A stretch of 64,000 nucleotides of DNA, taken from Sipunculus nudus. Its lineage: Eukaryota; Annelida; Sipuncula; Golfingiida; Sipunculidae. Location: positions 97,956,330-98,020,329 of the forward strand of contig CM049307.1 of the NCBI GenBank assembly GCA_026874595.1. Direction: 5' to 3'. The translations under genes and the position numbers were made by a program. Numbering within the stretch: the first letter of the stretch is position 1; every line of letters begins with the position of its first letter. Positions 1 to 64,000 of this stretch are shown in pieces. Under the pieces are notes generated by a model, which worked only from the letters and a program-made list of their open reading frames with translations, ran no database searches and was not told the DNA's origin.

Positions 1-769
1 TATTAATCGTACATTTCCATTTAGGCCATTAGCGCTATCCGGTGACTCCTATCAGGCTGTCATTGTTACTGGTTACAAATACTCTATGTCTCTAATGAGA
101 GGTCCAATATGAAGCTATAGTTTTAGAAACAATTTAATTTCATGTAACCATTGTGTGTCTGGGGAGGAGTGACTTGGTGATGGATAATTATGTCACAATG
201 AAGCCGAATAAATTTTTTTTTCCGATAAATACAGCTCCGGTTAATATTTATTGGAGTTATGTCACTATTATAAGATTTACATATGTGTAGATGCCGGGTT
301 CGTCAAGTGTTCCCCGTTCCAAGTCCAAATTAGAAATTATGCATCCAAGTATGCATTCAGAAAGGTTTATTGTAATGAAGTTAGGAAAATTATATGATAA
401 ATATCTGAAATATAGGAATATTTCGGTTAATTTCTGTTTGTTATATCTTATTACGATTAAATAAATATTTTGTTATGATCAGGTAGGAACATTTATGCTC
501 TGCCGCATTCAAACTATATCTAAAAGCTTGTTATGTAAATAGTTACAATGCTGTTTAAACGAGGCGATATATATGTAATACCATTTCAAGCATATATGAA
601 AGCGTAGTTATTGCGCAAATACCAAGATATGTTTATGAATCATCAAACATCCATTGAACCTTATCTCAAGTCAGGTTGCTTTTGCACGGACCCATACGAC
701 GTAATAGGTTTGGCCATTAAATTGACATTAACTGATATGTGTGCAGTCTGGCATGTTAAGTAAAACATG
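1..769. other. AT-rich sequence, nothing recognised
   Basis: No open frame, splice-bounded exon or recognisable repeat family is visible in this stretch. It could be intergenic sequence or a 5' intron of the lectin-like gene that starts downstream. Confidence 0.5.
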
Positions 770-770
770 G

Positions 771-856
<86 letters not shown>
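770..856. repeat. (TC)n(TA)n compound microsatellite
   Basis: About 20 bases of TC dinucleotides pass directly into about 65 bases of perfect TA dinucleotides. Reading frames through it are artefacts of the repeat. Confidence 0.95.
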
Positions 857-857
<1 letters not shown>

Positions 858-971
858 CAGTATTTGTCACATCAGTGGCAGAATGGAAAATACTGGGGTC
901 GTGGGGGCGCACACACAGACGTCTGACCTCATCCAAGGCACAACACAGCGTGCTTTACAGTTTTTCCTGTG

Positions 972-1035
972 CTGGAATGAGAGACAAGAAATATACAAAA
1001 ACTGAACTCTCCAGTTCAACGGTTGTCTGCCAAGT
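972..1035 (+). repeat. 64-bp exact direct repeat, copy 1
   Basis: This segment starts CTGGAATGAGAGACAAG and is found again, letter for letter, 391 bases downstream. Flanks on both sides differ. No function is evident. Confidence 0.85.
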
Positions 1036-1362
1036 CATATTTACAATTTAAAATGCACAGGATCAGACCTGCTGACTTACAAAATAATACATAATTACGA
1101 AATATGCCTTAGTTACAGAATGTACAGTATTTACAGCGACACCTCGCCATCATAATACACTGCGCTGGCAAGTATATGAAAAATGTCAGTGATCAGGCTA
1201 CCTTTCTGACCAAACTTAGCAAAATATTACTACAGCAAGATTACTACAGCAAATAATACGTCTATGATATCGTTATTACGACTTTGAAAATAGAATAACG
1301 TTCTGGGTTGTGTTTACATTAACACAATAATTAAATCAGGAAATACACTGATAATTACATAC

Positions 1363-1426
1363 CTGGAATGAGAGACAAGAAATATACAAAAACTGAACTC
1401 TCCAGTTCAACGGTTGTCTGCCAAGT
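1363..1426 (+). repeat. 64-bp exact direct repeat, copy 2
   Basis: Second identical copy of the segment at 972. It could be a short terminal or internal repeat of an unrecognised mobile element, or a recent local duplication. Confidence 0.85.
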
Positions 1427-1794
1427 GACGCTAGACGGAAACTTGGCGGCAAAACCAGGTACATAATTAACATGTCAATGGACAATATTACGAAACAACG
1501 GAGCAAATTAAATCAATGTTGAACAAAAACGTGTAAGTACTGGATACGTTTCCGATATTGCATATAACGCTTATTATGGCAACTTTTATGTACGTATGCC
1601 TTGTTACTGCATGAAAAACATAAAATGACGGATATTAATTAACAGGTCAAAGGTGACAACCCAGGTGCTATGCTCCGAGAAGGATTACAAGTTGGCGCGC
1701 TACTCTCTGACCAATACAGACACAGGGTGCACACAATGTAAGCATATCACATCAAATATGAAACAAACTAAACTAACGGCAGTGCACCCGGTCA

Positions 1795-1940
1795 CATATA
1801 TATATATATATATATATATATTTGTATATTTATATATATGTTTGACTGTTCTTGAGAAGTCATTTCAGGTTAAATTCACCAAGACAAAATGTTTAATTTT
1901 CAATTTTGTTTATCGAAACCAATTCAGATCAGAATATATA
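1795..1940 (+). repeat. (TA)n microsatellite with a dispersed 3' flank
   Basis: A TA tract is followed by about 100 bases starting GTTTGACTGTTCTTGAGA. The same flank follows another TA tract at 51171-51274 with a few mismatches. The shared unique flank shows that tract and flank belong to a dispersed repeat family. Confidence 0.75.
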
Positions 1941-2609
1941 AACAAAGAACAACTAGAGGTATAGTAGGCTAGTTCTGACATGACAAGTCCAAAATGCATT
2001 ATATTTTTATGCGTTTACAACCTGAGATTGCTAGTTATCCTTTTTACATAATCCTATTATTTGGAGATTATGTATGGGCATTAATTTTTTGTTAGTGAAC
2101 TTTTGTTTGATAACTGTGCACGTTCTGTGACCATGGCCGGCCGCGCGTCCCGTTATGTCTTACATATTAGACATTTATAAGCTCAACCTATTCACTCATC
2201 TCTATCTTAATTTTCAACCAATTACTGATTCATATGCATCAGGGAAATGAGTTTCCACCTAACAGTCATTAACGCATATGATATCATAAATGCATTTATC
2301 TTATTTGCTTACGATCGGGATGTTAAACAAAACTTGAATCAGATGTCGTAATTCAGTTATTTCTTGTCAATAATTCTTTTAATATCAAAGAAAGAGCGAG
2401 TAATTAGGAATTGCTACGGACCTAGAGCACAAAATCGTCAAAACGTCTGCGAATACAGCTGGTGTCAATCAATGTAAGAACATCTCGCAGGTTATGACGT
2501 TAATGTTCGAGTTACTAATGAGAGGCTCATTTTAATTAGATATATTTAAGAACAAATATAATATACCAAATACGGGCTTCTATGGTTGTTTTAGTCCACT
2601 ACCTGGGTA

Positions 2610-2710
2610 TCGAACATCAGGTCCGCGGAGCCCGACCCCCTCTCTCGGGCGGACACTCCGCTATAACGGACAAATCGTCCGGTCCCATGATTGTCCACAA
2701 TGGAGGGGTT

Positions 2711-2716
<6 letters not shown>
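2610..2716 (-). mobile_element. Terminal fragment of a CAGTGAAACCCC-type DNA transposon
   Basis: Read on the minus strand, the fragment starts AGTGAAACCCCTCCATTGTG, next to TA. It shares the order 'GGGACCGGACgATTTGTCC' then 'GTGTCCG' with the copies near 15.94 kb and 56.2 kb. The terminus and TA target resemble pogo/Tigger-like elements. No transposase is seen, and the superfamily is an inference. Confidence 0.5.

Positions 2717-2785
<69 letters not shown>
2715..2785. repeat. (TA)n(GA)n compound microsatellite
   Basis: About 38 bases of TA pass into about 34 bases of GA, directly abutting the transposon terminus on the left. Confidence 0.95.
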
Positions 2786-2788
<3 letters not shown>

Positions 2789-3139
2789 GAGTGTGTAGTT
2801 TTGAATGCTTGTGTCCTGTATATTAGGGTTACAATGTGTAAAGTAAACAAATCAAGAGGCTGATGTTATTTCTATGTAAAATCAATCTTATTCTATAATG
2901 TAGCTTTATCACGATTTTGGCTGCCCAAGTCGCCATTATGCAGATAAACAAATTACTCTAGAAAAGATGGTATCAATATGAATGCCACCTGACATATGTA
3001 AATCTGATTATTTGTATGACCAAACACGATACTATCAGTGGCAATATCAAGCGAAATCATGTTTGGATATGTCTATAACTTAAACTACTTGGCTGCCACG
3101 TGTCATTTTCCTTGCAGTATTCAACGAATTTCTTTGCAG

Positions 3140-3186
3140 AATGCATTTGGGGGTCCTACTAATTGTGTGGTATATCCACACAAAAG
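3140..3186 (+). CDS. Candidate first coding exon: signal peptide of the C-type-lectin-like gene
   Basis: A pyrimidine-rich acceptor ending TTTGCAG is followed one base later by ATG at 3141. The frame reads MHLGVLLIVWYIHTK and then one base G before a GT donor. The run LGVLLIVWYI is hydrophobic and suits a short secretory signal whose cleavage site would fall in the next exon. Ending after one codon base (phase 1) matches every later exon of the gene. A competing donor 4 bases further (GTAATT) looks stronger but would give phase 2. A 5' untranslated exon should lie upstream. The call rests on phase, splice sites and hydrophobicity only, so it remains a candidate. Confidence 0.4.
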
Positions 3187-4269
3187 GTTGGTAATTTATA
3201 TTTATTCCTGTTAAATATGTCATAATCATATGTATGAAATATTAATTATAAAGAAATAGTGTTTCGCTTCAACATTGCACAATACTGTTGGGAGTATGGA
3301 AAACACGAAAGTTATACATGAGAATTGTCAATTGTCAATTGAAAGCTGTTTAAAAATGTACAGTGTATTATTGTTATTCCACGAATGTAGATTTCTACAT
3401 AAAGTCTCGGCAACATATTACAAATCCCTCCATGACTATATCAGTTTTAAACAGGAAGATACTCTCATAAGAAAAGGTTACAATGGGATAAGAAGTGACT
3501 GTTTGTATATTAAAAATTAAAAGGTTTTCACGTTTAGACATTCAGTTGAGGTTATCAATTGAATCAGCTTTAACATCCAATCAAATGCTAAAATGATGCT
3601 GTCATTTAGAATTTAGGGGTTATTACGCTCGTTCATCGAGCACGGGCTATGTATGAGTTACATGGATTTTTTCCCCATAATTGAGACATATTTGTGGAAT
3701 CATGTTAAAACATTATGCGCTCCTTTCACGTGTCCTTCATATATTTTTCGCGGTAGTGTAATGTTAAAATGAGTTTTATTTTATATATATAAATGGTACG
3801 TTGTATTACGGTGAAATAAAAATTTTGTTAAAAAATTTTGTTTCCGCTGAGAATATTTGAAATAAATTAATTCCGTTAATTTTGTCCTTACAAATGACGA
3901 TGAAGAGTCATAATTCTTATTGACATATTTATACAAAAGATATATTGACTTCAAATTGTTTTGTCCAAACAACAAAAATAATTAAAATAATTTATTTTGT
4001 AAAGCGTAAAATCCATGATGATACAATGATGATACATGCTCTAAAACGCTGTTAAATAACTAGAATACAATCAGCAATCATTAAACCTATTATTATAAAA
4101 ATATAAAATTAAAGTCCAATTGACTAAAATATTACATTCAGAAGGTAACGTATTAAATAAGACATATAAAATCAATATTTCAATGATCTGTTAAAACTAT
4201 CATAATTCCACTAAAACATTCAAAAATTTCACTATCAGTATTATAAAATATCGTACAAAATGACTAGGC
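3187..4269. other. Intron-like AT-rich sequence
   Basis: Lies between two candidate exons of the lectin-like gene. Several short open frames occur but none has coding character or a family match that I can see. Confidence 0.4.
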
Positions 4270-4560
4270 ATAAACATATTTCTTGAACAACTATGTTTTT
4301 AATTTACTTTTAAATTCCGAGAGACTGGTGGCTTCTCTTAAAGTATCTGGTAGGTCATTCCACAGTTTCAGGCCAACAGCACTGAATGCCCGATTTTATA
4401 CACAGGACGATTTGGTAAAAGGCACGACCAGTAAGTTTTAAGCTGCTGACAAAAGGCTTCTTGATGGAGTATAACTGTGAATAAGCACTTGCTTGTAAAG
4501 AGGAGCTAAATTGTTGATTGCCTTATATATTGCAAACATTTTTGTGGACAGGTTTTGTGT
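4270..4560 (-). pseudogene. 3' tail of a non-LTR retrotransposon ORF2
   Basis: Minus-strand translation of about 4285-4400 reads AFSAVGLKLWNDLPDTLRE and continues into S-EFK-KLKT. The 'F-xx-WNDLP-xx-LR-xx-S-xx-FK-xx-LK' pattern is typical of the end of CR1/L2/Jockey-type reverse transcriptase ORFs. The upstream part, to 4560, is also retroelement-like but frame-broken. The element is 5'-truncated and lies antisense in an intron. Confidence 0.7.
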
Positions 4561-4718
4561 CAATTTAAAAAAAAAACTTATTAATTATCACTATATTTAT
4601 TCATAGAAGCATATAGAGCAAAATAATGTTTCCTTCTATAACAGGTGAGTAGTCAATCTTCAACCATACCCGCATATTACACTTTTAAAAGCTTACATAT
4701 TATGATACTTTGTTGCAG

Positions 4719-4754
4719 TGGTATGGCTGGTTGAACCTGATTTGGATGATTTCA
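4719..4754 (+). CDS. Candidate 36-bp linker exon of the C-type-lectin-like gene
   Basis: A clear acceptor (ATACTTTGTTGCAG) and a consensus donor (TTCA|GTAAGT) bound exactly 36 bases. Read in the phase used by the rest of the gene (two bases, 11 codons, one base) it is open: VWLVEPDLDDF. It is short and acidic, with no recognisable domain. Spliced to the candidate signal exon it would supply the residues around the cleavage site. The strength of both splice sites and the phase-1 symmetry are the main support. Its expression is unproven. Confidence 0.5.
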
Positions 4755-6734
4755 GTAAGTGACAAGACATTTTGACTATGTTTCATTACCAGTAAGTCAC
4801 TTTTCAATGGACTTATATTAAACAACATGGCAATATCTCAAACCCATTTTTTTCCTTTATCATGTTTCTATCTACCCTATCCATCCATTTCATTTTTTCA
4901 TTAAAAAAAAGACAGAGGAAAAGAAAATAAGTTTCCATATATTGTCATGTAGTTTAATACATGTCCAGTAAAAGGTGGCTTACAGTTACTGGATGCTTGA
5001 AACAATTTACTTTACATTTACATTTTCCACAATGTTACAAAATCAGGTGAAAATGAATGAAAAGTACCAAAATATATATACCATCAGAAAGATGTCTGAA
5101 CCTGGTTAAAAAGGTGTGCACTTTATGGGGCCATATGGATTATGAACAGTTTTTGGATTGTTTTAAATATATGGGATTTTGACAATAATGATAGCTTTTT
5201 TCCATATTTAATCTATTTTTATTTAACGTTAATGAAGTCGATTTAACGTATTTTATTAAGACGGTCAGGTATTTAATTGATCGATAAAATCATCATTCTC
5301 GTTACATATATTTTATTGGACATATATTTGAAATATGAAATACGATTTCCTCCTTTCAGTCAAAAGGGTGAAAGCATCTAACAACAATAACAATATTTCG
5401 TTGACAAACTAAGCCACAACAGGAATTTTATTAGTCAGTGTCACATTTTTATTTAGGAATGGTTCAATGGAAAACACTATGCGTTCGAATTACAGGAACC
5501 ATTGTCTTGGTGACCCCTTTTGTTTACCGCCTGTATCTATTGGTCATTGAATGGTACATTAACTTTGAAGATATAACCATCGCCACTGAAAGTTAGATGG
5601 GATTGATTACCAAGATCATTGTGCTCCTATGTCAAAAGTATATATTTGAAAAACAATAATTATAATTATTACACAATAATACCGTTAAGCAAGTGAGGTA
5701 ATTACATAAATAAATCGAACCGCCAATTATATTAATCTGGTTTATCTTGCACATACGATAAACAGATAACTGAACCGGTTCATTTCACCTTCGTTTAGTC
5801 TTTACAAAAAATACTCTAATGAAATATAAATATGACAGCTGATCTAATAATGTATTTCGCAAGCAGTGACTAGTGTTTTATTATTAAATGTGACAAATTT
5901 ACTTTAGCTGGATCATCCGGTTGTTTATATCTTTTTGCCTTCATTGTTATTTTAACTCAAACTATACATCATCGTTTACTGAACTGCAATGCTTCAGTAT
6001 AACAAATTACACGGAGACCGTTTTCCAATTAATAAATAAACAGATTAATACGATTATAAGTGTCAGTATTATATAGATAAAGAAGAATATCATGTTAATA
6101 TCATATTGCTTTTGCAATCTTGATTTGTACCTGTTCTTTTGCTACTGCTCGAGCTTTAATCAGAGTAGTCGTAATAATTTGCAGGTAGTTTGGTTTATGC
6201 GCCAAACAAGTCTAAAATTTATTAACATAAGACATTACCACAACATAATTTCGAATTATAAGAGACGACGCCGATGTAAATTGAACCACGATTTAGTTTT
6301 TATAACTTGGTTATATTGAATGGGCGCAGTTTCCTGAATGACATAGGCTAGTGGTTTAAGGCGTTTAAAGTGAACCTCAATGTTAAAACCTTGTCATTTG
6401 CGCATTGATGAATCTGAGAAATGTGCTCTTATTTGTCTTATGGCCATACAAAATCTCAAATACAGAATGTCTAATTATGAAAATCTCATTCTCTCATTTT
6501 GGCTCATTCTCATTCAGCAGACAGTGGAAACACCAAGGCAAGGTGTTTCCATCTGGAAACTATTCATAAAAAGATGATCATAATTATCATGAGAAAAGGA
6601 AAAAAACCTTGTATGAATCTACAGGAGATCTATGAATCAAGACGGAGAAAGCATGTCACGTTTCAATAACTCCGTTTACTGGATAGTCAGGCAGGGACGA
6701 AGAAAAGATCACAATGGAAAGGAAGTCTTATTTT
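4755..6734. other. Intron-like AT-rich sequence
   Basis: No exon with paired splice sites in phase 1 and no clear repeat family was seen. A pyrimidine-rich acceptor near 5358 leads into a frame that closes after about 17 codons without a convincing donor. Confidence 0.4.
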
Positions 6735-7146
6735 ACCGGCTTCTGTGGCTCAGGGGTAGAGTACAAGACTCAAAGACGTAATCGACAAGATCGTTATCAA
6801 AGGAGATCGTGGGTTCGAATCTCAGCTGATAGGGTGCGATTTTTTACGGTCGGCCCGTACACAGGGTGAGCGCTCTGCAGGCTTAATTGGCCATGTTTCA
6901 CTCAAAAACGACTGCGCCTTACGGGGGTTTCTCGGTGATATAACACAGGAATGGGAACGATTGCGAACCCAGGGCCCGCAGGTGCAGAAGTCACCGGGCC
7001 TGTTTGATGCCAGGATATAAAATGAGAGAAAGCATGCGATACTGCCCTGTCACGAAGTCTGAAACCGGAATGGAAATCGGCAGACGAACATAAATACATT
7101 GTTAAGTTAGCATAAATAAATTGAGGCGGTTACCTCCACAAAAAAG
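6735..7146 (+). mobile_element. tRNA-derived SINE, full-length copy
   Basis: The head carries an A box (TGGCTCAGGGGT, 6746-6757) and a B box (GGTTCGAATCTC, 6812-6823), so it derives from a tRNA with a widened A-B interval. The body contains GAGCGCTCTGCAGGCTTAAT and a segment around 'GGGCCCGCAGG'. The tail is 'GAGGCGGTTACCTCC' followed by A-rich sequence. A second copy with the same head, body and tail lies at 61535-61885, and a head-only copy lies at 57400-57500. Mobilisation by a non-LTR element is expected for the family. Confidence 0.85.
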
Positions 7147-7639
7147 TAAAACAAGTCTTTCAATGAAACAGAAATGTAGGATGATGATCCGGATTTACTC
7201 CAAAACTTAATAGAAATACTCGTAATATCATTAGAACTCTTTGCATAAAATCACACTCAGACAAAGGTAAACACCTTGGGATTATAACGACAAGTCATAA
7301 CCCAACCCATTCCTGAAAATCACACATACACCCACAGAGAAGAAAAAGCGAGTGTAACATAAACATTAAAACTATAAGCAAGGAAAACTTACAATTCTCT
7401 GGAGAGGCAGCCAACGCTCAAGGCAAAATAAAAATAATCACTGAGTGTATATCACAAGATTTAAGTTCACGGAGTCACCGAGCTGTTAGTGCAATAAACA
7501 GAAAGTTCGCCCTAGGCTGCTGGTCACATGATCGACACGAACATGACTTCTCAAGACCACTCGAGTCAATTCTTAAAAGTGCGTACAGGCGCCCCTAGCC
7601 GTAAAGATTAATCCTTGCCTGACACGGTCTTCACTCTTG

Positions 7640-8144
7640 GAGAAACAGAGAAGCGTAATCTGTATCCGAATATGTCTCAGCACACGGCAATATTCGGTGC
7701 CTCCAACAATCAACAGAGTAAATATTTGCCCACGGCAGGTACACATCGATGGTTACAAGTCCATCTGTAATCATAACCATAACTCACAAGTCCGTTGGCG
7801 TTTATGACGATGGTTGCCGCAGTCTGAGACATGTCATACAAAGGGATTCGTCCCTTTCACAGGCGACTTAAGACTCTCCTGACTAAAAATCTGTCAGACT
7901 AGAACATCAAGTGCGTTGACCCAGGTATATTTATTCTTAACTTCCGGATTTCAGCCAATAAACCGCTGCTGACGTCACATTCCCTGACCTTCCTTGGCCT
8001 ATCGTTCGGTAATATAAAAACACAAAACTGGACACGCCTCCAGGAAAAAAAATGTAAAAATCAAGCATGCACGTGCGTTGCCATTGAAGTGTACAGTATT
8101 AATGTCACCACAAGAACCGGTCTAGACCAACGCTGACATGAAAC
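7640..8144 (-). repeat. LTR-like direct repeat, left copy, of a decayed Ty3/gypsy element
   Basis: This segment aligns collinearly with 10723-11176. Shared landmarks include 'CCACGGCAG', 'AAGTCCGTT', 'ACCGCTGCTGAC', 'GGACACGCCTCC' and 'GACCAACGCTGACATGAAAC'. It lies immediately beside the minus-strand integrase fragment that starts at about 8150, so it is best read as the 3' LTR of that minus-strand element. Its left boundary is unclear and may extend towards 7170. Confidence 0.6.
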
Positions 8145-8148
8145 TTGT

Positions 8149-8745
8149 TTAACTTGATTCGTCCGTCGGGAGAAGTAGTAACACTTCATCGCAAATCTCA
8201 AATCTGCGGATGAGTTTACCTATATCGTAGATTTGTTTATATCTACTTGCGGAACTGCCAATTACTTCGCGAATTAACGCGCACGTATCGCTTTGCTTGT
8301 CCTTGAGATCCAGCACAGCACGTATTTGTAGGTGGTCTTTGTCTCTGCATCCGCGTCGCCTGGGGTCCACAGATTGCGAGGAATACGCAAGAGACCTCTT
8401 ACAACTCCCCGGTAGAGCGACTCAAAGGGAGAAAAACCTGTGCTCTGATGTGGGGTCTCTCTATAGGCAAAGAGCATCTCGCTTATATAACGGTCCTGAT
8501 CTCGTGGTCTCTTCAACATCTGTTTCAGTGTGCCGTCAAACCTTTCCACCATTCCTCTGCTCATCGGATGATATTGTGTGTTACTTAGCTGCTTCACTTA
8601 AAGCAAACGGCTAACTTCTTTAACATGAGGTCAGAGGTGAACTGACTATCCATGTCCGTGAATACCTCCGATGGCACTCCTGAATATATTTACTAACGCG
8701 TCGGCTTCAGTCGCGGTGTTTATGTGCGGTGTCTTGCTAATTACA
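8149..8745 (-). pseudogene. Ty3/gypsy integrase C-terminal fragment
   Basis: Minus-strand frames contain 'YHPMSRGMVERFDGTLKQML', 'LFAYRETPHQSTGFSPFE-LY' and, in a shifted frame, 'EVLLLLPTD'. These are the last part of a gypsy-class integrase core with the conserved E of the catalytic triad (in VERF), followed by the GPY/F-like tail. At least one frameshift lies near 8350. The upstream pol, with reverse transcriptase, is absent; a sense non-LTR element takes its place. Confidence 0.8.
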
Positions 8746-8764
8746 TCACTTCTCTTCAGTCATC

Positions 8765-10690
8765 ACCATGCAGTATCCTCAATCTTGGAGATTTTAATGT
8801 GCATTGGGGCAAAGTAGCAGTCCAGAGGCAGTCAGCTTGCATGGTCTTCTTGAGTCCACAGATTCTTTACAGCATGTGAGCAGCCCTACCCACACTAATG
8901 GCAATATCCTTGACCTAGTCATATCTCGCTCCTGTTATAATGTGATAGAATCTGTGAAAGTTGGGCCCCTGATCAGAGATCACAACATTGTGTATTGTAA
9001 TCTGAAACTGAAAGACTCACCACACTCGGGAAGCTTAGGTTTATTGATCAGTAGCGCATGAACTTAAAGAATCCACCCTGGTATCAGTGTCAGATAACCC
9101 GTTTTTCATATCTACACATCATCTACAATCAGACAGTTCTATCCTAGATAAGCATGCTCCTAAAAGATGTCACCATTACTGTTGAACCAAACTCTCCTTG
9201 GATAAATGGCACCATTTTTGAGGAAAAGAGAGAGCGCAGAATGTGTGAAACAGTGTGGAAATCAACTCGTCTTCATGTACATAGACAGACCTACACCAAC
9301 CAGAGGGATAAAGTTAATAAGTTGAATCTGAGTGCTAAAGTGAGTTACTGTCATGATAAGATCTCCAAAAGTGGTGATGACCAAAAGGCTCTATTTGGTA
9401 TCGTAAATGGCCTTTTGAGCAAACAAGCTAGAAAATTACAAAATTATCTTCGTCTCCACTAGTTCATCGATCAGATGACTTTTAACATTTTTTTTCTTGA
9501 CAAGATCAGTAAAACTCAAAACTCATGGTTTATTAAGTGCTACTAGTGTCAGTGTCCCATCATATGGACCATGGCGCCATAGTTCTTTTCAGGATGTCTT
9601 TGTCGTGATACCTGATGTGATCATAAAGGTCATTGTTAAGTCTCCATCAAAAACATTCACTCTTGACCCATGACCTAAATTGATGCTAAAGACACACTTA
9701 ATAACACTTGCACCGACAGTTTGTTTTATCGCTAACCAGTCGCTGTCGTCTGGGGTCATCCGTCCGAGTGGAAACATGCCTTGGTCACCCCCTCCTGAAG
9801 AAAACTACTCTTTACCCTTCAGCTCTCGGCAACTTTAGAACAGTATCAAATCTACCATTTCTTTCAAAGCTGTTGAAAGAATAGTGGCAAAGCAACTCAC
9901 AGGATACTTGAATGACAAAAATCTCTATCCAGCCTTTCAATTAGCCTACGGCCCCAACCACAGTGTGGAAACAGTCCTTCTTCATGTCCATTATGACATT
10001 CTGTGTGCCATCGATGAATACCAAGGTGTCATCCTCGTTTTGCTCGATTTATCTGCAGCGTTTGATACGATCTCTCACGACATTCTGCTTCAGCGCTTAC
10101 AAGTCAGATTTGGCATCACAGGCATGGTCCGTGAAAGGCCCACATTTTACCCCAGTGGCAGGTATCAGTCCATGGTCTACAATGGCGTTACCTCTTCCTC
10201 ACTACTTGTACCACACGGTGTGCCACGGGGATCTGTATTGGGGCCGATTCTCTTCTCCTTGTACACTAGCCTTATTTGTGATATCCAATTCCATCTGTAC
10301 GCAGACGACTCCCAGATTTACCTGGCTTTCAGTTTCAAAACCGATCCTTCTGTTCACTCAGCTATGGCCTCAGTTCAGTTGTGTATCACTGAAGTTGGTG
10401 AATGAATGGTGAGAAATAAACTGAAGCTAAATGGTGACAAGACGGAACTGATGATCCTCACGATATAGACTATGGACATTAGTGCTTCCTCTATCACAAC
10501 TAGTCCAACCATGCAAAATCTTGGTTGTTGGTTTGACCAGGTAGCAAAAATTGAGAAACATGTAAAGTTTGTGTGCAAAACTTGTTACTTCCACCTGCAC
10601 AAAGAGGCATCTTTGTTAACCTGACCCCCAGCATAAGGGACACAATTTGCAGAACGCTGCTATATGGCCGTACATCCCCTTCAAATACAA
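8765..10690 (+). pseudogene. Decayed L2/CR1-like non-LTR retrotransposon (endonuclease end and reverse transcriptase)
   Basis: Starts with an endonuclease block (GDFNVHW near 8790, then GN-LDLVI and RDH). A linker with 'PWINGTIFEEKRERRMCE' and 'DQKALFGIVNGLL' follows, then reverse transcriptase. In the latter 'AFQLAYGPNHSVETVLLHVH', 'LLDLSAAFDTISHDILLQRL', 'HGVPRGSVLGPILFSLYTS' and 'FHLYADDSQIYL' are intact, so the YADD catalytic box survives. Multiple frameshifts and stops lie between the blocks. The order and motifs fit the L2/CR1 group. The copy is 5'-truncated inside the endonuclease and lies in the sense orientation of the host gene, inside the antisense gypsy remnant. Confidence 0.85.
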
Positions 10691-10722
10691 CTTGACTCTT
10701 CCGCGCTAAGTCACAATGCCAC

Positions 10723-11176
10723 AGCACACGATCATGTTTCCTACCCCTACAATCACCAGAGTAACAATGGTCCACGGCAGATACAAATCGGCGGTTACAT
10801 GTCCCCCTGTAACCTTTTCCAAGTCCGTTAGCGAGATGTTAGTGACGATGGTTGCATTAGTCTCGGACATTTCATACAACTGGAATCTTCCCGTTCACGA
10901 GCGACCTCGGACCCTCCTGATGGATCAAAATTCTGTCAGTATCAAGTGTGCTGGCCCAGGAGTTTTCTTTTAAATTTCCGGTTTCCAACATATATACCGC
11001 TGCTGACATAACAACTCCTGACCGTCTTTGGCCGTTCGATGGCACGAATACAACAATTTGGACACGCCTCCCGAGAATAAAATATGAAAAATCAAACATT
11101 TAGGTGTATTGCCTTTGAAGACTACATCATTAACGTTACCACAGAAACCGGTCAAGACCAACGCTGACATGAAACA
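10723..11176 (-). repeat. LTR-like direct repeat, right copy
   Basis: Collinear with 7679-8144 at about three-quarters identity by eye. As the element reads on the minus strand, this would be its 5' LTR. The left end is cut by the L2-like insertion or by later deletion, so the primer binding site cannot be seen. Confidence 0.55.
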
Positions 11177-11932
11177 ATTCTCACTGACTCACGACAGCAT
11201 GGGCCTCAATCCAAATCGTGAAGCTTGGGTTCACCAAACCCACGTTGACATCCATATCTGATACTGCATATTGATAAAATAAATAAGTCGCTGCTCTCTT
11301 TGACACCAGGGACATTTCGCGAGCCCCTAGTTTTCTTCTTTGAGGTGTCTTTTACCCATTTCTAGATGATTCCAAACATTCAAAGGTGACACATACCCTG
11401 AAAATTGACTTTTCACAAACCGCGTACTCAATTTTGATTTTATTTTTCTGGAGCAATTGGTTTATGGACTATAACTTCCATATTTTACATGGTAATTTTA
11501 CCTTTTTTTGGATGAATGGAATTGGAAGAACATTAGTTGAATAATGTTATATAGTATATTGGCCTTAAAATGTAACGTGTTTATGGTAAGGCCAAGTGTC
11601 TACAAATTCAATCATACCAAGATCTGACAGATGTGTTGAGATTTGCAAAAGCTATGAAGCTGAAGACACCGTGAAGACAATGTTTCTGAAAATACTTAAG
11701 TTTCGTGAATATGCTCGTTGAATGTGTGCTCCTTTACCTAATTTAGTTCCATACAGCAGATACAACGCCTTTTGTTTCGAAATTGAAAATTTCTTCTCAT
11801 TGAACAGAGAAGAAATGTGCTCCAAACTAAATTAAAATAAAAAAAATGTGCTCTCTTATAATCATAGTAATGTACTATGATTATTGATTTTACATATTAC
11901 AGGCTATATTTATTATTGATTCTGCATTTCAG

Positions 11933-12019
11933 TGTACAGAAGGAGGTTGGATCTCAGAGGCAGCGTTGGCAGCAGCGTCGCTTCATCTGGTTCCGGCATA
12001 GATGGTTCCGGTGGTTCAG
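11933..12019 (+). CDS. Candidate Ser/Gly-rich linker exon of the C-type-lectin-like gene
   Basis: An acceptor (TTCTGCATTTCAG) opens an 87-bp segment that stays open in the gene's phase (two bases, 28 codons, one base) and ends at a GTTTGT donor. The peptide begins YRRRLDLRGS and continues as Ser/Gly-rich sequence ending SGIDGSGGS. Low-complexity Ser/Gly linkers suit the region between a signal peptide and a mucin-like stalk. The donor is weaker than consensus. No domain is present. Phase symmetry with the neighbouring exons is the main argument that it belongs to the same gene. Confidence 0.5.
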
Positions 12020-14180
12020 GTTTGTGTCATAGTCAACAGGAATTTTTATAAATAATGTATTTAATTACATGTGATTTATAAGAGAAAAGAGCATATTCAT
12101 TTTGATATCATTTATATGTCAAGTTAAGTGAGATAAGATAATTTCCAGAAGTGCAAATTATAATCTTCATCATTCAGGCGACTTTTCTTGCATTTGAAGA
12201 ATTACCCAGATCTGTTTCCGAAATCCTGAAGCCCGCTTGTAATAAAACGTTTTTGAATGACTTCCAGATGGGTTTGTCTACATTGTGTTGGCCAGGCACG
12301 TGGGATTGAAATTGTGTAGAAAAATAAAGGGATGTTTCCCTTAATGGAAGAACTCTCGATTCTATGCAATAGATATCTAGGTGTATTCCTGGCTTGCTTA
12401 TTATAGTGATGTATAGGGGCTTGTCCAGGGTCGTTTGTTTTCTCTGGGTCCAACATATTAACGAACGTCACTATTCAACCCACGGAGTGTGCCTCGTAAT
12501 AGTAATTCATTAAGCACCCAACAAGTTAATTTTCATCAAATTGATTGGTTTTAAGTGTAATGAGTAGTTATCTTTGAACCGGGTCACGTCAGTTTAGGAG
12601 GAGTCGAAGCGCCTGTCTGCAAACTACCAACTGTGAGGTCCAAGGGTATACATGATCTGTTGAATGCTGCTGTCAAGCCAGACCTCCCAGATCACTGCTT
12701 AGACATCAAGTGCTGCTGAGCTTGCTGCTATTACAGTTCATGTCTGGTGTTACCAGCCCTACAGCTGCTGGCCTCGGTCAAATCAAATCCTGCCAGTCTG
12801 AGCCTTTCTTCATCTGTGCCCAGGTTAATGTATATGTTTTTTAATCGATTTGTCTTGACGCTTTGTATTCTTCAGGTTGTTATTCTTTACAATCACAAGG
12901 TAATATAAACCTTTGTCTAGAGAAATTGATAATCTAAAACATCCATATATCTTGCAATTAATAATTAAAATACTGTATATATTCTATGCCCATGCCAACA
13001 CATTAAAAAAATCAGCACAGATGTTATAGATGCAATGATAATGTTAATGTAGACAACGCTGGTTTCATATAAATTTGGTTCAAACATATTTAAGCGTAAA
13101 GATATCCTTTGCTAATACAGAACCTTACAGGACATACTAGTTTATGGTTATTGATTCACTGATAGATATTTATAACTGTTAGATATAAATTGAGCCAGAA
13201 ATTATTCCTTTGTGATAGTGAGGTGGAAAATATTAAACATATGTCGGACATGTTTTATGCTATCGAATACGCTGTTCCATATGTTGTAGAGTAGTTTTGA
13301 ATGACAGACTGGAACCATAATTAGAAATAGGTAAAGAGATGCAATTAAAAAATAAGAACAGAAACTAAATAATTTTACGATGGAGAAATAATCTGCAATT
13401 TTGTCGGATTTGTTGAAACAAATATTGAAAGCAAATGAGTAACTAATAAAATTTGTCTCTGAAACTAAGGACCATGTCGTGCATACACCATTAGGTTCTA
13501 CAAACAAATATCTAAAAGGACAGAAACCACATCGCTTTTTAAAACCTGTAGAGTCATGTGGTTATTTCAGGTGTATTTTTGAATTATTCTTTTGTGCATG
13601 CATTTGTATACTGAACTTTTATATGATCATGAAAGTATATATTATATAGGAATTATAGTTATATGTAAAAAAATAGCCATCAGTAGCCTACAGCAAAGAC
13701 GAGAGATTGCTGCAGAAGCTATGGTAACGAAAAACCACACCGATTGCTGTCCGCAAACTTTTGTTTAATTTTGTCCTGATCATATCAGCGTTGTGTCAAA
13801 ACCTGATGCCATAATCAAGCAACTGAATAAAAGCTTTCTTTACTGTGTTAAAACTTTGAACAACCTTCCAATACCTGCGGTTCAAAACATCTTCGATTCG
13901 GAGATCAAAGTACAACAAATTCGCACTGTTAGAGGTTGCTGCAATGATTGCCTGCAGTGGATCACTATATAATTTTAACAAAAGCCAACAGGAGTAGCAC
14001 CTTCTCTTCTTTGAGGTTGAGCTTCGTAACATTGTAATTAGAAGCGTTACATGTTCGTCCAGCGGATTCTTTGGGATGCTTCATGTGGGATTATCATGCA
14101 TTTTGTGTTCGCTGCTCTGCCTGATCTTTTTTTATCGAAATCGAAAGAATTTAAATGGTTTGCAACGAAAGCGAGCACAA
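12020..14180. other. Intron-like sequence with short unassigned open stretches
   Basis: A stretch at about 12610-12720 reads coding-like in one + frame before a stop. A bounded segment at about 12750-12825 ends with FFICAQ. Neither has both a consistent phase and flanking splice sites. A minus-strand open frame at 12202-12471 has no recognised family. Confidence 0.35.
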
Positions 14181-14450
14181 AGAGGAGAACCGCAGCAGGT
14201 AAGGACTTAATATTTTTTCCTTTGTTAGGAGAAAGAAAAGGCAATATGAAATATCAGTTCTTAAAATAATTCGTTGGCATTGTATTCAATGATAACCAAC
14301 TGCAACTCCAGCACCAACTGGTAAGCAAGATACATGTCGTATCAAAGTGTAGTAAAGAACTGTATGATTCATGTTAATTGAAGACGATCGGGTCATTCCC
14401 GTGCGGAGAATTATTCAGCATGTAGCGTACAATCGTTTCAAAACAAAACA
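14181..14450 (+). pseudogene. Relic of a stalk-exon unit; exon front half deleted
   Basis: The sequence around 14181-14300 matches the intron upstream of the 48-bp stalk exons ('GAGAAAG-AAAGGCAAT', 'AAATATCAGTTCTT', 'TTCAATGATA'). At 14301-14320 it runs straight into the exon end 'CAACTCCAGCACCAACTG' and the donor GTAAGC. The acceptor and the first half of the exon are missing, so it cannot be spliced as in its sister copies. Sequence after the donor matches that after the other stalk exons. Confidence 0.7.
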
Positions 14451-14550
14451 CACCTGTTTTTTCCGATTCCAGCTGTTATCTTCGTTAGTTTTAATCTAGC
14501 TTATACAGATAAACATGTATGCTTAAGAAAAAAGATCGAGTTATATGTAA

Positions 14551-14740
14551 CCAGGGTTATTACTGGAGCCATTTATCCGGAAATTTATAATGGACTTGGA
14601 TGGGTAACCTTGCAGGATCGTAGAGTAAAATCTGAATTGGCAATGTTATATAAAATGATCAAAGGAGTTTGCTCCAAACTTCTTGGCACAGTTTGTGACG
14701 AGACCTATCCACAAACGTGAGCACTATCCCCTGCCAAATA
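14551..14740 (+). pseudogene. Non-LTR reverse transcriptase 3' fragment
   Basis: One + frame reads RVITGAIYPEIYNGLGWVT, then LQDRRVKSELAMLYKMIKG, the usual post-catalytic region of CR1/Jockey-type ORF2 proteins. A frameshift follows near 14690. This belongs to the same retroelement family as the fragments in the tandem units further on. Confidence 0.75.
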
Positions 14741-15648
14741 TGATTTAGATTATTTCAGATGTATAACATGTCTCTTCTCGGAATCATTATTCCACATACA
14801 CGCCGTGTCTAGGATAGACAAGACAGTTCATTAATAACTGCAGAACGGTTGCAGAATTAAAAAAAAATAAATGGAATGAAATGGAAATTAAGTCAGCTGT
14901 ATTAAATAGGAGAAGAAATTAAGAATATTAAATGTAATAATAAAAAAATAAAATGCTGTGTATTAACGTAGATTTCATTCACTTGAAGGTCATTGGTAAT
15001 TCGTTGTGTGCCTGTGGCAAGGTTAATAACGAAGCATTAAACATCTTAATTAGTTTTAAAACAAAACAAATTTTATCCGTCACGTTACTTGAGTTAAAAC
15101 GGTCTATCCTGGGTCATACTGATGTTATTTGTGGAACGCAATTAGGTAACCTGTCAACAAGAGCAAAAGAGGAGGACCGGCATGACTTAAGTATTTTCGG
15201 TCTGTATATTATCGGAGCTTATGTATCCATTTTAGACTTGAAATGAAGTAAAATGTTTACTTTCTGATATATTTTAGTATTCTTGATTACTAGTAATTTA
15301 AAGCTTCAATGGAAAGTAGGGAAATATTGCTTCGTAACACTGGTCCTGCCGTCCATTTTCCACGCCAGTTGCTAATAAATTATTAATGGCTGGCACCGCC
15401 AGCGAGCACTTTAAGGGGAGCTCGCAGCTCGTAAGGACTGAATATTCTATTCAGTGGAAGCAGAGGGATGACATTAAAATATCATTTCTATACAAAATTC
15501 TCTTGCATGGTGTTCAATAGGGCTTGGTATCGGTTCACCGCCCCTGGTACAATACGTATTGCGATACAGTTAATTCGATACCGATACGTATTGACGATAC
15601 GCTTCATTTCTTTTTGTATATCATTTCTTTATAAAAGCTCTGTTTCAT

Positions 15649-15651
<3 letters not shown>

Positions 15652-15727
<76 letters not shown>
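15652..15727. repeat. (TA)n microsatellite
   Basis: About 76 bases of TA with one AC interruption, inside the hAT-like element. Confidence 0.95.
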
Positions 15728-15729
<2 letters not shown>

Positions 15730-15937
15730 AAAATTGGTTACGTGAGGGCATTATATTTGCTATATGTGATAATTCTCATGGCTTTAATTTGTAGTTAGTC
15801 AAGCTCCTGTGTGAACAGAATTTCTCCCCAGGCTTTAGCCATTTCTTTTACGTCTGATGTGAAACGTGGGAGTTTCAAGTAATCTATGACTGTCTGCGTA
15901 AATAAAAAAATAAAAAAGTAGAGATAAAATTATATAC

Positions 15938-16060
15938 AGTGAAACCCCTCTGGGGCGGACAGTCACGGGACTGGACAATTTGTCCATTGCAGCGAGGTGT
16001 CCGTCCCAGGTGGGCCCGGGGGTCCGGCTGCGGAAACATGACGGAGACCCAAGTATGGGA
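15938..16060 (+). mobile_element. CAGTGAAACCCC-type transposon terminus, left
   Basis: Starts CAGTGAAACCCCTCTGGGGC after TA and runs through 'GGGACTGGACAATTTGTCC' and 'GTGTCCGTCCC'. It pairs in inverted orientation with a similar terminus ending 'GGGGTTTCACCG|TA' at 17258-17270, which suggests a pogo/Tigger-like element of about 1.3 kb inside the hAT-like one. Confidence 0.5.
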
Positions 16061-16861
16061 CTATCAATCATAAAAAAACGGTATTTTCCCTTTTATATTT
16101 AACCTTAATTATATGTTACATGTAAAAAAATTTAATGCTACCGGTTGTTGTGTTTTATCTTTTTTTTACTTTTTTTAATGAGGTTTTTAAATTAACTGGA
16201 ACATAATCGTCATTACCTTTTATTAAAATAATATTCTTATGTTGATTGACATCAACAGGACTTACTCGTCTCGACATAAACATTTCTGCACTGGGTCTGT
16301 AAAATTTCTCAATTACTCACTCTTTCCGTGATAACAAAAGAATCGCATATGACATAATTTAATTTCCTTCAAATTTTGTAAAAATCTGTTGTGAGCGTAA
16401 GCAAATATGATAAATCAATGCATGATATCATATACGCTTTATAATCGGTAGTTGGGAATGATTTCCGTGATGCAAAGATTACAGGATCGGGGATTGGTTG
16501 ATTTCGCTGAGCCTTCACACAAGGCGATAGGTCAAGACTCGTGATTGTTATCGTCAGGGTGTATAACAGATACATCATTATCCTCGCTCTGGGTCTATGA
16601 TAGAATAATGTGGCCCAAATTCAGAATAAATATGTTGCTTCACTGAAAGCTCGGCACAATAGAAACTTCGTTAATTCCGTCATTTTTCGGAGGGACTGCT
16701 ATTGATAAAATGATACAGAAATGAATGTTCAAGCTGAGAAATAAGGTAACTTGAGTAAAACTAACTCCAGTCTTAGAGTCATGGCAGTATGCCTTAATCA
16801 CGAGAACATTTATGTGATATAAGGGGTACCAGAAGCAGACCATATTTGCAATTTCAAAGTA

Positions 16862-17272
16862 TTTTGCCGACTTCGATCGGGGCGGCCGCTTGGATGTCCG
16901 TTAGCCGGGGGGATTTTTGCCAACGGGCAAATTGCCGTTGTCCTGAAAAGCGGGGGTGTCCGCCCTAAAGGCCTGGCCACACCGAACGCTGCGCTGCGCT
17001 GCAGAAAATGTTGAGTACATGCAAATATACTGGGGTGTCTACACCAAACGCCGTCCTGTGCAGCCCTGCAAAACAAAGCTGAAAAAAAGTTCAACTTTCT
17101 CCGTTTTGCTACGCCGCAATAATGCTCAGCCGTTTATTTGCAGCTCTTTGCAGCGCAGCGTTCGATGTGGCCAGGCCTTAATGTGGTTCTTAAAGTAGTA
17201 ATAACGCTCCGTCGGCCCCAAAAGTGTCCGTTAGGCGGGGTTCCGCCTGCAACCCGGGGTTTCACCGTATCA
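16862..17272 (-). mobile_element. CAGTGAAACCCC-type transposon, right part, split by a MITE
   Basis: GC-rich sequence with 'TGTCCGTTAG' and 'GTGTCCGCCC' on the left, then after the MITE 'GTGTCCGTTAGGCGGGG' and the terminus 'CCCGGGGTTTCACCG' beside TA. It is the inverted counterpart of 15938-16060. Confidence 0.45.
16969..17178. mobile_element. 210-bp Harbinger-like MITE
   Basis: Terminal inverted repeats of 29 bp differ at one position. The left copy starts AGGCCTGGCCACACCGAACG (16969-16997) and its inverse lies at 17150-17178. The element is flanked by TAA at 16966-16968 and 17179-17181. A 3-bp TWA target duplication with GC-rich inverted termini fits PIF/Harbinger. It is non-coding and sits inside the older transposon, so it is the youngest layer here. 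Confidence 0.8.
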
Positions 17273-17720
17273 TTAAAGTAAATAAGTGTGACACACACAC
17301 ACATATGTAGGATATAGACGTGAATGTACCTTGTTCCTAGTAGCAATATGTGATGTGAATATCGATTTCATTAATAAAGAGGAAAGTCAGGATCATTTTC
17401 CTATTATCGCTTACATCCATCTGCTTGTCATGGAAGTACTCACGTACATGCGTATAAACATTTCTTATCAAGTCTTAAAAGCCAAAGCAACAAATATACA
17501 GTGCATTTAGCTTTTTAAATCGTCAAGGTTATATTTAAACTTAGAGTCATATCCCTATTCGTCAGCAATAAATATTTTACATCGATACTACCGATACAGC
17601 ATGCAACACATTTCGGTTATCGTATCGACGTCGTGTATCGATTCGTATCGATATATCGATATATTGATACAGCCCTAGTGTTCAATGAAACATTATGTCA
17701 TTATGTATATTATTTTTCAG

Positions 17721-17780
17721 AAGCCCAAACGACCACACCGCCCACCACTGAGGCTCCAACCACAATTCTAGCATCAACTG
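17721..17780 (+). CDS. 60-bp Thr/Pro-rich stalk exon
   Basis: The acceptor TATTATTTTTCAG and the donor ACTG|GTAAAT bound 60 bases. In the gene's phase it reads AQTTTPPTTEAPTTILAST plus a final G of a split Gly codon. Such Thr/Pro-rich segments usually carry dense O-glycans and act as extended stalks. The next copies are at 19989, 24002, 25938, 27876 and 30676. This is the most divergent intact copy. It has both splice sites and is probably functional. The hAT-like element lies just 36 bases upstream. Confidence 0.7.
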
Positions 17781-18299
17781 GTAAATAAGATACCTGTCGT
17801 ATTAAGCTCTAATGAAGCACTCTCTGAGTCATGTCAATTGAAGACGGTCGGGTCTTCCCTGTGTGGAGAAATATTTAGCATGTGGTGTATAATCGTTCCA
17901 AAACTAAAACACTTCTGCTTCATTCGGATTAATTGTTTGAAACGTTCAATCCTGATTCATACAGACTTCATGTAGATAAAATATTTATTTAGCGAACGAA
18001 CAAGGAAGGACATGCATGTTATGATGGTTCACGGCCTGTTAATTCGTACATATGTGCACTTGAAATAGAAAAGATAGGTTCCTGCTTTGATAAGCACAGG
18101 GAGGGAACAAAGAAATTCAAGATATGAATATTTTTGGTATATTCAACTTAAAATTTCAGTGAAATGTGCTTTTTATTTTCTCATTTAGCTAAAGCTGTTT
18201 GTCGAAATACTAAACAGAACCAAAAAAGGGCTGTTAAGCATATGCAGGGTAGCTGAAGCTTGTCGGGACCGAATATTCTGTTCTCAGTTACGACAGAAT

Positions 18300-19140
18300 G
18301 TTATAAAATTTCAATGTGGATTTAAACAAAAAGACTCCACAGTGAATAAACTAGTAAACATTTATCATCTGTTCTGTGAGGCAATAGAAAAAAAGGATAA
18401 ACGTGAATGTTTTGGGCCATTTCAAATGCTTTACAAGGGAAGATGATATAAAACGCTCTTATATAAGCTATAGCGGATTGGTATAAATGACACCTTTCTT
18501 TTATGGTTCAAAGATTGCCTATAAAATAGGCAACTAAGAGTCGTTATCGGGGATGGGTGTTCTGACTGGTATATTAATGGCGGGAGTGCCATAGGGATCA
18601 GTCTCTGGACCCATTTTATTGTTGAAATATATACACGGAATAGGTGATATTGTGTCACGTAATACAACACTGTTCTTTGACGATAAAACACTCTTTGTTT
18701 ACTTGTCCATTTCTATAGCAGAGTTAAGAGTGATTTTCGTTCAATGACGGCAGGGGCAAATCACTTGCTGGTGATATTGAATCCGGCAAAAACTAAAGCT
18801 ATTTTTAAATTTGCATAACCGCGACCATTTAAATCAAGCATTGACCTCCGCTTGTTTCAATCTGCCTTATACAAATAAACCTAATTATTCAAGTATAAAC
18901 TTTTGGCAGGATTTATCATGGTCTTCCCACATTTCTCGACTATGCAAGAAAGCTTGAAAAAGAATTGATGTATTGAAGAAATTTAAGTACCAAACTGATA
19001 AGCTAACATTAGAAATAATAAATAAATCCTCTGTATTGCGTGTATAAGAATATGAAAGTATCATGTGGACTAATACAAGACAGAAATATTCAAAATAAAT
19101 TGGACAAAAGACAGTTTATGCCTGTCGCTTGGTAATAAAG
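18300..19140 (+). pseudogene. Decayed non-LTR reverse transcriptase, long copy
   Basis: Frame-broken remnants in order: a 'kSYISYSGLV-TPFFYGSK' block, 'GVP-GSVSGPILL-KYIHGIGDI' (the GVPQGS-LGP-LF box), 'TTLFFDDKTLFVY' (corresponding to LFADDT) and 'NPAKTKAI'-like sequence near 18790. The same family is present in shorter form in every stalk-exon unit, so it was part of the ancestral unit before the duplications. Confidence 0.7.
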
Positions 19141-19988
19141 AAACCTTGCTTTTTGAAAATGTTGGTCACTGACCCATATTTTGCGTGTCATGCGCGTTTT
19201 TGTGTTGTATAAACACTTAGAAAATCTAGAAAGACTTATGTTGCTATTCTAGGTTGCAAAATCAAACAATTTGCACTCAAAACTAAAACTTAAAATTAAA
19301 CATGAACTGCATGTAACTATACAAAATTGAAGAAGATCGGCCCAGCCAGTTCTCAAAAACTGTTGCGGACACATTAAAATAAATAATTTGTTATGTATGA
19401 AATGTATACTTTAGGTATGTAAGGATAGCAAGGATCGTTTGAAATTCAGCAGGCTTATTGATTATGTATAGCCCTTCAAGCCATGGAAGACTGTAGCGCA
19501 ACTACATATTCTCTATTCTCACGCATTGCTTTTTCTGTACTCCGAAATTAAGGCTGGCCAGTTTGTTATTGGAGCATAAATCGGAAAAGCTTGAGCTAGA
19601 TTTTTTTAAAAGAAATATCCTGGTTTTGTACTTGCTGAATCTCTGTGCTTAATATAATTTAGGCCCTATATATATTTTGCAAGTTATGCGTGATCTTGTA
19701 TTTTTAGCTCTTTATAATTTATTTATTACATATTATTCGAGTCAGCTGAACATCATGACCAATGGGTCACTTGTTGTTTCGTACGATTATATTTTATTTA
19801 CCTGAATTATCAATAATTTTAACATTTGCCAACAAGAGTACCCCTATTATCCTTTCTTGATGAGTTTAGTAGCATAATATTCTATTATGCCGAAAGGTAA
19901 AATCAAAGGAAATTTGAATGTAATGTATATAAATACTGATTGGCATTTTGTTCAAGAAAACATGATTTCATGTTTATTATTATTTTAT

Positions 19989-20048
19989 TTGCCCGAACGA
20001 CCACACCGCCCACCACAATGGCTGCAACCTCAACCCCAGCATCAACTG
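19989..20048 (+). pseudogene. 60-bp stalk exon copy with destroyed splice acceptor
   Basis: The exon body is open (ARTTTPPTTMAATSTPAST) and the donor GTAAAT is intact. The acceptor dinucleotide at 19987-19988 is AT where its sister copies have AG, within an otherwise matching pyrimidine tract. One G-to-T change explains it. The exon should be skipped. As all exons are phase 1, skipping would not break the frame. Confidence 0.7.
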
Positions 20049-20264
20049 GTAAATAAGATACCTGTCGTATTAAGCTCTAATGAAGCACTCTCTGATTCAT
20101 GTCAATTGAAGACGGTCGGGTCTTCCCTGTGTGGAGAAATATTCAGCATGTAGTGTACAATCCTTTCAAAACAAAACACATTTGGTTATTTTCGATTCAT
20201 GATGACTTTATGTAAGTAAAGTAATTATTTAACGAACGAAAAGGGAAGGACATGGTTGTAATGG

Positions 20265-22600
20265 TCATTCCCGTTTGTTTACAAGCATTGTCTTTAATTA
20301 AATCATCAAACAAGCTTCTAAATTTCCTGCACTTATCATTATGCTTATTCAGTAATCCTCTTCCATTTGCTATACATCTTTCAATTCTCTCTGTATACTT
20401 CAGTTTGATTTAAAGACCGAAAATAATAAAGATTCCTTCTGCTCTCTTTGTTTGTGAAGTACATATTTGTACAACAATAAAAGGGATAATATTTTCGTTC
20501 ACCGGTAAAATACCATACATAACAATTGAAAGTGATATATTAGGCAGGTCCAATTCATACTCGTGTAGCCATGCCTGAATTTTATACTATAAGTTCTTAC
20601 TCACTATACATTAAAAACAGTTTCTTTCCTGGTAGTTGAAACAATATGAACATTTGTCAGTTTCACACATCTTCCATTTATAAAACTATTCATTAAGAGG
20701 TATGAACTTATTTAAAATTTTGTATTGGAATTCCCTCAGATAGGTATCTAGTGTTACCACATAGATTCCCTTATACACATATTACCATTGAACTTCTGTA
20801 TTATTCTTTTCATTCATGTCATTCAAGCTCTTTTGCGTCGTAGGTACTGTCCACTTATTGCTTATGTAGGTAGAATAAACATGCCTTGACTTCATATTAT
20901 CAAGTGTTTTAAACCAGTTCACGGACAATTATTTTTTTACCACATTTTCATTTGTTATCTTTTTAATTCAATATATAAACTAACATCTTTTGTCACATGC
21001 AAAACCTTTGGAAGCCCAGGTAAACGGGCAACTTCTGCTCTGCCATAAATTGTAAGATTCCTGGTTTTTCAAATTGTTAATATAGTTCTTAGATTATCCT
21101 CAACTCTCTGAAAGTTCTGCTTGAATATAATATCTTTGTTATATGGTTTTCCTATAATATGGCTGTTCTTGTTATATCGATCCACTTCAAATTATATAAA
21201 GTCATGACTTTGTTATTTTTCATAGATCCGTTACAAGTAGCTTCAGATTTTGTTACATATAATTTTAATGAAGAGTAATATCCCAATATCTGCATAACAG
21301 AAAGTGCTTACTTAAATTCATTGTCTAAACTGTCAAATGCAGCTTCTAAAACCGCCACAAACATTATAGGTATATTTTCAACACCAGTTTTATGAAGCTC
21401 ATCCAATGTAATTCTAATAGGATCTCCGATATATCTTCCTTATATAAAGGCATATTGATCAGTTTTTTTTTTCAATTTTGTGTTGTTGTGAGAGAACCAT
21501 AAGTATAATTTTCATTCAAACAGTCCACTAGGCATTTTCCAAGATCACTTAACAGTGCTAAGTAAAACTCTTAAGTCAGCATATCATTTCCAGGTGTTTT
21601 ATTATTTTTCATTTATTTCAAACATGCATGAACCTCATTCAATGTGATAGGTTTTCCACACAGTTCTGACTCATCTAACTTACTATCACACAATGGTAAG
21701 CTCTCAGAATAGCTCTTCAGTTCATGTTCATGATAGCTACTTTTCTTTTGATATTTTCGTATGGAAAATGTCTTTAGGGATTCCATTATATCAGTTTGAT
21801 AAGTAACATCCTGTCACTCATTTCACAGTATACGTATAACAGACCTTTTTCCCTTTTGTTTTTTCAAGGATCCAGAAGATTTTATTCCTCTTTCACCATG
21901 TTCCAGCCGCTGGGCTCTAGATTTAACAATCACACCTTTAGAAATATTATCATAATATTTCTGCAATTTTGTTTCAGATTGCAGTACTTTTCATGATTTT
22001 CAGGGTTACTTGTAGAGTAATTATTTTTTAAACTAAGCCATCCTCTTTTAAAGATATTCACCATATTTTCTGTTTCGCTTTGCTTTATTTAACTGTAAGT
22101 AATAGTATATTTTCTTATCTTAAATTTTATGTTTTCCCCAATTACAGTTTCATTATTAATCATCTGCGACCATTCAGCAATTTTATCTTTTATGTTATTT
22201 ATATGGATATTGTCATTAAGCAGATAATTGTTCATACACCAATTGGATGGTCCTCTCCTTCTAACCTTAATTGTATTTATTTTTAGTAACACAACTGAGT
22301 GGTCAGTATTCACAGCAGGTATAATTTCACAACTTGTAACATATGACTGTAGTTAATTCGATATAAAAAGTAATATAGTCGTCTCTGAAGAAGAGGTGTT
22401 ACCGAACGCCAAGTATATTCCTTAGAGTCATCATTTTAAATACGCCTTATTCATACAAATTCAAAGCAACACTTATACTTAATATTTTCTTAACAGAATT
22501 ATGCTTAATAACCAATCTTCCACCATCGGCATCCTGTTTAGTTAAACGTACATTGAAATCTCCACCCCATCACTCCCGGCTTGCCTATTTGGAGATCTGT
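20265..22600 (-). pseudogene. L1/Tx1-like non-LTR retrotransposon remnant
   Basis: On the minus strand the element enters at an endonuclease block (GGDFNVR near 22560, then 'AVNTDHSVVLLKINT' and 'RRRGPSNWCMNNYLL'). It continues to a linker with 'MKNNKTPGNDMLT'-like sequence near 21600 and fades into frame-broken sequence with cysteine/tryptophan-rich 3' features near 20.3-21.0 kb. These blocks are those of the L1/Tx1 group. Both edges fall inside otherwise matching stalk-unit sequence ('GAAGGACATGG' before, 'GGAGATCTGTGCA' after), so it inserted into an existing unit, antisense to the host gene. Confidence 0.75.
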
Positions 22601-22739
22601 GCATTCAAAATAGGAAAAATAGCCGCTTACATCAGCACAGAGGGAAAAAGGGGGTTTAGTGATTTGAATAATTATTGGTTCGTTCAGTTGATATGATAGT
22701 GTTATGTGCTTTTTTATATTCTAATTTGCTTAACTTTGT

Positions 22740-23600
22740 TTGTTGGAATATACAAAAAAACGAGAGCACATGAAGAGTAGCTGGAGCTGATAGGTACCGA
22801 TTATTCTACTCTGGGTTACGAAAGGGTATATATAAAAAGGATGGCCCGTTTTTGTCCAATATATTGGAATATACGTAAATTTTAGGGATTTCACACTTTC
22901 AATGTCGATTTGTAAACTAGTAAAAATGTTATCATCTGTTTTGTGAGACCTAAAATAAAAGGATAGACGTAAATGTTGTGTGATTGGACATGTCAAAAGC
23001 TTTCGATGGAGTGTGATCTTTAACACTCTTAGCTAAAGCGGACTGGTATAAATGCACCTTATATGACTTATATAAGACAGAAACATTCAAATTAAATTGG
23101 ACAAGACCATGTTTTATGAAACCAGAGTGGTTATTGGGGCACTTGAGAACGCACAACGGTCGCAGAATAAAAAAAAAATGAAACTGAATGAAACGGAAAT
23201 CAAATGAGCACAGTTTAATAGGTAAAGAAAATTAAGAATTTTAAATGAAAATTGAAAATGAAATGCAGTGTTCTAAACGTTTATTTCTTTCACAAGAAAG
23301 TAATGCAAAATCTCTTGTGTTCTTGTGGCATAGCTTAAGAAAAAAAATGAACATCTTAAATAGTTTCAAAACAAAACAAAACTTATTCATTACGTAACTT
23401 CGGTTAAAACTCTCTATCCTGTATCATACGGATGTTATATTTGGAACGAAATAAGATAACTATTCCAAAAAGAGCAAGCGAAGAGTACCTGCAGTTTTCC
23501 ATTTATTTTTGGTCTGCATCTCATCCAAGCTTATTTTGGACTAGAAATGTATTTTTTTTTTCTTTCATCTACCAGGCAAAGTGAATGGAGAACCTTGGTT
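22740..23600 (+). pseudogene. Decayed non-LTR reverse transcriptase in a stalk unit
   Basis: Matches the family at 18.3 kb and 25.1 kb ('ACATGTCAAAAGCTTTCGAT', then the D-rich 'SKAFD' block) but with an internal deletion. From about 23060 it resumes with the 'AAATTGGACAAGA' region and the tail shared by the later units. Confidence 0.6.
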
Positions 23601-24001
23601 GATGACTGATTAAAGAAAAAGTAAGCAATAGAAATGGGGTTTTTTCTTCCTAACAGCGATTTACTTCCACCTCTTCTAAATTTACAACTGGGTCACCTAT
23701 GGTTTTTCAAAATTTTGTCCGTCGTCCACCCCTTTGTCGCTCCGTTAACAAAGCACAAATCGTGATCGTTTGACTCAGAAAATCAGACTTGTGTTACTAT
23801 TCTTGGCTGCAAAAATAAACATTTTGCACTAGGAACTAAAACTTAAACATTAAAAATGAACTGCATATGTAGCATTGTTACCATACAAAATTGAAGAAGA
23901 TCGGCCAAGCCAGTTCTAAAGAACTGTTGCGGACACCATGAAACAAATATACCTATTGTAATGTATGAATTTCATAAACATGATTTCATGTTTAATTTTA
24001 G

Positions 24002-24061
24002 TTGCCCCAACGACCACACCACCTACCACAGTGGCTGCAACCACAACTCCAGCATCAACTG
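24002..24061 (+). CDS. 60-bp Thr/Pro-rich stalk exon, unit 1
   Basis: The acceptor GTTTAATTTTAG and donor ACTG|GTAAAT bound an open phase-1 exon reading APTTTPPTTVAATTTPAST. It consists almost wholly of Thr, Pro, Ala and Val, as expected for an O-glycosylated stalk. Both splice sites are intact, so this copy should be used. The sister exons in units 2-4 differ by one to three codons. Confidence 0.75.
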
Positions 24062-24408
24062 GTAAATAAGATACCTGTCGTATTAAGCTCTAATGAAGCA
24101 CTCTCTGAGTCATGTTAATTGAATATGATCGGGTTTTCACCGTGTGGAGAAATATTTAGTAGTTTTAATGAAATGTAGTGAAAACATGCTTTGGAACACT
24201 TTTGCTTGTCGTAATTTTTCCACACCACTTGCTGGTTAATTATCAACGCAGGCAACGCCAACAATTACTTAAAGGGAACAGCAGTTCGTAAGTACTTAAC
24301 ATTTTTATTGTTCAGAAGGAGAAAGCAAAGGCAATTAAAATATCAGTTCTTTACACAAATCTCTTGAATGGTGTTCAATGATACATGATTTCTTGTATAT
24401 TATTGTCG

Positions 24409-24456
24409 TGGCCCCAACGACCATATTGCCTTCCACTGTGGCTCCAACCACAACTG
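24409..24456 (+). pseudogene. 48-bp stalk exon copy with lost acceptor, unit 1
   Basis: The exon body is open (APTTILPSTVAPTTT) and the donor GTGAGC is present. The three other units have TTTTTCAG or TTTTTTAG at the acceptor; here the sequence is TTGTCG with a net loss of two bases and no AG. The exon should be skipped or use a cryptic site. Confidence 0.7.
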
Positions 24457-25119
24457 GTGAGCAATATACCTGTCATATCAAGCTTTTGTAAAGCACTCTC
24501 TGATTTATGTCAATTGAAGAAGATCGGGTCTTCCCCATGTTGAGAAATATTCAGAAAATTGTGTACAATCGTTTAAAAACAGAACAAATCAGGTTTTTTC
24601 CGAACCCTTGGTTAAAACGTTTTTTCCTGATTCATGCATACTTAATATAAGTAAAGTATTAATTTAACGAACAAAATGGGAAGAACATGGATATTATGAT
24701 AATATATGGCATGTTTATTCGGAGATCTGTGCACTTAGAACAAATATGTTTCTGCTTCTATTAGCACACGAACGGGAAAGGGAATTCTAGAGATATGAAT
24801 AATTATTGGTTCATTCATCTTAAAATGTTAGTTAAATGTGTTTTTTATTTTCTGATTTACTTAACTCTGTTTGTTGGAATAAATAAAAGAAACCAAAAAA
24901 GAGCTGCCAAGCACACTGTGGGTAGCCGGAGCTGGTAGGGACCGAATATTCTGTTCTCGGTTACAAGCAGGCGGGTATATATACAAATGATGATCCTAAA
25001 ATTATTTTCAATATCGGCCTATATCTCTCCCGATTTGTGTCTCAAAATTTGCCAAGACAGCAAGATTTAAGTGTACGTAATGTTCTCCGAGAGCAAAGAA
25101 TGATTATAAAATTTTAGTG

Positions 25120-25330
25120 TGGATTTATAACAGGAGATTTCACATTGAATTAACTAGTTGAAATTTATCGTCTCTTCTGTGAGGCCTGAGGTTAGATGTA
25201 ACTTTTGTGGCTTGTGCCATGTCAAAAGCTTTCGAAAAAGTATGCTACAAAGCACTCTTAAATAAGCTAAAACGGGTTGGTATTAATCGGACTTTTCTTT
25301 TATGGGTAAAAGATTGCCAGCGATTTACTT
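25120..25330 (+). pseudogene. Truncated non-LTR reverse transcriptase, unit 1
   Basis: The + frame reads 'SKAFEKVCYKALLNKLKRVG' followed by INRTFLLWVKDC, the block that normally contains the first catalytic Asp (DlSKAFD); here it is Ala/Met before SKAFE. Everything from the template-grip region to the YADD box is deleted, and the tail resumes at a GCGATTTACTTCCACCT junction. The deletion is shared with unit 2. Confidence 0.75.
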
Positions 25331-25937
25331 CCACCTCTTCTAAATTTACAACTGGGTCACCTAAGTTTTGGCAAAACTTTGTCCGTCGATCGCCCTTTTG
25401 TCGCTCCGTAAACAAAGCGCAAGAGTACCTGCATTTTTCCATTATTTTTGGTCTGCATCTCATCCATGCTAATTTTGGACTGGAAATGTATATTTTTTTC
25501 TTGCATTTACCAGGCAAAGTGAAGGGAGAACCTTGGTTGATGACTGATTAAAGAAATAGTAGGCAATAGAAATGGGGTTTTCTTCCAAACAGCGATTTAC
25601 TTCCACCTTATCTAAATTTACAACTGGGTCACCTATGGTTTGGCAAAATTTTGTCCGTCGTCCGCCCCTTTGTCGCTCCGTTAACAAAGCACAAATCGTG
25701 ATTGTTTGACTTAGAAAATCAGACTTGTGTTACTATTCTTGGCTGCAAAAATAAACATTTTGCACTCAGAACTAAAACTTAAACATTAAAAATGAACTGC
25801 ATATGTAGCATTGTTACCTTACAAAATTGAAGAAGATCGGCCCAGCCAGTTCTAAAGAACTGTTGCGGACACCCTGAAACAAATATACCTATTGTAATGT
25901 ATGAATTTCATAAACATGATTTCATGTTTAATTTTAG

Positions 25938-25997
25938 TTGTCCCAACGACCACACCACCTACCACAGTGGCTGCAACCACAACTCCAGCATCAACTG
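25938..25997 (+). CDS. 60-bp Thr/Pro-rich stalk exon, unit 2
   Basis: Intact acceptor (TTTAATTTTAG) and donor (GTAAAT). It reads VPTTTPPTTVAATTTPAST in phase 1. It differs from unit 1 by one base in the first full codon (GTC for GCC). Confidence 0.75.
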
Positions 25998-26346
25998 GTA
26001 AATAAGATACCTGTCGTATTAAGCTCTAATGAAGCACTCTCTGAGTCATGTTAATTAAATATGATCGGGTTTTCACCGTGTGGAGAAATATTTAGTAGTT
26101 TTAATGAAATGTAGTGAAAACATGCTTTGGAACACTTTTGCTTGTCGTAATTTTTCCACACCACTTGCTGGTTAATTATCAACGCAGGCAACGCCAACAA
26201 TTACTTAAAGTGAACAGCAGTTCGCAAGTACTTAACATTTTTATTGTTCAGAAGGAGAAAGCAAAGGCAATTAAAATATCAGTTCTTTACACAAATCTCT
26301 TGAATGGTGTTCAATGATACATGATTTCTTGTATATTATTTTTCAG

Positions 26347-26394
26347 TGGCCCAAACGACCATATCGCCTTCCACTGTGGCTCCAACCACAACTG
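26347..26394 (+). CDS. 48-bp Thr/Pro-rich stalk exon, unit 2
   Basis: The acceptor TATTATTTTTCAG and donor ACTG|GTGAGC bound 48 bases, open in phase 1 as AQTTISPSTVAPTTT plus a split Gly codon. It lies 349 bases after the 60-bp exon. The peptide resembles a shortened form of the 60-bp exon peptide, so the two exon types probably share an origin. Confidence 0.75.
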
Positions 26395-27059
26395 GTGAGC
26401 AATATACCTGTCATATCAAGCTCTTGTAAAGCACTCTCTGATTTATGTCAATTGAAGAAGATCGGGTCTTCCCCATGTTGAGAAATATTCAGAAAATTGT
26501 GTACAATCGTTTAAAAACAGAACAAATCAGGTTTTTTCCGAACCCTTGGTTAAAACGTTTTTTCCTGATTCATGCATACTTAATATAAGTAAAGTATTAA
26601 TTTAACGAACAAAATGGGAAGAACATGGATATTATGATAATATATGGCATGTTTATTCGGAGATCTGTGCACTTAGAACAAATAGGTTTCTGCTTCTATT
26701 AGCACACGAACGGGAAAGGGAATTCTAGAGATATAAATAATTATTGGTTCATTCATCTTAAAATGTTAGTTAAATGTGTTTTTTATTTTCTGATTTACTT
26801 AACTCTGTTTGTTGGAATAAATAAAAGAAACCAAAAAAGAGCTGCCAAGCACACTGTGGGTAGCCGGAGCTGGTAGGGACCGAATATTCTGTTCTCGGTT
26901 ACAAGCAGGCGGGTATATATACAAATGATGATCCTAAAATTATTTTCAATATCGGCCTAAATCTCTCCCGATTTGTGTCTCAAAATTTGCCAAGACAGCA
27001 AGATTTAAGTGTACGTAATGATCTCCGAGAGCAAAGAATGATTATAAAATTTTAGTGTG

Positions 27060-27270
27060 GATTTATAACAGGAGATTTCACATTGAATTAACTAGTTGAA
27101 ATTTATCGTCTCTTCTGTGAGGCCTGAGGTTAGATGTAACTTTTGTGGCTTGTGCCATGTCAAAAGCTTTCGAAAAAGTATGCTACAAAGCACTCTTAAA
27201 TAAGCTAAAACGGGTTGGTATTAATCGGACTTTTCTTTTATGGGTAAAAGATTGCCAGCGATTTACTTCC
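27060..27270 (+). pseudogene. Truncated non-LTR reverse transcriptase, unit 2
   Basis: Copy of the unit 1 fragment, almost identical, with the same internal deletion. Confidence 0.75.
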
Positions 27271-27875
27271 ACCTCTTCTAAATTTACAACTGGGTCACCT
27301 AAGTTTTGGCAAAACTTTGTCCGTCGATCGCCCTTTTGTCGCTCCGTAAACAACGCGCAAGAGTACCTGCATTTTTCCATTATTTTTGGTCTGCATCTCA
27401 TCCATGCTAATTTTGGACTAGAAATGTATATTTTTTTCTTGCATTTACCAGGCAAAGTGAAGGGAGAACCTTGGTTGATGACTGATTAAAGAAATAGTAG
27501 GCAATAGAAATGGGGTTTTCTTCCAAACAGCGATTTACTTCCACCTTATCTAAATTTACAACTGGGTCACCTATGGTTTGGCAAAATTTTGTCCGTCGTC
27601 CGCCCCTTTGTCGCTCCGTTAACAAAGCACAAATCGTGATTGTTTGACTTAGAAAATCAGACTTGTGTTACTATTCTTGGCTGCAAAAATAAACATTTTG
27701 CACTCAGAACTAAAACTTAAACATTAAAAATGAACTGCATATGTAGCATTGTTACCTTACAAAATTGAAGAAGATCGGCCAAGCCAGTTCAAAAGAACTG
27801 TTGCGGACACCCTGAAACAAATATACCTATTGTAATGTATGAATTTCATAAACATGATTTCATGTTTAATTTTAG

Positions 27876-27935
27876 TTGTCCCAACGACCACACCACCTAC
27901 CACAGTGGCTGCAACCACAACTCCAGCATCAACTG
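27876..27935 (+). CDS. 60-bp Thr/Pro-rich stalk exon, unit 3
   Basis: Same sequence as the unit 2 exon, with intact acceptor and GTAAAT donor, phase 1. Reads VPTTTPPTTVAATTTPAST. Confidence 0.75.
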
Positions 27936-28284
27936 GTAAATAAGATACCTGTCGTATTAAGCTCTAATGAAGCACTCTCTGAGTCATGTTAATTGAATAT
28001 GATCGGGTTTTCACCGTGTGGAGAAATATTTAGTAGTTTTAATGAAATGTAGTGAAAACATGCTTTGGAACACTTTTGCTTGTCGTAATTTTTCCACACC
28101 ACTTGCTGGTTAATTATCAACGCAGGCAACGCCAACAATTACTTAAAGTGAACAGCAGTTCGCAAGTACTTAACATTTTTATTGTTCAGAAGGAGAAAGC
28201 AAAGGCAATTAAAATATCAGTTCTTTACCCAAATCTCTTGAATGGTGTTCAATGATACATGATTTCTTGTATATTATTTTTTAG

Positions 28285-28332
28285 TGGCCCAAACAACCAT
28301 ATCGCCTTCCACTGTGGCTCCAACCACAACTG
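28285..28332 (+). CDS. 48-bp Thr/Pro-rich stalk exon, unit 3
   Basis: The acceptor is TATTTTTTAG, the donor GTGAGC. Open in phase 1 as AQTTISPSTVAPTTT. One synonymous or near-synonymous change from unit 2. Confidence 0.75.
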
Positions 28333-28999
28333 GTGAGCAATATACCTGTCATATCAAGCTCTTGTAAAGCACTCTCTGATTTATGTCAATTGAGGAAGAT
28401 CGGGTCTTCCCCATGTTGAGAAATATTCAGAAAATTGTGTACCATTGTTTCAAAACAAAACAAATCAGGTTTTTTCCGAACCCTTGGTTAAAACGTTCCT
28501 TCCTGTTTCATGCATACTTAATATAAGTAAAGTATTAATTTAACGAACAAAATGGGAAGAACATGGATATTATGATAATGTACGGCATGTTTATTCGGAG
28601 ATCTGTGCACTTAGAACAAATAGGTTGCTGCTTCTATTAGCACACGAACGGGAAAGGGAATTCTAGAGATATGAATAATTATTGGTTCATTCATCTTAAA
28701 ATGTTAGTTAAATGTGTTTTTTATTTACTGATTTACTTAACTCTGTTTGTTTGAATACATAAAAGAAACCAAAAAAGAGCTGCCAAGCACACTGTGGGTA
28801 GCCGAAGCTGGTAGGGACCGAATATTCTGCTCGGTTACAAGCAGGCGGGTATATATACAAATGATGATCCTAAAATTATTTTCAATATCGGCCTATATCT
28901 CTCCCGATTTGTGTCTCAAAATTTGCCAAGAAAACAAGATTTAAGTGTACGTAATTTTCTCCGAGAGCAAAGAATGATTATAAAATTTTAGTGTGGATT

Positions 29000-29850
29000 T
29001 ATAACAGGAGATTTCAGAGAGAATAAACTAGTTGAAATTTATCGTCTCTTCTGTGAAGCCTGAGGTTAGATGTAACTTTTGTGGCTTGTGCCATGTCAAA
29101 AGCTTTCGAAAAGTATGCTATAAAGCACTCTTAAATAAGCTAAAACGGGTCGGTATTAATCGGACTTTTCTTTTATGGGTAAAAAATTGCCTGTAAAATA
29201 AGCATTAAAGAGTCGTTATCGGTGATGCGTGTTCTGACTGTGGAATTATACAGTGGGGAGTGTCATAGAGATGAGTCTTTTGACCAATTTTATTTTGGAA
29301 ATGTAGTAACGGAATAGGTGATATTGCGTCTCGTAATATATCACTGTTCTCAGACGGTAAAATATTCTTCGTTTACTCGTCCAATTCTGTATCAGAGTTG
29401 AAGAGTGATTTTCGTTCAATTGAGGCGTGGGAAGATCACTGGCTGGTGCTGTTTAATGCCGGCAAAAACTAAAGCTATTTACATTTCGCATAAACGCGAC
29501 CATTTTAATCAAACATTGACCTCCTCTGCTTTTAATCTGCGTTATACAAATAAACATACATATTCAATTGTACATTTTTGGCAGGATTTATCATGGTCTT
29601 CACACAATTTGCAAGTATGCAAGAAAGATTAAAAATGAACTAAGCATTGAAGAAATTTAAGTACCAACTTGATAGGCTAATATTAGAAACAGTAAATCAA
29701 TCCTTTGTATTGCGGGTATTATAATATGAAGGATTCATGTGGACTTTTATAAGACAGAAACATTCAAATTAAATTGGACAAGACCCAGTTTTATGAAACC
29801 AGAGTGGTTACCGGGGCACTTGAGAACGGACAACGGTCCAGAATTGAAAA
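29000..29850 (+). pseudogene. Decayed non-LTR reverse transcriptase, unit 3
   Basis: Contains the SKAFEK block, the 'SLSVMRVLTV' region, a GVP-like box, 'TLFSDGKIFFVYSS' (LFADDT position) and 'NAGKN-KAI', then the RT tail near 29750. Frame-broken throughout. Confidence 0.7.
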
Positions 29851-30675
29851 AAAATGAAACTGAATGAAACGGAAATCAAATGAGCACAGTTTAATAGGTA
29901 AAGAAAATTAAGAATTTTGAATGAAAATTGAAAATGAAATGCAGTGTTCTAAACGTTTATTTCTTTCACAAGAAAGTCATGCACAATGCATTATGTACTT
30001 GTGGCATAGCTAATGAAAAAAAATAGAACAAATTAAATAGTTTTAAAACAAAACAAAACTTATTCATTACGTAACTTCGGTTAAAACTTTCTATCCTGTA
30101 TCATACGGATGTTATATTTGGAACGAAATAAGATAACTATTCCAAAAAGAGCAAGCGAAGGGTACCTGCATTTTTCCATTATTTTTGGTCTGCATCTCAT
30201 CCAAGCTAATTTTGGACTAGAAAAGTAATTTTTTTATTTCATCTACCAGCCAAAGTGAATGTAGAACATTGGTTGATGACTGATTAAAGAAATAGTAAGC
30301 AATAGAAATGGGGTTTTCTTCCCAACAGCGATTTACTTCCACCTCTTCTAAATTTACAACTGGGTCACCTAAGGTTTGGCAAAATTTTGTCCGTCGTCCG
30401 CCCCTTTGTCGCTCCGTTAACAAAGCACAAATCGTGATCATTTGACTTAGAAAATCAGACGTGTGTTACTATTCTTGGCTGCAAAAACAATCTTTTTGCA
30501 CTCAGAACTAAAACTTAAACATTAAAAATGAACTGCATATGTAGCATTGTTACCATACAAAATTGAAGAAGATCGGCCCCGCCAGTTCTAAAGAACTGTT
30601 GCGGACACCCTGAAACAAATATACCTATTGTAATGTATGAATTTCATAAACATGATTTCATGTTTATTTGTTTAG

Positions 30676-30735
30676 TTGCCCCAACGACCACACCACCTAC
30701 CACAATGGCTGCAACCACAACTCCAGCATCAACTG
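30676..30735 (+). CDS. 60-bp Thr/Pro-rich stalk exon, unit 4
   Basis: The acceptor ATTTGTTTAG and donor GTAAAT bound an open phase-1 exon reading APTTTPPTTMAATTTPAST. It shares the ATG codon with the dead copy at 19989, so unit 4 and that older unit may be closer relatives here. Confidence 0.75.
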
Positions 30736-31082
30736 GTAAATAAGATACCTTCGTATTAAGCTCTAATGAAGCACTCTCTGAGTCATGTTAATTGAATATG
30801 ATCGGGTTTTCACCGTGTGGAGAAATATTTAGTAGTTTTAATGAAATGTAGTGAAAACATGCTTTGAAACACTTTTCTTGTCGTAATTTTTCCACACGAC
30901 TTGCAAGTTAATTATCAACGCAGGCAACGCCAACGATTACTTAAAGGGAACAGCAGTTCGTAAGTACTTAACATTTTTATTGTTCAAAAGGAGAAAGCAA
31001 AGGCAATTAAAATATCAGTTCTTTACACAATTCTCCTGAATGGTCTTCAGTGATACATTATATCATGTATATTATTTTTCAG

Positions 31083-31130
31083 TGGCCCCAACGACCATAT
31101 CGCCTTCCACTGTGGCTCCAACCACAACTG
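31083..31130 (+). CDS. 48-bp Thr/Pro-rich stalk exon, unit 4
   Basis: The acceptor TATTATTTTTCAG and the best donor of the set (ACTG|GTAAGC) bound an open phase-1 exon reading APTTISPSTVAPTTT. The next exon I can support is the first lectin-domain exon at 40001, joined in the same phase. Confidence 0.75.
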
Positions 31131-31779
31131 GTAAGCAATATACCTGTCATATCAAGGTCTTGTAAAGCACTCTCTGATTTGTTTCAATTGAAGAATATCG
31201 GGTCTTTCCCATGTTGAAAAATATTCAGAAAATTGTGTACAATCGTTTCAAAACAAAACAAATCAGTTTTTTTCCGAACCCTTGGTTAAAACGTTCCTTA
31301 CTGTTTCATTAATACTTAATATAAGTAAGGTATTAATTTAACGAACAAAATGGGAAGGACATGGATATTATCATAACATACGGCATTTTTATTCGGAGAT
31401 CTGTGCACTTAGAACAAATAGGTTGCTGCTTTCATTAGCACACGAACGGGAAAGGGAATTCTAGAGATATGAATAATTATTGGTTCATTTATCTTAAAAT
31501 GTTAGTTAAATGTGATTTTTATTTTCTGATTTACTTAACTCTGTTTGTTTGAATACATAAAAGAAACAAAAAAAGAGCTTCCAAGCACACTGTGGGTAGC
31601 CGGAGCTGGTAGGGACCGAATATTCTGTTCTCGGTTACAAGCAGGCGGGTATATATACAAATGATGATCCTTAAATTATTGTCAATATCGGCCTATATCT
31701 CTCAAAATTTGTGTCTCGAAATTTGCCGAGAAAGCAAGATTTAAGTGTACGTAATTTTCTCCAAGAATGATTATAAAAT

Positions 31780-32470
31780 TTCACTGTGGATTTATAACAG
31801 GAGATTTCACAGAGAATAAACTAGTTGAAATTTATCTTCTCTTCTGCGAGGCCTGGGGTTGGGTGTAACTTTTGTGGCTTTTGCCATGTGAAAAGCTTTC
31901 GAGAAAGTATGCTATAAAGCACTTTTAAATAAGCTAAAGAGGATTGGTATTGATGGGACTTTTCTTTGATGGTTTAAAAAATATCTTTGCAACACGCAAC
32001 AAGGATTCGTTATCCGGGAAGGGTATTCTTTAATGTTTTCATGTGGGCGAATTAGTGGCTGGTGATGTTCAATCCGGCAAAAACTAAAGGTATGTACATC
32101 TAGCATAGACCGACCATTTAAACCAGCTTTAACCTGAGTTGGTTTTGAATTGCCTTATCAAATATACAAAAATACATAGGTGTTAATTTTTGGCACGTTT
32201 TATCATGGTTTTGTCACGTTTCATAAGTATGCAACAAAGCTTGAAAGAGAATTAATGTATTGAAGAAATGGAAGTGCCCACTTGATAGGCTAACATTAGG
32301 AATAATGAAGAAATCCTCCGTTTTGCCTATATAAGAATATGGTAATATCATGTAGACTATTATAGGACAGACAGATTCTAATAAATTGGACAAGATCAAG
32401 TTATATGCAACCAGAGTTGTTACCGGGACAGTTTAAATAAAACTTATAATGATCCTATATTGTCTCGGCT
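31780..32470 (+). pseudogene. Decayed non-LTR reverse transcriptase, unit 4
   Basis: Frame-broken remnant of the same family with a separate internal deletion between the SKAF block and the NPAKTK block. Confidence 0.65.
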
Positions 32471-32934
32471 ATTCCTTTTAAATTCCAAAACATGTATTAA
32501 TTGTTTGCATGATATCATAAGATTAAGAAAAAGAATTATCAGTCAACAATTATGTCATTTACGGGCATTACTACTTTTTCGTACCTGGCTGTTTCCTTTT
32601 ACATTAATCCAGTTCCCAGTATGCATTCAATTAATTAATAATGGTTGTTACATATCCGTCTGCCTTTCACTTTAGGTTGTGGCTTGATTATTAACTATTT
32701 GAAACTATTTTTATTTTTATGCGATTTTTATTTTATTTGCCAATGTGTGACAGATGACATATATGAGAATGTAAGCAAGGACGAGTAATCAACACTTTTA
32801 TACGTGATGGTATCTAGTTCATTTTTTATTTTGCCTTTTACTTGAACCCTTGCAGTGAGTCTGTGGTGACAAGCGTAAATAAAACTTTAACATCCAAAGT
32901 ATCAGCCGAAAGTCATATCGTCAGAATGCATCCT

Positions 32935-32946
32935 AATATATATATA

Positions 32947-33004
<58 letters not shown>
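32935..33004. repeat. (TA)n microsatellite, left of the Gmr1-like element
   Basis: About 70 bases of TA-rich tract. It continues on the far side of the LTR element at 39341, so the element probably landed in one TA tract. Confidence 0.9.
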
Positions 33005-33008
<4 letters not shown>

Positions 33009-33018
33009 TTACATATAT

Positions 33019-33782
33019 TGTTACGGAACCTAATATAAACAGATCACGAATGCGTGATGAACACAAATTCTGTAACGGAGATTAAAAAAAAGAGATTCTG
33101 TAAAACTAGGCAGCGTGAAATGTCTAGGGGAATGAATAAAGAAGTCAGTGTTTTTTTGTTAACAAATAACTATAATTTATTCTTATAACAACCCTATATT
33201 ACAATACACTAAATCAATACAATTATACAGTATAACAGGGGTATAACATCAACTCAATACAATTATACAGAAAAATAATGTGCACAATACCTGGATACAA
33301 ACACCGTAACAAGGATAAGTGTTTTAAATGTATACTTTCGAATGACCGTCCAGTGTAAAGCTCTTGCAACAACACAAAAAGCAAACTGAAGTCGAAACGC
33401 ATAAAATCCAGGAGAAAGTCTTAGAAAATGAATAATTGCCGCATTCGTCGAATTAGGTCCTAGAAACTGACACACGATTCTGCGTCCGTAGGACTCTGCT
33501 CTCTCTCTGCCCGTTCTAAAACCCACCCCCTTTATATACCTTAACATCTATAGCCGAGAATTTCGCACTTCTCGAACAGTCTTAAGGATCCTACAAAACA
33601 CAGTAAGCGCGCGTAAGCACTGTGTGTATCTCTACATACCAGGGCCATCACGTGACCTCGGCCAGGCGTTAAAACCTCTAGCCAGCACGACAACAAGAGT
33701 TCAACCAGTACAGATTAAACAAAAAGTGCAACAACAAAACGAGTTACGCCCGTGTCACACAAGAGAAGGAGCACCTATAACA
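33019..33782 (-). repeat. 3' LTR of the Gmr1-like element
   Basis: On the + strand it starts TGTTACGGAACCTAATATAA and ends GGAGCACCTATAACA. It contains an internal short repeat around 'AATACAATTATACAG' (33217 and 33257). Compared with the other LTR it shows scattered substitutions and indels, which indicates an old insertion. Confidence 0.9.
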
Positions 33783-33793
33783 CTCCCCCTCCT
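33783..33793 (-). other. Polypurine tract
   Basis: On the minus strand AGGAGGGGGAG directly precedes the 3' LTR, the expected place for priming plus-strand DNA synthesis. Confidence 0.75.
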
Positions 33794-33899
33794 GTAAGAA
33801 AAAAGAAAGTTTTCACGAAAAACTTTCTTTTTGCGATCCCAATTACTAAATCCTTACAACATTTAAAAAATCATCTTATTTACAACATTACATAAACAT

Positions 33900-34180
33900 C
33901 CTGTTTTCAACATTTCATAAACATCTCGATGAGCAATCAGCAAGTACATTGTCTTTCCCTTTAATGTGTATGATATCAAGATTGTAATCCTGTAAGAACA
34001 AACTCCATCTCAACAATCATAGATTTTTACACTTCAACTTGTTCATGAACGTTAGGGGATTGTGATCACTGAAGACCGTGATAGGCCTGACTGATGAAGT
34101 AACATAAATTTCAAAATGTTGCAACGCCAAAATCAAAGCCAAACATTCTTTTTCAATAATGGAGTAGTAAAAGGTACAGA
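33900..34180 (-). pseudogene. RNase H C-terminal part of the Gmr1-like element
   Basis: The minus frame shows 'IIEKECLALILALQHFEIYV', then 'VFSDHNPLTFMNKL', 'LRWSLFLQDYNLDIIHIKGK' and 'DNVLAD', the usual end of a gypsy RNase H. The N-terminal part, next to the reverse transcriptase at 34301, is shortened. Confidence 0.8.
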
Positions 34181-34300
34181 AAAGTCTGGAGCTGCTAAAA
34201 CTGGTGAACTTTGCAGAATTGCTTTCAAATTCTGAAATGATTTTTCACGCTGAACATTCCATACAAACTTTTGTTTCTTCTTTATCAAATTAGTCAAAGG

Positions 34301-35117
34301 TTAGGCTACAGCAGCAAAATTTGGACAAAACTTTTTGTAGTATCGAACCATTCCTAGGAAACGCATTATTTGCTTTTTGTTTTCTGGTCTAGGAAATGCA
34401 GAAATAGCACTTGTCTTAGCATCAACAGGTTTCACCTGACCCTGCCCTACGATATGACCCAAAAATGTTACTTGTCGTGACAAACTCAGATTTTAGTAAG
34501 TTGACGGTCAGACGTGCTTCACTGAGTCTTTCGAAGAGTTCGCGAAGAATTTGCAGATGTTTCTCCAAGGTGTCGCTGTACACGGTAAGGTCATCAATAT
34601 ATGCGTCGCAGCCCTGAATGTCCTTGACAACTATATGGATGAGGCGCTGGAACGTGGCTGGCGAGTTCTTCATGCCAAACGGCATAACCTCATACTGGTA
34701 CTGTTCTTGCGGCGTCAGAAATACGGACACTTCTTCCGCTCGATCTGTCAGCTGAACCTGCCAGAATCCTATTAGCAAGTCAAACTTGGAAACATATCTG
34801 GAGCTACAGACTCTATCAATACAATCATCGATCCTCGGAATCGGGAACGTGTCAGTCTTGGTGACAGAGTTCAGTTTTCGATAATCTGTGCACATACGGT
34901 AACTCCCATCAGGTTTTGGCATAAGAATACATGGTAAACTCCAGTAACTGTTACTAGGTTTAATAAAATCATTGTCAAGCAGATATTGAATCTCATCCTG
35001 TAGATACTTTTGTTTTTCTGGATTCAGTCTATATGGATGTTGCTTGACTGCGCCTGTCCCGCCAACATCGACGTCATGGCACAACAGGTTAGTTCGCGTT
35101 GGAATGTCACTAAACAA
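34301..35117 (-). pseudogene. Reverse transcriptase of the Gmr1-like element
   Basis: An open stretch of 231 codons (35117-34422) carries, in order, a primer-grip entry, 'LMPKPDGSYRMCTDYRKLN', 'VSKFDLLIGFWQVQL', 'VMPFGMKNSPATFQRLI' and the catalytic 'AYIDDL' (YIDD codons at about 34590-34601). A frameshift near 34480 moves the rest ('FLGHIVGQGQVKPV', 'FLGMVRYYKKFCPNFAAVA') into another frame. All core motifs are present, so the break is fairly recent relative to the rest of the element. Confidence 0.9.
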
Positions 35118-35199
35118 ATGTTCATAATTCCGCAGCAGGTTCTTGATATCTTGTTGTTGGTGTTCGGTAAGGTGTGACAGTTAGGCATCCAGGTTTTAA

Positions 35200-35690
35200 A
35201 GCACGTCTGAGCTTTTTAATGGTACTGTACCACACTGAATGTCTAAATCACACTTACAATCAGTATCTACTTTAACTGGGTCAGGGTCAGTTTTTACACA
35301 ATTAACAGCAGTAACATTTTGTACAACATCTGATGTGCTATTTCTGTCATAATATGGTTTCAACATGTTAAAATGGCACAGTTGTTTCTTTTTACGTCTA
35401 TCTGGTGTCAGCAGTATGTAACTTAAATCACTGACTTTCTTGTCAACAATGTAAGGACCAAAATACCTAGCTTGCAGAGGTATACCAGGGATGGGAAGTT
35501 AGGCAAGGACCTTTTCACCAGGCTCAAACATCCTACTTACAATGTGTTTGTCATACTTTGTTTTCATTTTACTTTGTGCAGATTTTAGATTTTACTTGCA
35601 ATCTCACAAGCATTGTAAAGTTTAGTGCGAAAGTCTGAGACATACTACAGTAAACTAAGAGAATCAGGATTTTCACACAAGAGTTTTTCT
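35200..35690 (-). pseudogene. Integrase-RT linker of the Gmr1-like element
   Basis: Frame-broken sequence with 'FLPIP'-like, 'Y-GPY-V' and 'DRRK-K-HFNMLKPYY'-like stretches on the minus strand, the region after integrase that carries a GPY/F-like domain in this group. Confidence 0.5.
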
Positions 35691-36551
35691 TAAAGCAGTT
35701 GCAATGGACCTCGAACGGAGTGTCCAAAAACTAGTTCAAAGGGACTGAAACCGAAGGACTCTTGAAAGGATTCTCTGACAGAAAACAGCAATAGGTGGAT
35801 TCCTTCATCCGAATCTTTCTGTGTGTCATAGCAATAAGTCCTGATCATGTTTTTTAATGTCTGGTGAAAACGCTCGAAGGCGCCCTGACTCTCAGGATGG
35901 TATGGCGAAGAGCTGTACTGTTTTATACCTAGCTCAAGCGTAACTTGTTTGAATAAGCCAGACATAAAATTAGACCCTTAATAAGATTGGACGGATTTTG
36001 GTAATGCAAAAAATGTAAAAAAAACTTGGTCAGAGCTTTGACAACACTTTTGGCATTAATTTTGCGCAATGGTATAGCCTCAGGGAACCTGGTAGATGCG
36101 CACATAATTGTCAGCAAGCATTCATGACCAAATTTTGTTTTGGGCAGTGATCGAACACAATCAACAATAATCCTACTGAATGGTTCCTCGAAAGCAGGAA
36201 TAGGCCTTAGTGGGGCCTTAGGAGGATTCTGATACATCAGGTGGTCGCTATTTACGCATAAGCACTCCATTTTGATATAGAAATTAACTGGGTTCTGTTA
36301 CAGTTCATCTTTAGAAACTGCCCTGGGAAACAAACATGAAATATAAGGGTCCTTATGCTTTTCCGCGATAAGTTCTTACCTTGAGAATGCTGCATCCTGT
36401 ACGGGCGAGTGATTAGACGAGTCACAAGAGACTCCCAGAGTGTTATTATCTGGACCATTATCCTCATGTGTGCTTTTCTTGGCCATAGATCTAGCACATG
36501 AAGGATACAAGCCTGGAATTTACTGACTTTCCGGATCAGTGTCCTGATCAA
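35690..36551 (-). pseudogene. Integrase of the Gmr1-like element
   Basis: The minus frames show 'KAPLRPIPAFEEPFSRIIVD' with the first catalytic Asp, 'CASTRFPEAIPLR', a damaged second-Asp region, and after a frameshift 'SPYHPESQGAFERFHQTLKN' with the catalytic Glu (GAFERF), then 'ESFGFSPFELVFGHSVRGPL'. It lies upstream of the reverse transcriptase on the coding strand, the reverse of the usual Ty3/gypsy order. Confidence 0.88.
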
Positions 36552-36559
36552 GTGACGGG

Positions 36560-36910
36560 TTTTCTGTCACTATTGGTACAGGCTGTAGTTTGTCACCTGC
36601 AACATCATTGCCTAGTAGCAACAGAATTCCCTAAAAGGGTAAAGTAGTTCTTATGCCCACAGGAATATTCCTAGAAATCAAATCTGATACAAAACCATCA
36701 TGTATGAATTGCTCAAATAACTCCATTTCAGAGTCAAGAGAGGAATCTACTACCTCAACCTCATCAAACAAGAACTGACATTGACAGTGTCAGTCATAAA
36801 CTGTTTAAGAGTCATCTAAGGAATCTGCTGACATCCTTTTTATCATCAAACTCCTCATGGGAGTGAATAGAGGAATTTTCCTCAGCAGAAACAAACTTTT
36901 GTTTGTAATA
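36560..36910 (-). pseudogene. Protease C-terminal region of the Gmr1-like element
   Basis: The minus frame reads 'FVSDLISRNIPVGIRTTLP' and 'GILLLLGNDVAG', the conserved stretch found after the aspartic protease in related fish elements. The active-site region further upstream is not readable. Confidence 0.55.
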
Positions 36911-37179
36911 AGAGACCCTGGCCTTATTTAGAGAATACTCCTCGCAGAAGTCTTGAGCTAGCCTTATTTAATTCCTCGTAGGAATCAACTGAAGTTTTTT
37001 TTCCCCGCAAGCTACGGATTCTTCCTTGGATTCAGACGGCATTGGGCCTCCGTAGCATCAAACTCTTTATCGGAGCCAATAAAGGAGTTGTAACCCTTAT
37101 CTACATGAAAAGAGCCTGGCTCTTGTACTATACTATGCATAGATTTTGAAACAAACCCAGAAGGTTTCTATTTGGTTTA

Positions 37180-38328
37180 TTCGCAGGTTTCCAGCAGTCA
37201 GATATTAGATGACCTTCCTTCTTGCAGTAATGACAGATTTTCTTTGAAAATGACTGGTCTTTGTTGGACTAAGACACAGTGGACGTGGACTGAGATGTTG
37301 CATAGACTTTGCTGAACTATCAGGACTACTCGTACTGGGTGACTGCGCTTTAAACTTCTTTTGACCATACTGATTTACATTCTTGTTTGTGAATGACTGG
37401 TTTGATTTGCTAGTAAAGGACATTTTGTGTGTCAATGAATAATCATCAGCTAATTGAGCAGGAATGTCAAGTGTTTCAGGAATTTTTTCATCGGGAAAAG
37501 TTCTAACATCTGCGTTAATGCAGCGCTTAAATTCTTCAAGCAAAATCAACTGGCGCAAATTGTCATAATCTTTCATTACATTTTTAGAACTTCACCGGCG
37601 ATCAAACAACTGCTCTTTTGTCCTAGCAAATTCGACGTAGGTCTGTTCTTTGCGTTTTTTTCCCAATTTCTAAATTTCTGGCGGTAAGCCTCTGGAACCA
37701 ACTCATAACCTTTCAGGATTAACCGTTTAACCAGGTCATAGTCTGCAGCAGCATCTACTGAAAGCTCTGTATAAATTTCTCTGGCCTTGCCAGTCAATAC
37801 ACTTTGTAACAGCATATTCTAATTTTCCTTAGGCCATTTTAAATTTTCAGCTACCTTCTCAAAGTGTAAGAAATATTTATCAATCTCTTTTTCTTGAAAA
37901 GTTGGGAAAAGTCTAATGTGTTAAGTAACATCAAAACTGTGAGTTGGGGCAGCACGTAGACTATATTCTAGTTTAAGTCTTTCTAATTCCAGTCGTTTTA
38001 ACTCAATTTCTTTGCTTTTCTAGTCTTTCTCTTTCTAACCTTTCTTTCCTCTCTTTTAATGTTAGCTCATGTTGCATTTTTCAACTTTTTTAAATTTTAA
38101 TTGCATAGCAAGACTGTCATTTTTTATGTTCCAACTACAGTCTCTTCAATTTAACCTTTGCTAATAAGATCTTGCATGATTTTAGCAATGATATCAGGCT
38201 TTCTCAAAGCTTTTTTTCACACTTAGCCCTAAGTGTTGTCCCAAACGCAACAACTTTTCTTTTGACAACTGTTCAAGTTGATCAGGGTCGGGATCGTCAA
38301 CAAATGACTCAGGTTTGAAATCTGCCAT
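37180..38328 (-). pseudogene. Gag of the Gmr1-like element
   Basis: Starts with ATG at 38328 (MADFKPESFVDDPDPDQLEQ, then LSKEKLLRLGQHLG). It contains a capsid-like block 'LVPEAYRQKFRNWEK' near 37690 and 'LLEEFKRCINADVR' near 37540, and ends in a zinc knuckle C-x2-C-x4-H-x4-C (about 37190-37235) in a shifted frame. The capsid block resembles the SCAN-like gag of this element class. Several frameshifts and stops break it. Confidence 0.8.
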
Positions 38329-38540
38329 GTTAAGATGTCAAAACAATAATAAAAATACACTGAGAAAAATCCTGTAAGCAATGTAAAGATGTCATGTTAA
38401 GATGTCAAAACAATAACAAAAAGCCACTGAGATAAATCCTGTAAACAATATACTGTAAACAATATGTAATATTGTAAACAAAGTATAATAAAACAATGTG
38501 TCCAGGTCAAGACCTAATAAATTTAAAAAACAATTAAGCA

Positions 38541-38555
38541 ACCCGGACGAGCCCC
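38541..38555 (-). other. Primer binding site, tRNA-Pro-like
   Basis: On the minus strand GGGGCTCGTCCGGGT lies 8 bases inside the 5' LTR. It matches the complement of the 3' end of tRNA-Pro, as used by murine leukaemia virus and many gypsy elements, apart from the CCA-pairing bases. Confidence 0.7.
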
Positions 38556-38563
38556 TAATTTTA

Positions 38564-39337
38564 TGTTACGGAACCTAATATAAACAGATCACGTATGCGT
38601 GATGAACACACATTCTGTAACGGAGATTAAAAAAATCAGATTCTGTAACACTAGCCAGCGTGAAATGTCTAGGGGAATGAATAAAGAAGTCAGTGATTTT
38701 TGTTCACAAATATATAACTATAATTTATTTTTAAAACAACCCTAACACTAAACCAATAGAATTATACAGTAAAACAGCGGTATAACAACACCTTAATACA
38801 ATGATACAGAAAATAATGTGTACAAAACCTGGATGCCAACACCGTCACAAGGATAAGTTCTTTAAATGTATACTCTCGAAGAATGACAGTCCAGTGTAAA
38901 GCTCTTGCAACAACCCAGAAAGCCAACTGAAATCCAAATACATAAAATCCAGGATAAAGTCTTAGAAAATGTATAATTGCCGCATTCGTCGAATAAGGTC
39001 CTAGAAACTGACACACGCTTCTGCGTCGCTGGAATCTGCTCTGCTCTCTCCCGTTCTAAAAACAGCCCCTTTATATACCTTCACACCTCAAGCCGAGGAT
39101 TTTCCACTTCTCGAAAAGTCTTCAGGATCCTACACAACACAGTAAGCACGCGTTTCAGGAATTCTATAGAAAAACAGCGCTGTGTGTATCTCTACATACC
39201 AGGGTCATCACGTGACCTCGGCCAGGCGTGAAAACCCCCAGCCAGCATGACAACGAGAGTTCAACCAGTACGGATTAAACATAAAGTGCAACAACAACAC
39301 GAGTTACGCCCGTGTAAAAAAAGGAGCACCTATGACA
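38564..39337 (-). repeat. 5' LTR of the Gmr1-like element
   Basis: 774 bp, starting TGTTACGGAACCTAATATAA and ending GGAGCACCTATGACA on the + strand. Contains a short insertion near 39155-39180 compared with the other LTR. Confidence 0.9.

Positions 39338-39340
<3 letters not shown>

Positions 39341-39382
<42 letters not shown>
39341..39382. repeat. (TA)n microsatellite, right of the Gmr1-like element
   Basis: About 42 bases of perfect TA abutting the LTR element. Confidence 0.95.
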
Positions 39383-39383
<1 letters not shown>

Positions 39384-40000
39384 GTGTTTATGTGTTATTA
39401 TTGTGTAAATTTTCTCTGATTTACATTTAATCCTCAATTTTCTTCAACTTATGTTTAAGTAACATGCTTAGCATTAGAATCATTATCCCTTGCTATGATT
39501 GTTTTTATCTGTATATATCACCGTGCATCAAATAAAATAAGAGCAATTTAAAAACGTACAATACATAAAATTAATGTATATGCTCTATATGTTGAATAAT
39601 TAACATAAGATATTTTTTTTATTTTCAAATCGTACAAAACCACTGTGTCACCACTTATGTCCAGCCGCAGTCATCCCCACCCAGCACATTCTTTGAATAA
39701 ATGTTGTCATATTATCTACAGAGATTGTGACTTTGAATATGTCACCCTTAAAATCAAATCCAAACCTTAATATTGTCCTTTGTTTATAATATAACATTTA
39801 CTGTCCGGTTTTCTGTGTGAGTAATAACTGGTTTAATTAAATATTTGAACAAATATAGGCAAAAACATATTATGATGAATTTAACCTGAATAGAAACTAC
39901 AATTTTTATTTATTTTTATTTATGTTTTAATAAATGAACCTGACCTCTTGATTCTGTCCACCGCACCTTTAATTATTTGCAATAAAACGACATTTTACAG
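39383..40000. other. Intron-like AT-rich sequence ending in a splice acceptor
   Basis: No repeat or exon recognised. The last bases, CATTTTACAG, form the acceptor of the lectin-domain exon. Confidence 0.5.
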
Positions 40001-40210
40001 AGTTAACTTGTCCTGATGGATTCGGATACACACTCGACACCGGAGTGAATGCATCATGTTACAAGTTCGTACTTGACGCGAGATGGACATGGGCTGACGC
40101 ACGTAACCACTGTATGAGTCTGGGTGGAGACCTGGTAGGTATAGAAACCGAAGAGGAAATGGATCATCTCATGAGTGTAGTGAAGAATGAAACAAGCTTG
40201 CAGGGACAAT
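40001..40210 (+). CDS. C-type lectin domain exon 1 of 2
   Basis: The acceptor CATTTTACAG and a consensus donor (CAAT|GTAAGT) bound 210 bases, phase 1 at both ends. Joined to a stalk exon the split codon gives Glu, then LTCPDGFGYTLDTGVNASCY, 'KFVLDARWTWADARNHC' and 'MSLGGDLVGIETEEEMDHLM'. This is the N-terminal half of a long-form C-type lectin domain: the extra N-terminal disulphide pair (Cys4, Cys20), the Cys38 that pairs with the last Cys, the W-x-W-ADAR-x-HC helix and the GG-LVGI-E-EEE segment. Two N-glycosylation sites occur (NAS, NET). It is clearly coding and unbroken. Confidence 0.92.
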
Positions 40211-41392
40211 GTAAGTAAAACAATAGTCAACAATACTGATAAAGACATTTCGGAAATCAATAATTGCGATATTTCTTAAAACTTTCTGTTGCTTTTGTGG
40301 AAATTTCATTGATCGTCGTGATTACCTGTGTTTCCGATCCTACTTGTGTGCACCCATAAGAAATAATTATTATATTTGGTCAATTTTTCTGGAAAAAAAA
40401 CGTCGAGTATAATGACTATTAATGCCGAAAGAAGTAAAAACGATAACTGTGAGCCATGCCGATGGGGAGGATATGACAAGGGGTCCCACGCCAGCATTGT
40501 AGAAAACATTTTTTTTCTAATTTCAACGTTTGTATCACATGTCTCATCACTAGACATTGACCGAACATTGCACCCCCCTCAACACATACACACTCCATAG
40601 GCCCTTATATTGGAACCGCAACCGTACAATATGTGTACCGGCTGATGGGGTGTGGCGTGAAAGGTCGTCCCATTATTGCGTTGTTGGAAATTTCTAAATT
40701 TTCTAATCAAAATACAAGCAAATGATGAAGCAAATTGAGAATTAAATAACAGGAAATAGAATCGCTTCAAAAAGCAACATGATCTTAAATTAGTTTCCTA
40801 AAAATATATAAATGATAAAACTTTAATATTTTAATTTAGGCGGTTAACGGCTGAGTACCTCAGTATCGTGTACCTTGGAATCGTCATATTGTCAATAATT
40901 TTTCATTTATTATTAATTATATTCATTAATAATTTCCTAAACACTGCATGTTACTAATATTTCATTAAATTGCCGACACTTTTCTTTTCTTTTTTTAATG
41001 TTTTACTCATTGCTATGACAGTTATTTAACGACACAATCACATTCATTTAACCAGTGATTCTCCAGGCAAATTATGCCTATTTGCAATCATGCAGGTAAA
41101 TCCACATCTTCCTGTTATTAGATCGATTTAATCCATCCTTTTTATTGTATTTTTTATGTTATTATTTATAAAACAAATCATGAATTTTGTACATCTATAA
41201 TAAATTAGTTGGAGAGTACAAAATGGAATATATGATAAGAATGAATCATTAAATGAAGTCTAATTTTATTTTATTATGTTTATTCACAAAAGACATTATG
41301 AAAAACAAATAATCCTATACACATGGGGCCGGACATATTTGAGATTGGAGGGGGTTAGGTTAAATGGCTTTCAATTCAGCCTTGCGACCACT

Positions 41393-41474
<82 letters not shown>

Positions 41475-43587
41475 GGAAACACGCTGAACATAACCGTGGC
41501 CTTATCTGTATCTGTATCATAGAAAATCAATAAGTAAACAAGTATTTGGCTATAGATTTGTTCGGTGATAAATGCAATATTTTCCCATCGGTTCATGTCA
41601 TGGTAGCCATTTTGTTAAAGTAGCGGTAATAAATGTAATATATCAGTATAAAATGAATATAAAAAGTTATCTCCTGTTTTGATTCTTTAAAATTTATAAA
41701 AATTATAAGGGTGAAAAGGGCTGGTTACTCAAGCACCTCGCATGTCAACTATGACCTGACATTTAAAAAATTGATTTCACATGTTCGTTAACCTGAAACA
41801 GGCGTTGAATGTCGACAATCTGATACCACATATAAGAGGATACTCATGTATTTATCCAAATAAAGTTGAATACAGATAACCCTGAAAAAACAAGATGGGT
41901 AGATTATCAAAAGCTGCTTACATTAAGTTAGACGTGTACTTATAAACGGCACAGAACAGCAGTCAATCCTTGTCGAGTTGTTGTCACTGGTTCTTCCGTT
42001 TTATTGCGTAAAATAAAACTCGAATTTGCTGACAGACGCAGGGGGTTTAACACGCATTTTTGTATTCGGTCGCATATTCGGTCTAAGCTTTAACCAATAG
42101 AAAAATAATGATCTTCTCTTGAAAGTAAAACCAAAAAATACATCCATGAAAAATAGCAATAAAAATTATAATAATGATAATATTAATAATACATTAATAA
42201 AAATACTACTGATTCTCCTACTACTAGGAATACTAATACTGACATAATATTTAAACCATCAAATGTATAATAGCAATGTAGATCGTACTAGCAACATGAT
42301 CAAGATCTAGTAGTAGTAAAGCGACCCAGTTAGTTTTGCTGCACCCATTATTAATGCAGCATGAAAGGTTCAGTAGATTTCTATTCAAATTTAGCAATAT
42401 TTTGCTAAGTTTAAACGAACAACTTCAGGTTAGAGTTTTTTCTTTCAAATTTGTTGTAAGCTGCGAAATGAGGAAAATCTGTAAAACTATAAATGTTTTA
42501 CTATTTCTATTTTCCTGAGAAATTACTTTACTTTGTTTTGCTCACACATAATGTTTGTCGGCCCTGAGAGTTCATCCAAACGTGTTTATTTATTTATCAT
42601 TTATCAAAACATGTTCTTCAGGTATGTTTATAATAATACAAGAAGTTGTTTTATACCATCTTTACTCTGCCTATACATGAGCTTTTGCAGAGTAGTTTAG
42701 TGAAATAATCTGTAATATTGAAGGAACCATTTAATACCGTTGCATCACTTGTTGCTGGGAAGGGGGGGGGGGGGTATATTTGCAGGAAATGAGAGGAAGT
42801 ATGAACCTTAGACTAAATATGGAGTGTACATTTGTAGAAGTTAAAAATTATAATTTTGAGCGGGAAACACTTAGCATTATAGAGGCCCATCCCCGCTATT
42901 TTCGATCAAACCAAACAAAAAAAGATCCTGTTTGGTTTCAACTGTATCATCTGCCTTACCTCATGGATTTTGTAGTTTGCAGTGTATTATCAACTATATG
43001 GTCAAGATCATGTTATCTTAATTAAGATATAACATCTCGTGTCAGTTTCAAGTGATGATATTTTAAACTGACTTCTCTGTCAAGTTGCTGATGTCACTGT
43101 ATGATACCTGCTGTTCAGTACGACATAATCATGTACAAACGATATGAAATACACTTCTCTCCCAAGTTTCAACCTATATGAGAATCACGTTATGCATTGC
43201 ATATTTTACAATTTTTTTAAACATCGGATTCTTTAACATTATTACTACCATTACTCTTACTTATTAATTTTTATTGATGTTTAATATTATAGATTATTAT
43301 TAATTTAAACATAACTCATATACTGATCAAACAAAGAAGATTGTTATTAATATGCTTGAGGATAGGTGTGTGTAGTACATAGTGTTAGGTAAGTCATTCC
43401 CCCTTCCAACACACACATACAAAGTTCATGATAAATATTACATACACTTCTTCCTATTTGACCAATGGTGAGCGCACCGTTATCCCTCGACTTAAATAGA
43501 AATGTTAAATTTATATTTTTGTCAGTTTATTAGTATAATGTTATATGGGAGTAATTGCCAAAACAAGCGATCTATTGATATCTTCAG
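40211..43587. other. Intron between the two lectin-domain exons
   Basis: 3.4 kb of AT-rich sequence with a 76-bp (TA)n tract and a poly-G run (42762-42774). No extra exon with matching phase is evident. Confidence 0.7.
41397..41472. repeat. (TA)n microsatellite
   Basis: 76 bases of perfect TA dinucleotides within the intron of the lectin domain. Confidence 0.95.
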
Positions 43588-43805
43588 GGTTTTGGAGTTC
43601 CGGTACCGACGAAGACGTAGAAGGGGAGTGGAAGTGGGCATCAACCGGAGCCTGGGTAGACAGCAGCCTGCCTGGTGCTTACAGCGTGAGGGAAGACAAC
43701 ACGACGAACTGTTTAGGTATAAACTGGGACCCCCCATACAGCGAATGGGATAGTGGTAAATGTGCGCTTGGCATCCTCCCACTTTGCGAAGCAGCACTTG
43801 GTTAG
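43588..43805 (+). CDS. C-type lectin domain exon 2 of 2, probably the last exon
   Basis: The acceptor TATCTTCAG opens a frame that completes a Trp codon with the previous exon and reads FWSSGTDEDVEGEWKWASTG, then 'AWVDSSLPGAYSVREDNTTN', 'CLGINWDPPYSEWDSGKC' and 'ALGILPLCEAALG'. The VEGEWKW core and the three C-terminal cysteines are all in place. The calcium/sugar motif EPN or QPD is replaced by PGAYSV and WND by WDS, so classical calcium-dependent sugar binding is unlikely. After the final Leu the bases GGTTAGT can be read as a Gly codon plus stop at 43803-43805 or as a GTTAGT donor after 43800. An AATAAA at 43939 favours termination here. Confidence 0.9.
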
Positions 43806-43938
43806 TTATATACTTATCAATCAAACGTTTCCAGTGAATATTCTTGTAATGTCTGGGGGTCTTTTCCCTTCTCACTTGATGTTTTTTTTCATAAACATAT
43901 CTCCTTGGTGGGTTTTACCGTACACAAATAATGAGTAG

Positions 43939-43944
43939 AATAAA
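43939..43944 (+). promoter_or_regulatory. Possible polyadenylation signal of the lectin-like gene
   Basis: AATAAA lies 134 bases after the candidate stop codon. The A-rich context makes a chance match likely. Confidence 0.3.
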
Positions 43945-44047
43945 AAAAAACAAAAACAAAGCCTTAAGTTTTGAAAGCAAGATTGATCTCTGGTTACTGG
44001 TCCAGTACGTTTAACAAGCAAAAAAATGTCAAAGTGTTTTCAAGTAA

Positions 44048-44056
44048 ATATATATG

Positions 44057-44127
<71 letters not shown>
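44048..44127. repeat. (TA)n microsatellite
   Basis: About 80 bases, nearly perfect TA. Confidence 0.95.
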
Positions 44128-44130
<3 letters not shown>

Positions 44131-47100
44131 AAACTGAAGCGAAATAAATAAAACCAATATCTACTTGTTCCTATAAAACGTGGGCGTTTTACTTATTTGA
44201 ATTCTATATAACTTTAGTCCCACAAATATTGTTTCATATATCCCCTATCTATTATGCTTTACAATATTAAATTGCTCATGGTGTTAATATTTGTTGTACT
44301 TGTACTATTTGTAAGATATATATCACTGTGTTTGTCGGTTTATCAAAATACCATGTCGTCAAATATATATATTGCTCGTACATATGTCAGGACATTAGAA
44401 TATCATTTCTTTACTTTTGCACCATTATATCGTGCAGGCGTCATGGACTTCAAAATATAAAAAAGGGGGGGGGGGAGGGGGTGTCCTATAGTGAGATCGC
44501 GAAGGGCAGACAGAGAGAGCATTGGAGATGATGTGCCCCTCTTATGGTGTAGAAACGTTCAATATATTTAAACTGTAATTCTGCAGTTATGTATTTTGCT
44601 TGAGCGTTTATTGTAACATTTTACAGGATTCAGGTTGAAAATGGGGTTATCAGTCCCTGGATTGTTAAAATATTTTACTGATTATATATAGGTGTGGAAA
44701 GTGCATGTATTGCGAATTAATGCTATATAAATATGAAGAACCATTGCCTTTCTGAAAAAAAGAAACTGTGGAATCCGAACTTTACTCATACATAAATATA
44801 ACTATTTTTCTTTCTTGTTAAGCTTAAAAGCATGCACTGCACTGCGTATGCTTCTGTGTGACATGCACCAAATCTTAACGCCTGTATGTTTTTCACAAAT
44901 TCGAACGAGATGCACCAATACAGCATAAAATGTAAGACGTTTTTGTTTTCTTATTACTGGTTGTAGAAATCCCTGTGAATGATGTATGGAAAGTTATGGA
45001 TGCGGAAATGAAAATTAACCCAGACAATTAAATAGCTTAGTCTTGATGAGAGAGCTCAGATATTGCGGATTCCTCAGGCAACACCTGCACCGACGTCCAG
45101 ATCACCCCCAAAATTAAGTTAACCAATGGCCAACCATGTCACATTAACTCATTAAAAATTATTGAATAAATTGTGTGATATTGAAAAAAAACTTGAAACA
45201 ACCCAAGAAAATGCCTACGTTAACCATCCTTCCAAAAAAAACAGCTCAATAATTTAGTTAAGAAATTTGGCAGATCCAGGGTAAGACGTGGCCTGGATTT
45301 AAGGCGATGACTTTGGAGCTGAAGGTCCTCAGGCCGGTGGCTCAATGACGATATGGAGAATTCTGATTATAGAACATCAGAGATTTGTTCTAATATCTTA
45401 ACGACAGGTTATAACTTCTGGATCATTTCTAACCCCGTACGAACCCGAAATCCATCAGGCTGGTTAATAACATATCATTCCTATTATATGAATACCTGCA
45501 TCCTCGTGTAATAGGAAGTGCCAACAACAGGTCATGGACCTATCTTTAAAAAACATATTAAATATATGTTGTGACGTACTAACAATTTTGTACAGGGCTG
45601 TCTTTGATTGAATTGTGGTGAATACCGAGTTGTGACGTTTGGGAGGGGACTGCCTGAAAACCGCCGCCCGTCGAGCTCCCTCCATTCAACAATGTTTAAC
45701 ACCTAAATAAGACACATTGACAGCGTTCAGTCATTAATAAAGTTATGTCTGTCTGAATGGTTACAATGATATATAGTGTATCTCTCCCGGCTGCTCGGGA
45801 CCTTCTTATGACGTCATTGTCATTTCTCTCATATTGCACCAACCTTCCATGATGATGATGTCACCATGACGACGTGACCATGACAAAGTATTTTCCCACA
45901 TGCTCATGGCAGTTCACAAGCACATTACTTTCCCTTCTATAAAATAATCAAAAACTGTTCTTAAATGATTTAATAAAACTTAGCCAGAGAGTGGTTTATA
46001 AGATAAGGGAGAAGTATTTAAATTCAGAGGCGTATTGAGATATTCTTGAGGTTTTAAACAGATAAAAGGGACAAGTTTGGCTGGATGCATAGATCTAAAT
46101 TTAAATTACAAATATAAATCTTACTGCTCCGTCACAAAAGTTTTTTTTTAACTTTTGTTCATGGCCGACTTTTCCACAACAAATTCACCAAAGTCAATAT
46201 AAAATTTAGTATTCGAAGTGCTAAAAAGTAATTTTCTGCTGTATGACTGTCAAAATTGTAGTCCCCGTTTCTCACGGTATTTGCCCCCTTCAGTCTTCAA
46301 GATAGCATTTTCTCATTCCTTTGATACATTCTCTTAATTTTTGCATATCACGTCGCATGAAATTGTTTAAGATTAAAATATCACATAGAAAGATGGTTAC
46401 CTCCACCATATTTGATAAGCTTATCACAATTTACGACATAACAGATCATTACGTCACATTCCTTATGTCATAACGTCATATTACACCGTCGCATTTCATG
46501 ACATATTAACCCGGAATTTCCCATTATGTTATGACGATCATCTTAACACATCACATTTTTACGACATAACAATTCCTCGCATAATTTTAAAAAAATATAT
46601 ATATATTTCACAGAAGGATAATGATCAGACATTAAAAAGGATTGTTTCCATTTGATATAAATATAACATAAACCTAAGACCTAAGAAAGTGAAATAAATT
46701 AAATGAAACAATTATTTACCTCATTCATATTGATTATCAGTAGGTTTTTGGCGTCATCTCTCATAATTCAGGTATACATGGTATAGAATGCAGAACTGTA
46801 TACACGTGAAATAATCTTTACATCAAGATTAGTAAATTTGGATATCGAAGCGTCTATAAATTTCCGTATTTTTTAAAACAATCCATACTGTCTTATCCTT
46901 TAAAGTCATTTTTATATATCATATGAAAATATGGATCCCATGTATTTTGTGTCAATTTATAAGCGTCGAAAGGTGGAGGGCAAGTAGACGTACCCCCCCC
47001 CCCCCCCCCGGCCCGTTTCACGCATTCACTTTTTATCCAGGGGGGATAACACATTTAGTCACGTTTAGAGAATGCTTAAACATTCCGCCTGTAACCTTTT

Positions 47101-47359
47101 TCATTGGTATTTTCATATTGTTTCTTGAACAACCCATTCTATTTCATTTAAGATAACATAGTGTTTCTATGATAGAGAAATATTGTTTTAACTATAAAAA
47201 TTATGTTAAGGTTTACTGAAATCGCTCCTTCTTCGGGGGTTGGGGGTGATAGCCCTCCCCCTTCGCATACCTTTTACCTCCAGTTACGCTGTGAGAAATC
47301 CTGGCGGGAACCCTGATATAGGCTATATATACACGGTGTATCTAATTAGCTTCTAATGA
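44128..47359. other. Unassigned sequence
   Basis: No gene could be supported. It holds poly-G (44465-44481) and poly-C (46993-47009) runs. A + frame near 45045-45115 ('LDERAQILRIPQATPAPTS') reads coding-like but is isolated. A region at 46430-46570 is rich in ACGACATAAC and its inverse GTTATGACG. Confidence 0.4.
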
Positions 47360-47364
47360 TCAAT

Positions 47365-47548
47365 ATGTCACATATACGGGATTAAGATAAAATGCGTCGT
47401 CTTTGTACAACTCCTTAAGCCTTTGTATATAATCAGGGCTTTCTGGAAACGTGGGGATAAGCATCAGAGACGTGCAATTCTCTCTCGGACACTCGGTTTT
47501 TTGTGTACTAGGGTCCGAACAGACGCGCCGAATGTCTGGACAGAATAA
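47365..47548 (-). CDS. Candidate minus-strand terminal exon, unknown protein
   Basis: On the minus strand a TTTATTCTGTCCAG acceptor leads into a phase-1 frame reading IRRVCSDPSTQKTECPRENC, then 'TSLMLIPTFPESPDYIQRLK' and 'ELYKDDAFYLNPVYVTY' before a stop at 47365. Cysteine spacing and amino-acid composition look like real coding sequence. The frame is also open upstream to a Met at 47578, so it could be part of a longer exon. No family is recognised. It could equally be a fragment of a decayed element. Confidence 0.35.
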
Positions 47549-47879
47549 AAGTCGGCTCTTGTAGCAGTCACTGACCATTACCGATTACCTCAAAAACTAG
47601 TCAACTGTGTGATCTGTCCATCAAAAACCGTTAGATTCTATTCTGATCGTGTATATTATATTATTACAAAATGTCTCATCATATGCTGATACGAAAATGA
47701 CGTAAGTTAATGTTTCATTTGGACGCTCCAAATCAAATTTGACGCGACAAAATGCATCCCAGACTCATTATTCTTACTTTCAAAGCCCTTTTATATATAT
47801 GCATCCAGACTATAGACATTGACAAAAACTCGAAATAGAATATACAGAAAAGCTGTACTTCAACTCAAAAAAAAAAGTA

Positions 47880-48828
47880 ACAAGATACATGTGCGTGAAA
47901 TATAGCTTAAGTAACACAAAAGATTATATTGAAATATTTATTAAACTGAATAGTGCTGACGGAGTGGGTGCTAGTGAAATAAATTTGCATAAGCATAAAA
48001 GTATACAATACAAGATGAGAGGGACTACACCCTAGGCTAAACTAAATATTATATAAATACATCTAATCTCATTAGGCTGGCTCTGACAACGGATTCACAT
48101 CTGGACCAAACAAGGTTTTGAGCTCTTACTATTGGCTCTATTTAGCTTGTAGAAAAATAAGAATACAAGGGTTGACGAGTCCATTGGTCAGGGGTGCTGA
48201 AGAATACTGAAGAACAAGGATTACAGGTGGGGGTGTTTACTCCTCTCTGACGAAGAGAGATTGAAATGAAAAGGTTAAATAAACAGACAAGAATAACTAC
48301 AGACCTTTTAATACAACTGACCGAATGTCATATATAGAGGTGAGAGATTTGGCATGTTAGCACTAAGATACACATAGTTTGGCCTTTTGGCACTTCAGAA
48401 TACATATTTTGCTCTTGTGGCACTTAAGAATACATAGTTCGGCGTTCTCGGCTGGTATATAAATGTTTCAGGGCTTAAGGCCCGTTGTTCACAGGAGTGA
48501 AGTTGAACACGGGTAGTTATTAATATCGAGGCTCAGATGACATTTAACATTTACATGTTACGGTTCAAACATAGTGAAACTATAAAAGTGAGTCAGTCTT
48601 ACCTTATATAATACATATTTACGGGCTGCCTAACTAAGGCGCCGGTGCCATGCATGACATTATTCCCTCCAAGTGTGAACTTGTATCGCACCCTATCAAT
48701 AAATTCCAAACAGGCGGGCAAACGTCAGCTGTTCCTATTCAATTACAGCTCAAGCAAATGCGTATTTGCATAACCAGTCAATTTAAGTGTGGTACACTAA
48801 TGGACTACACAAATCTGGAGCCGTCACA
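47880..48828 (-). repeat. Probable 3' LTR of a second integrase-first gypsy remnant
   Basis: The right edge is marked by CCGTCACA followed by CTTCCCCTCT, which on the minus strand is a polypurine tract (AGAGGGGAAG) next to TGTGACGG, an LTR start. The left edge is not resolved. No second LTR is recognised in the window. Confidence 0.45.
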
Positions 48829-49439
48829 CTTCCCCTCTAAAACAAAAAATACAAGAAGTTATATAAATCCTGTATTAAAGATATAAAGACAAATTTTCGG
48901 CTACTATTCACTCTGTGTCTTTATTGTGTTTAATAATCAAGTGGTACTCCTAAGGAGGTAAACTACATCAAACATGTCGCTGATTTATATTCTTTTATCG
49001 TATGGATGAAAAGTCAATGGATTACTACATCCGGCATTTGAGAATGACTAAGATACACTTAAAAATGCTGAAGTGACAGTATTGATGCTAGGGTCTCCTC
49101 TTCTACCGTGGCATTACCTCTCTGTTTGTGAAAATTTCAGGAGAAATAACCAACTGGATGTTCTATCCCTTGGTTATCTTCTGGGGCTAACATACCTCCA
49201 GCGGCTTAGTCATTAGAATCTAAGAACAGACTAAACTGTTTTCCAGTGAAGGCGATATCAAAACATGAGAAATTTGTAATACAGCATTAATTCTGTCAAA
49301 GGCTCGTTAGCAGTCATAATTCTAGTGGAATGTCACATTTTTCTCTGAGCTCTGAAAATGTCTAACAGAACCTGTGGTAGTAAACTATCATTCCAAGATA
49401 TCCTCTTTGTTATCCCTTGTCCTTTAGAAAAGGATGATT

Positions 49440-49830
49440 TACAATGGTCTAAACCTTTGCATTTACTGGTTTTACATTTCCCTAGACCACCATGAATCCC
49501 AAATATTGAAAAGTGGCTTGTCCAAATTCACATTTCTTTGAATTGACCAACGCTCCGAATGTCTTGAATGTCTTGAAATGTTCTTCGCAGTTTTCATGAT
49601 TTCAGATAAAATCATCTATGTAGCAAGTATAATTTGGTAAATCTCTCGGAATATTTCCCATAAGCCTCGAAAATGGAGTTTCTACTTGGTAGTAAAATAC
49701 ACTCAGTTTTGACTTAATAGTATATGATCCTGTGAACTTTGATCTCACGATTTCCTTGGATGGAAAAAAAATATCAAAACCTCTATAGGGGAGAAAGGTC
49801 TGACCTGTAATTTCCAATCACAAAAAAAAA
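49440..49830 (-). pseudogene. Reverse transcriptase fragment of the second gypsy remnant
   Basis: Minus frames read 'ETPFSRLMGNIPRDLPNYTC' followed by YIDDFI, then 'HFKTFKTFGALVNSKKCEFG'. The YIDD box and the following VN-KCEFG block are clear. The first half of the domain is missing. Confidence 0.7.
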
Positions 49831-49949
49831 CTTCATTTTCTGTCGGGCCTGTTCTAGATGTTCCCTAGTCACGGTATTTACTTCATACATCCTCTCTCGA
49901 AACTCTTGTGCATATTTTAGTATGGGTCCATGAATCCACCCATAACTTA

Positions 49950-50350
49950 TTTAAGTAACTCTAGATGCCCTCTTATGGAATGTCCAAACACCAAATCGCA
50001 CGGAGTGAAACCTAAAGAGTCCTGTACACAACTGCGGGCGGCAAACAAAACAATAGGCAGTCCTCATCCTAATTCTTCTCATTTTCAAGGCAAGGCGTTT
50101 TGAGCAATGTTTTAATTGTTTGATGAAAGCGTTCGAGGGCACCCTGACTTTCTGGATGATATGATATGCAGAAAAAGTTCAATAATCAATAAACAATTCC
50201 TTAAGCACTAATTGGAACAATTTAGGAGTGAATTAGTCCCTTGATCTAATTGTATTTATTAACGAAATCCAAAAGAGTCAAGAATTATGCACGGCTTTTA
50301 CGATGTTTTTTGTCGAAATGTTTCTGACTGTTTTGGCCTATGGGAATCTG
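49950..50350 (-). pseudogene. Integrase fragment of the second gypsy remnant
   Basis: The minus strand shows SYHPESQGALERFHQTIKTL near 50105-50165, close to the integrase of the element at 33.0-39.3 kb, then a 'VSLRAIWCLDIP' region that corresponds to FSPFDLVFGH in a shifted frame. It lies upstream of the reverse transcriptase on the coding strand, the same unusual order. Confidence 0.7.
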
Positions 50351-50399
50351 GTGTTACTACAAATAATTGTAAATATATATTCAATTTGATCTAGTACCC

Positions 50400-50860
50400 T
50401 TAAAAGGCCTTACACAATAAAAAAATGAATTTCAGATTACTTCTGTATAGACATTTTAGGTTAAGCACTAGTTGATCTAATTTCCCTTCGTTGTGATTCT
50501 ACAAAGTCATCACTAGAAGTCTCACCAGGAGACACTACAAAATCAGTATCATTATCTGAAATAACACGGGGGGAGTCAGAGTATTTCACTTACCGAGCTA
50601 AATTTTTGGGCAACGCGACAATGGCTTTGGAGTTAGGATACGCTCCTCGTGGCCTACAAACTTGTCATCATGAGATATATTGGCTCCATCTAGGCCTATG
50701 TCTTATGGAGGACTTTTTGAGCAGAGCCAGAAAACAGCCAGAAAACACGTGACCTCGGCGACTACTGTCAATTTTTCTCTTCTTAATTGTTATCTATATT
50801 CAAGATAATGAAAAGTCTCAGCACATATAAATCATCCTCGATGACGAGTGGCCAAAATGA
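50400..50860. other. Unassigned, possibly upstream pol of the second gypsy remnant
   Basis: No motif is readable. The position fits gag/protease of the element at 47.9-50.4 kb. Confidence 0.3.
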
Positions 50861-50895
50861 CCCCCCCCCCCCCGCATAACATACCATAGCTCTTT

Positions 50896-50947
<52 letters not shown>
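50861..50947. repeat. Poly-C run and (CT)n microsatellite
   Basis: Thirteen C bases at 50861-50873, then about 50 bases of CT repeat at 50898-50947. Confidence 0.95.
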
Positions 50948-50951
<4 letters not shown>

Positions 50952-51069
50952 AAGCATAGCCAGTCACACCATTTCATCCACACAAGAGTGATAAGGTGAA
51001 TTAAAAAAAATGCAAGGTTAAAATTCGCATGCAGAGCACTTATAGACTACCTATCTATCAATCTATCAG

Positions 51070-51094
51070 TCTCTCTGTTTCTCTCTCTCTCCCT

Positions 51095-51153
<59 letters not shown>

Positions 51154-51172
51154 AATATATATATATATATAT
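51070..51172. repeat. (CT)n(TA)n compound microsatellite
   Basis: Interrupted CT repeat passing into TA. Confidence 0.95.
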
Positions 51173-51274
51173 GTTTGACTGTTCTTGAGATGTCATTTCA
51201 GGTTATATTTCACCAAGACAAAGTGTTTAATGTTCAATTTTGTTCATCGAAACCAATTCAGATCAGAATATATA
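51171..51274 (+). repeat. Dispersed flank shared with 1838-1940
   Basis: Starts GTTTGACTGTTCTTGAGATG and matches the segment at 1838-1940 to its end 'CAGATCAGAATATATA' with few differences. Both follow TA tracts. Confidence 0.75.
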
Positions 51275-52130
51275 ATGTATTTAACGACTGTCACTTGCGC
51301 TGATAATCCTGTTTCCCGTTGAAAACGAGATAACTCTTTCCAAACAGTTTTTGGCCATTTTCTAAAAAAAAATCAACAGACTACACGGTCTTCGGCGAGA
51401 TATTTCCCGAAAACCACCACATGCAGAGTTTTCAAATTTTGCATATAGGTAAGTTGACATGAAATCTAAAATCCTCTTATTTTTCATCTCTGAAGTTTAG
51501 CAATTATATACCATTTAAAAAAATTATGCATTGTTTGTATCATATTTTTTTTAAATTGAAAATTCAATAGGAAAGAAAGATTTTTAAATACACAAAAAAA
51601 GGCTGGAACTATTTGTATATACTTCCAAGGGATACTATTTTAACATATATACTGTTTTCCAAATGTGAGTTATATCGCCTTAAAATATATAAAATAAATT
51701 ATTAAAAGTTTAAAATCTTAAAAGAACAAAGAGCAATCTGTGAAAATGTTCATATATATCTCATCCAACAGAGGATATTCTTAGAATTCCAAATATGTAT
51801 ATATCATTGTGGCTTAAATTCATTTTAATATGAATTCTTAAGCTAAATTAAACCAAGGTTGTTTGACGATCATAAGACCATAACCATCTGGCATAACTTG
51901 AGAGATGAACTCATATCTAATTTTATGTTAACATTACACACAGAAAATTTAGTTGAGCTGCACTCTCAATCATCTTAAGGTATGATTAATCACCCTGTTC
52001 TCCTGCCTTTTTTATATCAGATATTTTAATTTCATAGGTGTCACATCATTTCATTATCTTATTGTTTGTTTTATTATAAAAATAATAAGAATTTTGTATG
52101 GTAGAGTATATCCTTTTTTATTGTCAACTT
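51275..52130. other. AT-rich sequence, nothing recognised
   Basis: No open frame of note, exon or known repeat is visible. Confidence 0.5.
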
Positions 52131-52139
52131 CAATATCAA

Positions 52140-52234
52140 TATCAGCCCAACGGGTGACCCATCGGTCGATCCACCGTTGGTGCAACCCCATCGGCCGGAA
52201 TGCCAGTAGGCCTGATCTACCGATGGCCCGTGAC

Positions 52235-52294
<60 letters not shown>

Positions 52295-53018
52295 TACCAT
52301 ATGTTGTCCATGCCACGGACTTAAACTTGACATTCCGACCCTTAACAATCCGGAAACCTTGCAATCCGACGGTATTTTGCAATAAACGAACGGGACCCAT
52401 AGAAATTAGCCTTGAGAAACCGACAGCCTTGGATTCCGACTCCGACATGGTCCTCCTAAACCAGTAACTCTCAGAGACACAATTGGAGGAATGGAAACAG
52501 GGCTACGGTATATTGAGGAGTAGGGCTTCGCTGCAGGGGACGTTGATGCCGACCTCTTAGAAAAGTCCGTGAAAATAAAAAAAAAATAAAAGAACAAGAT
52601 ACCAGACAGATATGCTTGCATTCTTTAGACGCAAATGAACTTAGTAGATCAACAGCTGGTTCATATATATACATTTAGTTTATGTTTGTTCAGAAATATA
52701 AGCATATCTCGTAATTGTAGAATCTGCTAAGTTATCAATCTTGACGAGCGTAGTATATATAGACACGTATATAAGAAATAAAATCAGTACTCCATGACGG
52801 ATGTTTTTATTTTCTAATTCACATTAATCATAACAATATCATATACGTAGTTAATTGTAACAAAATACTTAATGAATTATAACAAGTCCTCCAAACATTT
52901 AGGTCACATTGTATCTTTACCCCCCGTCACTTTTATTGATTTGACAGTCCGACAGCCCTGCAATCCGACGTAAATTAGTGTATTACATTTAGTGTCGGAT
53001 TATCAAGTCACGACTGTA
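52140..53018. mobile_element. Degenerate DNA-transposon-like region with AATCCGAC motifs
   Basis: Contains 'GGGTGACCCATCGGTCGATC', a (TA)n tract at 52235-52292, 'GCAATCCGACGG' near 52362 and 'TGCAATCCGACG' near 52961. The right edge, inverted, starts CAGTCGTGACTTGATAATCC next to TA at 53018, like a pogo/Tigger terminus. A matching left terminus was not found, so extent and family are uncertain. Confidence 0.4.
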
Positions 53019-53032
53019 TTCCAGTCCCATAG

Positions 53033-53189
53033 TGTTACGGGGTGACATAAAAGCAGACCGAACTGTCACGTTAGTGAAGCTTGCTTTGCTAGCGAAGCGG
53101 TTGGTTCGCCGGACTTGTGCGCCACCGACCTGGGTTCGACTCCCGGATCCGCCCAGGATTTTTCCTCCCAACAATTTGCCTTCGTAACA
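53033..53189 (+). repeat. TRIM left terminal repeat with A and B boxes
   Basis: A box TAGCGAAGCGGT at 53090-53101 (11 of 12 to consensus) and B box GGTTCGACTCC at 53133-53143. Between them 'GCCGGACTTGTGCGCC' resembles a decayed anticodon arm with TGT, so the source may be a threonine tRNA. No acceptor stem can be folded. Confidence 0.8.
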
Positions 53190-53193
53190 AAAT

Positions 53194-53209
53194 TGGGGCT
53201 TGTCCGACG
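53194..53209 (+). other. Primer binding site of the TRIM
   Basis: TGGGGCTTGTCCGACG starts 4 bases inside the left repeat. It has the TGG that pairs with the tRNA CCA end and resembles the tRNA-Pro site of the Gmr1-like element in this window. Confidence 0.65.
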
Positions 53210-53309
53210 TGACGGTAAAACTTTGTGGTTCAGGGAATCAGCTCACCAAAGTGTGACTTCTGGGATAAATAGTCTTGTTCTGATAGCAGAACGCTCTTAG
53301 GAGGGGCTG

Positions 53310-53453
53310 TGTTACGGGGTGACATAAAGCGGACCGAACTGTCTCGCTAGTGAAGCTTGCTTTTCTAGGGAAGTGGTTGGGACGCCGGACTTGTACGCCA
53401 CCGACCTGGGTTCGACTCCCAGATCGGCCCCTGAATAATTTGTCTTCGTAACA
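53310..53453 (+). repeat. TRIM right terminal repeat with A and B boxes
   Basis: A box TAGGGAAGTGGT at 53366-53377 and B box GGTTCGACTCC at 53409-53419. It is 13 bases shorter than the left repeat because of deletions near its 3' end. Confidence 0.8.
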
Positions 53454-53459
53454 ATAGGC

Positions 53460-54690
53460 AAATATATTGTTTCTATGTATACAATTCTTCAATCGAAAAC
53501 CAAACGCCTGGATAGAATTGATGAGCTGTATGATCGGCGATAAAGTCCAAACATTGCGACGGTCGAACTTATCTCTGATTCCGTGTCAATATGTCCCTTA
53601 ATTGCATGATGCGTAGTGAGCAAGGAAGGGTATAGCCGCCGACGGCGACGCGAAAGGTTTCAGGTTTCTGTTGTGTCGCCAGCCCACCAAAGGGCTAACT
53701 GGGGTTATAGCTCGATACGATCTGTTACTCTTAGAAAGGAAATTGAATAAAATATTTCCTATGGTTTTAACAAACCAATGTTCACATAATATTGTATGTC
53801 GAAAGGCCTGTACTAAAAAACATTCTGGAAAGCATGAAGCACCTGTAACATCAACAACTGATATTATTTGTCCAGAGAGAAATGACACATTAACAGCGGC
53901 GGTAGACATCTTGCATTTGGTGGCAGTCCTGTATAAGGCTTTAGGCCTCTGTACTATTATGTATATATTTTAACTTCCTTGGTGCAAAATAGGGCTGAGA
54001 ACAGAACAGTAATGTTTTCTAGTGGTCAAATATACAATACACATAGATGTACTGAACACTAATCAATGAATATATGTTAAATCTCACGGTTGTGTATGGA
54101 GTGTTATAATGACAGTTAACTGCAGGTGCAATCTATGGACTCCACATTGCGTCAGTCACTGAAAAAAAAACAATTGAGGAGTTAATTCTTATGGGCTAGG
54201 AAGGGTACAGAGAATCGATCTGTAAAAAAAAAAGAGATGAAATATATATTATCAGCAGTGGAGAATTAATTAACATACGATGTTTCTTGTCTGTGAAGTC
54301 CTTAATTGGAACTCTCTCTCTCTCTCTCTCTCTCTGATTGGGGATTGCATTTTGAATGTTTATGCTGTTCACATTACAGTGTTTTGGCAAGCGTCCCGAA
54401 ATATGTTTAACACAAAAAATTTTAAATCATATGAACTGTAGTTAATGAATATAATAACAATAAACACGTATTTTCAAAAAGGTATATTAACATAGAATGC
54501 GTAATTATTCTTACTTTTTTCGTAATTGCCTTAAAATACTTATTATTTGTCTCCTGAAATAGTTATAGGTGGTTAACAAAGACAAAAAATACTTGTTTTT
54601 TCGCCACGGACATTTTTTAAAAACATGTTTTTTTAATTATTAAGAAACACTCTTGAATAACGTACCATGTTATAATTGTCAGCCCGAAAC
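53460..54690. other. Unassigned sequence with a (CT)n tract
   Basis: A 100-codon open frame at 53671-53973 overlaps one of 104 codons on the other strand. Neither has a recognisable domain. A (CT)n tract lies at 54311-54335. Confidence 0.35.
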
Positions 54691-54696
54691 AAACAT

Positions 54697-54749
54697 TCAT
54701 CTTTCTTTTTCATTTTCATTCTTGCTAGCCAGGCAGATGTATCTGGTTC
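54697..54749 (-). CDS. Candidate minus-strand terminal exon, copy B
   Basis: On the minus strand a strong acceptor (CAATCTTTCTCTTTACAG) opens a phase-1 frame reading TRYICLASKNENEKER and a stop. It is duplicated at 55223. The YICLA stretch could be the YxCxA end of an immunoglobulin fold or the closing segment of some other Cys-containing domain; with so few residues neither can be claimed. Confidence 0.35.
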
Positions 54750-55222
54750 CTGTAAAGAGAAAGATTGGGTGATCAGTATAATTTTTACTTGATAATACAG
54801 GTAATAAATCAATGCAACACTAGGTTAATTAGAGGACGCCTGAATCGAATGTGTAATTAAGCGTTACCACACATTAAGAGGCCCAGTTCTGTTCCGCAAG
54901 TCCACATATGGTGAAAACCCAAATACTAAAGTTTCCAAAACAAAATATAAACGTAATCAAAATAGACTGAACATGTGTGTATTGGATAACAACGATGTAT
55001 AAAAAATTGAAAAGCAACTTTGTCTAATTCTTTAAAATGTATTTTATGTTCCTTATAATTAGATGTACATACAGACATGAAAATCTTAGATTTTTGTTTT
55101 GTGATACACATTTCCTATGTGTATTGGTACCACTTGACACGTTACAACTTAAGTTTTACTCTGGAATAACTTTTAAAACACGTTATATAAACTCACCTTT
55201 TCATAGGAAAATTCCTGTCAAT

Positions 55223-55269
55223 TTATTTTTCATTTGCTCTCTTAGCAGCCAGGCAGATGTATCTTGTCA
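55223..55269 (-). CDS. Candidate minus-strand terminal exon, copy A
   Basis: The acceptor GCATTCCTCTTTGCAG opens a phase-1 frame reading TRYICLAAKRANEK and a stop. The duplication covers about 500 bases around each copy. Conservation of acceptor, phase and the TRYICLA core, with divergence after it, suggests two alternative last exons. The rest of such a gene has not been found in the window. Confidence 0.35.
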
Positions 55270-55319
55270 CTGCAAAGAGGAATGCATGTGTTAATTAAGT
55301 AGTGTAATAGTACGCATGT

Positions 55320-56020
55320 GAATAATTAGTCCACTATATATAACACCGAGTCAATTAGAGAACACATTCAGTCAATGTGCAATCGGGTGTACTGACTATA
55401 CATTGAGAGTCCGTTTTGTCCCAAGTGTTGAAAATCCTATTAATTTTAAAAAAAGCGCTCCAATCTCTACCACTTACTGACTAAACTTAAAACAGCAAGG
55501 ATTGTTCTTTCGCCTAATGTATGAAACATCATTTTTTTCGAAGAGTCTAAAGAGATGACATAGGATACAGACTTGTTAACATTTTATACAGTTTTTATGA
55601 ATGTGTTCCATGTATAATCGTCCAGTTTGTTCAGTTCAGTCACTCAAGCCGATTTACATTTTTGTTTTGGGACTGTTCCTTCACAATGCTGGAACTGTTT
55701 CTACGCGACTTGTGTTACTATGAACTTTTATAACTTCACTGCAACGATTATTGCACGTAAGATCATGTTTATCATGGACATTTGTCCACGTTGAGATTAA
55801 TTGAACGTAAATCCGTTTGCAGACAGAGACTTATGGACAGTTAATCTCTAGATGTATAACTTTGATGTTTTTCACATGAAATTAAATTATATAAACATTA
55901 GTCTTACCTCATATACTGTGTTTACTCTTTTAATATATCGAGCAACCAAAACGACCCGACGGTTGACTTCACTAGTTTAAAAAATGCTGCGCATGCGCGT
56001 CCTTATCATCTGGGTATCCG
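55320..56020. other. Diverged copy of the 54.75-55.2 kb sequence, then unassigned
   Basis: The sequence between about 55270 and 55620 loosely parallels that between 54750 and 55100, which makes the duplication unit about 520 bases long. After that nothing is recognised. Confidence 0.4.
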
Positions 56021-56190
56021 GTCAAAACACGGGTTCCATCTAGAACCTTAATTTGAGATATGGTCATGGCACGAACCTCCAGGTTCCATCTGGAACCTAT
56101 TAACCGCGAAAAGAGTTCCAGAAAGAACCATGGTTCTATTCAGATCCATATGGGTTCCTAAAAGAACCATCAAGAACCCTTTTTCTTAGA
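56020..56190. repeat. GGTTCC/GAACC hairpin-rich repeat
   Basis: At least six alternating GGTTCCxxxx and xxGAACC motifs in 170 bases, ending AAGAACCCTTTTTCTTAGAG. The pattern, with many small inverted pairs, is like non-autonomous DNA elements with subterminal hairpins. Family unknown. Confidence 0.5.
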
Positions 56191-56194
56191 GTGT

Positions 56195-56340
56195 GTATAC
56201 ATAGAGTAGAACCGAACAACCGACACTGACGGGACCGGAAATTTTGCCCGCAATAGAGAGGTGGCCTTAGTATGGAGGTTAAAGATTTCACAATCTACTT
56301 GAAAGGTGGCCGTAAATCGGAGGTCGCTGAAACCGTGAAA
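56195..56340. mobile_element. Diverged CAGTGAAACCCC-family fragment
   Basis: 'ACGGGACCGGAAATTTTGCCC' then 'AGAGAGGTGGCC' follows the same order as the copies at 2.6 and 15.9 kb, and the right edge contains 'TGAAACCGTGAAAC'. Confidence 0.35.
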
Positions 56341-57399
56341 CTATTTATTTTGTATATGTTGATAGAAAAAAGAACCCTGAACATATTTTAACCATATTTA
56401 ATCATTGTTTTGAACTTGTTTTACCTAACTGTTAAAAATAAAGATATTTTGTTTATTTTTGTCATTGTGTTTATTGCTATAATGTTCGTAGTAATTGATG
56501 GTAAGACCCTCATGTTATCCTTAAAGCATGAGGTTCGCATTTGTGCGTTCTTCAGGTGCCATATTAGTTGGTCAGCTTGCGGGCTTATCCTTAACTATGA
56601 TATATAGCAGTTATAATTTTTGTATTTACTGATTTAACAAAATGTTTTAAACATATATATATTCAAATTATAATTTCGAATCAGTTAATTGCTGAAACAA
56701 AATGCTGCAAATAAGAGTGCACGCCGGACTCTTCGAGAAGAGCTTAAACACTAGATGGCGCTTCGGCGGCGAACATGCTTTCCTTCGGCTCTGATCTTTT
56801 CAAATACTTTCTCTGAAATAGGAGTCTCTGCACGACCAATGTTTGTGAAGACGTTGACCTATTATATTACAACGGGATGCTTCAATATCAAAGAGGAAAT
56901 ATGAGTAGTTAACCATAAAATTGCATATGTTTTTTTGAGTTTGCCATGAACAAATTCCATTGGAATTCGGCCTCTTGGACCCAGTAACCTCACTGCATTG
57001 TGACTCTAATTAATTGAGGAATTGTTTTTGTGTCTACGCATTTTGGCAAGCACAAAGTGAGCGCATGTCACAAAGGCCGGTACTGGCTTTGTTGATAAAA
57101 GTCGGGTCATTTGTGAGTCTTTAGCCGTGCTCAGTGAAGGCCTCCATACTGGTACTGCTTCGGAGCAAATAGGAGCATGAATGGAGTTAATGCTTCCTTC
57201 CAATTGCCTCGCTACCCAAAGAAATATTCCTTATCAAATATTTGTTTGAAGTGTCTAAAATGGATATATCTGTAACAGAGGTTAGAGACGAACTCTTTAA
57301 ATAAGCTGAAAACAAAGGAATTTCCAGGTGGCCAGTTGATAAAACGTCATAAAGCACGAGAACTTTCTAGTGACAGTGCAGATATAAAATGGCAGAACA
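56341..57399. other. Unassigned; one coding-like minus-strand stretch
   Basis: A minus frame at 57006-57203 and sequence beside it ('AVRLLGPRGRIPMEFVHGKL' near 56945-57000) read coding-like but in different frames and without splice sites. It may be a decayed transposon protein. Confidence 0.3.
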
Positions 57400-57500
57400 G
57401 TTTTACACTGAAAAGCCTCACCGCCTCGGCTGAGATACGAACTCACGATCTCCCGGCTTTAAGTCCTGCGCTCTACCCCTGAGCCACAGAAGCCGGTTTC
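57400..57500 (-). mobile_element. SINE head fragment
   Basis: On the minus strand: A box TGGCTCAGGGGTAGAG, then GCGCAGGACTTAAAGCCGGG and B box GAGTTCGTATCTC. It matches the SINEs at 6735 and 61535 through 'GAGGCGGTGAG' and then diverges, so only the tRNA-like head is present. It directly abuts an LTR fragment. Confidence 0.75.
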
Positions 57501-57506
57501 ATTTTC

Positions 57507-57830
57507 CGAGAGTTTACATTTAAAGACTTATCGTGGTGACTGTATTGGTATTCAGGTAATGTACCATTATCTTTCTGTGTGATTTTATTGACTTGTTGCT
57601 ATAACGCTGTTTTTTTACTGTATAATTGTATTGATTTAGTGTATTGCATTGTTAGGGTTGTTTTAAGAATAAATTATAGTTATTTGTTAACATAAAACCA
57701 CTGACTTCTTTATTCATTCCCCTAGACATTTCCCGCTGCCTAGTGATACAGAATCTGATTTTTTTTATCTCCGTTACAGAATTTGTGTTCATCACGCATA
57801 CGCGATCTGTTTATATTAGGTTCCGTAACA
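57507..57830 (+). mobile_element. 3' part of a Gmr1-like LTR
   Basis: Matches the LTR of the 33.0-39.3 kb element in the opposite orientation, ending TTTATATTAGGTTCCGTAACA. It covers about the last 320 bases of the LTR. The 5' part is missing at the junction with the SINE head. No internal sequence follows. Confidence 0.85.
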
Positions 57831-57839
57831 CTATATAAA

Positions 57840-58640
57840 TAATCTACCAAACACATTTTAAGAGAGACTCATGGGCCGAGTCGCCTCAGACACTTCTCAG
57901 CACTCTTGATTAAAATCTATACAGGTAATTACAAAGATGATTAAAATTTCGCCATATTTAGGTTTTATTTGTGCCATAAATAACTCTTTAGTCGACCCGT
58001 GCTCTTTTTAGGCCTCTTGATGAAAATCTAATCATATATATGTGTTTTTTGTGTGTGTAAATTTATATTAAGGCCAAAGGTACTTCGACACTTTAATGCA
58101 ATTTCCTTTGCTCAACAGGAAGCCGGAACCCTGGCCCACTATGGCTTAGCGGGTCACTCTTGGTTAAAAACTGTATACCAGCTTATATAAATGTCAATAA
58201 TATTGCCTTTATTTCATTGTATGACTAAAATTATATAAAAACACCATTACTGAAGACCCTGAACTAACGCCTTTGCATACATTTCCACATTTTCAAGTGC
58301 AGACACACTTCTTGCCGGCCCCAAGAAAAAGCATGATAATAACATATTTTTTCCGCTAAACAGGTGAAAACACTACACAACATAACAAAGGATATTTTAT
58401 TATTTTATCTTCCTCTTGAAAGAAATGTCCGAGCGGCTTGAGCTCAAAATTGGTAAGTTTCTTTTGAAAATCAAAATTAAAAAAAAAATAATGCGGGGGA
58501 ATAAAATTGACGCGGGCGGTGCCTGACAACCATACCTTTAATTTTTTGACCTAACTTAAAATTTATGAACCTCCTACATAATAAAATATTGAATTGTGTA
58601 TTAAAGGAAATTCATGGTCAGCCACGGACCCCTATGGGCC
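57840..58640. repeat. Diverged low-copy repeat
   Basis: Two loosely similar blocks (about 57870-57960 and 58110-58200) share 'CACTCTTGRTTAAAA-CTRTA' and a 'TTATA' follow-up. No gene is seen. Confidence 0.35.
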
Positions 58641-58649
58641 CTGTTACAT

Positions 58650-58912
58650 CTGATAATGTTAAAATCAACTTATAATGTAACATTTACTGATAATGTAATA
58701 ACAAATCAACCGATAATGTAACACAAACTGATAATTTAACAAAAATCAACTCATAATGTAGTATTAAATGATAACGTAATAAAAACAACCGATAATGTAA
58801 CAATAACCAATAATGTAAACCAAAATCAACCGATAATATTATAACTTTTGCTAACCGATAATGTAATAATAAATTAACTGATAATGTAAACAACTTCCCA
58901 AACTGTAAATGT
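58650..58912. repeat. Minisatellite of ACCGATAATGTAAC-type units
   Basis: About a dozen imperfect copies of a motif around 'ACYGATAATGTAAYA', spaced by roughly 18-24 bases with an AAATCA filler. A minus-strand open frame across it is a repeat artefact. Confidence 0.85.
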
Positions 58913-59084
58913 AAAAAAAAAAAAAAAAAATTACCGTTAATGTCATAACACTTCAGCGTCCCTGACCAATCCGTGAAAGCCACTTCTAATCCATTTATAA
59001 TTATAAGTGTGAGATAATCCACAGGTTTCATAACAATCCTTTGCATGTATTTATTAGCTTGGCTATAGTGATCATTCTTTGACC

Positions 59085-60400
59085 ACTGGACCTAAGACTT
59101 ATAAATATATTACATGGAGTTTCACGATAATCACCTTGGAAACCTGAATTTACGGCGCTACGACCTATTTAATTTTTAGCTATGGAGTTCGTTAGTACCC
59201 TCCGGAAAAAATGAGAACAATTATACAGCACAAAGGCTATAGTATCTGAAAAAAATAATACATTGCCTTGATTCTTGACAAGCATATTGATTATGAAGCG
59301 TTTAATCAGCTCATGAAGGCAGTTGGCATCCCCCTTTTTTTACTATACGTCATCTTAGCTATACGATCACCCTTTGTCCGGCGTCCGTCCTGCGGTCTGG
59401 CGTTCGTCCGTTAACAGGACGCAAATCGTAACCGTCAGACCAAGCAACTTCTACTTGTACATCTACGGAAGTTTATTAATGTTCTCCTCGGAAACTTGAA
59501 ATTAAGTCTCTGTTACCCATATCCTCCGAGCTATTGGGCACGTACGTACCCCCAAGAACAATTTTTTTTAATTATACAGAAGCACCAGTATTTGAATAAC
59601 TATTGCATTGATAGGTATGATTCTTTGCATGTACATTGATCATTGAGTGTTTCATCACTTCCTGTAGACTGTATTCTTCTTTCGAATTTTTATGCATTTG
59701 TTCTCTAATTTTGAGACCCTTAAAGATACGATCACTTGTTAACAGGGCACCAATCGCAACCAATAGACCTAGAATATTCTTGATCGACATCCAGAAAGGT
59801 CCACAAAAAGTCTCCTTCGAAACTTGTTAATTAGGTCTCTGTTACCAATATCCCCTGAGCTATGAGGCTCGGAAGTACCCCCAGAACAGTTAAAAAATTA
59901 AACCAAGGCAAGGTACAAATCTTAACCGTTAGACCTAGAATTTTTTGATTTGTCATCAAGGGAGGTCCATGAAAGGTCTTCTTTGAAACCTGAAAGTAGG
60001 TCACTGTAACCAATATCCTCCTGGCTATGAGGATCAGATATAACCCCCAGTTAAAATGAAAATTTAATACCAAAGCAGGGCACAAACCATAACTGTTGGA
60101 CCTAGAATCTTCTATTTTGTCATCAAGGGAGGTCCATGAAAGGTCTTCTTTGAAACCTAAAATTAGGTCTCCGTTACCCATATCCTTTGACCTCGGGGGC
60201 TCAGAAATACCCCCAGAAGTATTGAAACATAAACACCAAAGCAGGGCACAAATCATAACCGTTTGACCTAGACTTTTCTTATTTGTCATCTAGGGAGGTC
60301 CAGGAAAATCTCCATGGAAACCTGAAATTATGTCTCTGCTTCCCATATTATCTAAGCTATTGGGTATGTTTGAGCCCAATAGTAATAAAGCAAAATAGAC
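59085..60400. repeat. Satellite-like tandem array, about 167-bp period
   Basis: The landmark CCTAGAA (or CCTAGAC) recurs at 59767, 59934, 60101 and 60267, a period of 166-167. Each unit also has 'GGGAGGTCCA', 'GAAACCTGAAA', 'TTACCCATATCC' and 'GGCTC--AAGTACCCCC'. The left part (59085-59760) shows a longer form of about 330 bases in which every second unit is diverged or replaced. Confidence 0.8.
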
Positions 60401-60604
60401 ACAAATTGCCAGATTCCTCAGGAACGGCTGGATTGATGGTTATCAAATTTGGTGTTCTTATGGGTCTTGATAAACTTGAGCTAATATGCATGAATGATGA
60501 TGCCACCTATATGATCTTAATTAGTTCCCCAAGGACATATTGTCAACATGTCAGTCGGCTGAGCGTCATGACCCATGGGTCACTTCTTGAGACCTTCAAA
60601 TAAT

Positions 60605-61530
60605 TCTTGGCATTGTCAGGACACAACATATGTATGACTTATCTGTAGGGTAATGAAATATTACCGTATATGATTAAAAACAATCAGAAACTTGGGCTTT
60701 AATAATTATATGACTGGTAGTGATATTTTTTTTTTTTGGGGGGGGGGTGACTTTTGTTTACTGAGCTAACTTTCAGAAATGTTTGGCAATAACCATGGTT
60801 GTTTCCACCATTCACAACATTAAACTGAGAAAATTTTGACCTCCGATCCAGGCACTTCCTACTGAGATTTCATTAAGATCAACATGCCAAGGACCTTTTA
60901 ATTTATTATTAATTAATTTCATAAAGAAGCTCAAATTTCGTAATAAATAGCCATACTGATCGCCATGAAACATACTTTATTCAGATGAATAACTTCAGCA
61001 GTTTCACAACACTGATTATGCCATCTTTATGTTTTTCCCACTGTTTAATCAAACAAATATTTTAAACTGAAAAGGTAATACATTCAAATATGTGTTGTTG
61101 TCTGGAGGAATGATAGCCCCTCAATTTCTTAATCTGCGACACGTTGACATTATAAGCCCATTGACAGTGAACATTCACACTAAAACTAATATTCCTCAGC
61201 AATTCTCAAAGCTGGTGTGCTTACTGATCAGTCATGTTGTTGGTTACCAAACAGTTAATTCCCATTGGATAAAATGTTGACGTGTGTCACGGATAAATAA
61301 AAAATCGCATTTACCTCTAAATCTGTATATTTTTACCTGAAAATTCATACTTAACATTTCTCAGAAATGCTTGCAAAGATAAAAATCAACACATTAATTC
61401 TGGGTAACCTCGCATCTACTACAACTTGTTGTTTGCACATTTTATTCTTGTTTTCAACGATTTGAGATACTTAAGGTTGCGACAAAGCACATCAAATAAA
61501 TAGTTTCAAGTAATCAGAACTATTCAAGTA
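60605..61530. other. AT-rich sequence, nothing recognised
   Basis: Contains a T12G10 run at 60726-60747. No gene or repeat family could be supported. Confidence 0.5.
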
Positions 61531-61534
61531 ACCA

Positions 61535-61885
61535 GGATGGCTTCTGTTACTCAGGAATAAAGCGCAGGACTCAAAGCCGGGAGATCGTGAGTTCGAATCT
61601 CAGCCGAGGCGGTGAGAATTTTCACGACCCCCACCCAGGATGAGCGCTCTGCAGGCTTAATGGGGAGACAGTCCAACAGTCATGTTTCACTCACAAACGA
61701 GTGCTCCTTTCGGGGGTTCCGCGGTGTTATTTCTTAGCAATGGGGAAGACATACACCCAGGACCCGCAGGAGTGGTACACCGATCCTGGTTGACACCAGG
61801 ATAACCGGGTATAAGCTCCTGTAACAGTTAAGCAAGCATTAAACAACTGGAGGCGGTTCTCCATACCCAAAAATAATAATAATTA
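61535..61885 (+). mobile_element. tRNA-derived SINE, full-length copy
   Basis: A box region TTACTCAGGAATAAAG (mutated), then GCGCAGGACTCAAAGCCGGG, B box GAGTTCGAATCTC, body GAGCGCTCTGCAGGCTTAAT and 'GACCCGCAGGAGTGG', and tail 'CTGGAGGCGGTTCTCCATACC' followed by AAAAATAATAATAAT. It has the compact A-B spacing that the 6.7-kb copy lost by an insertion. Confidence 0.88.
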
Positions 61886-61889
61886 GAAA

Positions 61890-62920
61890 TATAAATATTT
61901 GCCTGTCAATGCCTGATGAACATAAAGTTAGAATATTTATTTTCTTATATTTGCAAATATATTTGCAGATACATGCAAAATACTCGCCCAATAGGCAAAT
62001 ATATTTGAATAATAACCGATGCATGAAGGTAGGAGTTATTATATATCGCCAATAATGCTGTAATGTGATATGAATCAACATATACTTATATATCAGAGAG
62101 GTCATGCCATCTTTGTCTTTTTTTCATTTCTGATATAATTATGGTTTTCCGTTGAATTTCGCTTACAAACAAAGTTGGGTGACCAATTATCGATATATTA
62201 TTGATATATATATATATACATAGAGAAATTCATTATTTAAAAAGGTAAATATGAAACCGTTTGTCATATGCAGACAAAGCGTAATATATGTTAAACCATA
62301 TATCTTATTTTCACATAATAATTTTCCATTAAAAGTAAGTCAAAAGATATATACCTATCAAATTAAAAATGCTTCGATTTGACATAAAATAACTGATATC
62401 ATTGTACACAACCCTTCAGTGTGAAAATGTGACAAGATCTGAGGACAGAAGTGCATAGCTTATCTCATTGTTACCAGATAATTCCTAGGCTATCTAACTA
62501 ATTCTATCACCAAATAAATTTGTTGAATACATATCCTAGGAAGAAATATACTACACGTACTAAGTAAGCAGATTTTCTCTACTTTTGATCTTGTAAAGCA
62601 TGTGCTCTTTTATGTTTGCTTATTAGATGTTGGTTTTACAATTTGTCTATGATAATGATCACCGGCATGCAAAGGGTTTAAAGATATACAAAATAAGTGG
62701 TTTCGTTCTTTGATTAAGTTCAGGCATAGGCGGTTATAAGGCTTTGTTAAGCCAAAGGTGACCAACCCTGGTTGACTTATGTGGTAACTTACTTATTATG
62801 TTTCTTTCAGCATATTTCTGCTTTTCATCTTCCCCTTTCTAAAATCCAATATTGGTAGCAAAAACTTAAGACATCAGTTTTTTTTTAAATCCCCATTTTA
62901 TCCCACACACATTCAAAACA
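61890..62920. other. AT-rich sequence, nothing recognised
   Basis: No gene, exon or repeat family beyond short TA runs. Confidence 0.5.
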
Positions 62921-62922
62921 TT

Positions 62923-62990
62923 GGGGGGGGGGGGTATAATACAATGGGCCATACCCATGGGGGTATATCTCCCAGCCCCCCCCCCCCCCC
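62923..62990. repeat. Poly-G / poly-C inverted pair
   Basis: A run of 12 G (62923-62934) and a run of about 15 C (62976-62990) are separated by about 41 bases, so they can pair as a long hairpin stem. Confidence 0.8.
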
Positions 62991-62999
62991 TTTGGGACA

Positions 63000-64000
63000 C
63001 AAGCCGTAACCATGAGACCTAAAACCTCTTACACTTGATCATGGGACGTCTTCGGCAAATCTTCTACGAAAGCTGAAATTCTGTCATGGTGACCTATAAG
63101 ATGTGCACTACTAGCCAAAAACATGGTTTTTGTCATGGTAAAAATCTTTGAAACCCAACCTTAAGTCTCTGTAATCTATTTTCTTAAGAATATGGACAAA
63201 ATCATGATTTGGAGCACTTCGGAAGCCATTTTACCCCGTGCTGAATTTTTCATATCAAATATGTTTCACCAAATGCCATTCAGGTTTGTGTTTTTCTATT
63301 TTAAATATAATTTATAAGAAATTAGTGCAGGATTGCATAGGTTTTAGTAATTAACTTCTACTTTCAATCATGGTCCATGCAGATTAAGCTCCTGGCGCAG
63401 CGGATTTACACTTTAATCATAACATATCTCGCTGTATATATCCGCTGCTTTGTATAGCAAGGTTCTCTGGTTCGGACGACAATGGAATGCATAATGCAAA
63501 GTACCGTAATCAGGCCAATGACTGCGTGGTATCGCATTGTGCACCAACGACAGAGGGTATCGCTTGTTTAAAATTTAGAACTGTATGCAAAATGCGTAAC
63601 CACGGTCTCATAGGTCTGATTTCAATTCTTTGCTCTTTACCAATCCCGGTGACTTCCAGAGTGCTAAATATCGTGTTTTTTGTTTTGCTCATTTACTTTC
63701 GGAAACAGGTTACAGGGACCTTATGTGTGGTTTCCAAGAATATCTTTTACTAAGCACTCCCTTCAAGCTAAGCTAGAAAATTCCATGTCCAACTGCAACA
63801 GATATTACCTGTGTGACTGCATGATAGTGTACTCAAAAATCATGTTTTTAGCCCGTAGTTAACAGAATATAGGTCACATAATTTCAGATTTCGTAGAAAA
63901 TTTGCCTAAGACCTAACTAGATATACAGTAAGGGCTGAGCTTTGTCAATGCCAAGATTCACCTGAAGATTTAAAATATACTAATGCAAAAAGATAAAAAA
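63000..64000. other. Unassigned sequence
   Basis: The first 200 bases resemble a single diverged unit of the satellite at 59-60 kb ('ACACAAGCCGTAACCATGAGACCTA'-like). At 63391-63480 a TGGCGCAGCGGA motif and a weak GGTTCGGACGAC suggest a decayed tRNA-like repeat. No gene is supported. Confidence 0.4.

Follow-up and report, generated by a model that had tools for sequence, protein, structure and literature searches.

An old, multi-copy Helenus-like TRIM family with predicted polymerase III boxes in its long terminal repeats in Sipunculus nudus

Helenus (TRIMp3) elements are TRIMs that carry tRNA-derived sequence in their LTRs, and they form the tRNA counterpart of Cassandra (Kojima 2024, PMC10886601). 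They are described from six animal phyla, with 51 described families in bivalves, and in animals they are flanked by 4-bp target duplications; tRNA-Pro is among the primers of the bivalve families, Gypsy elements are named as the likely helper, and insertion of a SINE into an LTR is the suggested origin (PMC10886601). The tRNA similarity was detected there with Censor and tRNAscan-SE, and 75% identity and coverage serve as the family criterion (PMC10886601). The Cassandra transcript is described as running from the 5S part of its left LTR to that of its right LTR (PMC10886601), with read-through of intervening LTRs (PMC7215508). Among other animal TRIMs, biv-TRIM has LTRs of 202–218 bp, a core of 77–80 bp and the purine tract GGGGAGA (PMC6934838), and the ant element PbTRIM has 4-bp duplications, most often ATAT, and a tRNA primer site (PMC3532108).

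The window analyzed here is a stretch of 64,000 nucleotides from Sipunculus nudus (contig CM049307.1, positions 97,956,330 to 98,020,329). It contains a 421-bp gene-less element at 53033–53453, with LTRs of 157 and 144 bp around a 120-bp core, and a Gypsy-type element, with the following features:

33019–39337, minus strand: Gypsy-type element with broken frames, an RVT_1 domain and an LTR pair
53029–53032, unstranded: left target site duplication (ATAG), read from the flanks
53033–53189, plus strand: 5′ LTR, 157 bp, TGTTACG...CGTAACA; other copies have the same ends
53090–53100, plus strand: A box TAGCGAAGCGG in the first LTR; pattern in 111/142 LTR copies
53133–53143, plus strand: B box GGTTCGACTCC in the first LTR; exact pattern in 80/142 LTR copies
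53159–53163, plus strand: TTTTT run, putative pol III terminator, 15 nt past the B box
53190–53309, plus strand: internal region (core), 120 bp
53193–53208, plus strand: primer binding site, tRNA-Pro-like, 12/16 to an assumed tRNA-Pro end
53299–53306, plus strand: purine tract AGGAGGGG ahead of the second LTR, from direct reading
53310–53453, plus strand: 3′ LTR, 144 bp, from alignment with the first LTR
53366–53376, plus strand: A-box-like TAGGGAAGTGG in the second LTR, one mismatch, from alignment
53409–53419, plus strand: exact B box in the second LTR
53454–53457, unstranded: right target site duplication (ATAG), read from the flanks

The two LTRs are identical at 130 of 144 aligned bases, with a further 13 gap columns, and each has a perfect 7-bp inverted end, starting with TGTTACG and finishing with CGTAACA. 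The flanks read CCCATAG on the left and ATAGGCAA on the right, which gives ATAG as the target site duplication. The direct terminal repeats, the perfect ATAG duplication and the purine tract are all present as the initial annotation had described them. It had also placed an A-box-like element and an exact B box in each repeat: the B box is exact in both, whereas the A box is complete only in the first LTR, where the pattern TRGYNNARNNG at 53090 lies 43 nt from the B box GGTTCGANTCC at 53133. In the second LTR, TAGGGAAGTGG at 53366 has one mismatch to the pattern and the exact B box begins at 53409; past it lies a 12-bp loss that is absent from the 17 two-LTR elements compared. Exact B boxes occur twice in the whole window on both strands, both times inside the LTRs of the element, and 2 Mb of random sequence matched to the window in dinucleotide composition contained no A box paired with an exact B box. 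With the looser B pattern GWTCRANNC, 0.32 pairs with an A box are expected per window (both strands) and one other pair is found, at position 6746, so that by this pattern the pair is less special in the window. A blastn search found no second copy of the element inside the window.

At 421 bp, with two LTRs and a short gene-less core, the element has the general build of Helenus, a TRIM of less than 1000 bp. Further likenesses are the tRNA-like A and B boxes in the LTRs, here 43 nt apart with GGTTC and YGG motifs present; the primer site, judged here against an assumed tRNA end, and the purine tract; the 4-bp duplications of animal members, found here in 39/54 complete-ended copies; the tRNA-Pro primer of some bivalve families and Gypsy as the likely helper; and tandem arrays, reported there for one fish family (PMC10886601). 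Unlike the usual TRGCY of Helenus, the A box here has G as its fifth base and shares TRGC only, and neither an LTR terminator nor mixed LTR pairs are among the Helenus features described in the cited sections of that paper (PMC10886601). Judged by the paper's description, the element appears to fit Helenus and, as that type is already published, would be a new member of it, or an uncompared copy. The TRIM with pol III-like boxes in its LTRs that the initial annotation proposed is multi-copy and flanked by 4-bp duplications, but its kind is not new, Helenus having been named in 2024.

Cassandra has a pol III promoter and terminator within its LTRs and forms tandem LTR-core arrays (PMC7215508); the family described here has such arrays too, and its promoter and terminator in the LTRs are predicted. 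However, Cassandra is 5S-derived and from plants, and Rfam scans gave no 5S rRNA match in the LTRs of the element; the units of its arrays are reported in the cited part of that work as alike (PMC7215508), whereas here the units of one array often differ. The animal biv-TRIM likewise forms tandem arrays, but a tRNA part is not among its features as described in the cited sections (PMC6934838), and its dimensions do not match the LTRs of 157 and 144 bp, the core of 120 bp and the tract AGGAGGGG found here. PbTRIM resembles the element in its duplications and tRNA primer site, but the primer is tRNA-Leu and the cited sections do not mention a pol III promoter in its LTRs (PMC3532108).

Neither ARAGORN at normal settings nor Rfam at gathering scores finds a tRNA gene in the LTRs. 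With a lowered threshold ARAGORN makes weak calls only, on both strands, and the highest-scoring Rfam hits, to the tRNA-like mascRNA family, stay below threshold at 21.8 and 14.1 bits versus 42.5. The tRNA-like part of the LTR is thus degenerate and not recognizable as a tRNA gene in these scans. Primer sites were scored as the best of 20 offsets against assumed tRNA ends for Pro, Trp, Lys, Leu, Ser and His. In line with the tRNA-Pro-like site of the initial annotation, tRNA-Pro gives the best match, at 12/16, but Trp is nearly as good at 11/17, with Lys, Leu, Ser and His at 7–9 of 12–16. Because the Trp score is close and a tRNA-Pro score of at least 12/16 occurs at six places on the two strands of the window, including the primer sites of the element and of the Gypsy, tRNA-Pro is the likely rather than the proven primer.

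The Gypsy-type element has LTRs at 33019–33782 and 38564–39337 that are ~85% identical, an RVT_1 domain with a Pfam E value of 3.1e-34, and a primer site, on the minus strand from 38557, that matches the assumed tRNA-Pro end at 15/16. Two bases into the Gypsy core the sequence reads AAATTAGGGGCTCGTCCG, and the TRIM core starts with AAATTGGGGCTTGTCCG; the local score of the core starts is 24, which was equalled but not exceeded in 300 shuffles (maximum 24, mean 16.4). Against the TRIM, the purine-tract side of this Gypsy scores no higher than shuffles do (17 versus a mean of 16.7), and the LTRs of the two elements share short stretches only, with scores of 15–18 given here without a shuffle control. 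This Gypsy could be an example of the kind of helper that might serve the TRIM, and is put forward as a putative example rather than as the identity of the helper. A partial copy of the Gypsy LTR lies at 57507–57836. Elsewhere the window contains a reverse transcriptase fragment at 9839–10405 on the plus strand (RVT_1, E 1.1e-14), perhaps of a non-LTR element; a large tandem duplication at 23065–31978 with units of ~1.9 kb that are 93–98% identical, including two near-identical 122-aa frames at 25183 and 27121, the first of which was scanned and has no Pfam match; and a 166-bp tandem repeat of 3.6 copies at 59743–60338.

A search of the host assembly (1,426,538,692 bp) listed 52 matches from the 40 scored of 3055 first-look candidates, and a core-only search listed 40 matches from the 40 scored of 1114 candidates. 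Since candidates are not confirmed copies, these counts are lower bounds and not a census; the family has at least dozens of copies. Further counts refer to 74 distinct loci, L001–L086 minus six repeats or overlaps and six pieces fetched otherwise. A perfect 4-bp duplication is present at 40 of the 74 loci. Among the 54 copies with both ends complete, 39 have it at the expected ends, against about 4% in controls with a shifted boundary (47/1296) or across loci (110/2862), which bears out the expectation of many genome copies with 4-bp duplications at the predicted TG...CA ends. When copies with all-A/T 8-base flanks on both sides are left out, 35/48 are duplicated, versus 11/1152 in the control. 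No pair of duplication-bearing loci has 200-base flanks in common, and their insertions are therefore separate. Among loci without a duplication, L069 and L076 share flanks on both sides, and flanks are partly shared in L032, L044, L059, L081 and L083, and between L048 and L075. The duplications are composed of A and T only in 13/40, with ATAT the commonest (n = 7). Five of the 40 duplications belong to insertions in (AT)n repeats, with AT-dinucleotide flanks on both sides (L019, L024, L057, L079 and L086). Eleven further places, kept outside the main counts, include five with a 4-bp duplication, and the flanks of two of them, L088 and L094, are identical.

Complete two-LTR copies (n = 37) are 389–447 bp long. 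Two or more LTR pieces are present in 73/74 loci, every locus having been found with a core-containing query; three LTR matches in the fetched stretches have no adjoining core and are at most candidate solo LTRs. Measured against the most frequent letter of each column, LTR copies diverge by a mean of 6.9% (range 2.6–15.4%). No young copies are among those scored, and a copy with two LTRs of the Y haplotype defined below, used as a query, has best other matches of 94%. The element in the window is an old copy of a multi-copy TRIM family. A pattern scan of viral contigs gave 0 matches.

Of the 142 complete LTR copies, 111 show the A-box pattern, 80 have an exact B box, and 112 have T4 or longer within the LTR past the B box (123 when counted by alignment columns); A box, B-box core and T4 occur jointly in 68. 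The layout is constant: the A-to-B spacing is 43 nt in 60 of the 67 LTR copies with both boxes, and the T run starts 15 nt past the exact B box in 62/64. From its sequence and position, the T4–T5 run downstream of the B box is likely a pol III terminator. Within the family, conservation is not clearly higher in the boxes than in the rest of the LTR, a pattern that dead copies would show. By linked sites between LTR positions 98 and 147, the LTRs sort into the main haplotypes X, Y and Z and a minor one, W, with 5/142 LTRs, including the right LTR of the window copy, unclassified. The boxes are maintained from one haplotype to another, and the single common B-box difference falls at LTR position 108, a degenerate position that is free to vary, with C in 43/50 X and 54/61 Y and A in 21/22 Z. 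Recurrent losses of ~20–60 bp with differing breakpoints are seen at LTR positions ~30–60, just upstream of or across the A box, in L032, L035, L042, L056, L058, L037 and L041. A bias of these losses (20–30 bp; several right LTRs) toward one side was considered and dropped, as the left LTRs of L037 and L041 have lost sequence too.

Haplotypes are often mixed within an element. The 34 two-LTR elements in which each LTR could be assigned to a haplotype divide evenly into 17 concordant and 17 discordant ones. Concordance counted before L004 was reassigned (16/34) compares with 11.3 by permutation and was reached in 245/5000 shuffles; in the 24 elements with duplications it is 11 versus 8.3 permuted (reached in 662/5000, not significant), the other 13 being discordant. 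Over 41 elements including arrays, the first and last LTRs agree at polymorphic sites with a frequency of 0.683 versus 0.568 permuted (0/5000), which indicates some co-inheritance of LTR pairs, as LTR replication predicts. An LTR's own partner is its nearest neighbour for 10/68 LTRs, with a median rank of 41.5 of 139. Over positions 1–126, concordant elements have an own-pair identity of 0.919, compared with 0.910 for different elements that share a haplotype; for discordant elements it is 0.896, compared with 0.889 between different haplotypes. Most haplotyped elements were found with an LTR-containing query, which may bias haplotypes; those found by the core alone (n = 11) comprise 6 concordant and 5 discordant, and the two scorable two-LTR duplicated elements among the 11 later core-found places are L092, concordant, and L093, discordant. 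No single site differs between left and right LTRs at p < 0.001 (17 elements). Tandem LTR-core arrays with three to five LTRs (L013, L051, L070 and others) also occur, some within one 4-bp duplication. A duplication flanks 11 of the 17 loci that are at least 600 bp long and contain three or more LTRs; 6 of these 11 are mixed and 5 uniform. The mixed duplicated arrays are L006, L009, L013, L023, L070 and L086, two of the six with one unclassified LTR. L057 and L086 sit in AT repeats, where a chance duplication is possible.

We think it probable that this is an old Helenus-type, tRNA-headed TRIM family that multiplied through pol III transcription, a leaky terminator and a Gypsy helper, these three elements of the life cycle being what we infer. 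Transcription by RNA polymerase III would begin in the left LTR, directly ahead of the A box. The T4–T5 run would act as a leaky terminator that the polymerase reads through on the left and obeys on the right, and the tRNA-like segment would thereby become the R region of a short genomic RNA of about 360 nt. Particle, reverse transcriptase and integrase would be supplied in trans by a Gypsy with a tRNA-Pro-type primer, and integration would create the 4-bp duplications. Present in both LTRs, the T run raises the difficulty known from a poly(A) signal in R: it has to be ignored on the left but recognized on the right. The model is favoured by separate insertions with exact ends and 4-bp duplications, by the constant box spacing and T-run position, by a common B-box difference confined to the degenerate position, by the likeness of the Gypsy and TRIM core starts, and by the reported course of the Cassandra transcript (PMC10886601). 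An efficient terminator in the left LTR would, however, halt pol III short of the core. The decay of the copies, with the exact B box in 80/142 LTRs only, also counts against the model, as do boxes not clearly more conserved than other LTR parts, the purine-tract side and the LTRs of the Gypsy, and the many discordant LTR pairs. The alternative, which excludes this model and which we hold possible but rather unlikely, is that the boxes are a passive relic of a SINE once inserted in an LTR. In that case pol II, or read-through from outside, would produce the genomic RNA, and the product of pol III would be at most a short tRNA-like transcript stopping at the T run. The T4 or longer directly past the tRNA-like part in 112/142 LTRs would suit such a relic, as would the negative tRNA results of ARAGORN (normal settings) and Rfam (gathering scores), and boxes not clearly more conserved than other LTR parts within the family. 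Yet X, Y and Z differ around the boxes and in each of them some copies still have both boxes and the T run, and the same layout in Cassandra is reportedly transcribed from the 5S part across the element (PMC10886601).

The tRNA-like A and B boxes would also suit a SINE-type element copied by a LINE, its second LTR a chance tandem copy. We regard this as having next to no chance of being right, given the fixed 4-bp duplications at inverted TG..CA ends, tested against controls, the primer site and purine tract in place, and the two or more LTR pieces in 73/74 loci (all found with core-containing queries). A DNA transposon or plain segmental copying would move the unit without making both LTRs anew, as the small share of LTRs nearest to their own partner (10/68) might suggest. 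This too is very improbable: each of X, Y and Z is found in left as well as right LTRs, without side-specific clades in 34 elements, so left and right LTRs do not form lineages of their own; the primer site and the purine tract have been retained; and the duplications vary between copies while the flanks of duplicated copies are unrelated. Plain LTR replication alone, however, does not predict that single insertions often have LTRs of unlike haplotype. One of two readings of the discordant pairs is gene conversion between copies after insertion, and conversion in LTR pairs has been inferred in plants (PMC7251063). The other, which we offer only tentatively, is that several short RNAs of different members were co-packaged and joined during reverse transcription, so that mixed LTRs and arrays would arise at birth within one 4-bp duplication. 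Template switching has been proposed for Cassandra arrays, in which, in the cited part of that work, the authors saw no unit differences (PMC7215508). Linkage of core variants to the left or right LTR haplotype (0/8 sites below p = 0.05) did not separate gene conversion from template mixing.

In one large genome, the family serves to check the Helenus type independently, and adds to it a putative terminator in the LTR, a Gypsy with a similar primer site in the same window, and mixed LTR pairs and arrays. The frequent mixing of LTRs is the only part that may be new. Mixed pairs and arrays bear on the question raised by Cassandra arrays, that is, whether they form by chromosomal recombination or by template switching in the particle (PMC7215508).
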